Positions 1-64,000 of a stretch of 64,000 nucleotides of DNA are shown piece by piece. Positions within the stretch are counted from its first letter, which is position 1, and each line of letters starts with the position of its first letter. The notes under the pieces were generated by a model. It saw nothing but the letters and a program-made list of their open reading frames with translations. It made no database searches and had not been told where the DNA came from. The DNA lies in NCBI GenBank assembly GCA_030145715.1, contig JAIXHQ010000012.1:1-64000 (forward strand). Reading direction: 5' to 3'. This stretch comes from Sphingopyxis sp. GTDB lineage: Bacteria; Pseudomonadota; Alphaproteobacteria; Sphingomonadales; Sphingomonadaceae. The position numbers and the translations under genes were made by a program.

Positions 1-86
1 TCAACGCGCTCGCGGCCATGGCTCTTCGGGAAATAGGGCTGAAGACGCGCCATCTGCTCGTCCGTCAGCCAGAATAAATCGCTCAA
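1..86 (-). CDS. IS5-family transposase, N-terminal 28 codons (cut by window edge)
   Basis: Reading leftwards from a TTG at 86, the frame encodes a protein starting SDLFWLTDEQMARLQPYFP, the usual N-terminus of short IS5-family DDE transposases in sphingomonads. A GAAGGAG ribosome binding site sits at 94-100, about seven bases upstream, which decides the TTG start. The rest, including the catalytic DDE residues, lies outside the window, so activity cannot be judged. An alternative label would be the IS427 subgroup, but this fragment cannot settle that. Confidence 0.75.
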   Translation of the reverse strand, partial: MSDLFWLTDEQMARLQPYFPKSHGRERV

Positions 87-150
87 ATTCAGGCTCCTTC
101 ACGGTCGCCTGAATCATAATCGCTACCGCAAATCAATGGGTCCTGACCCT
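1..150 (-). mobile_element. Partial IS5-family insertion sequence (one end only)
   Basis: The window begins inside an insertion sequence. Only the 5' end of its transposase and its outer end are present. The outer end, about positions 131-150, contains the small palindrome GGGTCCTGACCC (138-149). The boundary is placed at 150/151 because an IS3-type transposase reading frame becomes recognisable directly after it. The element interrupts that older transposase, so this is a nested insertion. The other end and any target duplication lie outside the window. Confidence 0.7.
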
Positions 151-152
151 AG

Positions 153-458
153 GGCAGCGAGGTCGTCTCCCGGGACCTCGACCTGTGGGCCTATACACGT
201 GGAGTGACCCTCGACTTCAGCCGACCGGGCAAGCCGACCGACAACGCGTTCATCGAATCGTTCAATGGCAAGTTCCGGACGGAATGCCTGAACCGGCACT
301 GGTTCATGAGCCTCGACGACGCGGTCGGAAAATGCGAGGCTTGGCGCAGAGACTATAACGAGGTGCAACCACACAGCGCGATCGGCAACAAGGTGCCGAT
401 ATCGCTGGTAAACCGATCAGCGGCACATGATCCGCCGCTGTCGGCAGGAGTTCGATGA
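153..458 (+). pseudogene. IS3-family transposase OrfB, C-terminal remnant
   Basis: The frame from 153 reads GSEVVSRDLDLWAY, then a segment with TLDFSRPGKPTDNAFIESFNG, and ends at a stop at 456-458. This is the end of the rve integrase core of IS3-family OrfB, including the last catalytic Glu (in AFIESFNG) and the typical RRDYNEVQPHSAIG tail. Everything upstream of the conserved D-[NQ]-G-S-E motif is missing because the IS5-family element abuts there. The remaining piece cannot transpose by itself. An internal GTG or ATG could start a shorter product, but nothing suggests it is used. Confidence 0.8.
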
Positions 459-722
459 CGGCCGGCCGGGTGGTCCAAGAACGGGTAGCAGCTCAGCAGG
501 AGTCAGACTCTACCTTTGAGTGGTGGTAACAATCAGAGGCGCACGTCTCGGGGTATGTTGCGCTTGCAATGTCGGTGGCGAGAAATAAGGTAGTTACATC
601 ATGAACCGCTGGTACAGCGATGTGGTACAGCGTGGTAAAGTTCGCGATACGGAAATGTCGGAAATCCGGCATTTCTGATATGTGAGAACCCCTCCCGTAG
701 GGGTCACCAACGCCCTCGCCCA
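459..722. other. Gene-free stretch with IS remnant tail and two hairpins
   Basis: After the transposase remnant the sequence up to about 520 is probably the IS3 right end, but no clear terminal repeat could be set. A 10-bp inverted repeat with one mismatch lies at 652-661 and 666-675 (GAAATGTCGG and CCGGCATTTC). A small perfect hairpin, ACCCCT and AGGGGT, spans about 687-703, just past the end of the minus-strand acyltransferase gene. Neither is followed by a clear T-run. They may serve as a weak terminator for that gene. No convincing gene is seen here. Confidence 0.5.
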
Positions 723-1784
723 TTATCCGCCTGTAACCAGCACGCGCTGTTCGGTGCGGCCCATGGACAGAAGCAGCGGGTCCGCCGCCTGCCGCGCGGC
801 GAAATCGGCCTTGCTGCGAAGGCCCTGCCAGCCGATGCCGATCAGCGATTGCGCGATGGCGCCGCCCAGCGTGTCGCCCGGACCGGGCAGGATGATGACG
901 TCGGGGGCGAATTCGCGGACCGCGACCTGAACCGACAGTGCGAAATCATAGGGCGCCAGGATCTGATGCCCGAACGTATAGTCGCGGACGGCGGCGGGAT
1001 CGCTCGCATGGCGGCGCCAGATATGGCCGCGACCATCGACCAGCGGCAGCGCCGGGCGATGGAACAGCGGCTGCGGCAATTCGGCCATCGCCTTGTCCGA
1101 ACTGCCGAACATCAACGGGGTGTGAAAGGGGCCATGTCCCGCCAGGCGCAGCGGATCGCGGCCGGGGGTCGGCGGCGCTTCGGCGAGGAGCGCGGCGAGC
1201 CCTTCCTCATTGCCCGCGAGGACCAGCATTCCGGCAAGATCGATCGACAGAGCGAGCGCATGGCCCGGCCGCGACCCGATTTCGTCCACCAGCGCCAGGA
1301 TTTTCGCGCGCAGGCCGGGGATCGGCCGCCAATCATCATCGACGATCTGCAACAATATCTGCCCGCCCGGCCCGTGCGTCTGGCTGTTGGTTCCCATCGC
1401 GTTGCTGATGCGGAACCCGTCGGCCACCGACACCGCACCGCCACACGCCAGCGCGCTGTACCAGCCCATCGAATTGCCCGCGACCGCGGCGATGTCGAAC
1501 GCCGCGCGATCGATGCTGAGGAAATCGAGGATCGTCGCGGCATAGATCAGCGGCGCGGCGACATCCCCGCGCATGTGGGTCGCCACGCTGAAGCGGTCGG
1601 CGCCGTCCAGCTCGCTGACCGTCGGCTGGCTGCGCGCGCGGCGCTGGGCATCGAAATCGGCGATCAGATCGGCAAAGCGGCCCCCGTGCAGCCGCGCGAT
1701 GCTTCCCAGTTCACCCTTGCCATAGGTGCCGCGGCCGGGGGCGATGACAAGGGCGGTCCTGCGGGCGGTCCTGCGCGCGGTCAT
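723..1784 (-). CDS. Acyltransferase (FabD / malonyl-ACP transacylase-like)
   Basis: A 353-residue protein of the malonyl-/acyl-transferase fold. It has the nucleophile elbow GNSMG with Ser105 and a later GHGPFHTPLM segment whose His221 matches the catalytic histidine of FabD-type enzymes. Such enzymes move acyl groups between CoA and acyl carrier protein. The overall sequence is diverged from housekeeping FabD, and no fab genes or ACP are nearby. The ATG overlaps the stop of the upstream E1 fusion gene by 4 bp, so the two are very likely translated together. The first residues, TARRTARRT, come from a short repeated DNA segment near 1757-1783. Substrate unknown; it may act on acyl-CoA made by the neighbouring dehydrogenase. 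Confidence 0.75.
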   Translation of the reverse strand: MTARRTARRTALVIAPGRGTYGKGELGSIARLHGGRFADLIADFDAQRRARSQPTVSELDGADRFSVATHMRGDVAAPLIYAATILDFLSIDRAAFDIAAVAGNSMGWYSALACGGAVSVADGFRISNAMGTNSQTHGPGGQILLQIVDDDWRPIPGLRAKILALVDEIGSRPGHALALSIDLAGMLVLAGNEEGLAALLAEAPPTPGRDPLRLAGHGPFHTPLMFGSSDKAMAELPQPLFHRPALPLVDGRGHIWRRHASDPAAVRDYTFGHQILAPYDFALSVQVAVREFAPDVIILPGPGDTLGGAIAQSLIGIGWQGLRSKADFAARQAADPLLLSMGRTEQRVLVTGG

Positions 1785-3982
1785 GCGAGCAGCGCCTTTG
1801 CCGCCGCATGAATCGAATCGCGGCTCGGCAGCGTCAGCGTCGCGGCGCGGCCCAGCGGGATGAAGCTGTCATCGGCGGCGATGCGCGCGAGTTTCCGGTC
1901 CGGCATATGCTCGACGAACATCGCCATCAACGCCTCGCTCTGCGATCCGGTGATCCGGCATTCATCGACGATCAGGATGCGCCTGGCATCCCCGACGGCG
2001 GCCACCACCCTGTCCTCGTCGACCGGCCCCAGCCAGCGCAGGTCGATCACCCGCGCCCTTACCCCCTCGTCCGCCAGCAGCTTTTCGGCCTGGCGCGACA
2101 GATAAGTGCCGTTGCCATAGGTCACGATCGCAAGGTCGCTGCCGTCGCCATGAACGCCGACCTCGCCAAAACGGATCGGCGCGCCGTCACCCGGCGCTTC
2201 GTAGATGCTGGTCCACATGCCGTCGCCCTCTTCGTGCAGGTCGCGCGTCATATAGAGGGCGATCGGTTCGACAAAGACGACCACGCGCTGTTCCTCGCGC
2301 GCCAGCCGCACAGATTCGCGCAGCATCGCCACCGCGTCGCGCCCGTTCGACGGCACCGCCAATATGACCCCCGGAATGTCGCGAAACACCGCCAGGCTGT
2401 TGTCATTGTGGAAATGCCCGCCGAAACCCTTTTGATACCCCAGCCCCGCGATGCGCAGCACCATCGGGTTCGTATATTGGCCGTCCGAGAAAAAGCTGAG
2501 CGTCGCCGCCTCTCCGCGAATCTGATCCTCGGCATTGTGGACATAGGCGAGGAACTGGATTTCGGGCATCGGGAGAAAGCCGTTGTGCGCCATGCCGATC
2601 GCCAGGCCAAGGATCGCCTGTTCGTCGAGCAGCGTGTTGACGACGCGCGCCGACCCGAAACGCTGGTGCAGCTTTGCCGTGACGTTATAGACGCCGCCCT
2701 TTGGCCCGACATCTTCGCCCGCCACGACGATTTCCTTGTGCGCGAGCATCAGGTCGGCCAGCGCCCAGCTCAACAGCCGCGCCATGTGCATCGGCTTGTC
2801 CATCTGGCCCGCATCGCTGCCGAACATCGCCCGGCGATCCTCGGCCGACGGCGCGTTGGACCGTGCCAGATCGCGTTTCGGGGGGATCAGACTGTCCATG
2901 ACATGGGCAGAGGTCGTGATCTTGGGCCGCAGGATCGCGGCTTCGGCCTGCCGCGCCAGCGTCGCGCCAATCTCTTCATAGGCCTCGGCGATCTCGGGCG
3001 CGCGCATCCACCCCTGTTCGATCATCAGCGCCGCGCCCTTCAACAGCGGGTCGCGCGCTTCGTCCGATTCGATCAGCGCCTTGGGCAGATAGGCACCCTG
3101 CACGTCCGAACCGGCATGACCGTAAAGACGCACGGTCGCCATGTGCAGGAACACCGGCTTGCGGAACCGGCGCGCATGGTCGGCGGCCTCCGACGCCCCG
3201 GCATAGGCCGACGCCAGATCGGTGCCGTCGCACTGGATATAATGCAGCCCGGCGCGGTGGCGGAACTGCGCCTCGATCCACCCCGTCGGGGTGCGCGTCG
3301 AAATGCCGATGCCATTATCCTCGCACAGAAAGATCAGCGGCATGGGCGATCCCTGAAACGCCGCCCAGCCCGCCGTGTTGAACGCGCCCTGCGCGGTCGA
3401 ATGATTCGCCGACGCATCGCCGAAACTGGTCAATACCACGGCGTCGTCGGGCAGCGGCAGGCCGGTCATGCCCAGGCGGCGCGCGATGCCGATCGAGAAA
3501 GCGGCGCCAACCGCCTTGGGCAGGTGCGACGCGATGGTCGATGTTTGCGGCGGAATATTGAGCGGTTTCGACCCGATCACCTTGTGCCGTCCGCCCGAAA
3601 TCGGGTCTTCGGCCGATGCGGCAAAGCTCAACAACATGTCCCATGTCGGCGTCTGGCCCGGAACCTGCCGCGCGCGATGCAATTGAAATGCGTTCGACCG
3701 ATAGTGAAGAAATGCCATATCGGTCACGCGCAGCGCCGCGGCCACGGCGGCATTGCCCTCGTGCCCCGACGAACCGATCGTATAGAAGCCCTCCCCGCGC
3801 GCCTGAAGGTGGCGCGACAGGCGGTCCATCTGGCGGCTGGTCAGTTGCGACAGGAAAATGTCTGTCGCCTGCGACCGCGACAGCCCCGCCGCCGCCGGGT
3901 CGGGCGCATCGCCGCGATCGGGCAGCCGTCCGCCGCCCAGCGCCGCGAGGAATTTTTCATGTACCGCCTGCGCCGCGTCCAC
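1781..3982 (-). CDS. Fused E1 alpha/beta 2-oxoacid dehydrogenase, thiamine diphosphate-dependent
   Basis: About 733 residues. The N-terminal half resembles the E1-alpha chain of branched-chain 2-oxoacid dehydrogenase. The C-terminal half resembles E1-beta (GEDVGPKGGVYNVTAKL, then LLDEQAILGLAIGMA). Together they would decarboxylate a 2-oxoacid. The diphosphate-binding motif is unusual: GDG is replaced by GDA (about residues 188-190), the next residues are SANHS, and the usual NN is DN in CEDNGIGIST. GTG at 3982 is chosen because an AGGAG box lies 6-7 bases upstream; a TTG at 4024 would add 14 residues with no clear binding site. No E2 or E3 gene is adjacent. The downstream acyltransferase overlaps it by 4 bp. 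Confidence 0.75.
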   Translation of the reverse strand: MDAAQAVHEKFLAALGGGRLPDRGDAPDPAAAGLSRSQATDIFLSQLTSRQMDRLSRHLQARGEGFYTIGSSGHEGNAAVAAALRVTDMAFLHYRSNAFQLHRARQVPGQTPTWDMLLSFAASAEDPISGGRHKVIGSKPLNIPPQTSTIASHLPKAVGAAFSIGIARRLGMTGLPLPDDAVVLTSFGDASANHSTAQGAFNTAGWAAFQGSPMPLIFLCEDNGIGISTRTPTGWIEAQFRHRAGLHYIQCDGTDLASAYAGASEAADHARRFRKPVFLHMATVRLYGHAGSDVQGAYLPKALIESDEARDPLLKGAALMIEQGWMRAPEIAEAYEEIGATLARQAEAAILRPKITTSAHVMDSLIPPKRDLARSNAPSAEDRRAMFGSDAGQMDKPMHMARLLSWALADLMLAHKEIVVAGEDVGPKGGVYNVTAKLHQRFGSARVVNTLLDEQAILGLAIGMAHNGFLPMPEIQFLAYVHNAEDQIRGEAATLSFFSDGQYTNPMVLRIAGLGYQKGFGGHFHNDNSLAVFRDIPGVILAVPSNGRDAVAMLRESVRLAREEQRVVVFVEPIALYMTRDLHEEGDGMWTSIYEAPGDGAPIRFGEVGVHGDGSDLAIVTYGNGTYLSRQAEKLLADEGVRARVIDLRWLGPVDEDRVVAAVGDARRILIVDECRITGSQSEALMAMFVEHMPDRKLARIAADDSFIPLGRAATLTLPSRDSIHAAAKALLA

Positions 3983-4148
3983 CTGTCTCTCCTGTCGCGC
4001 GGCCCATGGTTGCAAATGTAACAAGCGGGCCGATTTGACTGCGCGCTAGAACGGGGCAGTTTGGCGCGCAAGCATCTCTTGCCTTGCCGCGCCCGCTCGC
4101 GCTACCACCATCTGCATTGCACGATCGGGGCGGGGCTATCTTTTCAAC

Positions 4149-4847
4149 ATGATATTGTGGATCGCCCAGGCATCGGCCGCGTCCGAACCGTCCAGTGAAG
4201 GCTGGCTGCTCGACCCCGAACTCGTCGATCCGGGGTACAGCCAGACGATCGCGGGCGGGGAAATACAGACCGCCTTTCCGCCACCGCCGCCGCCTCAGCC
4301 GCCGCCCCCCGAATGGCTGATGTCGCTGATCGATGCGATCGGCAGTTTTCTCCGCTGGGCCGCGCCCGCCGCCCAGCCGATACTATGGATCGCGCTCGCC
4401 GTCGCGGCGCTTTTCCTCCTCTATCATCTTGTCCCCCCCTTTGCCCGCTGGGTCGATGCCCTGCCGTTCTGGCGCAGGAAGGCGGACGCCGACGACGACG
4501 CGGACGACGTCGGCTTTGCCGAAGCCGGCGCGGCCCGCGCACTGCTTGCCGAAGCCGACGCGCTCGCGGCGGACGGACATTTTGCCGAGGCGGTCCACCT
4601 GCTGCTCTATCGCAGCGTCGAGGATATCGAGGGCCGCCGCCCCGGACTGGTCAAGCCCGCGATGACGTCGCGCGAACTGGCACAGGCCCGCGCGCTGCCC
4701 GCCGTCGCGCGCGAAGCGTTCAGCCGCATTGCCCGCGCGGTCGAAATCAGCCTGTTCGGCGGGCGTTCGATCGACGCCGGGGCGTGGGACCAGTGCCGAT
4801 CGGCCTATGCCGAGATGACGGTTCCCAAAAATTGGGCGCGCGGATGA
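4149..4847 (+). CDS. DUF4129 domain membrane protein
   Basis: A 232-residue protein opening the MoxR cluster. Residues about 44-54 are a run of prolines, one transmembrane helix follows around residues 79-97, and a cytoplasmic DUF4129-type domain (AEAVHLLLYRSVEDIE, then MTSRELAQARALP) forms the rest. DUF4129 usually sits at the end of transglutaminase-like or MoxR-associated membrane proteins; its biochemical role is not established. The stop overlaps the next start by 4 bp (ATGA). The upstream 120 bp is the divergent spacer to the E1 gene and should hold the cluster promoter, though I see no convincing -35/-10 pair or strong ribosome binding site. Confidence 0.8.
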   Translation: MILWIAQASAASEPSSEGWLLDPELVDPGYSQTIAGGEIQTAFPPPPPPQPPPPEWLMSLIDAIGSFLRWAAPAAQPILWIALAVAALFLLYHLVPPFARWVDALPFWRRKADADDDADDVGFAEAGAARALLAEADALAADGHFAEAVHLLLYRSVEDIEGRRPGLVKPAMTSRELAQARALPAVAREAFSRIARAVEISLFGGRSIDAGAWDQCRSAYAEMTVPKNWARG

Positions 4848-6091
4848 GCGCGGGCGTAAAGGCGGCGGCGGCACCCGACCATGGTTTTAACCCGCGACTG
4901 ATCGCGGCGATGGTCACGATCGGCATCGTCGCCTTTATCGCGCTGTGGGCGCTGGTCGCGCTGGGGCCCCAGCTTTCAAGCGGACAGGACGGCGGCAGCC
5001 ACGCGCTGTCAAAGGCGGCGCCCGGCTATGCCGGAATCGTCGATCTTGCCGAACGGGCGGGGGCGGAAGTCGAACTGCGACGCCGGGTGGGCGCGCGGGA
5101 CTATGACGATTATGAACCGATGCTGGTCCTGACCCCAACCCAGCGCACCGAGGCGCCGGATATTGCCGAACTGATCGAAGCGCAGGGCGGGGCATCGACG
5201 CTGGTGGTCCTGCCCAAATGGGAAACCATGGCGATCCCCGGGCAGACGCCAAAGCCGGGCTGGGTCAGCGTGGGATTCCCTTCCTCGCCGCCCGCCGCGA
5301 TACTGTCCGCAAAAATTTTCGGAGCGGTGGATATCAAATCGCAGCGGGGCAAGGCGCAGGCAGTGCCCGCCCGGCTTGCCAGCCGGACCTTTACCGCAAT
5401 GCTGCCCGCCGATGTCCAGACGATTTCGGGTGATAATCTGGAAACCTTGATCGCGGCGCCGGGGGGCGGCGCGGTGCTGGCACAGGTCGGTGACCGCGAC
5501 ATCTATATCCTCGCCGATCCCGACCTCATCAACAATTTCGCTTTCGCATCGCGGGACAGGGCGCGCGCCGGGGCGACGCTGATCGACGCGCTGGCCGAAT
5601 ATGCCGATGCCGGCGGCTTCGCCTTTGACCTGACCCTCAACGGTTTTGGTGGCCAGCGTTCGCTGCTGCGTTTTGCCTTTGTCCCGCCCTTTATCGGCAT
5701 CACCCTGTGCCTGATCGCCGCCGGGCTGCTGGCGCTGTGGCAGGCGTGGATGCGCTTTGGCCCGGCGTTGAAACCCGGCCGGGCGATCCCCGTGTCAAAG
5801 GCGGCGCTGATCGCGAACAGCGCCGACCTGATCCGGCAGGCGCGGCGCGAACTCGACGGCGCGGGCGCCTATGTCCGCAACCAGCGAACCGCGATCGCCC
5901 GGCGCCTCCATGCCCCGCCGGGCCTTGACGACGCCGAAACCGATCGCTGGATCGACCGGCACCTTGGCCCCGACGGCGAAACATTCTCCAGCCTCGCGCG
6001 GCGGCTGCCGCTCGCGCGCAACACCCATGAATTTCTCCGCGATGCACAGGCGCTGCACGCCATCAGAAAGGAACTACTCCGTGACAGCTAA
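4844..6091 (+). CDS. DUF4350 domain membrane protein
   Basis: A 415-residue protein with a transmembrane helix near the N-terminus (about 24-42), a DUF4350 domain (about 60-260), and a second helix (about 279-302) before a charged cytoplasmic tail. The ATG at 4844 overlaps the stop of the DUF4129 gene, the usual coupled arrangement; the frame stays open further upstream, but that stretch runs inside the previous gene. DUF4350 proteins are regular members of MoxR clusters in sphingomonads and other bacteria. Their task is unknown; a role as membrane client or partner of the MoxR ATPase is inference from context. Confidence 0.8.
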
Positions 6092-7046
6092 TGGTATCGA
6101 GGGCGTTCAGGCGCTCGGCGCGGCGATCGAGGGAGAGGTGGCCAAGGCGGTGTTCGGCCAGGGGCCGCTCACGCGCATGGTGACGATCGCGCTGCTGGCC
6201 GGCGGCCATGTCCTTCTGGAAGGTCCGCCGGGAACCGCCAAGACCTTGCTTGCGCAGGCATTCGCCCGCGCCACCGGCCTCGATTTCGGACGGATTCAAT
6301 TCACCCCCGACCTGATGCCCGGCGACATATTGGGGTCCAACCTGTTCAATTTCCAGACGTCCAGCTTCACGCTCACCAAGGGGCCGATCTTTACCGAACT
6401 GCTGCTCGCCGACGAAATCAACCGCACCCCGCCCAAGACGCAGGCCGCGCTGCTCGAAGCGATGCAGGAACGGCGCGTGACGATCAACGGCGAACCGCAT
6501 GACATGAGCCCGCGCTTTACCGTGCTCGCGACCCAGAATCCGATCGAACAGCAGGGCGTCTATCCGCTGCCCGAAGCACAGCTCGACCGGTTCCTGTTCA
6601 AACTGGTCGTCGATTATCCCGAAGCGGCGGAGGAACGCCGGATCGTCGCCGATCATGGCGGCCGCTTCAAAAGCCCCGCGGTGGGCGATTTCGGTGTCAA
6701 CGCCGTCGCGACCGCATCGGTGATAGAGGCGGCGATCGACGCGGTCGCGACGGTGCGGCTGGCCGACGAAATCGTCGATTATATCGTCCGGCTGGTCCGC
6801 GCGACGCGCGAGAGCGCCGACCTGGAATGCGGTGCCAGCCCGCGCGCCGCGACCCTGCTGGCGCGCGCGTCCTGCGCCGCCGCCGCGCTCGATGGGCGCG
6901 ATTATGTGATCCCCGACGACATCCAGCGGCTCGCCACCGGCGTCCTGCGCCATCGCGTCATCCTGTCGGCGGCGGCCGAAATCGAGGGCCGCGACGTCGA
7001 ACAGGTCATCGCCGCATTGCTGGAGCGCGAGGAAGTTCCCCGGTGA
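6081..7046 (+). CDS. MoxR family AAA+ ATPase
   Basis: A 321-residue AAA+ ATPase. Walker A is GPPGTAKT, Walker B is LLLADEINR, and sensor 1 lies in [11 protein letters not shown]. The GTG at 6081 is chosen because AAGGAA lies 7-8 bases upstream and the protein then begins at the usual place for MoxR. It overlaps the DUF4350 gene by 11 bp. MoxR ATPases act as chaperone-like machines that help mature or activate partner proteins, often with a von Willebrand-type or DUF58 partner. The DUF58 gene follows with a 4-bp overlap, which supports this pairing here. Confidence 0.92.
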
Positions 7047-8371
7047 TCTATCCGACGCGGCGCGCGATATATCTGCTGCTGGCAGGCGCCCCGCTGGCGC
7101 TCATGCTCGGGCTTGTGCGGCCCGAATTGTGGCTCGTCGCGCCCGGCTGGATCGCCATCATCATCATATGCCTGATCCTCGACGCGCTGACCGGCAGCCA
7201 TCCGCGCGGGCTCCGCCTCGACGCGCATTTCCCGCACCAGGTCGGCGTCGGCGACTCCTTTGACCTTCGCCTCGCGGCCAGCGGCGCCCCGGTGCCGCCG
7301 CGCGCGGAACTGGCGATCGCGCTGGACGAACGATTTGTCGCGGGGGGCCGACTGGACGGCGACATGCGCGCGGTGCCGGTGGAAAGCGGCGCGCCGCAAA
7401 TGCTCGCCCGGACATTGCCGCTCGCCGCATCGCGGCGGGGACTGGCGCCGATCGACGCGCTGTGGATACGCTGGGCCGGTCCGCTCGGGCTGGTCTGGAA
7501 ACAGCGCCGCTTCGCGATCGAGGGGCGGGTCGCCGTCGTGCCCAGCCTGCGCGCGGTGACGCAGGAGGGCAGCCGCCTGTTCCAGCGCGACGGTTGGTTC
7601 GGCCTTCGGCAACAGCGTTTCCGGGGCGAAGGCACCGAATATGAGGCGCTGGCCGAATATCAGCCCGGAATGGATCGCCGGACGATCGACTGGAATGCCT
7701 CGGCGCGCCATGTGCGGTTGCTTGCCAAGGAATATCGCGTCGAACGCGACAACCGCGTCGTGCTGGCCATCGACAGCGGCCGGGCGATGGCGGAGCCGGT
7801 GGGCGGGATGCCGCGGGTCGACCGCGCGGTGTCGGCGGCGCTGCTGCTCGCCTATGTCGGGCTAAAGATGAACGACCGGATCAGCCTTTTCTCCTTTGCC
7901 GCCAAGCCCCAGGCGCTGACCCCCGCCTATATGCACACCCATGATTTCCCGGCGCTGCAACGTGCGGCGAGCCTGATCGATTATGCCCATGTCGAAAGCA
8001 ATTTCACGCTGGCGCTGACGACGCTTGCGGCGCGGCTCGATCGGCGGTCGCTGATCATCCTGTTCACCGAATTTACCGACGCCACCAGCGCCGACCTGAT
8101 GATCCGCGCGGCGGGGCGGCTGTTGAAAAAGCACCGGCTGCTGTTCGTCGTGATGCGTGACGAAGAGGTAGAGAGCGAGGAACGGCGACGGCCCGAAAGC
8201 GGCGCCGACGTCACCCGATCGAACGTCGCCGCCGCGATGCTGCGCGACCGTCAGCTTGTCATCGCGCGGTTGCAGCGGCTGGGCGCCGACGTGATCGAGG
8301 TGCCCGCCGACGCGATGGGCGCGGGCGCGGTCGATGCCTATCTGGGCATCAAGCGGACGGGCAGCCTGTGA
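7043..8371 (+). CDS. DUF58 domain protein (MoxR partner)
   Basis: A 442-residue protein starting at GTG 7043, overlapping the MoxR stop by 4 bp. Two hydrophobic helices near the N-terminus (about 8-45) anchor it. The DUF58 signature follows: [19 protein letters not shown], then IDWNASARH and LAIDSGRAM, resembling a von Willebrand-A-like fold. DUF58 proteins almost always accompany MoxR ATPases and are thought to be partners or clients; this is family knowledge, not visible here. The stop overlaps the next start by one base. Confidence 0.85.
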
Positions 8372-9408
8372 TGGGGCCGACCTCCCCCAGCCGGGCGATC
8401 GACGCGCCCAGTTTTTCGACAAGCCGCTTTCGCGCCGAACGCGAAGCCGACTGGATCGCCTTTGACCTGTTGCTGACGAAGCTGGAGAAAAAGGGCGCGG
8501 CGGCGCTCTCCAGCGACGAATTGCTGCAACTGCCGCTGCTCTATCGCGCCACCCTGTCCTCGCTGTCGATCGCGCGCGCGACCAGTTTGGACAAGGCGCT
8601 GCTCGGCCATCTGGAGGCGCTGTCGATCCGCGGCTATTTCCTTGTCTATGGCGTGCGCGAATCGCGACTCGACCGCTTGCGCCGTTTCTTTCTCTATGAC
8701 TGGCCCGCCGCCGTCCGGTCGGTGTGGAAGGAAACGATCGTCATCGCGCTGGTGATCCTGCTCGGCGCCCTGACCAGCTATTCGCTCGTCGCCAGCAACC
8801 CCGAATGGTATTTCAATTTCGTCCCCGAAGGATTGTCCGGGGGCCGCGATCCGCGCGCGACGGCCGAATTTCTGCAATCGACGCTGGGCCATGGAAAGGC
8901 GGCGGCGGGCGACGAAAAAAGCGGGATGCACGTCTTTGCGACCTATTTGTTCACGCACAACAGCCGCGTGTCGATCCTGTCCTTTGCGCTCGGCTTTGCC
9001 TTTGGCGTGCCGACGCTGATGCTCGAATATTATCAGGGGATCGGGATCGGCGCGATGATGGCGGTCTTTGCCGGCAAGGGCCTTGGGCTGGATTTCGGCG
9101 GCTGGCTGTTCATCCATGGCACGACCGAATTGTTTGCCGCCGCGCTGTCGGGCGCGGCCGGGCTGCGCATCGGAACGGCGGTGGTATTCCCCGGCGCGCG
9201 CGGACGGTTACAAGCGGCGGCGGACGCCGGCCGCACGGCCGGCAAGGTCATGGTCGGCGTCATCCTGATGCTGTTCGTCGCCGGCCTGCTCGAAGGGTTC
9301 GGACGAACGATGATCACCGATACGGCGCTGCGCTATGCCATCGGGTCGCTGATGCTGCTGCTGTGGATCGCCTATTATTACATGCCCCGGCGCAAGGACG
9401 TGACATGA
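8371..9408 (+). CDS. Stage II sporulation protein M-like membrane protein
   Basis: A 345-residue integral membrane protein with several transmembrane helices, beginning around residue 125 and continuing to the C-terminus (LMLLLWIAYYYMP). It matches the SpoIIM family (FGVPTLMLEYYQGIGIGAM, then GWLFIHGTTELFAAALSGAAG). The name comes from Bacillus; non-sporulating bacteria carry homologues in MoxR clusters, so no sporulation is implied. ATG 8371 overlaps the DUF58 stop by one base; a GTG three bases upstream is an alternative. The function is unknown; the context suggests an envelope process run by the MoxR module. Confidence 0.85.
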   Translation: MGPTSPSRAIDAPSFSTSRFRAEREADWIAFDLLLTKLEKKGAAALSSDELLQLPLLYRATLSSLSIARATSLDKALLGHLEALSIRGYFLVYGVRESRLDRLRRFFLYDWPAAVRSVWKETIVIALVILLGALTSYSLVASNPEWYFNFVPEGLSGGRDPRATAEFLQSTLGHGKAAAGDEKSGMHVFATYLFTHNSRVSILSFALGFAFGVPTLMLEYYQGIGIGAMMAVFAGKGLGLDFGGWLFIHGTTELFAAALSGAAGLRIGTAVVFPGARGRLQAAADAGRTAGKVMVGVILMLFVAGLLEGFGRTMITDTALRYAIGSLMLLLWIAYYYMPRRKDVT

Positions 9409-10274
9409 GCGCCGCCGCCGACGCCAAACAGCGCGCCGCCGAAGCGAAGAGGATCCGGCAGTTCATCACGCCCGAGGGGATCGACCTTGAGCTGAAGATC
9501 GCGAGTTCGGGGCTGCGCATGGGCGCGCTGATGATCGATCTCATCGCGATGACGCTGGTGCTGATCATATTAAGCCTGCTGGCAATCTGGCTCAGCCCCG
9601 CGGTCAGGCCCGACGTCATGATAATCGTGTGGATGCTCGGCGCCTTCCTGCTTCGAACATTCTGGTTCATCGGTTTCGAACTGGGATCGCGCGCCGCCAC
9701 CCCCGGCAAGCGGATGATGGGCATCCGCGTCGTCGCCCGTGACGGCGGACGCCTGACCGCCGACGCGGTGGTCGCCCGCAACCTGATCCGCGAACTCGAA
9801 CTGTTTCTGCCTTTGATGATGCTGGGAATGGGGGCGGTCGAGAACATGGTGTCGGCGTGGACGGCGATCGCGGGCCTGATCTGGTCGCTGACGCTCAGCC
9901 TGTTCCTGTTGTTCAATCGCGACCGGATGCGGATGGGCGACCTGATCGCCGGGACCTGGGTCGTGATGGCGCAGCGGGTGAAGCTGGACGCCGACATCGC
10001 GACCACCGACGAACGGCCCGGCGAGATCCGCTTCGCCGAGGCCGAACTCGCGGTCTATGGCATTTTCGAACTGCAGGAACTTGAACGCGTGCTGCGCAGC
10101 AACGACCCGCGCGCGATGCGCGAGGTGGCCGATGCGATCCGCGGCAAGATCGGGCGCCCCATCGCCGAAGAGGATGACCTTTTCCTGCTGAGCTATTATC
10201 GCCAGTTAAAGGCGCGGCTCGAACGAAAGCTTTTGTTCGGCAAACGGCGAGAGGATAAATATGCCAGTGACTGA
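9405..10274 (+). CDS. RDD family membrane protein
   Basis: A 289-residue protein starting at ATG 9405, coupled to the SpoIIM-like gene by a 4-bp overlap. The RDD domain has hydrophobic helices around residues 43-65 and 67-88, the signature SRAATPGKRMMGIRVVARDGG, and further helices to about residue 175. A soluble tail of about 100 residues follows. RDD proteins are small membrane proteins of mostly unknown role; some act in transport or stress tolerance. The context ties it to the MoxR cluster. Its stop lies 14 bases inside the following nitroreductase gene. Confidence 0.83.
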   Translation: MSAAADAKQRAAEAKRIRQFITPEGIDLELKIASSGLRMGALMIDLIAMTLVLIILSLLAIWLSPAVRPDVMIIVWMLGAFLLRTFWFIGFELGSRAATPGKRMMGIRVVARDGGRLTADAVVARNLIRELELFLPLMMLGMGAVENMVSAWTAIAGLIWSLTLSLFLLFNRDRMRMGDLIAGTWVVMAQRVKLDADIATTDERPGEIRFAEAELAVYGIFELQELERVLRSNDPRAMREVADAIRGKIGRPIAEEDDLFLLSYYRQLKARLERKLLFGKRREDKYASD

Positions 10275-10950
10275 CCCGCTTTCCGTCGCACAGGCGCTGC
10301 ACCGCCGCCGTTCGATCCGCGCGTTCACCGACCGGCCGGTCGACCCCGCCGTGCTGAAACAGATTTTCGCAACAGCGCAGCGCGCCCCCTCTGGCGGCAA
10401 TCTTCAGCCGTGGCAGGCGACGATCGTCACCGGCGAGCGGTGGCAGGCGGTCAAGGACGCGGTCGCGGCGCGGCTGGCGTTGGGCCGCGATGGTCACGAA
10501 CCCGAATATGACATCTATCCAAAGGGCCTGACCGAGCCGTGGGAGGCGCGCCGCTTTGGCGTCGGCGAAGGGCTTTACGCGGCGCTGGGCATCCCGCGTG
10601 AGGACAAGGCGGGCCGGATTGCTCAGTTCATGGACAATTACCGGGGTTTCGGCGCACCGGTGATGCTTTTCCTGCATTGTTCGCGCATCATGGGGCCGCC
10701 GCAATGGTCGGACATGGGCATGTGGTTGCAATCGGTCATGCTGCTGCTGGTCGAAGAGGGGCTGGCCAGTTGTCCGCAGGAATGCTGGGCCATGTATGGC
10801 GCGACCATTCGGCGGACGCTGGGGCTGGACGATGGGCAGATTTTGTTCACCGGCCTCGCGATCGGCTATGCCGATGCCGACGCGGCGGTGAACCAATGGG
10901 CCGTGCCGCGCGCCGGACTGGATGAAGTGATCGATTGGCAGGGATTTTAG
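10261..10950 (+). CDS. Nitroreductase family protein
   Basis: A 229-residue flavin-dependent nitroreductase. The family's FMN-binding pattern is visible at the N-terminus (RRSIRAFTDRPV, then AQRAPSGGNLQPW) and near the end (LFTGLAIGYADADAAVN). These enzymes use NAD(P)H to reduce nitroaromatics, quinones or related substrates; the natural substrate is not predictable. It overlaps the RDD gene by 14 bp and so probably rides on the MoxR transcript, although a functional link is doubtful. Confidence 0.88.
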   Translation: MPVTDPLSVAQALHRRRSIRAFTDRPVDPAVLKQIFATAQRAPSGGNLQPWQATIVTGERWQAVKDAVAARLALGRDGHEPEYDIYPKGLTEPWEARRFGVGEGLYAALGIPREDKAGRIAQFMDNYRGFGAPVMLFLHCSRIMGPPQWSDMGMWLQSVMLLLVEEGLASCPQECWAMYGATIRRTLGLDDGQILFTGLAIGYADADAAVNQWAVPRAGLDEVIDWQGF

Positions 10951-10952
10951 CG

Positions 10953-11459
10953 ATGACAAGCAGCACGGCCGGGTTCCGCTATGCGACGGCGGGGACGCTG
11001 ACCCTCCTGATCGCGGGCTGTACGGCGATCCCCAAACCCGTGGTACCCCCGCCACCGCCGTCGGCCGTGGCCCCCGCGCCCCCGCCATCCCCGCTGCCGA
11101 CGCCCGGCAAAAGCTGGGAGGACCGGGCGGTTGACGCGGGCGCCTGGCGCTATGACGCGGGCAGCCGGACCGCCGCCTTCGTTCCGACCGGCGGCGCGAA
11201 CCCGCTGTTGACGATGGCGTGCAACGGCGGCGGCATCCGCATGACGTCGGCGCTGAGCGGAAATGTCAGCCTGCGCACCAGTGCGGGGACCGATCCCATT
11301 CGTTTCGAAGGCGGCAGCGCGAGCATGAGCAACCGCGACCCGCGACTCGACCGCATCGCCTTCAGCCGCGGCCGCTTCGCGCTTGAAACGCCGGGCGGCG
11401 GCGCGCTGACGCTGCCCGTCCAGTCCGAAATCGGCCGCGTGATCGAGGATTGCCGCTGA
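10953..11459 (+). CDS. Putative lipoprotein
   Basis: A 168-residue protein with a lipoprotein signal: hydrophobic TLTLLIAGC with the lipidated Cys near residue 24, then a proline-rich linker (VVPPPPPSAVAPAPPPSP) and a domain of about 120 residues. I do not recognise the domain. It starts two bases after the nitroreductase stop, so it probably belongs to the same transcript. Likely anchored in the inner or outer membrane facing the periplasm. Confidence 0.7.
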   Translation: MTSSTAGFRYATAGTLTLLIAGCTAIPKPVVPPPPPSAVAPAPPPSPLPTPGKSWEDRAVDAGAWRYDAGSRTAAFVPTGGANPLLTMACNGGGIRMTSALSGNVSLRTSAGTDPIRFEGGSASMSNRDPRLDRIAFSRGRFALETPGGGALTLPVQSEIGRVIEDCR

Positions 11460-11617
11460 TCGCATAGCGCCGCTGTCGACGGCGGAGCGCGGACGGCGCG
11501 GCGCGGCGCAAAGGCGCCGTCAAAACAATGCTTTCCTACATTATCCGGCCGTGTCAGCCTTGGCATTCGCTCTTTGAAACGCCGACATCGCTAACGGCGC
11601 GCGGCATTCCTACCCTC

Positions 11618-11680
11618 GCCTTAAAGCGACAAAGGAGACAGTTTCGACGCATATATGCGAATCTTTTGTCGCTTTAAGGC
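11618..11680. repeat. 63-bp nested inverted repeat between convergent genes
   Basis: Two perfect 16-bp arms, GCCTTAAAGCGACAAA (11618-11633) and its reverse complement (11665-11680), enclose a 31-base centre. The centre holds a second perfect palindrome, CGCATATATGCG (11648-11659). The element lies between two convergent lipoprotein genes. It could act as a bidirectional terminator, but no T-run follows either arm. A protein-binding site or a small non-autonomous repeat are alternatives. Confidence 0.8.
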
Positions 11681-11713
11681 CCAATCGGCCCACGGGGTCC
11701 GCCGCGTTCGGGC

Positions 11714-12148
11714 CTAACCGCCCAGTTGTACCGTCCCGCCCCTGATCCAGCCCCAGCGGCAGGGCCCCTGATATTCGCGGGCGTTGCGCACCGATTTGCC
11801 GACTCCGCACATGTCGGGATCGGTGCCCGGCGCGGCGAACACGACGCCGAACCATGCGTCATTTTCGGCTGCCTCGCACAACGACACGCTCGCCCCGCCG
11901 GCAAGCTTCGCCTTGACCGCGCGCGTCTCGCCCGGCGCCCAATAGACGTCGGTGCCGCCCGCCTTGACCCGGCTGATGCTCGAACAGGCGGGCAGGCTCG
12001 GCCCTTCGGTGCCGATCATCACCGCCCGCGTGGCAAGCGGATCGCCCGCGACGGTGGGGGCGTTTTCGGGGGGCGGCGCGGGCTGGCTGCACGCGCCAAG
12101 CGACAGGAGAAGAAAAGCGGCGAAAACAGGAGCGGGACTTTGTTTCAT
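11714..12148 (-). CDS. Putative lipoprotein
   Basis: A 144-residue protein with a lipoprotein signal (FAAFLLLSLGAC, lipidated Cys about residue 19) and a proline-rich start. The mature part has four more cysteines (LPACSS, VSLCEA, PDMCGV, QGPCRW) that could form two disulfides in the periplasm. I do not recognise the family. ATG 12148 is chosen because it begins the signal peptide; the frame is open 22 codons further but runs into the gyrB promoter region. It is divergent from gyrB. Confidence 0.65.
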   Translation of the reverse strand: MKQSPAPVFAAFLLLSLGACSQPAPPPENAPTVAGDPLATRAVMIGTEGPSLPACSSISRVKAGGTDVYWAPGETRAVKAKLAGGASVSLCEAAENDAWFGVVFAAPGTDPDMCGVGKSVRNAREYQGPCRWGWIRGGTVQLGG

Positions 12149-12162
12149 GCCCCCGAAACTAG

Positions 12163-14802
<2,640 letters not shown>

Positions 14803-14842
14803 GGGCCATTCGACCGCAAATAGGGTTCAACTCGACGCGCGG

Positions 14843-14862
14843 CGGCTTGTTTCGGCAAGCCG
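14843..14862 (+). terminator. Hairpin downstream of gyrB
   Basis: A 7-bp stem CGGCTTG/CAAGCCG with a six-base TTTCGG loop, 41 bases past the gyrB stop. There is no clear T-run after it, so termination is only possible, not certain. Confidence 0.4.
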
Positions 14863-14902
14863 TCGCTGCTTTGGCGCCCTCGTCTGACGAGGGGATGATG
14901 TC

Positions 14903-15316
14903 ATGCGGGCCTTTTCAGCCATGCTGATGCCGATTCTGCTGACGGTTTCGGCCGCGGCACAGGAAGTCGAAGTCGCGGAAAATCCGATTGCGCAGATCGT
15001 CGACGGCATCGACGAAACCGAAATCGACGGCGGCATGGCAAGCTATTACGGCAACGAACTTGCCGGCAATCGCACCGCCAGCGGCGAACGTTTCGACCCC
15101 GGCCAGATGACCGCGGCCCACCGCTCGCTTCCCTTTGGCAGCATGGTGCGCGTCACCAACATGTCGACCGGCGACAGCGTGGTCGTGCGGATCAACGATC
15201 GCGGTCCCTTTTCACGGGGCCGTGTGATCGACGTCAGCCAGGCCGCCGCCCGCGAAATCGGCATGCACCGCAGCGGCACCGCGCGCGTGACGCTGGCCGT
15301 TCTGGAAAACGATTGA
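14903..15316 (+). CDS. rlpA: RlpA family septal ring lytic transglycosylase-like protein
   Basis: A 137-residue secreted protein. A signal peptide (about residues 1-19, ending near AAAQEV) is followed by a double-psi beta-barrel with the RlpA signatures GGMASYYGNELAGNRTASGE, then MTAAHRSLPFGSMVRV, and VRINDRGPFSRGRVIDVSQ. The catalytic Asp of RlpA lies in the RINDRGP motif. Such proteins cleave glycan strands lacking stem peptides at the division site. It has no SPOR domain and no lipobox, so it is a minimal version. A purine-rich GAGGGGA box precedes the ATG. Confidence 0.88.
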   Translation: MRAFSAMLMPILLTVSAAAQEVEVAENPIAQIVDGIDETEIDGGMASYYGNELAGNRTASGERFDPGQMTAAHRSLPFGSMVRVTNMSTGDSVVVRINDRGPFSRGRVIDVSQAAAREIGMHRSGTARVTLAVLEND

Positions 15317-15345
15317 CCGCCGTTCGCATCGGTTCAGCCGATGGA

Positions 15346-16275
15346 TCAGTCAAACACGGACCAACCCGCCGCATAGGCAAAATGTTCGAGCGCCGCCGCG
15401 CCGGCCAATGATGTTCCCGCATCGTTGAGCGCGGGTGACCAGACCGCGATCGATCCCTGTCCCGGCGCGATGCAGAGAATGCCCCCGCCAACCCCACTCT
15501 TGCCCGGCAGGCCGACCCGGAAAGCGAACTCACCCGAATTGTCATAATGGCCGCACAGCATCATGATCGCGTTGATGCGCCGCGCACGGTGCGGTTCGAT
15601 CAATTGCTCACCGGTCAGCGGATCGCATCCCTCCATCGCAAGAAACAGCCCGGCACGGGCAAGCTGGCGGCACGACATCGCGATCGCGCATTGGCGGAAA
15701 TAGACGCCGACGGCGGTTTCGACCGGATGCCGCAGATTGTCGAAAGCATCCATGAAATGGGCAAGGCTGCGGTTGCGCGCGCCCGTTTCGGATTCAGAGA
15801 AGGCCACGTCGAAATCAATCCCGACGCTGTCGTCGCCCGCCCGCGCTCGCATAAATTCGACGATTTCCTCGACCGTCGCATCGCCGCTGCGCCCGTCGAT
15901 CAGCCGATCCGTCGTCGCGATCGCACCCGCATTTATCAACGGATTGCGGGGGATGCCCTGCTCGCTTTCGAGTTGGACGATCGAATTGAACGCCGATCCA
16001 GAAGGTTCGCGCCCGACACTGTCCCACAGCGAACTGCCGACACGGCGAAGCGCCAGCGCCAGCGTGAAGACTTTTGACACCGACTGGATCGAAAAACATT
16101 CGTCCGCATCGCCCGACGTGTGCACCGTGCCGTCGGGGAGCGCGAGTGCGAACCCGAGCTTGTTCGGATCGACCTTGGCCAGTGCAGGAATATAGTCGGC
16201 GACGCGCCCCTGGCCGAGATGCCCGGCGGCAAGCTTCATCGCTTCGTCGATGTGGCTGCGAAGCTCGTCCGTCAT
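15346..16275 (-). CDS. glsA: Glutaminase
   Basis: A 309-residue serine-dependent beta-lactamase-like glutaminase that converts glutamine to glutamate and ammonia in the cytoplasm. The S-x-x-K catalytic pair is Ser65/Lys68 in SIQSVSKVF. Other family blocks are [22 protein letters not shown] and [12 protein letters not shown]. Length is normal for the family. It is convergent with rlpA, 29 bp apart. No glutamine-related genes are beside it. Confidence 0.95.
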
Positions 16276-16383
16276 GCCCTGACCCTAGCATCTTCGCGCC
16301 CATCAGCGAATATTTTCATTTGATGACGCGCCAGCGATGTCGCGGGGTGGACAAAGCGGGCGATCGGTCGCTACCCGCGGACG

Positions 16384-16590
16384 ATGGGTATCACCGCAAC
16401 AATCATGAACATCGCCACCGGCCAGCCGATCCAGAAAATGAGCTTTGGCCGGATGCCCAAGCCATGGGCCAGCTTTAACCTTGCGACGGGCGAACTGGTT
16501 ACCGCCGAACGCATCGATGTCGCCAAACCGGAGCCGGGCAAATTCGCGGCAACCGTCCATGTGTGGGTCAAGGTCAAGGCGTCCGGCTGA
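16384..16590 (+). CDS. Small hypothetical protein
   Basis: A 68-codon frame between two minus-strand genes, in otherwise open space of about 330 bases. The product has a plausible mixed composition (TGQPIQKMSFGRMPKPWASF, then PGKFAATVHVWVKVKASG) unlike the arginine-rich shadows common in this GC-rich DNA. No ribosome binding site precedes ATG 16384 or the alternative ATG 16405. I do not recognise a family, so it may or may not be translated. Confidence 0.4.
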   Translation: MGITATIMNIATGQPIQKMSFGRMPKPWASFNLATGELVTAERIDVAKPEPGKFAATVHVWVKVKASG

Positions 16591-16602
16591 AACCGCGCCC
16601 GA

Positions 16603-17295
16603 TCAGGCGGCGCCCTGACCGCGCGTGCCGAACAGCGCCGTTCCCACCCGAACATGCGTCGCGCCCAGCATCACCGCCGTTTCATAATCGCCGCTCATCC
16701 CCATCGAACGCAGGGACAGGCCATTCCGCTCGGCAAGTTCGTCGAGCAACGCGAAATAGGGCGCCGGCTCTATGTCGGCGGGCGGAATCGCCATCAGCCC
16801 GTCGATGGTCAGCCCCGCCGCCTTTGCCTCGGCCAGCAAAGCGGGCAGGTCAGCGACGGCGCAACCACCCTTTTGGTCTTCATCGCCGATGTTGACCTGA
16901 ACGAAAAGCCGCGGCTGCCTGCCCGCGCTGGCGCAAGCCTTTGCAACAGCCTGAATCAGCGAACTGCGGTCGATCGAGTGGATCGCGTCGAACAGCGACA
17001 CCGCCTCTTCGGCCTTGTTCGATTGCAGTTGGCCGATCAGGTGGAGCATGACGTCGGGATATTCGGCCCGCAGGCTGGCCCATTTCGCCGCCGCTTCCTG
17101 CACCCGATTTTCACCGAAATGGCGCTGTCCAGCCACGATCAACGGGCGTATCGCGGCCGCATCATGCTTTTTCGATACCGCGATCAGGCAGACGTCATCG
17201 GCGCGGCGTTGCGCCCGCTGCGCCGCGCTCGCGATATTCGCCTGCACCGCGGCCAGTCGGTCCGCTGCTTCGTTCATCCTGTCGTCCGATCCCAT
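16603..17295 (-). CDS. YggS family pyridoxal phosphate homeostasis protein
   Basis: A 230-residue PLP-binding TIM-barrel protein. The PLP lysine lies in VCLIAVSKKHDA (about residue 46). Other signatures are GENRVQEAAAKW, HLIGQLQSNKAEEAV, LFVQVNIGDEDQKGG and SMGMSGDYETAVMLGATHVRVGTALFG. The family balances free PLP and amino-acid metabolism and has no known enzyme reaction. ATG 17295 or the in-frame ATG at 17277 could be the start. It is divergent from the ThiE-like gene, with only 38 bp between them. Confidence 0.93.
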   Translation of the reverse strand: MGSDDRMNEAADRLAAVQANIASAAQRAQRRADDVCLIAVSKKHDAAAIRPLIVAGQRHFGENRVQEAAAKWASLRAEYPDVMLHLIGQLQSNKAEEAVSLFDAIHSIDRSSLIQAVAKACASAGRQPRLFVQVNIGDEDQKGGCAVADLPALLAEAKAAGLTIDGLMAIPPADIEPAPYFALLDELAERNGLSLRSMGMSGDYETAVMLGATHVRVGTALFGTRGQGAA

Positions 17296-17333
17296 GCGTT
17301 GCGCCCTGTTGGCTCGCGCCTATAGAAAGGGTG

Positions 17334-17963
17334 ATGGTCCGACGCCACCCCCCGCCGCGATCGACGCTGCCCAAAGCCTGGCTGTTCAGCGACGAGCGGC
17401 TGACAGCCGGCATGGCCGCGCTCGCCGCGTCGCTTCCGCCGGGCAGCGGCATCGTCCTGCGCCATGATGCCCTGGCGCCCGGTGTGCGCTGGCGCCTGCT
17501 CCGCCATTTGGTGCGGACCGCCCGCGCGCGGCGGCTGGTCGTATTGCTGGCAGACACACCCGATGTGGCGCGGCGATGGGGCGCCGACGGCGTCCATCTT
17601 CGTCAGCAGATCGCGACATGCGCAACGCAAGCGCATCGGCTTGGCCTGATCGTGACGATGCCCGTCCATGACGAAGGCGAAGCGCGCCGCGCCCGCCGGG
17701 CCGGGGCACATGCTGTTTTCATCTCTCCCCTTCATCCGACCCGTTCGCATCCCGGCGCGCCGACGCTCAGCCGCGCCGCGTGGCTTGCCCTCGCGCGCTT
17801 GTCGGGCGCGCAGGCCGTCGCGCTTGGCGGGATGACGCCGGCAAGGGCAAGCGCGCTCCGCCGCAGGGGCGCCATCAATCCCGGCTGGGCAGCCATCGAT
17901 GCATGGGAGGAAAAGGCAGCGAACCGCCGGAAGCGTCAGAAGCGGAATGCCGTTCCGACATAG
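17334..17963 (+). CDS. ThiE-like thiamine phosphate synthase (diverged)
   Basis: A 209-residue protein of the ThiE/TenI barrel type. Recognisable are GADGVHLRQQ, FISPLHPTRSHPGAPTLS and AVALGGMTPARASALRRRG, which align with DGVHLGQ, the GPxxPT block and the GGI block of ThiE. Several ThiE ligand residues differ, notably the GQxD block and the G-x-S-x-H segment, so thiamine phosphate synthase activity is uncertain. GAAAGG lies just before GTG 17331/ATG 17334. The 3' end overlaps the convergent gene by 28 bp. Confidence 0.7.
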   Translation: MVRRHPPPRSTLPKAWLFSDERLTAGMAALAASLPPGSGIVLRHDALAPGVRWRLLRHLVRTARARRLVVLLADTPDVARRWGADGVHLRQQIATCATQAHRLGLIVTMPVHDEGEARRARRAGAHAVFISPLHPTRSHPGAPTLSRAAWLALARLSGAQAVALGGMTPARASALRRRGAINPGWAAIDAWEEKAANRRKRQKRNAVPT

Positions 17964-18649
17964 ACCGCCTGGCTGTCGCGCCGCGAATCGGTCAGCGGTT
18001 CAACGCCGCCATCGCTCTTGTACCGGACGCCAGCGGTGACGTCGAGATTCCGGGTCAGGCGATAGCTGCTGACCACATCGACTGCGGGCACTTCGCTGGG
18101 AGCGGTGATGCGGTCGGTCGCCCCACTGGGGTCGATCGTCCGATTGACCATGCGCGTCGCAAAACGCGATTTCTTCTCATCCTGTTCGGGCGCCCTGGCG
18201 ACCGGCAGGTTGCGAAGATCACTGCCACGGGGCAGCGCCGGTGTGACGAATTTCTCGAACCCGAGGGATGCACCCAGATTATAGGCGATCGGCGTAATCG
18301 CGATCGGCGCAGTGCGGCCAGCGGCGATCGCCGACGTGCGCGCCGCGCTCGACGCATCATCACGAGCGCGAATCACGACGGTGATGGCCCTGTTCTTGCG
18401 GCTTTCGTCGGTCAGCGCCGGCGTGAAGCTGAAGCTGCCGCGCTGTTCGGCGGACATCTTTGCATAACGCTCGATCAATCGGGGATCGCCCGATGCAGGC
18501 GTGAACTGACCCAGCAATGTTTCAGAAAGCGAAGTGTCGCGAATGCGATCCGAGCGCGACATGGCAGCCAGAGCCGGCGGCAGGGCAAGCGAAACCACCG
18601 CCAAAGCGGTGAGACCTGCTTTCCAAAAATGTCGCGGTTTCCGCGCCAT
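17936..18649 (-). CDS. Secreted or outer-membrane protein, unknown function
   Basis: A 237-residue protein with a signal peptide (about residues 1-28, GLTALAVVSLALPPALAA). The C-terminus alternates polar and hydrophobic residues and ends AVYVGTAFRF, with a terminal Phe typical of outer-membrane beta-barrel proteins. The middle includes SYRLTRNLDVTAGVRY, also beta-like. I do not recognise the family. A short barrel or a surface-attached domain are both possible. Confidence 0.65.
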   Translation of the reverse strand: MARKPRHFWKAGLTALAVVSLALPPALAAMSRSDRIRDTSLSETLLGQFTPASGDPRLIERYAKMSAEQRGSFSFTPALTDESRKNRAITVVIRARDDASSAARTSAIAAGRTAPIAITPIAYNLGASLGFEKFVTPALPRGSDLRNLPVARAPEQDEKKSRFATRMVNRTIDPSGATDRITAPSEVPAVDVVSSYRLTRNLDVTAGVRYKSDGGVEPLTDSRRDSQAVYVGTAFRF

Positions 18650-18927
18650 TGCCCTTCGACTCCATCCCCAATCGACTCAGAAGATAGGGCCCCTGACACT
18701 ATTTTTCCAGAGATTCCCACCAATTTATCGCAGTAACTCTGCTTTTCGACGAAATTGTTGCGCGATCACAACAGTCGACATCCCGCACGACCAGAATCCA
18801 GGCCGCAGCAAAGCCGGAATTGCCGCGCTTGCCGGAAGGCGGCAAGAGCGATAGAGACGCTGACAATTCCGTTATGCGCGACCGGATTTCCTAACCCGGC
18901 GGTGCCCAAAGATAAGGTATTTTCGGC

Positions 18928-19389
18928 ATGTCCCAGCTTTCTGTCATTGCCAGGCTCGGTCGTCGCCCGGTCGCATTCGCGATGCTCGGGCTGGCGGCGC
19001 TGGGCCTGTCGGCCTGCGCCGGCAAGGATCGCCCCAAGTCCGATCTCGCAGCAAGCCAGGTGACGACGATCGGCGTGAACAGCTATTTGTGGCGCGCGTC
19101 GCTTGATGCGCTGTCCTTCATGCCGCTGCTCCAGGCCGACTCGTCGGGGGGTGTTGTCATAACCGACTGGTATGCGAACCCCGGCAATCCGGGCGAACGG
19201 ATGAAGGTGACGGTATCGATCCTCGATCGCGACCTGCGCGCCGATGCGCTTCGCGTTGCGGCTTCGCGCCAGATCACGCAGGGCGGCGGCTGGGTCGATG
19301 CGCCGGTTCAGGCGGCAACGGTACAAAAGCTGGAAGAGATCATTCTCACCCGCGCCCGCGACCTTCGCCGTTCGGCGATCAGGGACTAA
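18928..19389 (+). CDS. DUF3576 lipoprotein
   Basis: A 153-residue protein with a lipoprotein signal (LGLAALGLSAC, Cys about residue 30) and a DUF3576 domain (VNSYLWRASLDALSFMPLLQAD, shared with alphaproteobacterial homologues). It probably sits in the envelope; its function is unknown. It lies 53 bp upstream of leuS and opens a conserved DUF3576-leuS-lptE-holA order. The upstream 278-base divergent spacer should hold promoters for both directions, but I cannot define one with confidence. Confidence 0.88.
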   Translation: MSQLSVIARLGRRPVAFAMLGLAALGLSACAGKDRPKSDLAASQVTTIGVNSYLWRASLDALSFMPLLQADSSGGVVITDWYANPGNPGERMKVTVSILDRDLRADALRVAASRQITQGGGWVDAPVQAATVQKLEEIILTRARDLRRSAIRD

Positions 19390-19442
19390 TCCGGCGGCGC
19401 GGTTGTCGCGCCACCCAGACAGAATAACGGGGTAACCGATAC

Positions 19443-21992
19443 ATGACCCGCGAAACGCGCTTTGGCGCCCTCGCCGCCGACGCCCGCTGGCAAAAGGCGT
19501 GGGAGGCGGCGAACAGCTTTGCCACGACCGACAGCGCCGACAAGCCCAAAGCCTATATCCTTGAAATGTTCCCCTATCCGTCGGGGCGCATCCATATGGG
19601 CCATGTCCGCAACTATGCGATGGGCGATGTGCTCGCGCGCTTCAAACGGATGACCGGCCATGACGTGCTGCATCCGATGGGCTGGGACGCCTTTGGCATG
19701 CCGGCCGAAAATGCCGCGATGGAAAAGGGCGTTCACCCCGGCAATTGGACACGCGACAATATCGCGTCGATGCGCGCGCAGTTAAAGCGCCTTGGCCTCG
19801 CGATCGACTGGAGCCGCGAACTCGCGACGTGCGAACCCGATTATTATGGACAGGAACAGGCGTTGTTCCTCGACCTGTTCGCCGCGGGCCTGGTCACGCG
19901 CAAACATAGTTATGTCAATTGGGATCCGGTCGACATGACCGTATTGGCCAATGAGCAAGTGATCGACGGTCGCGGCTGGCGATCGGGTGCGCTGGTCGAG
20001 AAAAAGAAGCTTTCCCAGTGGTTTTTGAAGATCACCGACTTCGCCGACGAATTACTCGAAGGTCTGGGCAGCCTCGACAACTGGCCTGACAAGGTCCGGT
20101 TGATGCAGGAAAACTGGATCGGCAAATCGCAAGGGCTCGAATTCAGCTTCAGAATGGCGGGCGGCGCGCCCGGATTCGACGTGTTCACGACGCGTCCCGA
20201 CACGCTGTATGGCGCAAGCTTCGCAGCCATTTCTCCCGACCACCCGCTTGCCGAGAGGCTCGCGAAGGATTCGCCGGAACTTGCCACATTCATCGAGGAA
20301 TGCCGGCGACAGGGCACCGCCGCGGAACAGATCGACACCGCCGAAAAGATGGGCTTTGATACCGGTCTGTCGGTCGAACATCCGCTCGACCCCAATTGGC
20401 ATCTGCCCGTCTGGGTCGTGAATTATGTGCTGATGGATTATGGCACCGGCGCGATCTTTGGCTGTCCCGCACATGATCAGCGCGACCTTGATTTCGCGCA
20501 TAAATATGGCCTTCCGGTTCATCGCGTGATCGCCGATGGTGACGAGACCGCGCAGCATTTTACGGGGACGGAGGCCTACACCGGGCCCGGCAAGCTGGTG
20601 AACAGCCATTTCCTCGACGGCATGACGATCGACGAGGCCAAGACGGCCATCATCGCGCGCGCCGAGCATGAAGAATGGGGCAAGGGCACAACCGTCTGGC
20701 GCCTGCGCGACTGGGGCGTTTCACGCCAACGTTATTGGGGGACGCCGATCCCCTTTGTCCATTGCCCCGCTTGCGGCATGGTGCCGGTGCCCAAAGCGCA
20801 GCTTCCGGTGGTGCTGCCTGAGGACGCCGATTTCTCTGTCCCCGGCAATCCGCTCGACCGCCATCCGACGTGGAAGCATGTCGCTTGTCCGGGCTGCGGC
20901 GGCGAAGCGGTGCGCGAAACCGACACGCTCGACACTTTCGTCGATTCGAGCTGGTATTTCCTGCGCTTTGCGTCGGCGCCATCGGACAAGCCCTTTGATC
21001 CCGAGGTGATCCGCCGCTGGCTGCCCGTCGATCAATATATCGGCGGCATCGAACATGCGATCCTCCACCTGCTCTATGCGCGATTCTGGACGCGCGCGTT
21101 GAACAAGCTCGGCATGATCGACATCAGGGAACCGTTCGCCAGCCTGTTCACGCAGGGCATGGTGACGCACGAAACATACAGCAGATCGCAAGGCGAGGGC
21201 CTGCCCCCGCTGTTTTTCACGCCGGACGAGATCAGCCGCAATGCCGACGGGGCCACGCTCGAATCGGACGGCGCGCCGGTCGATGTCGGCCGCGTTATCA
21301 AGATGTCGAAGTCGAAGAAGAATGTCGTCGATCCCGACGCCATCCTCGACCAATATGGCGCCGACGCGGCGCGCTGGTTCATGCTGTCCGACAGCCCGCC
21401 CGAACGCGACCTGCCGTGGAGCGAGGCGGGCATTGAGGGCGCCTGGCGTTTCGTCCAGCGCCTCTGGCGCCTTTTCGGCGACACCGAGAATATGGGTGAC
21501 GGCGCAGAAGACAAGGGCCTGTCCCGCAAGCTGCATCAGGCGATTGCCGGCGTTGCCGCCGATGTCGAATCGCTCGGTTTCAACAAGGCGGTCGCGAAAA
21601 TCCACGCACTGGCCAACGACATCGAAAAGGCGAAGCCTTCGGCCACCCGGGCAGAGGCGTGCCGCACGCTGATACTGCTTGTCGCGCCGATGATGCCGCA
21701 TCTGGCGGAGGAAGCCTGGGCGGCCCTTCCCCCCAGTCAGCGCACGACCGCGATGGTCGCCGACGCGGCATGGCCGATTGCCGACCCCGCGCTGCTCATC
21801 GACGACGAGGTGACGATCGCGATCCAGATGGCGGGCAAATTGCGCGACACGATGACGCTTCCCAAAGGGCTCGACAAGGATGCCGTGGAAGCGGCGGCGC
21901 TCGCCCGCCCACGCATCGCCGAACTGCTGGGTGGAGCGGCGCCAAAGAAGGTGATTGTGGTCCCCGACCGTTTGGTCAATATCGTTCCATAA
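19443..21992 (+). CDS. leuS: Leucyl-tRNA synthetase
   Basis: An 849-residue class I aminoacyl-tRNA synthetase that charges tRNA-Leu. The HIGH-type motif is [13 protein letters not shown] (about 47-59), the CP1 editing domain follows ([12 protein letters not shown], then [15 protein letters not shown]), and the KMSKS loop is [14 protein letters not shown]. The zinc-type cysteine pairs CPACG and CPGCG are present in the middle. Length and domain order are normal. It ends TAA, with lptE 54 bp downstream. Confidence 0.98.
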
Positions 21993-22046
21993 ATGGCGTT
22001 CTCTCATTCCCGTCGCATAGAGCGAGGACAAGGATATTACGGTCTG

Positions 22047-22577
22047 ATGCGCGCGCTCCTCATCTCTTCGCTCGTCGCCGCTTCGCTGACGATCGGTGGC
22101 TGCGGCCTGCGGCCCTTATACGCCAATGGCGGCAAGGGGGCGGTGGCGCAGGTGCTGGCCGACGTCGACGTCGCCGCAATCGAGGGGCATAGCGGCTGGC
22201 TCGTCCGCAACGCGCTGCGCGACCGGCTGGAGGCGACACAGGGCGGGAAGGGTGCGGGCAGACGCCTGAGGCTCGACGTAAAGCTTGAGGATTCGATCAC
22301 CGGCTTTGGCGTACGGACCGACGATGCGATCACGCGCGAACGGCGCACCTTGCGCGCGCGCTATCAACTCGTGGACGCCGCGACCGGCGAAGTTCTGCTC
22401 GACGCGACTGCAGCGCAAGATGCCGGAATCGACGTGGTAGGCAGCGAATATTCCACGATCGCGGCCGAATCGACCGCGCTTGAGCGGCTTGCTTCGGGAG
22501 TGGCCGACCAGATCATCACCCGGCTCGCGGTCTTTGCGAACCGCGGCGGCGGTCAGGCACCGGCGCCCACACCCTGA
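22047..22577 (+). CDS. lptE: LPS-assembly lipoprotein LptE
   Basis: A 176-residue lipoprotein with the signal LVAASLTIGGC (Cys about 16) followed by GLRPLY, a hallmark of LptE. LptE plugs the LptD barrel in the outer membrane and helps insert lipopolysaccharide. ATG 22047 is chosen because it begins the signal peptide and follows a purine-rich AGGACAAGGA stretch; an ATG right after the leuS stop would add 18 residues unsuited to a signal. It sits between leuS and holA, as in other alphaproteobacteria. Confidence 0.9.
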   Translation: MRALLISSLVAASLTIGGCGLRPLYANGGKGAVAQVLADVDVAAIEGHSGWLVRNALRDRLEATQGGKGAGRRLRLDVKLEDSITGFGVRTDDAITRERRTLRARYQLVDAATGEVLLDATAAQDAGIDVVGSEYSTIAAESTALERLASGVADQIITRLAVFANRGGGQAPAPTP

Positions 22578-22584
22578 CCCGTCG

Positions 22585-23616
22585 ATGAAGACGGTCAAGC
22601 CAGCCGAACTCGAACGCCTCCCACGGCTCGATCCCGCCGTCCGGTTCATCTTGCTGACCGGGCCGGACGAGGCGACGATGGAAGCGGTGGCAGGTCATCT
22701 CGTCGCGCTTGCCGGCAAGGATGCCGAACGGCTGGACCTGACGGGCGCACAGCTTTCGCAGGATCCGTCGCTGCTTGCGGCCGAAGCCGCGTCGATGTCG
22801 CTATTTTCGGCGCAGCGGACCATCAAAGTCGACCTCACCGGCAGCGGGGACGACAGCCTTGCCGCTGTCGAGGCGCTGCTCGCTGCCGATACCGCGATCA
22901 ATCCTGTGATCGCAACGGGTGCCTCGGTCACCGCGAAATCGAAACTGGTCAAGCTGGTCGAGGCGGCATCGAACGCCGTCGCCGCCATCTGTTACCAACC
23001 CGACCGGCGCGCGCTGGTCGGGATCGCGATGGCCGCAGCGACCGACCAAGGGCTGCGCCTCGCCAATGCCGAGGCGCAATTGCTCGTCGATCTTGTCTCC
23101 GGCGATCAGTCGCTGATGCGGCGCGAGATTGAGAAGATGGCGCTTTACCTCGACGCCGCGCCCGATCGGCAACGACAGGTGACGGAGGCCGACATTGCTG
23201 CGCTGGGCGCCGCAACGCACGAGGAAGATGTCAGCGAATGCATCAATGTCGCGCTGGGCGGCAAGGTGCGTGACCTACCCGCGATGCTGGCCAATGCCGC
23301 AGCCGTGGGGGTCGCGGAAATCCGCATCATCCGCGCATTGGCGATCCGGGCAATGGCACTGGCGCGTCTGCGCGCCGAGGTCGATGCAGGCGCCCACCCT
23401 GCAACCGTCGTATCGGCGCGTACCAGCGGCATCTTTTGGAAAGAACGCGACGCCGTCACGGCGCAGCTCCACATCTGGGATTCTGTTCGCGTGGCACGCC
23501 TGATGAGCCGGTTGCTCGATTGCGAACGCGCGCTCAAATCGTCGGGCACGGCGGGCGGCGTGTTGTTCCGCAAATTGATGACCGACATCGCGCACCAGGC
23601 CGCCCGGGCGCGCTGA
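22585..23616 (+). CDS. holA: DNA polymerase III delta subunit
   Basis: A 343-residue clamp-loader subunit that opens the sliding clamp. The N-terminal part has RFILLTGPDEATMEAVAGHL and a delta-type P-loop-like fold without an intact Walker motif, as is normal for delta. The middle and C-terminal parts (SGDQSLMRREIEKMALYLD, then ERDAVTAQLHIWD and LLDCERALKSSG) match HolA. The start lies 7 bp after the lptE stop, so the two are co-transcribed. Confidence 0.93.
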   Translation: MKTVKPAELERLPRLDPAVRFILLTGPDEATMEAVAGHLVALAGKDAERLDLTGAQLSQDPSLLAAEAASMSLFSAQRTIKVDLTGSGDDSLAAVEALLAADTAINPVIATGASVTAKSKLVKLVEAASNAVAAICYQPDRRALVGIAMAAATDQGLRLANAEAQLLVDLVSGDQSLMRREIEKMALYLDAAPDRQRQVTEADIAALGAATHEEDVSECINVALGGKVRDLPAMLANAAAVGVAEIRIIRALAIRAMALARLRAEVDAGAHPATVVSARTSGIFWKERDAVTAQLHIWDSVRVARLMSRLLDCERALKSSGTAGGVLFRKLMTDIAHQAARAR

Positions 23617-23684
23617 CCTGTTGCAACCAGCACCGCGAGCGGAAAATCCGGACAGCGCCTGTCGGGTTGCGGCACAAATCAAAA

Positions 23685-23723
23685 GAAAGCCGCCCGTGCG
23701 ATGCAAGCGAACGGGCGGCTTTC
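23685..23723. terminator. Strong terminator hairpin between holA and the receptor gene
   Basis: A perfect 13-bp stem, GAAAGCCGCCCGT at 23685-23697 and its complement at 23711-23723, with a 13-base loop. Read on the minus strand it is followed by TTTTGATTTG, a T-rich tail that suits the TonB-dependent receptor gene ending at 23740. It may also stop holA transcripts coming from the other side. Confidence 0.85.
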
Positions 23724-23739
23724 CAATTTGGTTACGCGA

Positions 23740-26589
23740 TCAGAATTTACCGCGCAGCGTCACACCATAGGTCCGCGGTTCGGCCAGGAACTGCGAGAAG
23801 ATCTGACGCCCACCCGGATATTGCGGGTCGGAGAACGCACCAGACACCCCGCCTTCCTGGAACGGCGAGTTGAACGCGACCTGGGCATATTGCTTGTTGA
23901 AGATATTCTGTCCCCAGAATTCAAGCCCCCATTTCTCATCGGGACCACGGATGCCGATGCGCGCATTGAATATCGCATAACCATCCTGCCCCTTTTGCGG
24001 GAACAGATCCGAACCGGTGTTATAATCGCTGGTCATGCGGCCATCGACATAAACGAGACCCGACATTCCGCCGCTGCCGATGTCGGGGGTCCAGGCAACG
24101 CTGCCGGTGGCGACCAGTTCCGGCGCGTTCGACAGATTATTACCGGGAAGCAGGCGCAGCGCCTGATCGAGCGGCGCGCCCGAAGCGGTGCCGACCAGAT
24201 CGTTGCGATACTTCGTCCTGGCGTAGGTCAGCCCCGCGGTCATGCGGAAGCTGCGCGCGGGAACGAGCGAAGCTTCGAGTTCGAAGCCTTCCGTGCGGAC
24301 GCCCCAGCCCACCCTGTCTGCGGCGCATGCGCCAGTAGTGGCCGCGGCCGGATTGGTGTTCGCCGGGGCGCCAGGAATCGGTACGCCGCCCGCGGTGAAT
24401 TTGTTCTGGTCGCGATCGCCGCCATTCAGGCTGTCCTTGCAGCCATTGACATTCTGCACCAAGAACACGCTGCCGTTAAAGGTGTTGAGTTGGAAGTTTT
24501 TGAAATCGGACCGGAAAAAGGTGATGCCGACGCCGAATGGGCCAGTCGAATATTTTGCGCCCAACTCATAGCTGTTCACCAGTTCGGGGTCGAACTGTAG
24601 ATTGCGAACCAGAGCCTGGGCGCCACCGACCTGTGCAAAGGACCAAGTTGGAACGCCGCCGACAACCTGGATCGGATTCTTCAGCGCCGAGCGGTCGAGA
24701 TTGAACCCGCCAGCCTTGTATCCGCGCGCGAAGCTCCCGTAGATCATCAGATCGTCGACCGGCTTGTATGACAGGATCGCAGTACCCGTCCATTCATCCT
24801 CGGTTCGGCTATCGTTAATCGAAACACCGTTGAGCTCAGCAGTCGAATTGCCCTGACAGGCAAGGCCGATCAGACCCGCCGACACGGGCTGCAGCGATGC
24901 GTTGGTAAGGAAACCTCCAACCGCGTTCTGGACGTTGACGCACGCCTGATTGTCATTGGTAAAGCTTGCCGAGAATTTCTTCTTGTCGCGCGTGTAACGT
25001 ACGCCCAGCGTCAGATCGAGCTTGTCCGTGATATGCACGATATTATGCGTAAACAGGGCCCAGTTGGTTCCATTCTGGTAATAGCGATCATTGATGCTCC
25101 CCTTGTCGCTGATGCCGTCAAGCTGATCGAGAGCGCCGTAAATGGCGGGTGAAGCCGCGCCGAATGCGGGCGGTCGCGCCGCAACGCAACCGGGCGAAGT
25201 GGGCGAATAGAGGCCCGCCAACGCGCCGCCCGAAATCAGGCGGCAAGCGGCGAACCGGCCATATTGCGTACCGAAGCGCAGATTGTCGCGAACAGTCAGC
25301 TTTTCATTGGCGTAGAAACCGCCAACCAGCCAGTCGAGCTTGCCGTCGAACGCTTCGCCTTGCAGCCGCAGTTCCTGCGTAAAGGTGTGGAACTGACGAT
25401 AGGCATCGTTGCTGGGCGCGCGATACAGAATGTCGACCGACCCATAGTCGAGGTCACCCGCCTGACCCGAACGATATTGGCGATAGCCGGTGATCGAGGT
25501 CAGCGTCGCGCCGCCAAAATCATAATCGATCTGGCCCGAGAAGCCGTAATCCTTGGTCTGTCCGGCAAAGCTGCGGCCGGGGCTGACCGAAATATTGCGG
25601 CTGTAACCCTGGTTGAACGCCGCCAGCGGCTGGCCGAGGTCGCGCAGGACGTTGATGATATTATTACCATTGGGCTGCGGCACATTCGGCTGTGGGGTTC
25701 CGCCCGGTCCGACCGACAGCGGCGTCGACGGATTGTTCAGATTGCCTATATAAGGATTGACGCTGCGGTCGATATAGGTCGCGCCGCAGCATTTTTCGTC
25801 ACGGAACGTATAATCGGCGATCAGCCGGATCGAGAGGGCGTCGGTCGGTTCGAACAGCAACTGGCCGCGCAGGAAATAACGACCGCGATTGTTGACGTCG
25901 GTGTTGTTCGTCGTGTCGCGAAGAAATCCGTCACGCTTTACCCAGACACCGTCGATCCGCGCCGCCAGCTTGTCGCTGATCGGGCCGGTGACGCTGCCGC
26001 CAAGCCGCCAATAGTCATAATTGCCATAGGTGATTTCACCGTTGGCGCCGAATTCAAAGCTCGGCTTTTTCGAATAAACGCTGATGAGGCCGGCCGACGA
26101 GTTGCGACCGCCAAGCGTGCCCTGCGGGCCCCGCTGGACCTCGACGCGGTCGATTTCACCGAGTTCGTTGAGGCCAATGCCTGAGCGCGAGCGATAGACA
26201 CCGTCGATGAATACGGGAACCGAGCTTTCGAGACCGGGATTGTCGCCCACCGTGCCGATACCGCGAATGCGCGCCGAACCATTCGCTTCCGAACCTGTGG
26301 AGGAAACGAACAGCGACGGCGCAACCTGGTTCAGTTGGCGAATGTCATTGGCACCGCTGTTTTGCAGCGTTTCGGCGCTGACCGCCGAAATGGCGACTGG
26401 CACGTCCGACAATAACTGGGCGCGGCCCTGTGCGGTCACGATGATCGGTGTATCGTCGCTGTCGTCGGCCGTGGCAGCCGCAGTTGCTTCCTGCGCGAAA
26501 GCCGGAACCGAAATGGCGGTCAATGCGATCGATACACCGAGCGCGCTTGTACGCAGAAAATAGGCGGCACGAAGGGAAGATGATTTCAT
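23740..26589 (-). CDS. TonB-dependent receptor
   Basis: A 949-residue outer-membrane receptor. A signal peptide (about 1-33, ending SVPAFAQ) is followed by a TonB box-like TPIIVTAQ, a plug domain (DVPVAISAVSAETLQNSG, then RIRGIGTV and RVEVQRGPQGTLGGRNS) and a long beta-barrel ending in RTYGVTLRGKF with terminal Phe. ATG 26589 is used because AGAGGAG lies eight bases upstream. The large size and N-terminal style are those of sphingomonad receptors for iron chelates or carbohydrate and aromatic compounds. No catabolic or siderophore gene is adjacent, so the substrate is unknown. An adjacent cysteine pair (DEKCCGATY) lies in the barrel. Confidence 0.95.
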   Translation of the reverse strand: MKSSSLRAAYFLRTSALGVSIALTAISVPAFAQEATAAATADDSDDTPIIVTAQGRAQLLSDVPVAISAVSAETLQNSGANDIRQLNQVAPSLFVSSTGSEANGSARIRGIGTVGDNPGLESSVPVFIDGVYRSRSGIGLNELGEIDRVEVQRGPQGTLGGRNSSAGLISVYSKKPSFEFGANGEITYGNYDYWRLGGSVTGPISDKLAARIDGVWVKRDGFLRDTTNNTDVNNRGRYFLRGQLLFEPTDALSIRLIADYTFRDEKCCGATYIDRSVNPYIGNLNNPSTPLSVGPGGTPQPNVPQPNGNNIINVLRDLGQPLAAFNQGYSRNISVSPGRSFAGQTKDYGFSGQIDYDFGGATLTSITGYRQYRSGQAGDLDYGSVDILYRAPSNDAYRQFHTFTQELRLQGEAFDGKLDWLVGGFYANEKLTVRDNLRFGTQYGRFAACRLISGGALAGLYSPTSPGCVAARPPAFGAASPAIYGALDQLDGISDKGSINDRYYQNGTNWALFTHNIVHITDKLDLTLGVRYTRDKKKFSASFTNDNQACVNVQNAVGGFLTNASLQPVSAGLIGLACQGNSTAELNGVSINDSRTEDEWTGTAILSYKPVDDLMIYGSFARGYKAGGFNLDRSALKNPIQVVGGVPTWSFAQVGGAQALVRNLQFDPELVNSYELGAKYSTGPFGVGITFFRSDFKNFQLNTFNGSVFLVQNVNGCKDSLNGGDRDQNKFTAGGVPIPGAPANTNPAAATTGACAADRVGWGVRTEGFELEASLVPARSFRMTAGLTYARTKYRNDLVGTASGAPLDQALRLLPGNNLSNAPELVATGSVAWTPDIGSGGMSGLVYVDGRMTSDYNTGSDLFPQKGQDGYAIFNARIGIRGPDEKWGLEFWGQNIFNKQYAQVAFNSPFQEGGVSGAFSDPQYPGGRQIFSQFLAEPRTYGVTLRGKF

Positions 26590-26748
26590 ATCGGGCACTC
26601 CTCTCAACATTTCATTATTTTTGTTGCAGGAGGAGCATAACTCAATTGCGCGACCGATCCAGCCGGGGGCCTGTATTTGCGTCGTTTTTAACTATGTGAT
26701 GCTTTTTAGCCACAGGCTGAAACATATCAGACCGGGAATGGCCAAATC

Positions 26749-27453
26749 TCAGGCTCGGTTCGCCATCGCGGTATCCGGAACGCCATTTCCGCATGGGAAA
26801 CAGAGCCGACGGCCCGCCGCGACCAGCATGGCAGCATAGGGTCCAGAAAAATTTCGGGCGATCACAGGGTCATCGACCCCAATTCCGCCCGTCAGGCTGC
26901 CGAAGGCAGGAAGAATCAATCGCTGCGCATCGCCCGCAAAACAGGGGCGCGAAACAAGTCGGCCGCGCACATGAATGCGTATCTTGGGATGGAAATGCCC
27001 TGAAATTTCCGGCCTTGTTTCCCGAGCCATGCTCTGGTGACGAAAGACGATACCATCGATCGTCAATTCATCCGCGATTTCGCCGCCCCACGCACCGCCG
27101 CTGAGACCATCATGATTGCCTGCTATCCACAGCAGCTTTGTCGACGCAGCCTGCCCGAACAGACGCGCCTTGATCGTCGGCGCAATGCGATCCGCGGCAT
27201 TGCGGTCATGAAAGCTGTCACCGAGACACCAGATGGCACGTGCGCCCGTTTCGGCGACGAGCGCCGCCAGCCGATCAAGTGTGTCGTGGCTGTCATAAGG
27301 TGGGAGCGGTTGACCGTGCGCAGCAAACCAACTCGCCTTTTCCAAATGTAGATCAGCGACGATCAGGGCGCCGTGCCGCGGCCAGAACAACGCCCGGTCG
27401 GCCAGCATGTGAAACTGCTGGTCCGCAAAGACAAAGGACGGCGCGGCGGACAT
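26749..27453 (-). CDS. pdeM: Ligase-associated DNA damage response endonuclease PdeM
   Basis: A 234-residue calcineurin-like phosphoesterase. The metal-binding motifs are VADLHLEK, LGDSFHD, AGNHDG and SGHFHPK. These match PdeM, the nuclease usually encoded beside an Lhr-type helicase, a DNA ligase and an exonuclease in a bacterial repair module. ATG 27453 starts at the usual position; a GTG at 27483 is an alternative. Here a protease gene lies between pdeM and the helicase gene, all on the same strand. Confidence 0.9.
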   Translation of the reverse strand: MSAAPSFVFADQQFHMLADRALFWPRHGALIVADLHLEKASWFAAHGQPLPPYDSHDTLDRLAALVAETGARAIWCLGDSFHDRNAADRIAPTIKARLFGQAASTKLLWIAGNHDGLSGGAWGGEIADELTIDGIVFRHQSMARETRPEISGHFHPKIRIHVRGRLVSRPCFAGDAQRLILPAFGSLTGGIGVDDPVIARNFSGPYAAMLVAAGRRLCFPCGNGVPDTAMANRA

Positions 27454-27504
27454 GGCGCCGCTATGGCGGCTCCCACTGGGCACGACAAGCCCTGTGGCTC
27501 ACGG

Positions 27505-28551
27505 CTATCCGCCGCTCGCGGCAGCGTTCGACGCCATGCGCTGCAACGCCTGCCGATCGGCGCGATCCGGCAAATCGAAAACGACGCGCCTGTTCGGGAA
27601 ATCGATTTCTACCCGATCGAACAGCGACAGACTGTCCATGCCCAACAGCAGGGCCGGGCGATCAACAAGCCCCAGCGCCCGAAAAGCCTGGCTGTCAGCA
27701 AAGCTGACCGGCAGGTCGTTGACATCCATACCGTTGATCGTGATGCGGCGGATCGCCGTCCGGGCAGCGGAGACAGCCTCACCCGTCACCGCCGTCAGCG
27801 TCGTCGGCACGAACGGCAGTCGGTTGGCCCGCCGATCGGCGACCATTTTCTGCAACGCGAGATTGCCGACGCTCGTTTGCGCGCCGGTATCGACGATCAC
27901 GTCGACGCGTTTGCCGTCGAGCCGTGCGTCGGAAAGGATCAATCGGCCGGCCGCATTGCGCGCGGTGACAATGATCGCATCGTCGTCACGAATAATCGGC
28001 CGTGCCCGCATTCTGGTTTCCAGAATCTGCATGGTTTCCTTACGGAAATCGATCAGGATGCGCCGCCTTTCGAGCATATCGACGCCGATCAGCCCGGCCG
28101 CGCCAATATGCCGCCCCGAAAAAGCAGGCGCTTCGAAACCCGTCATCTGCAGGTCGGTCATCTGTAGCATCGCGATGCGAAAACTCTGCACCGTTGCCGA
28201 TCCTCCGATCGTCGCAAGCCGCAATTTCGTGCCTTCGATCAATCCCAGGCGGTCGGCGAGTTCATGGGCAATCACGGTACGTTCGGCGCCGGTATCGACG
28301 AGGAAAGAAAAAGGGCCCTGCCCGCCGACCAAGACTTTCACCGCCATGCGCCGCGTTGCATCGAGGTCGAACGGCTGGACCGACGGCACGACTTCGCCAG
28401 TCGCGGGATCGGCAATCAGGTCGGCAGGATGCGAGAGGTGAGGCGACGCCGAAGCTTGAGGCGACATCGGCATTGGCGAGGCAGCCGCCAGCATCAGCGG
28501 AGTGGCAATGAGCAGAGCCCAAAGCGGCGAACGCACGGCGACATGGGTCAT
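27505..28551 (-). CDS. Secreted double retropepsin-like aspartic protease
   Basis: A 348-residue protein with an N-terminal hydrophobic segment (LWALLIATPLMLAAA) that may be a signal peptide or anchor. Two aspartic protease domains follow. The first has FLVDTGAERTVI (Asp about 86) and GLIGVDML. The second has VIVDTGAQTSVG (Asp about 221) and LLLGMDSL. Single-domain retropepsins work as dimers; two copies in one chain could pair within the molecule, as in pepsin. ATG 28551 places the hydrophobic stretch near the start; an ATG at 28596 is possible. It lies between the helicase and pdeM genes and may share their transcript; I see no obvious link to DNA repair. Confidence 0.82.
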   Translation of the reverse strand: MTHVAVRSPLWALLIATPLMLAAASPMPMSPQASASPHLSHPADLIADPATGEVVPSVQPFDLDATRRMAVKVLVGGQGPFSFLVDTGAERTVIAHELADRLGLIEGTKLRLATIGGSATVQSFRIAMLQMTDLQMTGFEAPAFSGRHIGAAGLIGVDMLERRRILIDFRKETMQILETRMRARPIIRDDDAIIVTARNAAGRLILSDARLDGKRVDVIVDTGAQTSVGNLALQKMVADRRANRLPFVPTTLTAVTGEAVSAARTAIRRITINGMDVNDLPVSFADSQAFRALGLVDRPALLLGMDSLSLFDRVEIDFPNRRVVFDLPDRADRQALQRMASNAAASGG

Positions 28552-28631
28552 GGCGGCATCCTCGATTTTCCTTGGATCATACGCCTCTGACAGCATCGCA
28601 TCAAGCTGTGCCAGAAAGCCGCCGCGACCGC

Positions 28632-31040
28632 CTAATCCGGTCGCATCGCTGCTTCGGCAAGTGTGTCGGCAAGTTCGCCGAGCAACGCATCGTCAATGTC
28701 CGATGCGGCAACATTTTCGCGGCCGATCAGAACAAGGACGGGAATGGCCAGCGGGCTGATGCGTGGCAACACCTTGTGCAGCATGGTTCCCGCCGCCCGG
28801 TCGAGCAAGTCTCCTAGCCGCGCGACGTCGGTCAGCCGCTCACGCGCATCAGCCCACGCGGCCTCCAGCAAAAGATGGTCCGGTTCATATTTGCGAAGCA
28901 CGTCGAAAATCAGATCGGTCGAGAAAGTGACCTGCTTACCGGTCTTGCGCTTTCCGGGGTGCTGGCGTTCGATCAACCCGCCGATAACCGCGACCTCGCG
29001 AAAGGCACGCTTCAAAAGATGGGAGCTTTCGACCCATTCGATAAATTCGCCCTCCAGGATCGAAGGATCGAACAGGCGAGCAGGATCGGTCACCGGGCGC
29101 AACGACCAGATCGCCAGCGCATAATCGGACGCGACGAACCCTAGCGGCTGAAGACCCGCACGCTCCATCCGCTTGGTAATCAGCATGCCGAGCGACTGAT
29201 GGGCGTTCCATCCTTCAAAGGGATAGACGACCAGATAGTGATGACCCTCGTGCGGAAAGCTTTCGACAAGAAGTTCGCCGGGGCGCGGAAGCACCGATCG
29301 AAGTTGCTGCATTTCAAGCCAGAAGCGCACGTCGTCAGGAAAGCGCCGCCAACTTTCCGGATCAGCGAGGAAGCCGCGCACCCGGTCGGCGAGGCGCGTC
29401 GTCAGCGCCATACGCGCCCCGACATAGCTGGGAATGCGCGCAGGCCGCGTTGTCGCACGAACATATAGGTCGGTGTCGCGGATCGATTCGACCTCAAGGC
29501 TCAATCCGGCGAAAGCGAAAGTATCTCCAGCGGTCAGCGTGCTGGCGAAATATTCTTCCACAGCGCCGAGGCGCCGGCCATTTTTGAACCGCACATCCAG
29601 TATCGGCGCATCGACGATGATCCCGGCGTTGAGGCGGTGTTGCGCGGCGATGCGTGGATGTGCGATCCGCCAGCCGCCCGGTCCATCGGGCGCAAGGCGT
29701 CGGAAGCGATCATAGCTTTGAAGCGCATAGCCGCCGTCGCGTACGAAGCCGAGCAGCCGCGCAAATATATTGGAATCGATCCACTGATACGGCGTCGCGC
29801 TGCGAATTTCGGCGAGCAGATCGGCTTCCCTGAACGGCGCAGCGCAGGCCAGCGCCATCACATGTTGCGCGAGGACGTCAAGCGCACCGGGACGGAAGCG
29901 GTCGGCGTCGCGCTCCCCCGCTTCGACGGCGTCAAGTGCCGCCTGCGCTTCCAGATATTCGAACCGATTGCCCGGCACGATCAGCGCGCGGCTCGGCTCG
30001 TCAAGGCGATGGTTGGCGCGACCAATGCGTTGCAGCAGACGCGACGAACCCTTGGGCGCCCCCATCTGGATGACGCAATCAACATCACCCCAGTCGAGCC
30101 CCAGGTCGAGGCTGGACGTCGCGACGAGCGCGCGCAGTCGACCATCGGCCATCGCCGCCTCGGCGCGCTGCCGCGCCTCGCGATCGAGGCTGCCATGATG
30201 GATCGCGATCGGCAGCGACAGGTCGTTGACCTTCCACAACTCTTGAAAGATCAGTTCGGCAAGCCCGCGAGTGTTGCAGAAGATGATCGTGGTGCGATGC
30301 TTCGCGACCTGCTCCATCACCTGATGCACCGCATAGCGCCCCGAATGCCCAGCCCATGGCACCGCGCCCTCCGGCAACAATATCTGGATGTCGGGCTCGG
30401 CGCCCGCCTCGCCTTCGACCAGCGTCACCGTGTCGGCAAGACCGTCGGGAGCCAGCCAGCCTGCATATTGGTGCGGGTCGGCTATCGTCGCCGACAGGCC
30501 GACGCGCCGCAGCGTTGGAGCGATGCTTTGCAGACGCGCGAGCGCAAGATTGAGCAGATCCCCGCGTTTGCCGGGCGCAAAGGCATGAATCTCGTCAATT
30601 ACAACCGTCTGAAGGTCCGCGAACATCGCAAAGCTGTCTGGATAGGACAGCAACAGCGACAGGGATTCCGGTGTCGTCAGCAATATGTTCGGCGGTCGGC
30701 TTCGTTGTCGCGCTTTCCTGTCAGACGACGTGTCGCCGCTGCGGCTCTCGACGCTGATGGCCAGGCCCATCTCCGCGATAGGCGTGGTGAGGTTGCGTTC
30801 GACGTCCGCAGCAAGCGCCTTCAGGGGCGACACATAGAGCGTGTGCAACCTGTCGCTCGGATGCTGGGCAAGATCGATAAGCGTTGGCAGAAAGCCCGAA
30901 AGAGTCTTGCCCGCCCCCGTCGCGGCGACCAGCAGCGCGTGCTCACCCCGCCATCCAGCGGCCAGCATATCGGCCTGGTGCCCCCGCAGCCGCCATCCAC
31001 GCGCGGCGAACCAGTCGGCAAAAGGAGCGGGAAGCGACAT
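28632..31040 (-). CDS. Ligase-associated DNA damage response DEXH-box helicase (Lhr-type)
   Basis: An 802-residue superfamily 2 helicase of the Lhr core type. Motif I is ATGAGKTLSGFLPTL, motif II is VIDEIHAF, motif III is GLSATI, and the second RecA lobe has IIFCNTRGLAELIF and RIGRANHRLDEP. The C-terminal winged-helix and Lhr-specific part follow (AGTMLHKVLPRISPLAIPVL). These helicases unwind nucleic acid in a repair pathway with a dedicated ligase, exonuclease and PdeM. Only PdeM is found nearby. The gene lies downstream of the rpmG terminator and so must have its own promoter in 31041-31150. Confidence 0.93.
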   Translation of the reverse strand: MSLPAPFADWFAARGWRLRGHQADMLAAGWRGEHALLVAATGAGKTLSGFLPTLIDLAQHPSDRLHTLYVSPLKALAADVERNLTTPIAEMGLAISVESRSGDTSSDRKARQRSRPPNILLTTPESLSLLLSYPDSFAMFADLQTVVIDEIHAFAPGKRGDLLNLALARLQSIAPTLRRVGLSATIADPHQYAGWLAPDGLADTVTLVEGEAGAEPDIQILLPEGAVPWAGHSGRYAVHQVMEQVAKHRTTIIFCNTRGLAELIFQELWKVNDLSLPIAIHHGSLDREARQRAEAAMADGRLRALVATSSLDLGLDWGDVDCVIQMGAPKGSSRLLQRIGRANHRLDEPSRALIVPGNRFEYLEAQAALDAVEAGERDADRFRPGALDVLAQHVMALACAAPFREADLLAEIRSATPYQWIDSNIFARLLGFVRDGGYALQSYDRFRRLAPDGPGGWRIAHPRIAAQHRLNAGIIVDAPILDVRFKNGRRLGAVEEYFASTLTAGDTFAFAGLSLEVESIRDTDLYVRATTRPARIPSYVGARMALTTRLADRVRGFLADPESWRRFPDDVRFWLEMQQLRSVLPRPGELLVESFPHEGHHYLVVYPFEGWNAHQSLGMLITKRMERAGLQPLGFVASDYALAIWSLRPVTDPARLFDPSILEGEFIEWVESSHLLKRAFREVAVIGGLIERQHPGKRKTGKQVTFSTDLIFDVLRKYEPDHLLLEAAWADARERLTDVARLGDLLDRAAGTMLHKVLPRISPLAIPVLVLIGRENVAASDIDDALLGELADTLAEAAMRPD

Positions 31041-31098
31041 GCCAAAGATGTGGATGCGCCAACGGCTGGGAGCAAGGCCTTCGCCACTTTCAGTCAGA

Positions 31099-31122
31099 AT
31101 CTGCCGCTTTATCTGCCGCTTT
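31099..31122. repeat. 12-bp perfect tandem duplication upstream of the helicase gene
   Basis: ATCTGCCGCTTT occurs twice in direct succession (31099-31110, 31111-31122), about 60-80 bases before the helicase ATG. It could be a duplicated binding site or a chance slip duplication. Confidence 0.6.
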
Positions 31123-31156
31123 CATCCTTCGGGCAGATCGGTCCAGGCACGAAAAA

Positions 31157-31176
31157 GGGCGGCGCAATCGCCGCCC
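31157..31176 (-). terminator. Terminator downstream of rpmG
   Basis: An 8-bp perfect stem (GGGCGGCG and its complement) with a four-base CAAT loop. On the minus strand it is followed by TTTTTC; on the plus strand by CTTTG. It ends 68 bases past the rpmG stop and separates rpmG from the helicase gene. Confidence 0.85.
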
Positions 31177-31243
31177 CTTTGATCGCGGGAGGACCGGGAG
31201 AGGAAATATCTTTCCGTTCAGCCATGCCGAACGGGCCGATCCA

Positions 31244-31411
31244 TCACTTGATCTTGGCTTCCTTGAACTCGACATGCTTGCGGGCACGCGGATCATATTT
31301 CCGTACCGACATTTTTTCGGTCATCGTGCGCGGGTTCTTTTTCGTCACATAGAAAAAGCCTGTATCGGCGGTGCTCACCAGCTTGATCTTGACAGTCGTC
31401 GGCTTGGCCAT
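31244..31411 (-). CDS. rpmG: 50S ribosomal protein L33
   Basis: A 55-residue ribosomal protein: [15 protein letters not shown], then [11 protein letters not shown] and [18 protein letters not shown]. It lacks the zinc cysteine pairs of some L33 types, so it is the zinc-free form. A GAGGAA box lies ten bases before ATG 31411. The gene is monocistronic, with 219 bases of free upstream sequence and a strong terminator behind it. Confidence 0.97.
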
Positions 31412-31630
31412 GGCCCTGTTCCTCGAAATATTGACACATCTGCCACCCATGCGGCGAATGCGGCGGGACCGGCGCCCCGACTGCTTGTAATGAAAAACAT
31501 AGAGGGCCGCGCACATGGCGCCGCCCCCGATATTCGGGCGCCTTTGGCGGGATTCGGCCCTTCTGTCAAGCGAAAGAGCGGGCGAACGATACCGAACTGC
31601 CCGCCCATAAGCGTGAAAGGCCGGTATCAG

Positions 31631-32380
31631 CTAGCCCTTGCTGATCTGAAACCGCACCGTCATCTCTTTCCAACTTTCCTCGGCCACACCGCCGCGGGTC
31701 GCAGGCTTGAAACGCCATTTGGCCAGCGCGCGGCGCTTTGTCTCTTCGAAAAATCCGGGGCTGTCTGTGCTGACCAGTTCGACCGCCTTGACACGTCCAT
31801 CGGCGCCGATCAGCACGCGCACCTTTACCACACCTTCCAGTTCACGCCGCTGCTCGCTTGCGGGATATTCGGGCTGGAACACTCCGGCAAAGCGGGGGTC
31901 GAGTTGCGCGATGAGAAGCTGGGGCTTTGGCGGATCGACCGGCGACACATAGGCCGAACCCGCATCGGGAATGACGAAGTCCGTTGTTTTCGGCCCGCTG
32001 TTGACGACATTTTCGGTGGTCGTCGTTAGCGGGACCGTCGGCTCGACAGTTTCGGTTGTCGAGGTCGTCTTCGACGTCGCCTCTTTTCGGACCTCTGGCT
32101 TGGGAGCAGGCGGATCGAGCGGTTTGTCTAGCTCGACAAGCGTTCCATGGATCGGGTCGCTCTTGGGCGCTATCTCAACGACCATTGGCGAAAGCGCGAC
32201 AGCGATGACCAACGCTGTCGGTAATCCCACTGCGAGCAGCGCCGCAACCGGGTGATGGCGTCCGTCGCTGCCATAGCTGTTGCGGAGCGAAGGAGCGGGT
32301 GCCCCTATCGACACGCCAATGGGCGCCGTCGCTGTTTCACGGGCAGCCAAGATCGTCGAAATCATCGGTATCAGGGTCAT
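31631..32380 (-). CDS. Energy transducer TonB
   Basis: A 249-residue TonB family protein. After about 45 cytoplasmic residues comes a transmembrane helix (AALLAVGLPTALVIAVALS), then a Pro/Lys/Thr-rich periplasmic spacer (DPPAPKPEVRKEATSKTT), and a C-terminal TonB domain (PEYPASEQRRELEGVVKVRV, then LAKWRFKPA). It passes proton-motive energy to outer-membrane receptors. No exbB or exbD is next to it. An AGAGAGG box precedes ATG 32380. The receptor gene at 23.7-26.6 kb is a possible, unproven client. Confidence 0.92.
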   Translation of the reverse strand: MTLIPMISTILAARETATAPIGVSIGAPAPSLRNSYGSDGRHHPVAALLAVGLPTALVIAVALSPMVVEIAPKSDPIHGTLVELDKPLDPPAPKPEVRKEATSKTTSTTETVEPTVPLTTTTENVVNSGPKTTDFVIPDAGSAYVSPVDPPKPQLLIAQLDPRFAGVFQPEYPASEQRRELEGVVKVRVLIGADGRVKAVELVSTDSPGFFEETKRRALAKWRFKPATRGGVAEESWKEMTVRFQISKG

Positions 32381-32458
32381 GGCCTCTCTCCTTGCCTGAA
32401 TGACCTGACCGCGCCCATATTCTGACGACTGCTAACGGCCAAGTCAGGGCTTAGTGAT

Positions 32459-32483
32459 ATTATAACATACCCAAACATGTCAA
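32459..32483 (-). promoter_or_regulatory. Possible tonB promoter elements
   Basis: On the minus strand a consensus TTGACA (32483-32478) and a consensus TATAAT (32464-32459) lie upstream of tonB, but only 13 bases apart instead of about 17. Using ATATCA or TATCAC just downstream would give 17-18 bases with a poorer -10 box. The region is the most AT-rich in the neighbourhood. Confidence 0.35.
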
Positions 32484-32518
32484 GCCGATCCGTTGGCGCA
32501 TCGTGATGGCGCGAGCTT

Positions 32519-33832
32519 TTAGGAAGCTGCAGACAGTCGCGCCGCCGCTTGATCCTTGTCGATCAGCGGCAGCAACTCGCCCATGTCGGGGCCATGGTCG
32601 CGGCCCGTTAGCGCGCGACGCAGCGGTAGAAATAATGCACGGCCCTTGATTCCCGTGACCTCTTTCACCGCGCCGGTCAGCGCCTGCCAGGGGTCGGCGG
32701 CCCAATCTATGCCGCACACCGCAGCGGCGGCGGCTTCGAGCACCGGACGATCGGCTTCATCGATCGGAGGGGGTGAGAAAGGTCCATCGAACACGGCTAC
32801 CCAATCGGCAGCCTCAGCGATCGTGGCCAGATTTGGCCGAATTACATCCCAGCGCGCTTCGGTGAGGGGGGGGGGGAGGCGGGGGGATATGGCGGCATGG
32901 CTTATGCTGTGGACTATCTTTTGGTTCAGCAGCGCCAGTTCGCCCTCGTCAAAGCGTGCCGGGGCGCGGCCGAAGCGTGCGAAATCAATGGTTTCGATCA
33001 GCGGTGCCGCCGTCTGGACCGGCTCCACCGGATCGCTGGTCCCCAGCCGCGCGAGCAGCGCCAGGATCGCAATCGGTTCGATTCCCGCATCGCGCAGACT
33101 GGCCATGCCGAGCGAACCCAGCCGTTTCGACAATTTCCCCTCTGTCCCCACCAGCAGCGCCTCGTGCGCGAAGGCAGGCGGCGAAGCCCCCAGCGCGCCG
33201 AACATCTGAATCTGTGCCGCGGTGTTCGACACATGATCCTCGCCCCGCACGACATGGGTGATCCCCATGGCGATGTCGTCGATCACGCTGGGCAGCAGAT
33301 AGAGCCACGAGCCGTCGGCCCGGCGCACCACCGGATCGGACATGGTGCGCGGTTCGAAATGCTGGGCCCCGCGAATCATGTCGTTCCATTCGATCGCCGC
33401 ATCATGATCGAGCCGGAAGCGCCAGTGCGGCGCCACCCCGTCCGGCACCGGCGCGCCGTCGGGTTTGCGTTCATAGACCGGCGGCAACCCGCGCGAGAGC
33501 AGGATCTTGCGCCGGATGTCGAGTTCCTCGGGCGTTTCATAGCAGGCATAGACCCGCCCCGCCGCCTTCAGCCGGTCAAATTCCGCGTCATAGAGCGCGA
33601 AGCGCGCCGACTGCCGTTCCTCGCCATCCACATCGAAGCCCAGCCACGCAAGGTCGGCGCGAATGGCATCGACATATTCCTCTTTCGACCGTTCGCCATC
33701 GGTGTCGTCGATGCGCAGCAGGAAACGCCCGCCATGTTTGCGCGCCCAAAGCCAGTTGTGGAGCGCGGTGCGGACATTGCCGACATGCAGGATGCCGGTC
33801 GGCGACGGAGCGAAACGGGTGATGACGGTCAT
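32519..33832 (-). CDS. gltX: Glutamyl-tRNA synthetase
   Basis: A 437-residue class I synthetase charging tRNA-Glu. The HIGH-type motif is APSPTGILHVGNVRTAL, the KMSKS-type motif is GKLSKRLGS, and HVVRGEDHVSNTAAQI is present between. Length is short for GltX, fitting the second GltX type found in alphaproteobacteria, which can prefer either Glu or Gln tRNAs. ATG 33832 is chosen because the protein then starts TVITRFAPSP. The coding strand holds a run of 11 C (11 G on the plus strand, 32866-32876) encoding part of SPRLPPPLTEA, where a slip would break the frame. Confidence 0.93.
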   Translation of the reverse strand: MTVITRFAPSPTGILHVGNVRTALHNWLWARKHGGRFLLRIDDTDGERSKEEYVDAIRADLAWLGFDVDGEERQSARFALYDAEFDRLKAAGRVYACYETPEELDIRRKILLSRGLPPVYERKPDGAPVPDGVAPHWRFRLDHDAAIEWNDMIRGAQHFEPRTMSDPVVRRADGSWLYLLPSVIDDIAMGITHVVRGEDHVSNTAAQIQMFGALGASPPAFAHEALLVGTEGKLSKRLGSLGMASLRDAGIEPIAILALLARLGTSDPVEPVQTAAPLIETIDFARFGRAPARFDEGELALLNQKIVHSISHAAISPRLPPPLTEARWDVIRPNLATIAEAADWVAVFDGPFSPPPIDEADRPVLEAAAAAVCGIDWAADPWQALTGAVKEVTGIKGRALFLPLRRALTGRDHGPDMGELLPLIDKDQAAARLSAAS

Positions 33833-33867
33833 CGCGCGCCTATAGCGGTTTTCGTCACGAAGGCGAA

Positions 33868-35526
33868 TCACCCCGTGCGAAAGCCGTGGGTGATCGGATA
33901 GCGCCGGTCGCGCCCGAAATTGCGCGTCGACAGCTTTACCCCCGGCGGCGCCTGACGCCGTTTATATTCGGCGAGCATCAGCAGGCGTTCGATGCGCGCC
34001 ACCACCGCCCGGTCAAAGCCATAACGCGCCACGACATCATCGACGCTCGCCTCTTCCTCCACCAGCATGTGCAACATGCGGTCGAGGTCGGCATAGGGCG
34101 GCAGGCTGTCCTCGTCCTTTTGATCGGGGCGCAGTTCGGCGCTGGGCGGTTTTGTGATGATCGTGCCTGGCATCACCGGCGCGACCGGATTGCGCGACAG
34201 GCGCGGGATGTTGGCGTTGCGCCATTTGGCGACCGCGAACACCGTCATCTTATAGGCGTCCTTCAGCGGATTATAGCCGCCCGCCATGTCGCCATAGATG
34301 GTCGCATAGCCGACGCTCATCTCGCTTTTATTGCCGGTGGTCAGCAGCATCGGGCCGAATTTGTTGCTGAGCGCCATCAAGGTGACGCCGCGGATGCGCG
34401 ATTGGACATTTTCCTCGGTCAGGTCGACGTCCCGGTCGGCGAACGTCCCGCTGAGCATCGTATCGAACGCATCGACCGCGGGGACGATCGACAGGGTATC
34501 GAGCCGGCAGCCGATCATCGCGGCACAGCCCGCCGCATCGTCGAGGCTGGCCTGGCTGGTAAAGCGGCTGGGCATCATCGCGCACCAGACCCGGTCGGGA
34601 CCCAATGCATCGGCGGCGATGGCGGCGCAGATCGCCGAATCGATCCCGCCCGACAGACCGAGCACGACGCCGGGAAAGCCGTTGCGTTCGACATAATCGC
34701 GCAGGCTGAGCAGCATAGCGTGATAGATGTCGGCGGGATGCTGGTCCCATTCGGCGACCGGCCCGGCCTCGCATCGCCAGCGCCCGTCATCCTTGATCCA
34801 GCGGGTTTCCCGTTCCTGTTCCTCCCAATCGGGAAGCCGGTGCGCGGTCGCGCCGTCGCCGTTCAGGACAAAGGAACAGCCGTCGAAGATCAGTTCATCC
34901 TGTCCGCCGACGCGATTGAGGAAGATAAGCGGCAGGCCGGTGTCGGCCACGCGGCCGGCGAACACCTGGGTCAGCCGCCGGTCGTCCTTGTCGATTTCAT
35001 AGGGGCTGCCGTTGACCGAGATCAGCAGTTCGGCGCCCTGCCCCGCCAGATGCCGACAGACGCCGGGCAGCCAGCCATCCTCGCAGATCGGCAGGCCCAG
35101 CCTGATGCCGCGCCATTCGACCACGTCGGGCAGCGGCCCCGGCGCGAAAACGCGCTTTTCGTCAAAGGTGCCGTAATTCGGCAGTTCATGTTTGCGCCGC
35201 GTCGCGACGATGGCGCCGCCGTCGAGCAGCGCCACGATGTTATAGAGCGCGTCGCCGTCGCGTTCGACCGACCCGACGAGCATCGCGGGGCCGCCATCGG
35301 CGGTATCGGCGGCCAGTTCGGCCAGCATGTGCGCCGCGCGATCGGCGAGCGCCGGTTTCAGCACCAGATCTTCCGGCGGATAGCCGATCAGTTGCAGTTC
35401 GGGATAGAGTATCAGGTCGGCCCCCGCGTGCCGCGCCCGCACCGCGCGCATCGCCGCGACATTGGCGGCAAGATCGCCGACCGCCTGCGTCATCTGGGAC
35501 AGGATGATGGTAAGATGCTGGGTCAT
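33868..35526 (-). CDS. nadE: NAD+ synthase, glutamine-hydrolysing
   Basis: A 552-residue two-domain enzyme making NAD from deamido-NAD, ATP and glutamine. The N-terminal nitrilase-like domain has the Glu (LYPELQLIGYPP), Lys (RRKHELPNYGTFDE) and Cys (LGLPICEDGWLP) triad. The C-terminal synthetase domain has the P-loop LGLSGGIDSAICAA and TTGNKSEMSVGYATIYGD. Start ATG 35526 avoids 14 extra residues. It lies 35 bp upstream of gltX, and the two may form one transcript. Confidence 0.97.
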   Translation of the reverse strand: MTQHLTIILSQMTQAVGDLAANVAAMRAVRARHAGADLILYPELQLIGYPPEDLVLKPALADRAAHMLAELAADTADGGPAMLVGSVERDGDALYNIVALLDGGAIVATRRKHELPNYGTFDEKRVFAPGPLPDVVEWRGIRLGLPICEDGWLPGVCRHLAGQGAELLISVNGSPYEIDKDDRRLTQVFAGRVADTGLPLIFLNRVGGQDELIFDGCSFVLNGDGATAHRLPDWEEQERETRWIKDDGRWRCEAGPVAEWDQHPADIYHAMLLSLRDYVERNGFPGVVLGLSGGIDSAICAAIAADALGPDRVWCAMMPSRFTSQASLDDAAGCAAMIGCRLDTLSIVPAVDAFDTMLSGTFADRDVDLTEENVQSRIRGVTLMALSNKFGPMLLTTGNKSEMSVGYATIYGDMAGGYNPLKDAYKMTVFAVAKWRNANIPRLSRNPVAPVMPGTIITKPPSAELRPDQKDEDSLPPYADLDRMLHMLVEEEASVDDVVARYGFDRAVVARIERLLMLAEYKRRQAPPGVKLSTRNFGRDRRYPITHGFRTG

Positions 35527-35585
35527 GCGTGGCGGTTTAGGCCCCCCTGTGCCGATTTCAACCGCCACGATGGGGGTCGCGCCCC

Positions 35586-35948
35586 CTAAGCAAAGACCCC
35601 GACGCTTTCGATGAACTTGATGACCGAAATGGGTTTGGAAACATAGGCCTCTGCACCCGCAGCCTTTATCTGTTCCTCGTCACCCTTGCCCGCATAGGCG
35701 GTGACGGCCATGATCGGGACCGCGCGCAGCGTCTGGTCCGCCTTCATCTGGCCGATCAGGTCAAGCCCGCTGACATGCGGCAATTGAATGTCCATGATGA
35801 TGAGGTCGGGCGAAACCGCGCGCGCGCGGTCGAGCGCGTCGCGCCCGTCGCGCACCGGATGCGCGCTGTAGCCATGGGCGTTGAGCAGGTCGCAAAAGAG
35901 GCGAAGGTTGAGTTCATTATCTTCGACGACCAGGATGGTCTTGCCCAT
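35586..35948 (-). CDS. divK: DivK-like single-domain response regulator
   Basis: A 120-residue receiver domain without output domain. The acidic pair lies in VVEDNELN, the phosphorylated aspartate is Asp53 in LIIMDIQLPHVSG, the threonine is in MAVTAYAG, and the lysine is in YVSKPIS. In Caulobacter DivK also uses Asp53 and controls cell polarity and division through PleC, DivJ and DivL. ATG 35948 begins MGKTILVVEDN; an upstream start would add six residues. It is divergent from the DUF3572 gene, an order kept in related bacteria. Confidence 0.88.
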   Translation of the reverse strand: MGKTILVVEDNELNLRLFCDLLNAHGYSAHPVRDGRDALDRARAVSPDLIIMDIQLPHVSGLDLIGQMKADQTLRAVPIMAVTAYAGKGDEEQIKAAGAEAYVSKPISVIKFIESVGVFA

Positions 35949-36010
35949 GTTACTGATGTTCCCCACCTTGCGTCCGTGGCCCGTTTAGGCGAATCGGCCG
36001 CACGACACAA

Positions 36011-36301
36011 TTGCATCGCGACGAAGGGACCGACGACTTGCAGGATGGCGATGCCGCGCTGGCGCTTCGGGCGCTGGGCTGGATATTGAGCGACGAACCC
36101 CGCGCCGAGCGGCTGTTGAGCCTGACCGGGCTGGCGCCGGACGAATTGCGCGCGTCATTGACCGAACAGGCGACGCTGGCGGCGATCCTGTCGTTCCTGA
36201 CCGCACATGAAGACGATCTGATCGCCTGTGCCGAGGCGTTGCAGATGCCCCCCGCCGCGATAGCCGCCGCCGCCCGGCGACTGGAAGGACTGCCCGCATG
36301 A
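36011..36301 (+). CDS. DUF3572 family protein
   Basis: A 96-residue helical protein (ALRALGWILSDEPRAERLLSL, then ILSFLTAHEDDLIACAEAL) matching DUF3572, a small alphaproteobacterial family of unknown role. TTG 36011 is the farthest start; a TTG at 36038 with GAAGGG nine to ten bases before it is equally likely and would remove nine residues. It is divergent from divK and overlaps the HAD gene by 4 bp (ATGA). Confidence 0.8.
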   Translation: MHRDEGTDDLQDGDAALALRALGWILSDEPRAERLLSLTGLAPDELRASLTEQATLAAILSFLTAHEDDLIACAEALQMPPAAIAAAARRLEGLPA

Positions 36302-36939
36302 ACCGCCCGCTGGTCATCACCGATTGCGACGAGGTGCTGATGCACATGGTCGTCCCCTTTGCCGAATGGGTCGACACCGAACATGGCGTGATTTTCCGCA
36401 TCGAGGACGCCAGTTTCGCCAATGCGTTGAAACGCAAGGAATGCGGCACCCCGCTGGAAGCGGCCGAGGTATGGCCGTTGCTGGACAGTTTTTTCCGCAC
36501 CGAAATGACGCGGCAATATCCGATCCCCGGCGCGCTGGCCGCGATGACGGCGATCGGCGCACAGGCCGACATCATCGTCCTGACCAATGTCGGGCCCGAC
36601 CATCAACAGGCGCGGATCGACCAATTGGCGATCCATGATTTTCACGCGCCGGTGATCGGCAATCGCGGCGGCAAGGGCGAACCCGTGCGCCGCCTGATCG
36701 ATCAATATCGGCCGTCGGTCGCGGTGTTCATCGACGACCTGGCCGGGCATCACCAGTCGGTCGCGGAAGAGGCGCCGGACGTCTGGCGGCTGCACCTGGT
36801 CGGCGAACCCGCCATCGCGGGCAAGATCGCGCCATCCCCCCATGCCCATGCGCGGATCGACGATTGGAATCAGGCGCAACGCTGGATATTGGCGCGCATC
36901 GCCGAAAACATCCCCGCCCCGGCCGCCGCGCCGGCATAA
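36298..36939 (+). CDS. HAD-like hydrolase
   Basis: A 213-residue protein of the haloacid dehalogenase superfamily. Motif I is VITDCDEV with both aspartates, motif II is VLTNVG, and motif IV is FIDDLAGH. Such enzymes are mostly phosphatases using an aspartyl-phosphate intermediate. The substrate cannot be told. It is translationally coupled to DUF3572 and followed 14 bp later by a RidA gene. Confidence 0.8.
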   Translation: MNRPLVITDCDEVLMHMVVPFAEWVDTEHGVIFRIEDASFANALKRKECGTPLEAAEVWPLLDSFFRTEMTRQYPIPGALAAMTAIGAQADIIVLTNVGPDHQQARIDQLAIHDFHAPVIGNRGGKGEPVRRLIDQYRPSVAVFIDDLAGHHQSVAEEAPDVWRLHLVGEPAIAGKIAPSPHAHARIDDWNQAQRWILARIAENIPAPAAAPA

Positions 36940-36953
36940 TCAAGGAACATCCC

Positions 36954-37418
36954 ATGGACATCGCCGCCAAGATCGCCGAAATCGGCCTTGAACTTCCCAA
37001 GCCCGCCGCGCCGGTCGCCGCCTATGTCCCCGTCGTCGAACAGGGCGGGATGCTGTATGTCAGCGGCCAGTTGCCGTTCCGCGACGGGCAGGTCGTGACC
37101 GGCCGCCTGGGCGACGACATGGACGTGGCGGGCGGACAGGATGCGGCCCGGCGCGTCGCGTTGATGCTGATCGCGCAGATCGGACAGGCGCTGGACGGCG
37201 ACTGGTCGCGCGTCGAGCGCATCGTCAAGCTGGGCGTGTTCGTCAACAGCGACCCCGGCTTTACCGACCAGGCAAAGGTCGCCAATGGCGCGTCCGACCT
37301 GTTCGAAACGCTGTTCGGCGATGCCGGCCGTCATGCGCGCGCCGCCGTCGGCGTCGCGGTGCTGCCGCTGGGCGCGGCGGTCGAGGCCGACGCCATCGTC
37401 GCGGTGCGCCCGGCATAG
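36954..37418 (+). CDS. RidA family protein
   Basis: A 154-residue YjgF/UK114-type protein (GGMLYVSGQLPFRDGQVV, then VERIVKLGVFVNSDPGF and ARAAVGVAVLPLGAAVEADAIV). RidA proteins hydrolyse reactive enamine/imine intermediates. The arginine of canonical RidA near R105 appears to be in the HARAAVGV segment. Start ATG 36954 has AAGGAA eight bases upstream. This is the longer RidA subgroup. Confidence 0.88.
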   Translation: MDIAAKIAEIGLELPKPAAPVAAYVPVVEQGGMLYVSGQLPFRDGQVVTGRLGDDMDVAGGQDAARRVALMLIAQIGQALDGDWSRVERIVKLGVFVNSDPGFTDQAKVANGASDLFETLFGDAGRHARAAVGVAVLPLGAAVEADAIVAVRPA

Positions 37419-37556
37419 GATGGGCTTGACCGGCATCGCGCATCGCATGTCCGTGCCCCCGCGAGGGCGCGGTCCCGTCGCCGACGGGTCGCGGCCCGCA
37501 CCGGCGCGACAGGGGCCGCCGCCGTCGCCGGGACGCGGAACATAGGGCGGCCGGGC

Positions 37557-38708
37557 ATGGCAGACGCCGACCCAAAACCACGAAAGATCGCGATCGGCAC
37601 CGGGGTCGATGCGATCGACCCGGCGGCGTGGGACGCGCTGCACGATGGCGGCAATCCCTTTGTCAGCCACGACTTTCTGGCGCTGCTCGAACGATCGGGC
37701 AGCGTCGGGGCGGATACGGGATGGCAGGCCGCGCCGCTGTTGATCGAGGATGACGGCGGCGCGATGGTCGCCGCCGCGCCCGCCTATCTGAAATCGCACA
37801 GCCAGGGCGAATATGTGTTCGACCACGCATGGGCCGATGCATGGGCGCGCGCCGGGGGCGATTATTACCCCAAGTTGCAGATCGCGGTGCCCTTTACCCC
37901 CGTGCCGGGGCCGCGCCTGTTGGCGCCGGACGATGACGACGCGCGGTTGCTGATTCGCGCGGCAGAGGCGGTGGTGCGGCAGAACGGCCTGTCGTCGGCC
38001 CATGCGACCTTTGTCGCCGCCGACCAGATGCCGCTGTTCGAAGCGGCGGGATGGCTGATCCGCCGCGACATCCAGTTTCATTTCGCCAATGCGGGCTATG
38101 CCGCGTTCGACGATTTCCTCGCCACGCTGACGTCGGCAAGGCGCAAGCAGTTGCGCAAGGAACGCGCGCGCGCGACCGACGGGCTGCGCATCGCCGAACT
38201 GACCGGCGATGCGATCGGCCCCGCGCATTGGGACGCGATGTGGCTATTCTATCAGGACACGGGCGCGCGCAAATGGGGCCAGCCCTATCTGACCCGCGCG
38301 GCGTTCGACATGATGGGCCGGGCGATGGCGGACCGGATCATCCTGCTCATCGCCTATGACGGCGACGACCGGCCGGTGGCGGGGGCGATGCATTTGCTGG
38401 GCACCGACACGCTGTACGGCCGTTATTGGGGATGCCTGGTCGACATACCCTATCTGCATTTCGAACTATGCTATTACCGCGCGATCGACATCGCGATCGA
38501 ACGCGGCCTGAAACGGGTCGAGGCCGGGGCGCAGGGCGGGCACAAGCTGGCGCGCGGTTATGGCCCCGTCGCGACATGGTCGGCGCATTTCATCGCCGAT
38601 GCGGCCTTTCGCCGGGCGGTCGCCGATTATCTGGAACAGGAACGCCGCGCCGAAGACAGCGAAATGGCGTGGCTGGAAGGACATATGCCCTTCAGGCGGA
38701 AGGGTTAG
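37557..38708 (+). CDS. FemAB/GNAT-like protein (COG3146, DUF482)
   Basis: A 383-residue protein with two acyl-CoA N-acyltransferase-like halves: GGNPFVSHDFLALLERSG and AAAPAYLKSHSQGEYVFDHAW in the first, RRKQLRKERARA and YGRYWGCLVDIPYLHFELCYY in the second. The family is listed under peptidoglycan-related transferases or GNAT proteins; no exact reaction is proven. A 138-base spacer with GC-rich hairpins (e.g. CCCGTC/GACGGG at 37474-37488) separates it from ridA. Its stop overlaps the convergent Sel1-like gene by 4 bp. Confidence 0.85.
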   Translation: MADADPKPRKIAIGTGVDAIDPAAWDALHDGGNPFVSHDFLALLERSGSVGADTGWQAAPLLIEDDGGAMVAAAPAYLKSHSQGEYVFDHAWADAWARAGGDYYPKLQIAVPFTPVPGPRLLAPDDDDARLLIRAAEAVVRQNGLSSAHATFVAADQMPLFEAAGWLIRRDIQFHFANAGYAAFDDFLATLTSARRKQLRKERARATDGLRIAELTGDAIGPAHWDAMWLFYQDTGARKWGQPYLTRAAFDMMGRAMADRIILLIAYDGDDRPVAGAMHLLGTDTLYGRYWGCLVDIPYLHFELCYYRAIDIAIERGLKRVEAGAQGGHKLARGYGPVATWSAHFIADAAFRRAVADYLEQERRAEDSEMAWLEGHMPFRRKG

Positions 38709-39019
38709 GCTGCGAATCGCCGGGCGGCGGGGCGGCGGGCGGTTTCGTCCAGCCAGGCGCGGGCCTGGCGCTGGGCTTCGGCGATTTCGTCGCGCGACAT
38801 TTCGTCGGACAGGTCGGCGCGGCACTGCTGCCCTTCGACATTGCCGCCAAGCGCGGCCAGGTTGAACCATTTATGCGCCTGGATCAGGTCGACATCGACC
38901 CCGCCGGTGCCGGTGGAAAAGGCGATCCCAAGGTCGAAATAGGCATTCGCATCGCCGCGCGCCGCGTCGAGCAGGCGGCTTTCGATCAGATATTGCGCAC
39001 TCTTCAGACTGTTGGCCAT
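38705..39019 (-). CDS. Sel1-like repeat protein, small
   Basis: A 104-residue protein with one clear Sel1-type helical pair (DANAYFDLGIAFSTGTGG, then DLIQAHKWFNLAALGGN). Such repeats bind other proteins. ATG 39019 has AGGGGG six bases upstream, which decides against a start 15 codons earlier. It converges on the FemAB-like gene with overlapping stops. No signal peptide, so probably cytoplasmic. Partner unknown. Confidence 0.78.
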   Translation of the reverse strand: MANSLKSAQYLIESRLLDAARGDANAYFDLGIAFSTGTGGVDVDLIQAHKWFNLAALGGNVEGQQCRADLSDEMSRDEIAEAQRQARAWLDETARRPAARRFAA

Positions 39020-39157
39020 GATAACCCCCTGTCGCTTCCCCCCACAGGAAGCTTCGGGCGCCAACCTTGCGATTTATGGTCAACAAAGCGTTAACGAGGG
39101 GGCGATTTTCTTGTGGATGAAAATGAAACCTAGGGAAAACAGCAGGTTAGTGGCAGG

Positions 39158-39997
39158 TCAGGCGATGGGCAGATTGTCGATCAGCCGCGTTTTCCCGATC
39201 CGCGCCGCCGCCAGCAGCCGCGCCGGATGGCGGAGGGCGGTCAGTCGTTCGAGGCTGTCCGCGTCGGCAAGGGCGACATAATCGACGCTGTCGAACCCGC
39301 CGCCGACGATCGCGGCGCTGGCGTTGGCGAGGGTTTCGCCGACGTCGGCTCCGTCCGCGATCGCGCGCGCCGCGGCCTGCAGCGCGGCGGGAAAGGCGGC
39401 GGCGGCGGCGCGCTGCTGCGCCGACAGATAGGCGTTGCGCGACGACAGGGCGAGCCCGTCGGCATCGCGCGCGATCGGCGCGCCGAGGATGTCGATCGCG
39501 AAATCAAGGTCGCGCGCCATGCGGCGGACGATCGCAAGCTGTTGCCAGTCCTTTTCGCCAAAGATCGCGACGTCGGGGCGGACCTGGTTGAACAATTTGG
39601 CGACCACCGTCGCGACGCCGTCGAAATGGCCGGGACGCGCCGCGCCGCAATAATCGGCGCCGAGTTCCGCGACCTCGACATGGGTGCGATGGCCGCCGGG
39701 ATACATCGTCGCCACGTCGGGCGCCCAGAGCAGCGCCGCCCCCTCCTGCGCCAGCAGCGCGGCGTCGCGCGCCTCGTCGCGGGGATAGGCGGCGAAATCC
39801 TCGTTCGGGCCGAACTGGGTGGGATTGACGAAGATCGACACGACGACATGATCGGCGACGCGCCGCGCCATGCGGACCAGCGACAGATGCCCGTCGTGCA
39901 GCGCCCCCATCGTCGGCACCAGCGCGACGCTGCCCCCCGCCTGTTTCAGTGCCGTAACGGCACGGTGCAGCATCGCGATGTCACGGATGATTTGCAC
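39158..39997 (-). CDS. panC: Pantothenate synthetase (pantoate-beta-alanine ligase)
   Basis: A 279-residue enzyme joining pantoate and beta-alanine using ATP in coenzyme A synthesis. Signatures are VPTMGALHDGHLSLVR (ATP site, residues about 28-43), VSIFVNPTQFGPNEDF, FGEKDWQQLAIVRRM and LALSSRNAYLS. The start is GTG 39997, giving MQIIRDIAML, the normal N-terminus. Length is normal. It is divergent from mipZ, 87 bp apart. Confidence 0.96.
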   Translation of the reverse strand: MQIIRDIAMLHRAVTALKQAGGSVALVPTMGALHDGHLSLVRMARRVADHVVVSIFVNPTQFGPNEDFAAYPRDEARDAALLAQEGAALLWAPDVATMYPGGHRTHVEVAELGADYCGAARPGHFDGVATVVAKLFNQVRPDVAIFGEKDWQQLAIVRRMARDLDFAIDILGAPIARDADGLALSSRNAYLSAQQRAAAAAFPAALQAAARAIADGADVGETLANASAAIVGGGFDSVDYVALADADSLERLTALRHPARLLAAARIGKTRLIDNLPIA

Positions 39998-40084
39998 GCC
40001 CGGTCGCCCTCCGATATTGGCGCGACTCTATCATTTCGCGCGCCGGCCGCCCATGCCGCGCAAACAGGAAAATCGCAACGCCCC

Positions 40085-40918
40085 ATGACGACCCCGACAA
40101 CGACTGGCGCGACGAAGCCCGCACCGCACCGCATCATCTTTGCCAATGAAAAGGGCGGGACCGGCAAATCGACCTGCGCCGTGCATTTCGCCGTCGCGCT
40201 GGCCAGCCAGGGCTGGCGCGTCGCGGGCATCGACCTCGACCCCCGCCAGCGCACCTTTCACCGATATCTGGAGAATCGCGAGCAGACCGCGAAACGCCGC
40301 GACATCGCGCTGCCGACCCCGCGTTTCGAGGTGTTCACCGGATCGACGATCGAGGAACTGGACGAACAGGTCGCACGGTTGAGCGAGGACGCCGACTATA
40401 TCATCGCCGACACCCCCGGCCGCGACGATGTCTTTGCCCGCCACCTGGCCACCAGCGCCGACACGCTGGTCACCCCGATCAACGACAGCTTTATCGATTT
40501 CGACCTGATCGGACAGGTCGATCCGGAAACCTTCCAGGTCGTGCGCCCCAGCTTTTATTCCGAACTGATCTGGGACGCGCGCAAGACCCGCGCCAAGGCC
40601 GACGGGCGGACGATCGACTGGATCATCCTGCGCAACCGTTTGCAGCATGTCGACGCGCATAACATGCGCCGCGTCGGCGAGGCGCTGTCGCAATTGTCGC
40701 GCCGCGTCGGCTTTCGCGTCATCCCCGGACTGGGCGAGCGCGTCATCTATCGCGAACTTTTCCCGGCGGGCCTCACTTTGCTCGACAAGGCGCATCTGGG
40801 CGGCATGGGAATCGGCCATGTCGTCGCCCGGCAGGAACTGCGCGAAGCGATGGGCGGATTGAACCTGCCCGCGCGCGAACGGTTCCATCCGGACGGCGAC
40901 CTGTTTGCCGCCGCCTGA
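40085..40918 (+). CDS. mipZ: Division-plane positioning ATPase MipZ
   Basis: A 277-residue ParA/MinD-like ATPase. The deviant Walker A is FANEKGGTGKST with Lys28, followed by AGIDLDPRQRTFHRYLENR, YIIADTPGRDD and DSFIDFDLIGQVDPETF. These match MipZ, which in Caulobacter forms a gradient from the ParB-bound poles and blocks FtsZ polymerisation away from mid-cell. ATG 40085 begins a short polar tail before the ATPase. Phosphomannomutase follows 30 bp downstream. Confidence 0.93.
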   Translation: MTTPTTTGATKPAPHRIIFANEKGGTGKSTCAVHFAVALASQGWRVAGIDLDPRQRTFHRYLENREQTAKRRDIALPTPRFEVFTGSTIEELDEQVARLSEDADYIIADTPGRDDVFARHLATSADTLVTPINDSFIDFDLIGQVDPETFQVVRPSFYSELIWDARKTRAKADGRTIDWIILRNRLQHVDAHNMRRVGEALSQLSRRVGFRVIPGLGERVIYRELFPAGLTLLDKAHLGGMGIGHVVARQELREAMGGLNLPARERFHPDGDLFAAA

Positions 40919-40948
40919 ACCCCTTCTCTCCCCCCAAGAGGATTCCCC

Positions 40949-42331
40949 ATGACCCATGTTTTCCATCCGACGATGCTGCGCGAATATGACATCCGCGGCG
41001 TCGTGGGCGACACATTGTCGGACAAGGACGCCTATGCCATCGGCCGCAGCTTTGCGACGCTGGTCGCCCGGTCAGGGGGCAAGCGCGTCGCGGTCGGTTA
41101 CGACGGCCGCCTGTCGTCGCCGATGCTGGCGGCGGCGCTGATCGAAGGGATCAACGCGGCGGGCATCGACGCGCTGAACGTCGGGCTGGGACCGACGCCG
41201 ATGCTATATTATGCGGCCTCAACCGAAGAGGTTGATGGCGGCATTCAGATAACCGGCAGCCACAACCCCCCCGATTACAATGGTTTCAAATTTGTAAAAC
41301 AGGGACGTCCCTTTTTCGGGGCGGACATTCTGGGGATCGGCAAAATGGCTGCGGCCGGTGATTGGGACAGCGGCGAGGGATCGTCGCAGAGCATCGACAT
41401 CGTCGACGCCTATGTCGATCGCCTGGTCGAAGGATTCACCGGCGGCGCCTTTCGCATCGGATGGGACGCCGGCAACGGCGCCGCCGGCACCGTTATCGAA
41501 AAGCTGACCGCGCGGTTGCCCGGGGAGCATCATCTGTTGTTTACCGACATCGACGGACATTTTCCCAATCACCATCCCGACCCGACCGAAGAAAAGAATC
41601 TGGCCGATCTGCGCAAGCTTGTCGCGGAAAAAAACCTCGATTTTGGAGTAGCTTTTGATGGCGACGGCGACCGCATCGGCGCGATCGACGGCCAGGGCCG
41701 CGTGATCTGGGGCGACCAGTTGCTGCAAATCTATGCCGCCGCGGTCCTGCAGGACATGCCCGGCGCGACCGTCATCGCCGATGTCAAGGCCAGCCAGGCG
41801 CTGTTCGACCGGGTCGCGGAACTGGGCGGCCAGCCGCTGATGTGGAAGACCGGCCACAGCCTGATCAAGGCCAAGATGAAGGAAACCGGCAGTCCGCTGG
41901 CGGGCGAGATGAGCGGGCATATCTTTTTCGCCGACCGCTATTATGGCTATGACGACGCGCCCTATGCCGCCATCCGCCTGATCGAGGCGGCGACCCGGCT
42001 GGGCCGGAGCGTCACCGACCTGCGCGCCGCCATGGCGCCGATGGTCAATACGCCCGAAATGCGGTTCCAGGTCGATGAAAGCCGCAAATTTGCCATTGTG
42101 GATGAAGTTCTGGACCGGCTGGCCGAATCGGGCGCGCAGGTCGACCGCACCGACGGCGCCCGCGTGCTGACCGACGACGGCTGGTGGCTGCTGCGCGCGT
42201 CCAACACGCAGGACGTGCTGGTCGCCCGCGCCGAGGCCAAGGACGACGCCGCGCTGACGCGCCTGCTGGCCGCGATCGACGAACAACTGGCGCTGTCGGG
42301 AATCGTGCGCGGACCACAGGCGAGCCACTGA
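40949..42331 (+). CDS. Phosphomannomutase/phosphoglucomutase
   Basis: A 460-residue alpha-phosphohexomutase. The phosphoserine loop is [13 protein letters not shown] with Ser104, the metal loop is [12 protein letters not shown], the sugar loop is GEMSGHIFF, and the phosphate-binding loop is [15 protein letters not shown]. It interconverts hexose 1- and 6-phosphates for nucleotide sugars used in polysaccharide and LPS synthesis. The normal SNT(E/Q) motif is kept. An AAGAGGA box precedes ATG 40949. The gene is likely co-transcribed with mipZ. Confidence 0.94.
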
Positions 42332-42462
42332 CCGGACCTTTCATCGGCCGCGCCTTTCACCGGGCGCGTCTTTTCGGGACCTTGCAATAATCTTGCCAGA
42401 TTGACCTTCGCCGCGTCGCTGGGGTAACGCCCGGTCATGTCTGTACAGGAATCCATGGCGCA

Positions 42463-43278
42463 ATGACCGACGAAGCGACCGAGCAGAGGCTGACCGCCGA
42501 CGGCGACCATGGCGTCGCCGATCATCAGGCGCATGTCCGCGAGGACGCGGCGGCGGGCAACGGCCTAGCGGTGATTTCGATCGCGAAAAGTTATGACAAG
42601 CGCATCGTCCTGTCCGACGTGTCGCTGTCGGTCGGCAAGGGCGAGGTGGTCGGACTGCTGGGCCCCAACGGCGCGGGCAAGACCACCTGTTTCTATTCGA
42701 TCATGGGGCTGGTCAAACCCGACGCCGGGCGCATCATGCTGGACGGCGCCGACATCACCGCGCTGCCCATGTATCGCCGCGCGATCCTGGGCCTGGGTTA
42801 TCTGCCGCAGGAAACGTCGATCTTTCGCGGCATGACGGTCGAACAGAATATCGGCGCGGTGCTGGAATTGAGCGAACCCGACAGGATCGCCCGCGAACGC
42901 CGGATGGAGGAATTGCTGGCGGAATTCGGCCTGACCCGGCTGCGCGATTCGGCGGCGATGGCGCTGTCAGGCGGCGAGCGGCGGCGCGCCGAAATCGCGC
43001 GCGCGCTGGCCGCCAACCCGTCGATCATGCTGCTGGACGAACCCTTTGCCGGGATCGATCCCCTGTCGATCAGCGACATTCGCGATCTGGTCGCCGATTT
43101 GAAGACGCGCGGCATCGGCGTCCTGATCACCGACCATAATGTCCGCGAGACGCTCGACCTCGTCGACCGCGCCTGTATCATTTATGACGGCAAGGTGCTG
43201 TTGGCCGGATCGCCCGAGGAACTGGTCGCCGACCCCGAGGTGCGGCGGCTGTATCTTGGCGAGGGATTTTCGCTGTGA
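42463..43278 (+). CDS. lptB: LPS export ABC transporter ATP-binding protein LptB
   Basis: A 271-residue ABC ATPase. Walker A is GPNGAGKTT (Lys73), the Q-loop has YLPQETSIFRGM, the signature is LSGGERRRAEIARAL, and Walker B is IMLLDEPFAGIDP, all in the form typical of LptB. It drives LPS extraction from the inner membrane with LptF, LptG and LptC. A polar N-terminal extension of about 35 residues is longer than in E. coli LptB. The rpoN gene follows, an order common in proteobacteria. Confidence 0.96.
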   Translation: MTDEATEQRLTADGDHGVADHQAHVREDAAAGNGLAVISIAKSYDKRIVLSDVSLSVGKGEVVGLLGPNGAGKTTCFYSIMGLVKPDAGRIMLDGADITALPMYRRAILGLGYLPQETSIFRGMTVEQNIGAVLELSEPDRIARERRMEELLAEFGLTRLRDSAAMALSGGERRRAEIARALAANPSIMLLDEPFAGIDPLSISDIRDLVADLKTRGIGVLITDHNVRETLDLVDRACIIYDGKVLLAGSPEELVADPEVRRLYLGEGFSL

Positions 43279-43334
43279 CAAGCCGGAGCTTTTCCCATGG
43301 GGGCTGTCCCAGGGGGATTGCGCGATCATCCGTG

Positions 43335-43418
43335 TCCGTTCGCATCGAGCGAAGTCGAGATGCCCCCGTGGCCTGCGCGCGTCTGATGGGTGCCTCGACC
43401 TCGCTCGACACGAACGGA
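43335..43418. repeat. REP-like intergenic inverted repeat between lptB and rpoN
   Basis: Two 30-base arms face each other: the left begins TCCGTTCGCATCGAGCGAAG (43335 on), the right arm's complement begins TCCGTTCGTGTCGAGCGAGG (right arm 43389-43418). They match at 24 of 30 positions around a 24-base centre. The CGTTCG-TCGAGCGA-GTCGAG pattern resembles dispersed intergenic palindromes of sphingomonad genomes. It would form a long hairpin in the lptB-rpoN transcript. Confidence 0.75.
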
Positions 43419-43439
43419 ACGAAAAGCCGATAATCATCG

Positions 43440-44930
43440 ATGGCGTTGGGTCCGCGCCTCGATCTTCGCCAGTCGCAATCGCTGGTGATGACGCCGCAGC
43501 TTCAGCAGGCGATCAAGCTGCTGGCGCTGTCGAACCTGGAACTCGAAACCTATCTGGCCGAGGCGCTGGACGGCAATCCGCTGCTCGACACGGCGGCGGC
43601 CGACAATGACGGCAGCGCGGGTGATGGGACGGGCGGCGGAGCGGGCGACGGTTCGGGCGAAGCGCCGGACGACATGCCCGCGGCCGAAGCCGCATCGCTG
43701 GACGCCGACCGGGCGCTGGCGGCGGACGGCGGCACCGCCAACGACCTGGACATCGACCTGGCCGCCGATAGTTTTCACCACGACAGCGCGAGCGACAGCG
43801 TCGGCCTGTCGGGATCGGGCGAGGACATTGATTTCGACAGCTTTGCCGAAGCGGAAGGCACGCTGCACGACCATCTGTTGGCGCAGGTCGGCGAAGTTTT
43901 CGGCGGGATCGAGGCGATCGTCGCGCGCCAGATCGTCGCGTTGATCGACGAGGCCGGCTATCTGCGCGCCGACCTGAACGAACTGGCCGCGCAGCTTGGC
44001 GTCCCGCTGATCCTGATCGAAACGGTGCTGGCGGGCGTGCAGGGTTTCGATCCATCGGGCGTCGGTGGCCGCGACCTGGCCGAATGCATCGCGATCCAGG
44101 CGCGCGAGGCCGATCGTTACGACCCGGCGATGGCGACGATGATCGCGCATCTGGACCTGGTCGCCAAGGGCGCCTTTGCACAGTTGAAGCGCATCTGCGG
44201 CGTCGATGACGAGGATCTGGCCGACATGATTCGCGAATTGCGCGGCTATGATCCCAAACCGGGCCTGAAATTCGGCGGCGGCGGCGCCCCGGCGGTCGTG
44301 CCCGACCTGTATATCCGCCGGACCGCCGAGGGTTGGGCGGTGGAAATCAACAGCGGCACCCTGCCCCGCCTGTTGGTCAACCGCCGCTATTACACCGAAT
44401 TGACGCAGGGCGCGGCGGCCAAGAACCGGGCGTGGCTGTCCGAACAGCTTGCCAGCGCCAATTGGCTGGTCCGCGCGCTCGACCAGCGCCAGCGCACGAT
44501 CATCAAAGTCGCCAGCGCGATCGTCACGCAGCAGGAGGGGTTTTTCCTGAACGGTGTCGCGCATATGCGCCCGCTGACGCTGCGCCAGGTCGCCGAAGAG
44601 ATCGGGATGCACGAATCGACCGTCAGCCGCGTGACGAGCAATAAATATCTGAGCTGCGCGCGCGGACTGTTCGAACTCAAATATTTCTTTTCAAGCGGCA
44701 TTTCGGCGACGCAGGGCGACGGCGCGGTGTCGGCGGAGGCGGTCAAGAGCCGGATCAAGGCGATGATCGAGGGCGAGGACGCCCGGGCGATCCTGTCCGA
44801 CGAAACGATCGCCCAGCGATTGTCGGGCGAAGGCCATGACATCGCGCGGCGCACCGTCGTCAAATATCGCGAGGCGATGGGTTATGGATCGTCGGTGCAG
44901 CGACGGCGGCAAAAGGCCTTGGCGGGGTAA
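43440..44930 (+). CDS. rpoN: RNA polymerase sigma-54 factor
   Basis: A 496-residue sigma-54. Region I is QSLVMTPQLQQAIKLLALSNLEL, followed by an acidic region II (EALDGNPLLDTAAADNDGS onward). The core-binding and DNA-binding regions include LTLRQVAEEIGMHESTVSRV, and the RpoN box is ARRTVVKYREAMG near the end. It directs transcription from -24/-12 promoters with activator ATPases. The gene begins 161 bp past lptB, after a REP-like repeat. Confidence 0.97.
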   Translation: MALGPRLDLRQSQSLVMTPQLQQAIKLLALSNLELETYLAEALDGNPLLDTAAADNDGSAGDGTGGGAGDGSGEAPDDMPAAEAASLDADRALAADGGTANDLDIDLAADSFHHDSASDSVGLSGSGEDIDFDSFAEAEGTLHDHLLAQVGEVFGGIEAIVARQIVALIDEAGYLRADLNELAAQLGVPLILIETVLAGVQGFDPSGVGGRDLAECIAIQAREADRYDPAMATMIAHLDLVAKGAFAQLKRICGVDDEDLADMIRELRGYDPKPGLKFGGGGAPAVVPDLYIRRTAEGWAVEINSGTLPRLLVNRRYYTELTQGAAAKNRAWLSEQLASANWLVRALDQRQRTIIKVASAIVTQQEGFFLNGVAHMRPLTLRQVAEEIGMHESTVSRVTSNKYLSCARGLFELKYFFSSGISATQGDGAVSAEAVKSRIKAMIEGEDARAILSDETIAQRLSGEGHDIARRTVVKYREAMGYGSSVQRRRQKALAG

Positions 44931-44986
44931 AAACTCTCGTCACGCTGGACTTGATCTGGGATGATGAAATTAGGGTGGTGGGGCAG

Positions 44987-45015
44987 TTGACTTTTCGGCC
45001 TTATCCCCATAGTTG
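44987..45015 (+). promoter_or_regulatory. Possible rpmJ promoter
   Basis: TTGACT at 44987-44992 followed after 17 bases by TAGTTG at 45010-45015. The -35 box is good, the -10 box weak. The expected start would give a leader of about 35 bases before the L36 ATG. Confidence 0.4.
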
Positions 45016-45057
45016 CGCCGCTTCGCGTAACAACGCCAAGATTTACGGAACAGACCC

Positions 45058-45183
45058 ATGAAGATTCGCAACAGCCTGAAGTCGCTGAAGGACCGCCACC
45101 GGGATAACCGCGTTATCCGCCGCCGTGGCCGCACCTATGTGATCAACAAGACCAACCGCCGTTTCAAGGCGCGCCAGGGCTGA
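45058..45183 (+). CDS. rpmJ: 50S ribosomal protein L36
   Basis: A 41-residue protein reading [18 protein letters not shown], then [23 protein letters not shown]. It is the zinc-free L36 form: the cysteines and histidine that bind zinc in the classic 37-residue form are absent. It binds 23S rRNA late in 50S assembly. The gene stands alone between rpoN and a HAD gene. Confidence 0.96.
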
Positions 45184-45280
45184 TGCCCCTGCGCGGGGCG
45201 CAACCGCCCCGTTTGCTTTTGATGAAGTGCGTTACGCCGTCGGATGCTTCCGGCGGCGCTTTCGCGTGTCTGGAGCGGTC

Positions 45281-45892
45281 ATGATTCGCCAGAGCGTGAT
45301 CTTTGACGTCGGCCGCGTCCTGTTCGATTGGGATTTGCGCCACCTGTTCGCCCGGCTGATCGACGACCGCGACGAACTGGAATGGTTCGTGACGAACGTC
45401 GTCACGCCCGAATGGCATTTCCAGCACGACGCGGGGCGCCCGCTGGCACAGATGCTGCCCGAACTGAAAGCCGCGTTTCCGGGGCATGACGCGCTGATCG
45501 ACGCCTATGCCGCGCGGTTCAACGAGACGATTCCGGGGCCGATGCCGGGCAGCCTGGAACTGGTCGAGCGATTGGACGATGCGGGCGTGCCGCTGTTCGC
45601 CATCACCAATTTCGGGCATGAATTCTGGCAGGACTTTCGCCCGACCCAGCCGATCTTTGACCGGTTTCAGGACATCATCGTGTCGGGGACCGAAAAGATG
45701 ATGAAGCCCGACCCCGCGATCTATGCCCTTGCGATCGCGCGATTCGGAATCGATCCGGCGGGCGCGCTGTTCGTCGACGATGTCGCGGCGAATATCGCGG
45801 GCGCCGAATCGGCCGGCATCGCGGGGCACCGGTTTATCGATGCCGCGACGCTGGAACGCACGTTGGTCGCGCGGGGGTTTCTGGCCGGTTAG
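45281..45892 (+). CDS. HAD-IA family phosphatase
   Basis: A 203-residue HAD hydrolase. Motif I is VIFDVGRVLFDWD, the DxG form seen in the YihX-like subgroup, motif II is LFAITNFGHEFW, and motifs III and IV are MMKPDPAIY and LFVDDVAANIAGAE. Family members dephosphorylate sugar phosphates such as glucose 1-phosphate; the substrate here is not known. ATG 45281 follows a GGAGCGG box and gives the normal start; a farther upstream start would add 18 unlikely residues. Confidence 0.88.
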   Translation: MIRQSVIFDVGRVLFDWDLRHLFARLIDDRDELEWFVTNVVTPEWHFQHDAGRPLAQMLPELKAAFPGHDALIDAYAARFNETIPGPMPGSLELVERLDDAGVPLFAITNFGHEFWQDFRPTQPIFDRFQDIIVSGTEKMMKPDPAIYALAIARFGIDPAGALFVDDVAANIAGAESAGIAGHRFIDAATLERTLVARGFLAG

Positions 45893-45936
45893 GCCGGGTT
45901 GATGGGGTTCGCGCCTTCGCGCGAAATCCTTTCCCC

Positions 45937-48114
45937 TTATTTCTCCACCCCCAACTGCGTCAGGACGAAGGCGAATTCCTCGGCATCTTCGCGGAGCGCA
46001 CCCCAGCGGCCGGATTTGCCGGCGTGGCCCGCGCCCATGTTGGTGCGCAGCAGCAACGTCGCGTCATTGGTGCGCGTCGCGCGCAGCTTTGCGACCCATT
46101 TTGCGGGTTCCCAATAGGTGACGCGCGGGTCGTTGAGGCCCGCCGACACCAGCATCGGCGGATAGGATTTTGCCGTCACATTGTCATAGGGGCTGTAGCT
46201 GAGCATATAGTCGAACGCCGCCTTGTCGGTGATCGGATTGCCCCATTCGGGCCATTCGCCCGGGGTCAGCGGCAGCGTTTCGTCGACCATCGTGTTGATG
46301 ACATCGACGAAGGGCACGCCCGCGAGCACCGCGCCCCACAGTTCCGGCGCCTGGTTATAGACCGCGCCCATCACCTGTCCGCCCGCCGAGCGGCCCTCGA
46401 TCGAAATCCTGCCCGCGCTGGTATATTTGGCGGCGATCAGCCCCTTGGCGACGTCGATGAAGTCGTTGAACGTGTTCTTGCGCGCGGTCGTCTTGCCCGC
46501 CAGATACCAGGCACGGCCAAGGTCGTCGCCGCCGCGGACATGCGCGATGGCATAGATCATGCCGCGATCGACAAGGCTGAGCCGCGTCGTCGAAAAACCC
46601 GGCGGGACGCGATAGCCATAAGAACCATAGACATAGAGGTGCATCGGCGCGCTGCCGTCGCGCGGCGTTCCCTTTTTATAGACGAGCGACACCGGCACCG
46701 GAGTCCCGTCGCGCGCGGGCATGTTCACCAATTCGGTTACATATTCATCATGATTATAACCTGAAGGAATTTCCTGCACCTTCAGCGTCTCTAGCTTGCT
46801 ACCCGCAACATCATAGTCGAACACCGTGTCGGGCGTGACCATCGATTCATAATCGAGCCGCAGCTTGTCCTGATGATATTCGGGATTGTCGCCGAGGCCC
46901 GCGACATAGGTCGCCTCTGGAAATGCGATCCGGCCGGGGATCAGCGGCGCGTCGTAGCGACGGACATCGACCTGATCGACGCCCTTTTCGCGCGATTCGA
47001 GGACGAAATAGTCGCGAAAGATCGAAACGCCGGTGATGTAATTGGCGTCCGATCCGGGAATCAGCGTCTTCCATGTTCCCGGCGCCCGGATGTCGGCGGT
47101 GGCGACGCGGAAATTGGGATGGTCGTCGTTGGTATAGACATAGAGCGTCCCGTCGCGTTCATCGACGCTGTATTCGCGGCCCTTTTGCCGCGCCGAGACA
47201 AGCTGCATCTTTGCCTCTGGATTGTCGGCGGGCAGCAGATAGACTTCGCTGGTTTCATTATCGCCCGTCGCGATGACGATATAATTGTCGGCCGCGGTCT
47301 TGCCGATCCCGACGCCGAAACCGATGTCGGCCTCTTTATACAGCAATTTATCGTCCGCGACCGGGGTGCCAAGCCTGTGCAGACGAACATTGTCGGTGCG
47401 CCAGTTTTCATTGGCGAGGCCGTAAAGCAGGGCGTCGCTGTTCGCGGTCCACACCAGCGACGACAGGGTGCCGGGAATGACGTCGGGCAAATCGGCCCAT
47501 GTCGCCAGGTTTTTGAAGCGAACCTCGAACCGTTCGGAGCCATTGTCGTCGAAGGCATAGGCCATCAGATTGCCATCGGGGCTGATCGACACGTCGGCGA
47601 GGCGGAAATATTCCTTGCCCTTTGCCATCGCAACCTCGTCGAGGATCAGGACCGGATCGCCGCCCGCGACGGGTTTGCGATACCATTTCTTATATTCGGC
47701 GCCCTGTTCATATTCGACCCAATAGATCCAGTCGCCGTCCTTTTGCGGGACCGAGGAATCGGCTTCCTTGATCCGCCCCTTCATTTCCTGAAACAGCGTT
47801 TCCACCAGCGCGGCGTGCGGTTTCATCGCCGCGTCGAAATAGGCGTTTTCGGCCTTTACATAGTCCAGCACATCCGCGTCATCGACCGTCGGATAGCTGG
47901 GATCCTTTAGCCAGTGATAGGGATCGGACAACGTCTTGCCGTGCAGCGTCATTTCGTGCGGGCGTTTTTCGGCGACCGGAGCGGCGGACGGGGCGGGGGC
48001 GATACTGGTCAATGCGGCGTCTTTCTCTTTGGCGGACAGGGCGGGGGCAAACAGCGCGGACGATGCGACAAGCGGGGTGGAAATTGCGGTCAGAAACATC
48101 CAAATAGCGCGCAT
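45937..48114 (-). CDS. S9 family peptidase (oligopeptidase B-like)
   Basis: A 725-residue serine peptidase with a signal peptide (about 1-28), so it is probably periplasmic. The beta-propeller half has PYHWLKDPSYPTV near the start, and the catalytic half has Ser in ISIEGRSAGGQVMGAV, Asp in SAGLNDPRVTYWEP and His in NMGAGHAGKSG. This is the prolyl oligopeptidase/oligopeptidase B type, cleaving short peptides, often after basic residues. Start ATG 48114 has AGGGG nine to ten bases upstream. It is divergent from the aminopeptidase P gene, 68 bp apart. Confidence 0.93.
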   Translation of the reverse strand: MRAIWMFLTAISTPLVASSALFAPALSAKEKDAALTSIAPAPSAAPVAEKRPHEMTLHGKTLSDPYHWLKDPSYPTVDDADVLDYVKAENAYFDAAMKPHAALVETLFQEMKGRIKEADSSVPQKDGDWIYWVEYEQGAEYKKWYRKPVAGGDPVLILDEVAMAKGKEYFRLADVSISPDGNLMAYAFDDNGSERFEVRFKNLATWADLPDVIPGTLSSLVWTANSDALLYGLANENWRTDNVRLHRLGTPVADDKLLYKEADIGFGVGIGKTAADNYIVIATGDNETSEVYLLPADNPEAKMQLVSARQKGREYSVDERDGTLYVYTNDDHPNFRVATADIRAPGTWKTLIPGSDANYITGVSIFRDYFVLESREKGVDQVDVRRYDAPLIPGRIAFPEATYVAGLGDNPEYHQDKLRLDYESMVTPDTVFDYDVAGSKLETLKVQEIPSGYNHDEYVTELVNMPARDGTPVPVSLVYKKGTPRDGSAPMHLYVYGSYGYRVPPGFSTTRLSLVDRGMIYAIAHVRGGDDLGRAWYLAGKTTARKNTFNDFIDVAKGLIAAKYTSAGRISIEGRSAGGQVMGAVYNQAPELWGAVLAGVPFVDVINTMVDETLPLTPGEWPEWGNPITDKAAFDYMLSYSPYDNVTAKSYPPMLVSAGLNDPRVTYWEPAKWVAKLRATRTNDATLLLRTNMGAGHAGKSGRWGALREDAEEFAFVLTQLGVEK

Positions 48115-48182
48115 CGAAAAAAATCCCCTGCGATGTCGCCCCATGGGCGGGATTGCCGCGATGTAGGAATAAGGAACGTCTG

Positions 48183-50009
48183 ATGTCCAGCGCCATCCAC
48201 GCAGAACGCCTGTCCCGTGTCCGTGCCGAACTGGCGCGGCGCGGCCTCGACGGCTTTATCGTGCCGATCAGCGATGAACATATGAGCGAATATGTCGGCG
48301 ATTATGCACAGCGCATGGCGTGGCTGACCGGTTTTGGCGGTTCGGCGGGCAGCGCCGCCGTCCTGCCCGCCAAGGCGGCGGTGTTCGTCGACGGACGCTA
48401 TACGGTGCAGGTGCGCGACCAGGTCGACGGGGCGCTGTTCGATTATGTCGGGGTGCCGCAATCGAGCATCGCCGAATGGCTGGGCGCGCATGTCGGCGCG
48501 GGGCAGAAGATCGGGTTCGACCCGTGGCTGCACGGCATCGACTGGGCCCGCGCGCTGGGCCGCGCGCTGAACGCCAGGGGCGCCGAACTGGTGGCGGTCG
48601 AGGCGAACCCGATCGACGCCGCGTGGGACGACCAGCCCGCGCCCAGCGCCGCGCCCGTCGCGATCCATGATGTCGCGCTGGCGGGGCAAGGCGCGGTCGA
48701 AAAGCGCGAGATCATCGCCGACTGGTTAAAGGCCAACGCGCTGGACACGACGGTCATGACCGCGCTCGATTCGATCGCCTGGACATTCAACATCCGGGGT
48801 CAGGACGTCAGCCACACGCCGGTCGGGCTGGCCTTTGCCCTGCTCCACGCCGACGCGACCGCCGACCTGTTCATCGCGCCCGAGAAAATGACCGACGCGG
48901 TGCGCGCCCACCTGGGCAACAGCGTCCGCATCCATGACCGCGCGGCGTTCGAGGCGGCGCTGGCCGGGTTGCAGGACCGCAAGGTCGCGGTCGATCCCGA
49001 TCGCGCGGTCGCCGCCATCTTTACCGCGCTGGACGCCGCCGGGGCCCGGATCGAACGCCACCGCGACCCCGCGGTGCTGCCCAAGGCGATCAAGAATGCC
49101 GTCGAACTGGACGGAACGCGCGCCGCGCATGTGCGCGACGGGGTCGCCGTGGCGCGATTTTTGAGATGGATGGAAGAGGTCGCGCCGCAGGGCGGGCTGG
49201 ACGAACTGGGCGCCGCCGCCAAGCTGCGCGAATTTCGCGACCGGACCGGCGCGCTGGTCGACCTGTCGTTCGACACCATATCGGCGGCGGGCCCCAATGG
49301 CGCCTTGCCGCATTACAAGGTCGATGCGACGACGAACCGCGCGGTGGAAACGGGTACGTTGTACCTGGTCGATTCGGGCGGCCAATATGCCGACGGCACG
49401 ACCGACATCACGCGCACGATCGCGATCGGCGCGCCGACGGCGGAAATGCGCCGCCGTTTCACCCAGGTTCTGAAGGGGCATATCGCACTGGCCATGGCGC
49501 GTTTTCCCAAGGGGACGCGCGGCAGCCAACTCGACATATTGGCGCGCCAATATCTGTGGGCCGACGGGGTCGATTATGCCCATGGCACCGGTCATGGCGT
49601 CGGATCCTATCTGGCGGTTCACGAAGGGCCGCAGCGCATCGCCAAGCCCGCCGGCGGACAGGCGGGGACCGAGGAGCCGTTGCACGCGGGCATGATCCTG
49701 TCGAACGAACCCGGATATTACAAGGCGGGCGCCTTTGGCATCCGGATCGAGAATCTGGTCGTCGTCACCCCCGTCCGCATCGACGGCGCCGAAGAGGATA
49801 TGCTGGGGTTCGAAACCATCACCTTTGCCCCGATCGCGCAGGACCTGATCGATTCGGCGCTGCTTTCACCCGCCGAGGCCGACTGGATCGACGCTTATCA
49901 TGCGCAGGTGTTCGAAAAGCTGGCGGGCGGAACCGATGGCGACGACCGCGCCTGGCTGGAGACGGCCTGCGCGCCGATCGGCCGGTCGCCCGCCGCGCTG
50001 GCGGCCTGA
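48183..50009 (+). CDS. pepP: Aminopeptidase P family protein (Xaa-Pro aminopeptidase)
   Basis: A 608-residue M24 metallopeptidase of the long, three-domain type. Two creatinase-like N-terminal domains are followed by the catalytic pita-bread domain with metal ligands in LVDSGGQYADGTTDITRT, GTGHGVGSYLAVHEGP, ILSNEPGYYK and IRIENLV. It removes an N-terminal residue before proline. ATG 48183 has AAGGAA about nine bases upstream. Length is normal for the long form; no signal peptide, so cytoplasmic. Confidence 0.95.
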   Translation: MSSAIHAERLSRVRAELARRGLDGFIVPISDEHMSEYVGDYAQRMAWLTGFGGSAGSAAVLPAKAAVFVDGRYTVQVRDQVDGALFDYVGVPQSSIAEWLGAHVGAGQKIGFDPWLHGIDWARALGRALNARGAELVAVEANPIDAAWDDQPAPSAAPVAIHDVALAGQGAVEKREIIADWLKANALDTTVMTALDSIAWTFNIRGQDVSHTPVGLAFALLHADATADLFIAPEKMTDAVRAHLGNSVRIHDRAAFEAALAGLQDRKVAVDPDRAVAAIFTALDAAGARIERHRDPAVLPKAIKNAVELDGTRAAHVRDGVAVARFLRWMEEVAPQGGLDELGAAAKLREFRDRTGALVDLSFDTISAAGPNGALPHYKVDATTNRAVETGTLYLVDSGGQYADGTTDITRTIAIGAPTAEMRRRFTQVLKGHIALAMARFPKGTRGSQLDILARQYLWADGVDYAHGTGHGVGSYLAVHEGPQRIAKPAGGQAGTEEPLHAGMILSNEPGYYKAGAFGIRIENLVVVTPVRIDGAEEDMLGFETITFAPIAQDLIDSALLSPAEADWIDAYHAQVFEKLAGGTDGDDRAWLETACAPIGRSPAALAA

Positions 50010-50018
50010 TCCCCCGCC

Positions 50019-50480
50019 ATGGACCGGAGCAATTGGACCGTCCCGATCGACGATTTTCGCGTCCATGAAACGGTGCGCGTGCGTTTCAACGAGATCGACG
50101 GGCAGAATATCGTCTTTAACGGCAATTACCTGATTTACGCCGATATTGGCGTGACCGAATATTTCCGGGCGCTGGGCGAGGGACAGCCCGGCCCCTATTT
50201 TCACCAATATGGTACAGATATTCGCGAGGTTCATTGCGAGATCGATTATCACGGGTCGGCGCGGCTGGACGAACTGATCACCATCGCGGCGCGGATCAGC
50301 CGGTTCGGACGGACGAGTTTCACGCTGCATTGCGCGATCTTTCGCGGACACGAGCGATTGACCGACATCGAAATCAGCTATGCCCATATCGACCTGGACA
50401 GCGGCGGCGCGACGCCATTGCCGGGCAGTTTCATCGCCGAAGTGCGCCGATTCGAAAAAACGGTCCCGGCACAGGACTGA
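50019..50480 (+). CDS. Thioesterase family protein (hot-dog fold)
   Basis: A 153-residue acyl-CoA thioesterase of the 4-hydroxybenzoyl-CoA type. The hallmark stretch VRVRFNEIDGQNIVFNGNYL replaces the usual RFxDTDxxGxVxxxNYL; the key Asp is at the EID position. Other blocks are IDYHGSARLDELITIAARI and CAIFRGHERLTDIEISYAHI. The substrate is unknown. It starts 9 bp after pepP and is probably co-transcribed. A strong hairpin follows. Confidence 0.85.
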   Translation: MDRSNWTVPIDDFRVHETVRVRFNEIDGQNIVFNGNYLIYADIGVTEYFRALGEGQPGPYFHQYGTDIREVHCEIDYHGSARLDELITIAARISRFGRTSFTLHCAIFRGHERLTDIEISYAHIDLDSGGATPLPGSFIAEVRRFEKTVPAQD

Positions 50481-50541
50481 TTCGCGGGTGCGGGCCGGAC
50501 GCCCGACAGTCCCTCTCTCGACCAAAAAGGTTGAAAAAAAA

Positions 50542-50561
50542 GGGCCACCCGTGGGTGGCCC
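50542..50561. terminator. Terminator hairpin downstream of the thioesterase gene
   Basis: A perfect 9-bp stem GGGCCACCC/GGGTGGCCC. On the plus strand it is followed only by GTGAAAGTTTTG. On the minus strand it runs straight into eight T (plus-strand A run at 50534-50541) and a second T-rich stretch. It is therefore best suited to stop leftward transcription, although the only annotated gene upstream is rightward. Confidence 0.75.
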
Positions 50562-50581
50562 GTGAAAGTTTTGGGAGAGGA

Positions 50582-50664
50582 TGCCTAAAAGGCAGGGTCA
50601 TATTGCAGCGCACAAAAAATTGTGCAACTGCGAAATGAACATCTGCTATTGCATTTTTTGCAAT
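50582..50664. promoter_or_regulatory. Cluster of inverted repeats upstream of the ribD-linked operon
   Basis: Three palindromes lie here: TGCCT/AGGCA (50582-50594), GCACAA-AAAA-TTGTGC (50610-50625), flanked by GCAG and CTGC (50605-50608, 50628-50631), and ATTGCA-TTTTT-TGCAAT (50648-50664). The stretch is AT-rich compared with the rest of the window. They look like operator sites. The CTGC/GCAG-type elements recall PhaR sites near phasin genes, but no phasin gene is present, so that link is only a guess. Confidence 0.5.
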
Positions 50665-50742
50665 CGAGAACGTTATCATCGATCATTCGGCGCAATCCTC
50701 CTCCCCCTCGCAAATTCCCGCCACATCGCCTAAATCAGGGGC

Positions 50743-51210
50743 ATGGGAATGTTCAACAAGATGGATGTCGGTGGCGGCCTGGCGGATTTCTGGGCCTATA
50801 TCCGCGAACCGCGCCCGCATCGCTGGGCCGCGTGGGGCGTTGCGCTGGCGCTGACCTGGACCGTTTTCACCGGGGTCGAGAAATATCTGATCCCCTATGA
50901 AAAGCCCAAGGAACAGATCATCTATTTCGAAAATTGGGGGGCGGACCGCAGCGCCGCCGACATCCGCGCCGACTGGATCGCGCGCGCCAAGGCGACGACG
51001 CTGCACAATGCCAAGAAACGCGCCGAATATCAGCGGTTCGCCGACAGCCTGGGGATCGAATATGATTCGGCGGAGGCCGACAGGGTGACGCGCGAGACGC
51101 TGGGCGCCGAAGCGGCGGCCGAGGCGAAGAAAAAGCCGGTGCCGGTGCATGTGCGTTCGACCCTGGCCGAACGCGCCGCGCGCCAACCGGCCGGCAAACC
51201 CCAGCCCTGA
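50743..51210 (+). CDS. Hypothetical membrane protein upstream of ribD
   Basis: A 155-residue protein with one transmembrane helix (AAWGVALALTWTVFTGVE, about residues 28-45) and a charged, mostly helical tail (ADIRADWIARAKATTLHNAKK, cut here). I do not recognise a named family. The stop overlaps the ribD start by one base, so it is translated together with ribD. No role in riboflavin synthesis is known. Confidence 0.75.
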   Translation: MGMFNKMDVGGGLADFWAYIREPRPHRWAAWGVALALTWTVFTGVEKYLIPYEKPKEQIIYFENWGADRSAADIRADWIARAKATTLHNAKKRAEYQRFADSLGIEYDSAEADRVTRETLGAEAAAEAKKKPVPVHVRSTLAERAARQPAGKPQP

Positions 51211-52187
51211 TGCGGCGACCGCCCGCCGATGCCGACTGGATGGCGGTCGCCATCGCGCTGTCGCGGCGCGGCCGACCTGCGGCGGCGCCCAATCCCAATG
51301 TCGGTTGCCTGCTGGTGCGCGACGGCATCGTCGTGGCGCGCGGATGGACCCAGCCCGGCGGGCGCCCCCATGCCGAGGCGGTGGCGATCGCGGCGGCGGG
51401 CACCACGGCGCGCGGCGCGACCGCCTATGTCAGCCTGGAACCCTGTGCCCATGCCAGCGCGCGCGGCGGTTGCTGTACCGACGCGCTGATCGCCGCCGGA
51501 GTGGCGCGCGTCGTGATCGCGGCGCAGGACCCCGATCCGCGCACCGATGGCCGGGGCATCGCCCGGTTGCAGGACGCGGGGGTCGAGGTCATGTTCAACA
51601 TGGCGGCCGCCGACGCGCGGCGGGCGATGGCGCCATGGTGGTCGCGCACGACGCGCGGGCGACCGTTCGTCACGCTGAAACTGGCGACGTCGCTGGACGG
51701 GCGGATCGCGCGCGCCGACGGGTCGAGCCGCTGGATCACCGGCGACCGCGCCCGCGCCCATGGCCATTTGGAACGCGCGCGGCATCAGGCGATCCTGGTC
51801 GGGCGCGGCACATTCGACGCCGACGCGCCCCGGCTGGACGTGCGATTGCCGGGGCTGGAGGATCGCAGCCCCCGCAAGCTGCTGTTCACCCGCGGCGCGG
51901 CGCCCGACGGCTGGACCGCCGTCGCGTCCCCCGATGCGGCGCTGGACGTCGATTCGATCCTGGTCGAGGGGGGCGCGGGCGCGGCGTCGGCGTTTCTGGC
52001 CGCCGACCGCGTCGACCGGCTGATCCTCTATCGCGCGCCGATCCTGATCGGCGACGGCAAGCCCGCGCTGAACGACATCGGCCTGGCCGACCTGGCCGAC
52101 GCGCATGGCCGCTGGCGCCCGACCGACAGCCGCCTGCTTGGCAGCGACCGGATCGACGTCTACGAGCGGGTCAGAGAAGGATCCTAG
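51210..52187 (+). CDS. ribD: Bifunctional riboflavin deaminase/reductase RibD
   Basis: A 325-residue enzyme for two early steps: deamination of the pyrimidine intermediate and reduction of its ribosyl group. The zinc deaminase has HAEAVA (His54, Glu56) and LEPCAH with Cys79 and a later Cys88. The stretch between (ASARGG) differs from the common GRTPP. The reductase domain has VTLKLATSLDGRIA, SRWITGDRARAHGHLERA, ILVGRGTFDADAP and ILVEGGAGAASAFL. Start ATG overlaps the upstream stop by one base; ribE follows 5 bp later. Confidence 0.95.
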   Translation: MRRPPADADWMAVAIALSRRGRPAAAPNPNVGCLLVRDGIVVARGWTQPGGRPHAEAVAIAAAGTTARGATAYVSLEPCAHASARGGCCTDALIAAGVARVVIAAQDPDPRTDGRGIARLQDAGVEVMFNMAAADARRAMAPWWSRTTRGRPFVTLKLATSLDGRIARADGSSRWITGDRARAHGHLERARHQAILVGRGTFDADAPRLDVRLPGLEDRSPRKLLFTRGAAPDGWTAVASPDAALDVDSILVEGGAGAASAFLAADRVDRLILYRAPILIGDGKPALNDIGLADLADAHGRWRPTDSRLLGSDRIDVYERVREGS

Positions 52188-52192
52188 CCCCC

Positions 52193-52807
52193 ATGTTCAC
52201 CGGCATCATCACCGACATCGGCCATGTCCGCAGCCGCGAGGATCGCGGCGACGCGCGGCTGGTCATCGGCACCGTTTACGACACCGACACCATCGACCTT
52301 GGCGCGTCGATCGCCTGTTCGGGCGCCTGCCTGACCGTCGTCGACAAGGGCCGGGACGCCGACGGCCACTGGTTCGCGATCGACGCCAGCGCCGAAACCA
52401 TCGCGCGCACCGCGGCGGGCATGTGGGACGCCGGACGCCGCCTGAACCTGGAACGCGCGCTGAAGGTCGGCGACGAACTGGGCGGGCATATCGTCACCGG
52501 CCATGTCGACGCGGTCGGCCGGATCGTTTCACTGGAACCCGTCGGCGACAGCGTGACCGTCACGGTGGCCGCGCCCGCGACGCTGGCGCCGCATATCGCC
52601 GCCAAGGGATCGATCACCGTCGACGGCGTGTCGCTGACCGTCAACGATGTGATCGACCAGCCGGACGGCGAGGCGCATTTCACGCTGAACATCATTCCGC
52701 ACACACAGGCGATGACGACGCTGGACGAAGCGGCGACGGGGCGTCCGGTGAACCTGGAGATCGACATTCTGGCCCGCTATCTGGCGCGGATGCAGGCGCG
52801 GGGATGA
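52193..52807 (+). CDS. ribE: Riboflavin synthase, alpha subunit
   Basis: A 204-residue enzyme joining two 6,7-dimethyl-8-ribityllumazine molecules into riboflavin. Both lumazine-binding repeats are present: MFTGIITDIGHVRS, then ACSGACLTVVD, and GGHIVTGHVDAVGRIVS, then ITVDGVSLTVNDV. The conserved N-terminal MFTGII sets the start at 52193. It lies 5 bp behind ribD, and its stop overlaps the next gene by 4 bp. Confidence 0.97.
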   Translation: MFTGIITDIGHVRSREDRGDARLVIGTVYDTDTIDLGASIACSGACLTVVDKGRDADGHWFAIDASAETIARTAAGMWDAGRRLNLERALKVGDELGGHIVTGHVDAVGRIVSLEPVGDSVTVTVAAPATLAPHIAAKGSITVDGVSLTVNDVIDQPDGEAHFTLNIIPHTQAMTTLDEAATGRPVNLEIDILARYLARMQARG

Positions 52808-53184
52808 CGACCGAGCGCCATGACGCCGCCCGGCCGCCACACTGGCACTGGCGCCGGTGGCTGTGGGTCGCGGCCGCGATCCTGCTGGCATGGCAGATTT
52901 ATGCAGGTGGGGGCGAAGCGACGGCAAGGATCGCGGCGGCGCTTGGCGCGACCGCGCTGCTCGTCGCGCTGGGCTTTGCCGTGCAATATGTCGAGCAGCG
53001 GACGGAACGCCCGCGCCGGACCTATCTGCGCTGGGCCTATGCCGCCGCGGTGCTGGCGATCGTGCTCGTCGCGATGCCGCTGGCGATCGGCGCGGGGTTC
53101 ATCGTCGGCGTGATGCTGTGGACCGGCTTTTCGGCGGCGGGGCTGGCCTGGGCGATCTCTTACGAGCGCACCGAACCGCTTTGA
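52804..53184 (+). CDS. Small membrane protein, unknown
   Basis: A 126-residue protein with about four hydrophobic helices (WLWVAAAILLAWQIY, ALGATALLVALGFAV, AAAVLAIVLVAMPLAIG, IVGVMLWTGFSAAGLAWAI). It is coupled to ribE by ATGA. I do not recognise the family. A riboflavin transporter role cannot be claimed; it has none of the usual ribN or RibU motifs that I can see. Confidence 0.7.
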   Translation: MTTERHDAARPPHWHWRRWLWVAAAILLAWQIYAGGGEATARIAAALGATALLVALGFAVQYVEQRTERPRRTYLRWAYAAAVLAIVLVAMPLAIGAGFIVGVMLWTGFSAAGLAWAISYERTEPL

Positions 53185-53240
53185 TCATTGCCTGTCCGTG
53201 ATTTGCGAGCCGCGGAATATTCCATGGCACCCGAAATCGC

Positions 53241-53708
53241 TTAAAATTCCGTCCAGCCCGCCGCGAGTTCAGGGTCGGCCGCCAGCATCGACCGGCGCAT
53301 CGCGATCCGCCCGATGCGCAGCAGTTCGGCCCGCCGCCGCGCCGGGGCAAGGTCGCAGGCCACCGCATCGCGCACCACCGCCGCGCCATAACGGTCGGCG
53401 ACGATCAGCCCCGATGTTTCGCGGCGGTAACCCTCGGTCTCCAGAATCGAGGGGTCGAGCCCCGCCGCGAGCGCCCAATAGAAATGGTCGCACCAGTCGC
53501 AATAGTCGGGCCATTTGCCATCGCCGTGCAGGTCCGCGCGGCTCACCTTGATCTCGACAATGGTGATCCGGCCCTTGGCGTCAATGGCGGTCAGGTCGGT
53601 GCGCCGGCCATTGGGCAATGTGACTTCGGGAATGGCGACGAGACCCTGCTGCGCGAACAGCCGGCACACCCCGCGCGCGACATCCGCGGCCGTGATCGGG
53701 TCCGTCAT
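53241..53708 (-). CDS. mmcB: MmcB family DNA repair protein
   Basis: A 155-residue protein with a restriction-nuclease-like core: DLTAIDAKGRITIVEIKVSRADL, which holds the PD-(D/E)xK-like D and ExK residues, then CDHFYWALAAG. This is the MmcB family, linked in Caulobacter to mitomycin C resistance. Its start is 17 bp beyond the ssb stop on the same strand, so the two are likely co-transcribed. No GTTC-N7-GTTC SOS box was seen in the short gap. Confidence 0.9.
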   Translation of the reverse strand: MTDPITAADVARGVCRLFAQQGLVAIPEVTLPNGRRTDLTAIDAKGRITIVEIKVSRADLHGDGKWPDYCDWCDHFYWALAAGLDPSILETEGYRRETSGLIVADRYGAAVVRDAVACDLAPARRRAELLRIGRIAMRRSMLAADPELAAGWTEF

Positions 53709-53725
53709 CGCCTAAAGCCCCGCGA

Positions 53726-54289
53726 TCAGAAGGGGACGTCGTCGTCCAGGTCGTCGTCGAACGGCGGGCGTCCGCCGCCCGAATTGCCGCCGCTGCCGCC
53801 GCCGCCTTGATTCCAGCCGCCGCCGGAGCCGCCGCCCGACGATCCGCTGCCGCCGCCCTGGTTCCAGCCGCCGCCCGAACCGCCGCCGCTCCATTCGTCA
53901 CCGCCGCCGCCGCCGCCACCGCGCGATCCGCCACCCGGCGCGCCGTCGAGCATGGTCAGCGATCCGCCCATGCCCGCGATCACGATTTCGGTCGTATATT
54001 TGTCGTTGCCGTCGCGGTCCTGCCATTTGCGCGTGCGCAGCGACCCTTCGATATAGACCTTTGACCCTTTTTTCAGATAGCGTTCGACGACGCCGATCAG
54101 CCCTTCGCCATTGATGACGACCTGGTGCCATTCGGTGCGCTCCTTGCGCTCGCCGGTCATGCGGTCCTTCCATTGTTCGGACGTCGCGATCCGCAGATTC
54201 GCAACCTTGCCGCCGTTCTGGAACGACTTGATTTCCGGGTCGGCGCCCAGATTGCCGATCAGAATTACCTTGTTGACGCTGCCAGCCAT
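53726..54289 (-). CDS. ssb: Single-stranded DNA-binding protein
   Basis: A 187-residue SSB. The OB fold ([19 protein letters not shown], then [17 protein letters not shown]) spans about residues 1-112. A Gly/Ser/Trp/Asn/Gln linker follows with an internally repeated [10 protein letters not shown] block, and the acidic tip ends DDDVPF, which binds partner proteins. ATG 54289 gives the usual start. It lies 32 bp beyond feoB on the same strand, though its own promoter inside feoB is likely. Confidence 0.97.
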
Positions 54290-54321
54290 CCGCCGCTCCG
54301 CTCCGCTAGAAAATGGGAGGA

Positions 54322-56187
54322 TCAGCCGAGCCCGAGCGCGACGGCCGTCCAGTAAGTGATGCCCGCAGCGACATAGGCCAGGGCGAACAAATAGCCAACC
54401 ATGAACATCGGCCATTTCCAGCCATTGGTCTCTCGCCGCGTGATCGCGATCGTCGAGATGCACTGGGGCGCAAAGACGAACCAGGCGAGAAAGGCGAGCG
54501 CGGTGGCAAGGCTCCATTTGCCCTGCAGCGTGTCGCCAAGCTGGTCCGACATTTTCTGTTCGTCGTCGCCCGCGTCGATGGCGTTGGCCGTCGCCATCGC
54601 CGAAACCGCGACCTCGCGCGCCGCCATGGCCGGGATCAGCGCGACGGCGATGTCATGGTTGAAACCGATCGGTTCGACGATCACTTCCAGCCCGCTCGCG
54701 ATGCGGCCGCCGACGCTATATTCGACCTGGCTCAGCCCATTGTCCGCGGGAACCCTTGGAAAGCTGAGCAACAGCCACAGGACGACGGTGGTCGCGGCGA
54801 TGATCGTGCCGGCACGGCGCAGGAAAATCCATGCGCGCTGCCACAGCGCGATGACGATGTCGTTCGCGCGCGGCCATTGATAGCGCGGCATTTCCATCAT
54901 GAAACCGGCGGCATTGCCCTTTGTCACCGACCGGCGCAGGACGAGCGCGACCAGCATCGCCCCGACGATACCGCTGAGAAACAGGCAGAAAAGCACGAGG
55001 CCCTGGAGCCCGATGGGCGTTCCGCCGACCTGACGCGCCGGGATGAAGGCGCTGATGATCAGCGTATAGACCGGCATCCGCGCCGAACAGGTCATCAGCG
55101 GCGCGATCAGGATCGTCGTCAGCCGGTCCTTTTCATCGGGAATCGCGCGGGTCGCCATGATGCCGGGCACGGCGCAGGCAAAGCTGGACAACAGCGGGAT
55201 GAAACCGCGGCCCGAAAGCCCGACCTTGCCCATCAGCCCGTCCATCAGAAAGGCGGCGCGGGTCATATAGCCCGATGCCTCCAGCAGCAGGATGAAGAAA
55301 AAGAGGATCAGGATCTGCGGCAGAAAGACGACGACCGCGCCGACGCCCGCCAGCAGACCCTCCACCACCAGATCGCGCAGGAAATTCGCGGGGACCGTAT
55401 CCACCACCCAGAGCTGAACCGACCCGACGCCCGATTCGAGCGCGTCGGCAAAGGGGGTGGCCCAGGAAAAGACCGCCTGGAACATGACGAACATCAGCGC
55501 GAACAGCAGGACCAGACCGGCAACGGGGTGCAGCACCACATTGTCGACGCGCTGGGTCCAGCGCCGCACCGGCGCTTCATCGACGATCGCGGCGCGGGCG
55601 ATCGTCCGGGCGCGCGCGTGCAGCGAGGCGTCGGTCGATTCCGCCGCGCCCGCTTCGCGCGGCCGGTGCGACTGGATCGCGCCGTCCACCGCCGCGACCA
55701 GTTCGGCCAGCCCGCGCTTGCGCACCGCCACCGTCGGCACGACCGGCACGCCCAATTCCCTTGCCAGCCGGTCGGCGTCGAGCGTCAGCCCGTCGCGTTC
55801 CGCGAGGTCGAGCATGTTGAGCGCGACGACGGTCGGCAGGTTGAGCGCGAGCAGTTCGAGCGCGAAGCAGAGATGATTGTCGAGATTGGCCGCATCGACG
55901 ACGATGATGAGCGCGTCGGGACGCTTTTCCCCCTCCTGCCGACCCAGCACGACGTCGCGCGTGACCGCTTCGTCCAGCGAGACCGGGGTCAGGCTGTATG
56001 TGCCGGGCAGGTCGATCAGCGACATCGGGCGGCCGTCGGCAAAACTTGCCTGTCCTGCCTTGCGTTCGACGGTGACGCCCGGATAGTTGGCGATTTTCTG
56101 CCGCGCGCCGGTCAGCGCGTTGAACAGGCTCGATTTGCCGGCGTTGGGATTGCCGACCAGCGCGATCGACGGGATGGCGGCGGTCAT
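54322..56187 (-). CDS. feoB: Ferrous iron transport protein B
   Basis: A 621-residue inner-membrane Fe(II) transporter with N-terminal GTPase. G1 is [13 protein letters not shown]3 is DLPGTYSL, and G4 is NMLD. The helical part has the Gate signatures [13 protein letters not shown] and [13 protein letters not shown]. The start overlaps feoA by 4 bp. The protein is a little short compared with E. coli FeoB (773), which is usual for many bacteria. No feoC gene follows. Confidence 0.96.
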
Positions 56188-56432
56188 GCGGCGGGCTCCA
56201 ATTCGATCGCCGCCGCCTGCCGCGCGCGGATGATCACCTTCATCCGCCCGACGGTCAGCGCGAGCGGATCCCGCGAAAAGATGCTGCCGCGATGCAGCGG
56301 CGTGACTTCGCACCCCTCCATCAACCCGAATTCGCGTAACCGCCGTCCTTCGGCTTCGGACATCGCGGTCCAATCGATCCGGGCAATCCGCACCCGAGCG
56401 CCCAGCGGCGTCTTGTCGAGCAAAACAGTCAT
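56184..56432 (-). CDS. feoA: Ferrous iron transport protein A
   Basis: An 82-residue SH3-like protein (LGARVRIARID, then RRLREFGLMEGCEVTPLHRG). FeoA supports FeoB and is essential for its function in several bacteria. ATG overlap with feoB is 4 bp. The 57-base gap upstream to the COQ9 gene contains GCGAGCGATTATCAATAAC, AT-rich for this DNA, but no clear Fur box could be assigned. Confidence 0.93.
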   Translation of the reverse strand: MTVLLDKTPLGARVRIARIDWTAMSEAEGRRLREFGLMEGCEVTPLHRGSIFSRDPLALTVGRMKVIIRARQAAAIELEPAA

Positions 56433-56489
56433 TTGCGAGCGATTATCAATAACCGCCCCCGAGCGCCAGTCCTGCTGTGCAATTTATGT

Positions 56490-57155
56490 CTACCGCCCCG
56501 GATAGCGCAGGCGGCCGACGAAGCGCGCGAGGCTGGGGCGTTCGAGGCTGCGCGCCGCGCGGCGGTGCTTCCAGCTTTCGAACCGCATCACCTGATCGAT
56601 CCGGCGCGCGAGGAAAGCGCGGGTGTCGGCGAAATCGTCGCTGTCGTCATTCAGGAACACCGCCATCGTCGAACCATAGACGGCGCCGAGGATCGCGCGC
56701 TTGCTGTAGTGATTATAGTCGGTCGCGGTGTCGCCCGCGAGCCGCCACATCTGATCGGCGGCGCGCCAGCCGAGCCTGGCGGCGTGCGGGGCATTGCCCG
56801 GCAGGGCGAGCAGCGACAGCGCGCGGCGCAGCGATTCGCGATGGGGGGCGAGCAGGTCGATGCGCGTTTCGACGAGCGCGGTGATGCGTTCGCGAATCTT
56901 GAGCGCGGCAAGGCTGTCGGCGGGCCAGCGCGCCTCCATCGCCATGTCGATGTCCGCGAACCACGCGTCGATCATGTCGCGTGCGCCGCCCGGAAAGGCG
57001 AGCCGCGCGACATCGACGTCGATCCCGACGCGCCGGGCGGCATCGGCCAGCGCGCCATCGCCAAAACCGTCGAAGGCGGCATTCTGTGCGATCAGCGGCG
57101 CAAGCGCGGCGCGAATCTCGTCCAGGGTGGGATCGGCGGGAAGGATCGAGGCCAT
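56490..57155 (-). CDS. COQ9 family ubiquinone biosynthesis protein
   Basis: A 221-residue helical lipid-binding protein of the TetR-like COQ9 fold (VDVARLAFPGGARDMIDAWF, then MWRLAGDTATDYNHYSKRAI and AVYGSTMAVFLNDDSDD). In eukaryotes COQ9 helps COQ7 in ubiquinone synthesis; bacterial homologues occur mainly in alphaproteobacteria. ATG 57155 is five bases beyond the transporter stop; the frame stays open upstream but runs inside that gene. Confidence 0.93.
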   Translation of the reverse strand: MASILPADPTLDEIRAALAPLIAQNAAFDGFGDGALADAARRVGIDVDVARLAFPGGARDMIDAWFADIDMAMEARWPADSLAALKIRERITALVETRIDLLAPHRESLRRALSLLALPGNAPHAARLGWRAADQMWRLAGDTATDYNHYSKRAILGAVYGSTMAVFLNDDSDDFADTRAFLARRIDQVMRFESWKHRRAARSLERPSLARFVGRLRYPGR

Positions 57156-57160
57156 GACGA

Positions 57161-58075
57161 TCAGATAGGCCGTGCCGTCCGGCTCGGCAACCTTATCAGC
57201 ACCAGCGAGGCCGCGACCATGGCGCCACCGAAAATCTCCATCGCGCTTAAAATCTCGCCAAAGATCAGCCAGCCCGCCACCGCCGCGACCACCGGCTGGA
57301 CAAGAAGGGTCAGTCCGACGACCAGCGGGGAAAAACGCGGCAGCGCCCAGATGAGCAGCCCCTGCCCGACAATCTGGCTCATCAGCGCGAGCGCGATCAG
57401 CGGGATCCAGTTGCCCGGCACGATCACTTCCCCCATCATCACCGCGGCGGCGAGCAGGATCGGGATGCCCGCGACCGACGAGATGGCCAGCGCCGACCAT
57501 GGGCCGATTTCATCGCGCACCCGCTGCATCATCAGCACATATCCGGTGTAGAGCGCGCCCGCGAGCAGGCTGAGCAGGTCGCCGACCAGATAGGCGGACG
57601 ACGCCTCATAGCTTTGCCCCATCAACAGCGCCGAACCGGCGAAAGCGAGCAATATGGCAAAGGCGGGCCAGCCGCGCGGCAGCGCACGCGACAGCATGAT
57701 GCCCCAGATGACGAGCAGCAGGCTGGCGCTGTTGCCGAACAATGTCGCGTTCGCCACTTTCGTCTGGAGGATGCCGATATGCCAGGCGGCGAGATCGAGC
57801 GCGAAGAAAATCCCTGCCCCGACCGCAATCCACAGCGCCCGCGCCGAGGGCATATGCCCGCCGGTTTCGCGCCGCATCAACAGCAGCAGGACCGGCAGCG
57901 CGAGCGCCAGCCGCCACACGCCGACCGCCATCGGCCCCACATCGTCGGCAAGGCGCACGACGAGCGCGGTCAGCGACAGCGCGAGATTCCCCGCGACAAG
58001 CGCCGCAAAGCCCCAGCGGCTGGGCGGCGCGGCGGGGGCCGTGCGTTCGTCGAGGCGGTCGATCTTGGCTGTCAT
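57161..58075 (-). CDS. EamA/DMT family transporter
   Basis: A 304-residue integral membrane protein with ten predicted hydrophobic helices in two EamA repeats (e.g. FAALVAGNLALSLTALVVRL in the first, ALISSVAGIPILL-like in the second). The family exports metabolites such as amino acids or drugs. It lies 5 bp upstream of COQ9 and is divergent from the Old Yellow Enzyme gene. Substrate unknown. Confidence 0.88.
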   Translation of the reverse strand: MTAKIDRLDERTAPAAPPSRWGFAALVAGNLALSLTALVVRLADDVGPMAVGVWRLALALPVLLLLMRRETGGHMPSARALWIAVGAGIFFALDLAAWHIGILQTKVANATLFGNSASLLLVIWGIMLSRALPRGWPAFAILLAFAGSALLMGQSYEASSAYLVGDLLSLLAGALYTGYVLMMQRVRDEIGPWSALAISSVAGIPILLAAAVMMGEVIVPGNWIPLIALALMSQIVGQGLLIWALPRFSPLVVGLTLLVQPVVAAVAGWLIFGEILSAMEIFGGAMVAASLVLIRLPSRTARPI

Positions 58076-58187
58076 CTAGATTTTCTTTTGCTACCCACCA
58101 TTGCGTCGGCGGCGCGACGTTCATAGCTTTGCGAGCCATAGCGGCGACCGTTGGGGCCGTCGTGAAGAAAGTGAAAGGTGGAGGATA

Positions 58188-59273
58188 ATGGCCATATCCC
58201 TGTTCGATCCGATCCAATTGGGGGCGATCGACGCGCCGAACCGGATCGTCATGGCGCCGCTGACGCGCGGCCGCGCCGGGCCGGGGTTCGTCCCCAACGA
58301 ACTGGCCCGCGAATATTATCGCCAGCGCGCGTCGGCGGGGCTCATCATTTCCGAAGCCACGGGCATTTCGCAGGAAGGACTCGGCTGGCCGAGCGCCCCC
58401 GGCCTGTGGACCGACGCGCAGGTCGAAGGATGGAAACCCGTCACCGACGCCGTTCACGACGCGGGCGGCCGCATCGTCGCCCAATTGTGGCACATGGGGC
58501 GGCTGGTCCATTCGGTGTTCAACGACGGCAAGCAGCCGGTGTCGGCATCGGCGACCACCGGCACCGGCCGCGCGCACACGCCGGTCGGCCGCCGCGACCT
58601 GGAAGAGGCGCGGCCGCTGCGCATCGACGAAATTCCGCGCCTGATCGGCGATTATGCGAAGGCGGCGGAAAATGCGAAGAAGGCCGGGTTCGACGGGGTG
58701 CAGTTGCACGGCGCCAACGGTTATCTGATCGACCAGTTTCTGCGCGACGGGTCGAACCTGCGCGACGATGATTATGGCGGGTCGGTCGACAATCGCATCC
58801 GCCTGCTCCGCGAAGTGACCGAGGCGCTGATCGGCGTGTGGGGCAAGGACCGCGTCGCCGTGCGCCTGTCGCCGAACGGCGAGACGCAGGGCGTCGACGA
58901 CAGCGCGCCCGAGACGCTGTTTCCGGCCGCCGCCGCCGCGCTCGACGCGCTGGGCATCGCCTTTCTGGAACTGCGCGAACCCGGCCAGGACGGCACGTTC
59001 GGCCGCACCGACGTCCCCCGGCAGTCGCCCGCGATCCGCGCGGCGTTCCACGGGCCGCTGATCCTGAACAGCGATTATGACGTGGCGCGGGCGAAGGCCG
59101 CGCTGGACAGCGGCGTTGCCGACGCGATCGCCTTTGGCCGTCCCTTTATCGGCAACCCCGACCTGGTCGAACGGATCGAAAGCGGCGCAGAATGGGCCGC
59201 CGACAATCCGCAGACCTGGTATTCGCCGGGGCCGGAGGGCTATACCGACTATCCGGCGTTGCAACCGGCATGA
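58188..59273 (+). CDS. Alkene reductase, Old Yellow Enzyme family
   Basis: A 361-residue FMN-dependent TIM-barrel enzyme that reduces activated C=C bonds with NAD(P)H. Signatures are MAPLTRGRAGPGFVPNELAR, AQLWHMGRLVHSV, FDGVQLHGANGYLIDQFL, DDDYGGSVDNRIRL and AIAFGRPFIGNPDL. The catalytic pair is seen here as His-Asn (HGAN), as in many OYE members. GGAGG is four bases before ATG 58188. It resembles NemA of other proteobacteria. Confidence 0.94.
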   Translation: MAISLFDPIQLGAIDAPNRIVMAPLTRGRAGPGFVPNELAREYYRQRASAGLIISEATGISQEGLGWPSAPGLWTDAQVEGWKPVTDAVHDAGGRIVAQLWHMGRLVHSVFNDGKQPVSASATTGTGRAHTPVGRRDLEEARPLRIDEIPRLIGDYAKAAENAKKAGFDGVQLHGANGYLIDQFLRDGSNLRDDDYGGSVDNRIRLLREVTEALIGVWGKDRVAVRLSPNGETQGVDDSAPETLFPAAAAALDALGIAFLELREPGQDGTFGRTDVPRQSPAIRAAFHGPLILNSDYDVARAKAALDSGVADAIAFGRPFIGNPDLVERIESGAEWAADNPQTWYSPGPEGYTDYPALQPA

Positions 59274-59306
59274 TCGATGCGATCCGGGCGGCGCGGGCCG
59301 TCCGGA

Positions 59307-59903
59307 TCATCCCTTTTCGGCGAGCGCCTTGTCGACGATCTGGGCGCCGATCGGCCCGATGACATGGCCGCCGAACCGGAACAGCGCGAAAACCGCCACA
59401 AAGAGAATCAGCGGCTCGACAAAAGCCATGATGATCGCCGCGATCAGCGTTCCGAAAAACAGCATCATGAAGCCGCCGGTCAGTTCACCCTGCCCCTGTT
59501 GACCCAGTTCGATCGTCCGCGGTCCCTTTGCGTCCCACCATTTGGCGGTGACGATGGTTTTCCGCCCGCCCGTTTGCGATCGGGCCGTTGGCTGCGGGGG
59601 AATGCGCACCGTCGGCGGCTGGCCGGTCGGCTTGTCGCCCCCCGGCTGTTGGCGATGTCTTTCGGCCGCGGCAGACGCCACAGGCCGATTCGCGGCGCGC
59701 GGGGCGGCGGGAGCAGGCGGTGGATTTTCGGGAGCCGCCGCTGTTCGCGCGGACCGGATCGGTTCGACGCCCATCTTGCGGTCGTGCAGGTCCATGCGCT
59801 GCGCGGCGCTGAGCGGGGTCTGTCCGGTTTCGCTGTCGATGACCACCAGCCGTCCACCCCGTTCGACGACGGAAAAACGGCTGGGGGGCGGGCGATCAAC
59901 CAA
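59307..59903 (-). CDS. Hypothetical membrane protein downstream of ribH
   Basis: A 198-residue protein. The first half is rich in Pro and Ala; the second has a hydrophobic stretch ([20 protein letters not shown], then [17 protein letters not shown]). I do not recognise it. TTG 59903 overlaps the ribH stop by 8 bp and has GAAGGAA nine bases upstream, so it is likely translated with ribH. Its role is unknown. Confidence 0.65.
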
Positions 59904-60321
59904 TGCCGAATTGTTCCTTCAGGGCCAGCATGGCGATCGCGGCCTTTGCCGCTTCGCCGCCCTTATCCTTGCGCGTCCGGTCGGCGCGCGCAAGCGCCTG
60001 ATCTTCATTTTCCACCGTCAATATGCCGTTGCCGATCGCCAGGCCGTCGAGCGTCAGCGCCATGATGCCGCGCGCGCTTTCGTTCGAGACGACTTCGAAA
60101 TGATAGGTTTCGCCGCGGATGACGACGCCCAGCGCGACATAGGCGTCGAAACGGCCGGTATCGGCGGCGAGCGAAATGGCCGCGGGCACCTCCAGCGCGC
60201 CGGGGACGGTCACGGTTTCATGGCTGTGCCCCTCTGCCTCCAGCGCGCTGCGCACGCCGTCGAGCAGCATGTCGTTGAGGTGCGAATAGAAACGGGCTTC
60301 GACGATCAATATATGGGCCAT
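59896..60321 (-). CDS. ribH: 6,7-dimethyl-8-ribityllumazine synthase
   Basis: A 141-residue enzyme joining the pyrimidine intermediate and dihydroxybutanone phosphate to make the substrate of RibE. Signatures: [33 protein letters not shown], and [21 protein letters not shown]. The His of the catalytic ETYHFEVV motif is present. Start ATG overlaps the RibBX stop by one base. Confidence 0.96.
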
Positions 60322-61595
60322 CAGGCTTCTCCCGGAATGGGTCGTTCGCCGACGACCGACAGGCCATAGCCTTCGAGCCCGACGATATTGCTGTGCGTGG
60401 GGGTGAGCAATTCCATCGCATGGACGCCAAGGTCGGCAAGGATCTGGGCCCCGATCCCGTAAGTGCGCAGGTCCATGCCGCCGGCGGGCGCCGGGGTGGC
60501 GTCGGCGTCGGCCGATCCGGGCAGCGGACGCATCAGCATCACGATCACCCCCGAACCGGCTTCGCCCATCGCGTCCATCGCGCGTTGCAGGCGGCGCTTT
60601 TTCGGCCCCGGACGGCCCATGATGTCGTCAAAGATCGACACGGGATGCATCCGCACCAGCGTCACGCCCTCGGGATCGATCGGCCCCTTTTGCAGCACCA
60701 GATTGACGCTGCCGTCGATCTTGTTGCGATAGGATTTCAGGCGCCATTCGCCGCCATAGTCCGATTCGAACGGTTCGTCGGACACGCATTCGACCAGCCG
60801 GTCGCTGCGATTGCGATAGGCGATCAGGTCGGCGATCGTCCCGATTTTCAGGCCATGGCGCCGCGCAAAGGGCACCAGATCGTCCAGCCGCGCCATCGTC
60901 CCGTCGTCGTTCATGATTTCACAGATCACGCCCGATGGGTTCAGACCGGCCAGCCGCGCGATGTCCACCGACGCCTCTGTATGGCCCGCGCGTACAAGGA
61001 CGCCGCCGTCCCGCGCGATCAACGGAAAGATATGGCCCGGCGTGACGATGTCGTCGCGGGTCTTGCCAGCGTCGATCGCGACCGCGACGGTGCGGGCGCG
61101 GTCGCCCGCCGATATGCCCGTCGTCACCCCCTCACGCGCCTCGATCGACGTCGTAAAGGCGGTTTCGTGCCGCGTCCCGTTCTGGCGGCTCATCAATTCG
61201 AGGCCCAGCGTGTCGACGCGCGACCTGGTCAGCGTCAGGCAGATCAGGCCGCGCCCGTGCGTCGCCATGAAATTGATCGCGTCAGGCGTCGCCATCTGGG
61301 CGGGAATGACCAGATCACCCTCATTCTCCCGATCCTCGTCATCGACAAGGATGAACATGCGCCCGTTGCGCGCCTCGGCGATAATTTCTTCCGGGGTCGC
61401 CATCGGCGACAGGTCGCTGCCGTTGGCGAGCCAGTTTTCCAGCTTTCGCAGCGTTTCCGCAGTCGGATTCCAACCCGGCGAATCGAGATCGCGAAGGCTG
61501 TTGGCGTGAAGCCCCGCGGCGCGCGCGAGACCCGAGCGGGACATGGTGCCGCCGTCGACAATGCCGCGAATGCGGTCGATGAGCTGTGTGGACAT
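60321..61595 (-). CDS. ribB: Dihydroxybutanone phosphate synthase with N-terminal helix-turn-helix and degenerate GTP cyclohydrolase II domain (RibBX type)
   Basis: A 424-residue three-part protein. Residues 1-58 form a Cro/XRE-like helix-turn-helix: [20 protein letters not shown], then [15 protein letters not shown]. Residues about 67-262 are DHBP synthase, which makes dihydroxybutanone phosphate from ribulose 5-phosphate; the metal and substrate blocks [10 protein letters not shown] and HTEASVD are intact. Residues about 268-420 match GTP cyclohydrolase II, but the zinc block VRxHSEC-(x)-CDC appears as [14 protein letters not shown] without cysteines, so it should not make the pyrimidine precursor. 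This fits the RibBX variant known in proteobacteria. A palindrome lies inside its promoter. ATG 61595 starts the helix-turn-helix domain. Confidence 0.93.
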
Positions 61596-61601
61596 GAGTC
61601 G

Positions 61602-61644
61602 GTTGTCTCACATCAAAATGTGATAGTCAATCAGGGATTCACAT
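61602..61644 (-). promoter_or_regulatory. Predicted ribBX promoter with palindromic operator
   Basis: On the minus strand TTGACT (61630-61625) and GACAAC (61607-61602) are exactly 17 bases apart. The spacer contains the inverted repeat TCACAT-N4-ATGTGA (plus-strand 61608-61623). A further TCACAT half-site lies at 61639-61644. The predicted start of transcription, seven bases past the -10 box, coincides with the A of the ATG at 61595, and no ribosome binding site is visible, so the mRNA is probably leaderless. A repressor bound here would block RNA polymerase. Confidence 0.65.
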
Positions 61645-61652
61645 TGCGCCGA

Positions 61653-62270
61653 TCATTCCGGCCCGATGCGCGGCCCCAGATCGCGCGCCGGGCCGTCCGG
61701 CTTTGCGTCGAGAATGGCCGTGATCTGTCCCGTCCGGTCGTCGCGCTTGGCATAATCGCGCGCCGACATGCCGGTGATATGGTCGGCCTTGTCCGGATTG
61801 GCGCCGCCGCGCACCAGCAGACGCACCATCGCGACATTCTTGCTCTGAACCGCCAGCATCAGCGCGGTTTCGCCGCGCCGGTTGGCCTGATCCACCGGCG
61901 CTTTGCGGCCAAGCAGTGCCTGCGCCCCTTCGGTAAAGTTCAGCAGCGCGGCATGCATCAGTGGCGTCGTGCCCTGGCGGTCGGCGATCGACGGTTCGGC
62001 GCCCTTGCCCAGCAGGAAGCGCACCCATGTCAGGTCGCGCCGCTTCATGACGATGATCAGCGCGGTTTCGCCGCTGTCCGCGTTTCGCGTGTTCACCAGC
62101 GCCGGGTCGTCTTTCAGCGCGTTGGTCGCTTTGGTGCCGTCGCGGCTGTCGACCGCCTGCAAAAACCCATAGCCGCCGCGAAACTGGGCCTGTGCCGGAC
62201 CAAAGGCGGCGACCGCCGCGACCATGGCCAAGGGCAGAAGGGCAAGGCGGACGTCCGCGCGTCGAAACAT
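61653..62270 (-). CDS. Secreted ankyrin repeat protein
   Basis: A 205-residue protein with a signal peptide (about 1-28, VRLALLPLAMVAAVAAFGPAQA) and four ankyrin-type repeats (DSGETALIIVMKRRDLTWVRFLL; QGTTPLMHAALLNFTEGAQALL; RGETALMLAVQSKNVAMVRLLV; one weaker repeat). Ankyrin repeats bind proteins. It is transcribed towards ribBX, and its stop is 57 bases before that gene's start. Function unknown. Confidence 0.85.
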   Translation of the reverse strand: MFRRADVRLALLPLAMVAAVAAFGPAQAQFRGGYGFLQAVDSRDGTKATNALKDDPALVNTRNADSGETALIIVMKRRDLTWVRFLLGKGAEPSIADRQGTTPLMHAALLNFTEGAQALLGRKAPVDQANRRGETALMLAVQSKNVAMVRLLVRGGANPDKADHITGMSARDYAKRDDRTGQITAILDAKPDGPARDLGPRIGPE

Positions 62271-62355
62271 GATATGGGGACCCCCGGCAAGAATCGCCGC
62301 GATCGCGCGACGAGAATGGTTGATTTTTGACGGTTAGCCGACCAAGGCTGGCCGC

Positions 62356-63009
62356 ATGATGAACATCGCAGATATGGGACAAAAGATTGTCCGCGCAACC
62401 CTGATCCTTCTTTTCGGCGCCGCGCTTGCCGGATGCGGCGGGCCGGGCGCCCCCGCGGACGCACCGTCCGCGCGTCCCCCGCTCGAAGGCGCGCGAATCG
62501 GCGGCCCCTTCACGCTGATCGACCAGAACGGCAAGACGGTCAGCGACACTGATTTCGCCGGCAAATATCGCATGGTCTATTTCGGTTACAGCTTTTGCCC
62601 CGACATCTGCCCGGTCGACCTTCAGAAACTGATGCGCGGGCTGGCCCGGTTCGAAAAGGCCGATCCGGTGCGCGGAGCCAAGATCGCGCCGATCTTTATC
62701 TCCTTCGACCCCGCGCGCGACACGCCCGAGGCGTTGAAACCCTTTGTCGCGCGTTACCATCCGCGCCTCGTCGGCCTGACCGGCACGCCCGAACAGATCG
62801 CCGCCGTCGCCAAGGCCTATGCCGTCAGCTATAGCAAGGTCGAAGGGTCGGAGCCCGACCGCTATCTGATGGCGCACACCCAGCTTGCCTTTTTGATGGA
62901 CCCGGCGGGCAAGCCGCTGGCGCTGTTGCCGCTGGACGATCCCACGACCGACGCCAATGAGGGTGAGCCCGAAAAGGTCGAGGCCGAACTGGCCAAATGG
63001 GTCAAGTGA
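62356..63009 (+). CDS. SCO1/SenC family protein
   Basis: A 217-residue protein with a lipoprotein signal (LILLFGAALAGC, Cys about 27) and a thioredoxin fold. The copper-binding pair is in SFCPDICPVDL and the His lies in MAHTQLAFLMD. SCO proteins help assemble the copper centre of cytochrome oxidase in the periplasm. ATG 62356 or the neighbouring ATG at 62359 are both plausible. No cytochrome oxidase gene is in the window. Confidence 0.93.
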   Translation: MMNIADMGQKIVRATLILLFGAALAGCGGPGAPADAPSARPPLEGARIGGPFTLIDQNGKTVSDTDFAGKYRMVYFGYSFCPDICPVDLQKLMRGLARFEKADPVRGAKIAPIFISFDPARDTPEALKPFVARYHPRLVGLTGTPEQIAAVAKAYAVSYSKVEGSEPDRYLMAHTQLAFLMDPAGKPLALLPLDDPTTDANEGEPEKVEAELAKWVK

Positions 63010-63446
63010 CCGCCGGCCAGCGGCCCTTTTGGGAAGCGCCGCTGGCCACGCTTGACGCCGGACAATGGGAAGCCCTGTGCGACGGGTGCGGCAAATGTTG
63101 CCTGCACAAGATCGAGGACGAGGACAGCGGCCGCATCTATCCGACCAATGTCGCCTGCCGCCTGCTCGACCTGACGACCGCGCGGTGCGGCGATTACCGG
63201 CATCGCCGCCGCCATGTCCCCGATTGCCTGACCCTGACCAGGGACAGGATCGCCGATTTCGAATGGCTGCCGCAGACCTGCGCCTATCGCCTGCGCGCCG
63301 AGGGCGATCCCTTGCCCGACTGGCATTATCTGGTCTGCGGCGACCGGGATGCGGTACACCGCGCCGGCGAATCGATCGTGGGGTGGACGGTCAGCGAGAA
63401 TGTCGCCGGGCCGCTCGAAAATCATCTTGTCGAACGTATCGTCTAA
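62997..63446 (+). CDS. YcgN family cysteine cluster protein
   Basis: A 149-residue UPF0260-type protein. The cysteines of DGCGKCCLHKIEDEDSG and later CRLLD, CGDYRHRR, DCLTLT and TCAYRL probably bind zinc or an Fe-S cluster. The function is unknown. ATG 62997 overlaps the SCO gene by 13 bp; a GTG at 63006 would remove three residues and is equally plausible. Confidence 0.88.
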   Translation: MGQVTAGQRPFWEAPLATLDAGQWEALCDGCGKCCLHKIEDEDSGRIYPTNVACRLLDLTTARCGDYRHRRRHVPDCLTLTRDRIADFEWLPQTCAYRLRAEGDPLPDWHYLVCGDRDAVHRAGESIVGWTVSENVAGPLENHLVERIV

Positions 63447-63447
63447 A

Positions 63448-64000
63448 ATGCTGGCGCTGGTGCGCGGCGCGCTGAAAACGCCCGAGGAGCCGCATATCCG
63501 CGTCGGCGCCGACGCCTGGCCGGTGCGCGTGGTGCGCCATGCCCAGTCGCGCCGATACCGCCTGGTCTTTGATGCAGCGCGCGGCGAATTCCGGCTGACG
63601 GTTCCGCGCCGGACCAACGAGCGCGCGGCGCTGAAATGGGCGGCGGAGCAACAGGCGTGGCTGGCCGAACAGGTCGGCAAGGCCGCGCTGCCGGTGGTCG
63701 TCGGCCCCGGCGCGTCGGTGCCGTTTCGCGGCGTCGACCGCCATATCGACTGGGCGGCGACCGCCCCGCGCGCGATCCGGGTCGAGGGCGACAGGCTGTG
63801 CGTCGGCGGCCCCGCCGAAACGGTCGGGCGGCGGATCGAACGCTGGATGAAAGGCCAGGCGCTGGACCTGATGGAGCGCGAAAGCCGCGCCATCGCGACG
63901 ATGGCGGGCCTGTCGGTCGGCCGCGTCGGGGTCGGCGATCCCCGCAGCCGCTGGGGCAGTTGTTCGCATGGCGGCGACCTGCGCTATAGCTGGCGGCTGG
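63448..64000 (+). CDS. YgjP-like metallopeptidase (DUF45), cut by window end
   Basis: The first 184 codons of an M48/YgjP-type protein (VRHAQSRRYRLVFDAARG, EFRLTVPRRTNERAAL, and RSRWGSCSHGGDLRYSWRL). The expected HExxH zinc motif lies just beyond the window edge and so cannot be seen. The start ATG is one base after the YcgN stop. Homologues act as soluble zinc proteins of unclear substrate. Confidence 0.88.
   Translation, partial: MLALVRGALKTPEEPHIRVGADAWPVRVVRHAQSRRYRLVFDAARGEFRLTVPRRTNERAALKWAAEQQAWLAEQVGKAALPVVVGPGASVPFRGVDRHIDWAATAPRAIRVEGDRLCVGGPAETVGRRIERWMKGQALDLMERESRAIATMAGLSVGRVGVGDPRSRWGSCSHGGDLRYSWRL

Follow-up and report, generated by a model that had tools for sequence, protein, structure and literature searches.

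The gene at positions 27505..28551 on the minus strand of the window (the whole stretch of 64,000 nucleotides that was analyzed, from contig JAIXHQ010000012.1 of Sphingopyxis sp.) codes for a two-lobed aspartic protease of 348 aa, as indicated by its reading frame, by Pfam and by alignments. Sphingopyxis sp. is a soil and water bacterium. With moderate confidence we consider the product an aspartic endopeptidase of the Asp_protease_2 / gag-asp_proteas group, with two lobes in one chain, that is exported via Sec and acts in the cell envelope.

Sequence features and family of the protease

The reading frame starts with the ATG at 28551 and its stop ends at 27505. There is a second in-frame ATG at 28596, 15 codons upstream; the close homologues in our alignments share the ATG at 28551. 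All the features described below lie, like the gene, on the minus strand. By hydropathy and sequence, residues 1-25 (28477..28551) resemble a signal peptide. They are followed by two retropepsin-type lobes, delimited by Pfam and by AlphaFold2 models: an N-terminal one at residues 64-178 (28018..28362) and a C-terminal one at residues 192-326 (27574..27978). The first lobe carries the catalytic motif DTGA at residues 86-89 (28285..28296), which reads on as DTGAERT, and the second motif G-V-D at residues 156-158 (28078..28086). In the second lobe the equivalent elements are DTGA at residues 221-224 (27880..27891), reading on as DTGAQTS, and G-M-D at residues 304-306 (27634..27642). The secondary structure of the models predicts one hairpin in each lobe, at residues 108-121 (28189..28230) and 248-263 (27763..27810), in the positions where flaps would be expected.

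The profile searches agree with this division. Two stretches of the protein match gag-asp_proteas PF13975 (86.7 bits, cut-off 28.2), two match Asp_protease_2 PF13650 (81.6 bits, cut-off 24.3) and one matches the retroviral protease family PF00077 (35.2 bits, cut-off 20.7). The scores for PF13975 and PF13650 are far beyond chance, and both models match all 43 of the 43 homologues examined. Curated Pfam cut-offs are thus passed and, together with the DT/SG motif and a second motif of the hydrophobic-hydrophobic-G type, place the protein among the retropepsin-like proteases of clan AA. The initial annotation had proposed two retropepsin domains in a single chain, each half complete-looking with its DTGA and its second motif, and this is what we find. 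Its description of the second motif as G-[LM]-D is exact for the second half, the first half having GVD instead.

Assignment to narrower families gave mostly negative results. The best NCBIfam model was TIGR02281, with a score (51.2 bits) under its cut-off of 57.95. The protease does not belong to TIGR04120-04123 and matches just two other NCBIfam models at E 0.01. With 14.3 bits for NF038019 (cut-off 150) and no match to PF20729, it does not fall in the PecA / PE-PGRS_C group either. The Pfam family A1 (Asp) matched neither the protease at E 0.01 nor any of the 43 homologues at E 0.001.

The two aspartates of the DTGA motifs are conserved throughout. In an alignment of 27 rows, with identities down to 21%, D86 and D221 are among ten invariant columns (27/27 each), and D158 and D306 are kept at 90% or more. 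In a second alignment of 43 rows, where the other sequences are 37-78% identical to the Sphingopyxis sp. protease, the invariant residues (43/43 for both aspartates) were D86, T87, G88, D158, D221, T222 and G223, with D306 nearly so. Some distant relatives have DTAA in place of DTGA in the N-lobe. Since both aspartates are invariant, we infer that catalysis would be carried out by the D86/D221 pair, and judging from the sequence the protein is likely to be an active protease.

Predicted structure

The AlphaFold2 model of the full chain, built from the 43 rows, had a pLDDT of 80.7 and a pTM of 0.71, with low values over residues 1-66 and the tail. When restricted to the core (residues 63-330) the values rose to 89.8 and 0.85, the chain being modeled as one bilobed unit in which the lobes do not lie apart. 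Using VIA-align, the core superposed over both lobes on four known structures. For 9IY9 of Bacteroides fragilis this gave a Z of 18.6 with an rmsd of 3.4 A over 244 residues, and for the tethered HIV-1 protease 1LV1 a Z of 16.3 with an rmsd of 3.2 A over 192 of 198 residues. Renin reached a Z of 16.2 (rmsd 3.5 A) and rhizopuspepsin one of 16.0 (rmsd 3.8 A), each over 238 residues. The superpositions of the full-length model agree with these. The alignments by Foldseek were looser, with an rmsd of 4.9 A for 1LV1 (TM 0.55 by query and 0.72 by target) and of 4.8 A for 9IY9 (TM 0.69 by query and 0.46 by target). Foldseek also matched the Rv0977 domain 4EHC (E 3.1e-6).

Since a tethered dimer is matched by the two halves simultaneously, the prediction is that their DTGA loops come together. 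The sequence and the predicted model together describe a bilobed aspartic protease, that is, two lobes in one chain with one catalytic-type aspartate each. It had been suggested from the sequence that the chain could form an internal dimer like those of eukaryotic pepsins, and the models make us highly confident in a bilobed internal dimer of this kind. Each half would fold as one retropepsin lobe, the lobes would pack against each other, and D86 and D221 would form a single catalytic dyad under the two flap hairpins, as in the tethered HIV-1 protease and in pepsins. This pair would hydrolyze peptide bonds.

Comparison with known aspartic proteases

Bilobed single-chain aspartic proteases are already known in bacteria. 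The best structural match, 9IY9, is a putative endopeptidase of B. fragilis annotated as 'Exported protein', with the same bilobed single-chain fold. The profile of the protease family matches one of its lobes (E 1.2e-7), although it differs in identity (13-15%) and length (420 residues, the aligned part being 167-437). Among the papers listed by our literature search there was none on this structure. PecA and the C-terminal domain of PE_PGRS16 (Rv0977, PDB 4EHC), both of mycobacteria, likewise have two aspartate motifs per chain. Passages of a report on them describe PecA as a surface protease and both domains as bilobed (PMC6819658). PecA has a PE domain and is secreted by the type VII system, in contrast to the Sec-like signal of the Sphingopyxis sp. 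protease.

Other relatives have a single lobe. At the level of lobes there were matches to DDI1 and to the Rickettsia protease APRc (5C9F). These two and the HIV-1 protease are one-lobe proteins that dimerize, whereas here both lobes are in one chain. The model TIGR02281 also has one domain instead of two, and its members, single-domain clan AA proteases with DTGA, are presumably COG3577 under another name. Single-lobed bacterial aspartic proteases are described in parts of a paper on APRc that also mention PerP and SpoIIGA (PMC4140852), and COG3577 is given as another such group in a section of a second paper (PMC2642776).

The pepsins of family A1 are bilobed as well, with one aspartate per lobe, and superpose on our model over both lobes. 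According to sections of PMC2761423, the bacterial members of A1 (Rawlings and Bateman 2009; the shewasins) are predicted to be intracellular. The exported RloA proteases of Pseudomonas belong to a different Pfam class according to their authors, in a portion of PMC12239564. Our search of the literature, mostly of papers available without subscription, found none, among at most the 20 best papers listed per query, on this alphaproteobacterial bilobed group or on the gene order helicase-protease-PdeM.

Gene neighborhood in Sphingopyxis sp.

On the minus strand the protease gene is preceded by an Lhr-type DEXH helicase of TIGR04121 (28632..31040; 1055 bits, cut-off 850), with 80 bases between its end and the start of the protease. 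It is followed by PdeM of TIGR04123 (26749..27483; 222 bits, cut-off 150), whose start lies 21 bases (GTG at 27483) or 51 bases (ATG at 27453) past the protease stop. The next gene in the same orientation codes for a TonB-dependent receptor (23740..26610), identified by Pfam and by comparison of loci as part of a block kept in Sphingopyxis. Lhr and PdeM belong to the ligase-associated DNA damage response cluster (TIGR04120-04123). The other two members are elsewhere in this genome, the ligase (TIGR04120, 778.9 bits) on contig C53 and the exonuclease (TIGR04122, 450.4 bits) on C67; a short end of the exonuclease adjoins the ligase on C53. The repair cluster is thus incomplete at the protease locus. 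Of the DNA repair operon in which the initial annotation placed the gene, the two flanking genes are present here, but not the ligase and the exonuclease.

In a scan of the block we found three promoter-like sites (1.5 in shuffled sequences) and three terminator-like sites (4.7 in shuffles), so that no promoter or terminator signal there was clearly above the shuffles. The gene would probably be transcribed together with Lhr and PdeM. Two more Asp_protease_2 matches were found in the same genome, at C28:8918-9166 (plus strand, in a frame of 361 codons) and at C7:78107-78367 (minus strand, in a frame of 201 codons).

Gene order across genomes

We have examined the conservation of this arrangement at several distances. 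Within the genus, the gene was present in 34 of the 35 Sphingopyxis genomes searched (its own genome excluded). PdeM was the next gene after the protease at all 34 loci, and Lhr was located upstream within ~6 kb at 30 of them. A second set of 80 loci, which overlaps the first, contained 43 close ones (65% identity or more). PdeM came next in 42 of these, the contig of the other ending 63 bases on. Lhr was found in 36 of the 43, and five of the seven without it have between 42 and 307 upstream bases. Among the 37 more distant loci, 27 were linked to Lhr and/or PdeM and ten were unlinked, two of the latter (L180 and L187) having less than 800 bases downstream.

At the family level, 159 of 199 genomes had a homologue of the protease (E 1e-10 or better), and PdeM and Lhr were each found over their cut-offs in 182. 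For linkage we used the 150 matches listed for each of the three genes, although more matches exist. At least 46 of the 150 protease matches listed (43 of 141 genomes, 22 genera) had a listed Lhr and/or PdeM no further than 8 kb away. Among the matches listed, Lhr was always upstream on the same strand (42/42) and PdeM always downstream on the same strand (36/36), both being present for 32 proteases. The remaining 104 had no listed Lhr or PdeM nearby. Hence the order Lhr-protease-PdeM is far from unique to this strain, since it appears in a single orientation in at least 22 genera, even if most of the members listed are unlinked. At the level of the class, 46 of 190 genomes gave a match at 1e-5, single-domain proteins counted too. 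Among 72,556 plasmid records there was one match at E 1e-5 (37% identity over 76% of the query).

A tree of 73 chosen rows (67 distinct), made by a quick method, placed 36 linked rows together and the rest mixed, its starred branches forcing at least four changes between the linked and unlinked states. Inheritance would thus largely explain the linkage. The best fit to these sequences would be an old position that was inherited, with losses or repeated arrivals.

Additional genes are also found around the protease. In eight of the 27 linked distant loci, peptidase genes of the M19/M20 types are found between Lhr and PdeM on the same strand, examples having been confirmed by Pfam. In seven, the protease has as its neighbor an S9 peptidase encoded on the other strand (L157 and L170 being loci without Lhr), and in seven as well a TrhO rhodanese, again on the opposite strand (L154 being a locus without PdeM). 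Five of the 27 have none of the three. Signal-like starts were recognized by eye in the M20 and M19 of L165 and in the S9 of L155. At L237 (G080), the matches to Lhr, M20, M19, the protease and PdeM are consecutive on one strand between 114 and 6942. In the wider set of loci the inserted genes include, besides TrhO, unnamed ones and others that, from their N-terminal letters, we take to be GST-like, Kup-like and MgtC-like. This variety rules out a 'peptidase island' in which every gene inserted between Lhr and PdeM codes for a secreted peptidase.

Tandem pairs of two-lobed protease genes were found at L197, L198, L199 and L203 (genomes G267, G399, G258 and G257, respectively), at L233 and L236 (G147 and G210) and at L184. 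In G147, G210 and L184 the pair is located between Lhr and PdeM. On contig C98 of G337, a distant alphaproteobacterium, five single-domain retropepsin-like matches appear in a row (at 664, 1602, 3124, 4002 and 5035), in frames of ~150 codons.

Probable export and possible functions

The N-terminus of the protease has a hydrophobic core with a mean hydropathy of 2.25 over 11 residues, compared to 0.82 in Lhr and 1.22 in PdeM. Its residues 1-25 contain no cysteine for a lipobox. A hydrophobic N-terminus was also found in 64 of the 78 homologues with a start located (from the 80 loci), 14 failing this crude test, and in three of 38 PdeM proteins with a start located (from 68 loci); the test considers hydropathy alone, with a crude choice of starts. 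Export of the protease, presumably via Sec, is likely on these features. Its site of action would be outside the cytoplasm, and its most likely role that of an envelope endopeptidase engaged in protein or peptide turnover. Peptide turnover, as opposed to a dedicated processing role, is a tentative choice that we would put at somewhat under even chances. The M19/M20 dipeptidase neighbors are a hint in this direction and may also be there by chance.

A rather unlikely alternative, if one to be taken seriously, is a dedicated processing protease whose substrates would be one or a few proteins of the envelope or surface, cleaved at fixed positions, in the way that PecA acts on PE proteins and that PerP is thought to act on PodJ in Caulobacter. 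The characterized exported or surface aspartic proteases of bacteria are in fact processors, at least as presented in passages on PecA (PMC6819658) and in the sections on APRc that mention PerP and SpoIIGA (PMC4140852). Besides, PF20729, the PE-PGRS C-terminal peptidase model, matches one of the 43 homologues. The TonB-dependent receptor, which comes after PdeM at all 34 loci of the genus and at 42 of the 43 close loci of the second set (the remaining one stops at a contig edge), might be taken as a substrate. However, at 60% identity or more this receptor appears in only three of the 37 distant loci, and no candidate substrate is kept alongside the protease across genera. Neither do Lhr and PdeM have an export signal by hydropathy.

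The neighborhood could also suggest a protease that cooperates with Lhr and PdeM in responding to DNA damage, given that order and orientation are constant in at least 42 pairings with Lhr and at least 36 with PdeM. We regard this as very improbable because of the export-like N-terminus, of the distant ligase and exonuclease, located on other contigs, and of the genomes in which the genes are apart. Of the 117 genomes in which both the protease and Lhr are listed, 40 have the two genes close together, and for the protease and PdeM the figure is 34 of 119. Among the matches listed, Lhr and PdeM are separated by no more than 12 kb in 48 genomes; a listed protease is found near Lhr in 30 of these, and 18 have none there. 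The linked state also appears from the tree to be largely inherited. The reservation already expressed about a repair role for a secreted protease is therefore well founded as far as its putative signal goes. Finally, it is extremely improbable that the chain is not self-sufficient, with two chains pairing lobe to lobe or the protein being a non-catalytic binder: retropepsins normally consist of two chains (as parts of PMC2761423 put it) and the lobes here differ past the motif (DTGAE vs. DTGAQ), but the two aspartates and the two second motifs persist even in deeply diverged homologues, and in the model of the single chain the lobes pack against each other like those of tethered dimers.

The envelope endopeptidase that we favor would have been mostly inherited in place and would have no direct role in repair. 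Its function may well be routine envelope proteolysis. The repeated position between two repair genes raises in turn a question of co-expression that can be tested.

Origin of the two lobes

The two halves of the protease can still be aligned with each other, by BLASTP (31% identity over 106 residues, E 5e-4) and by profile (96.6% probability, 26% identity over 90 columns). The lobes of the A1 pepsins, in contrast, are reported in portions of PMC2761423 to resemble each other only in the motifs of the active site. We built a tree of N and C lobes, 21 of each, together with 8 single-domain proteins, all from Alphaproteobacteria. The 21 C lobes fall on one side of a branch with a support of 94/86, which is not starred. 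Because they cluster in this way, one old fusion may predate several subfamilies, and such a fusion would fit the tree. The N lobes did not form one group: three changes were needed, a single group appeared in 0% of 200 bootstrap trees, and one long-branched N lobe (L206) was placed beside the C lobes, although a single N-lobe group was not rejected by the test (p 0.34). Similarly, N and C lobes together were not one group against the single-domain proteins in the best tree, and such a group was not rejected (p 0.41).

It is an old question whether pepsins arose by the fusion of two retropepsin-like halves, and where. That the exported bilobed retropepsins are a surviving bacterial form of the duplication and fusion thought to have made pepsins is very improbable in our view, and we lowered its already small probability slightly because the N lobes were never grouped in the bootstraps. 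If pepsin lobes were to root among those of the bacterial bilobed proteins, the duplication that produced pepsins would be bacterial. In any case, these proteins share the two-lobed architecture of pepsins and their halves can still be aligned, and the same class also contains single-domain relatives, so that the fusion step itself becomes accessible to comparison.
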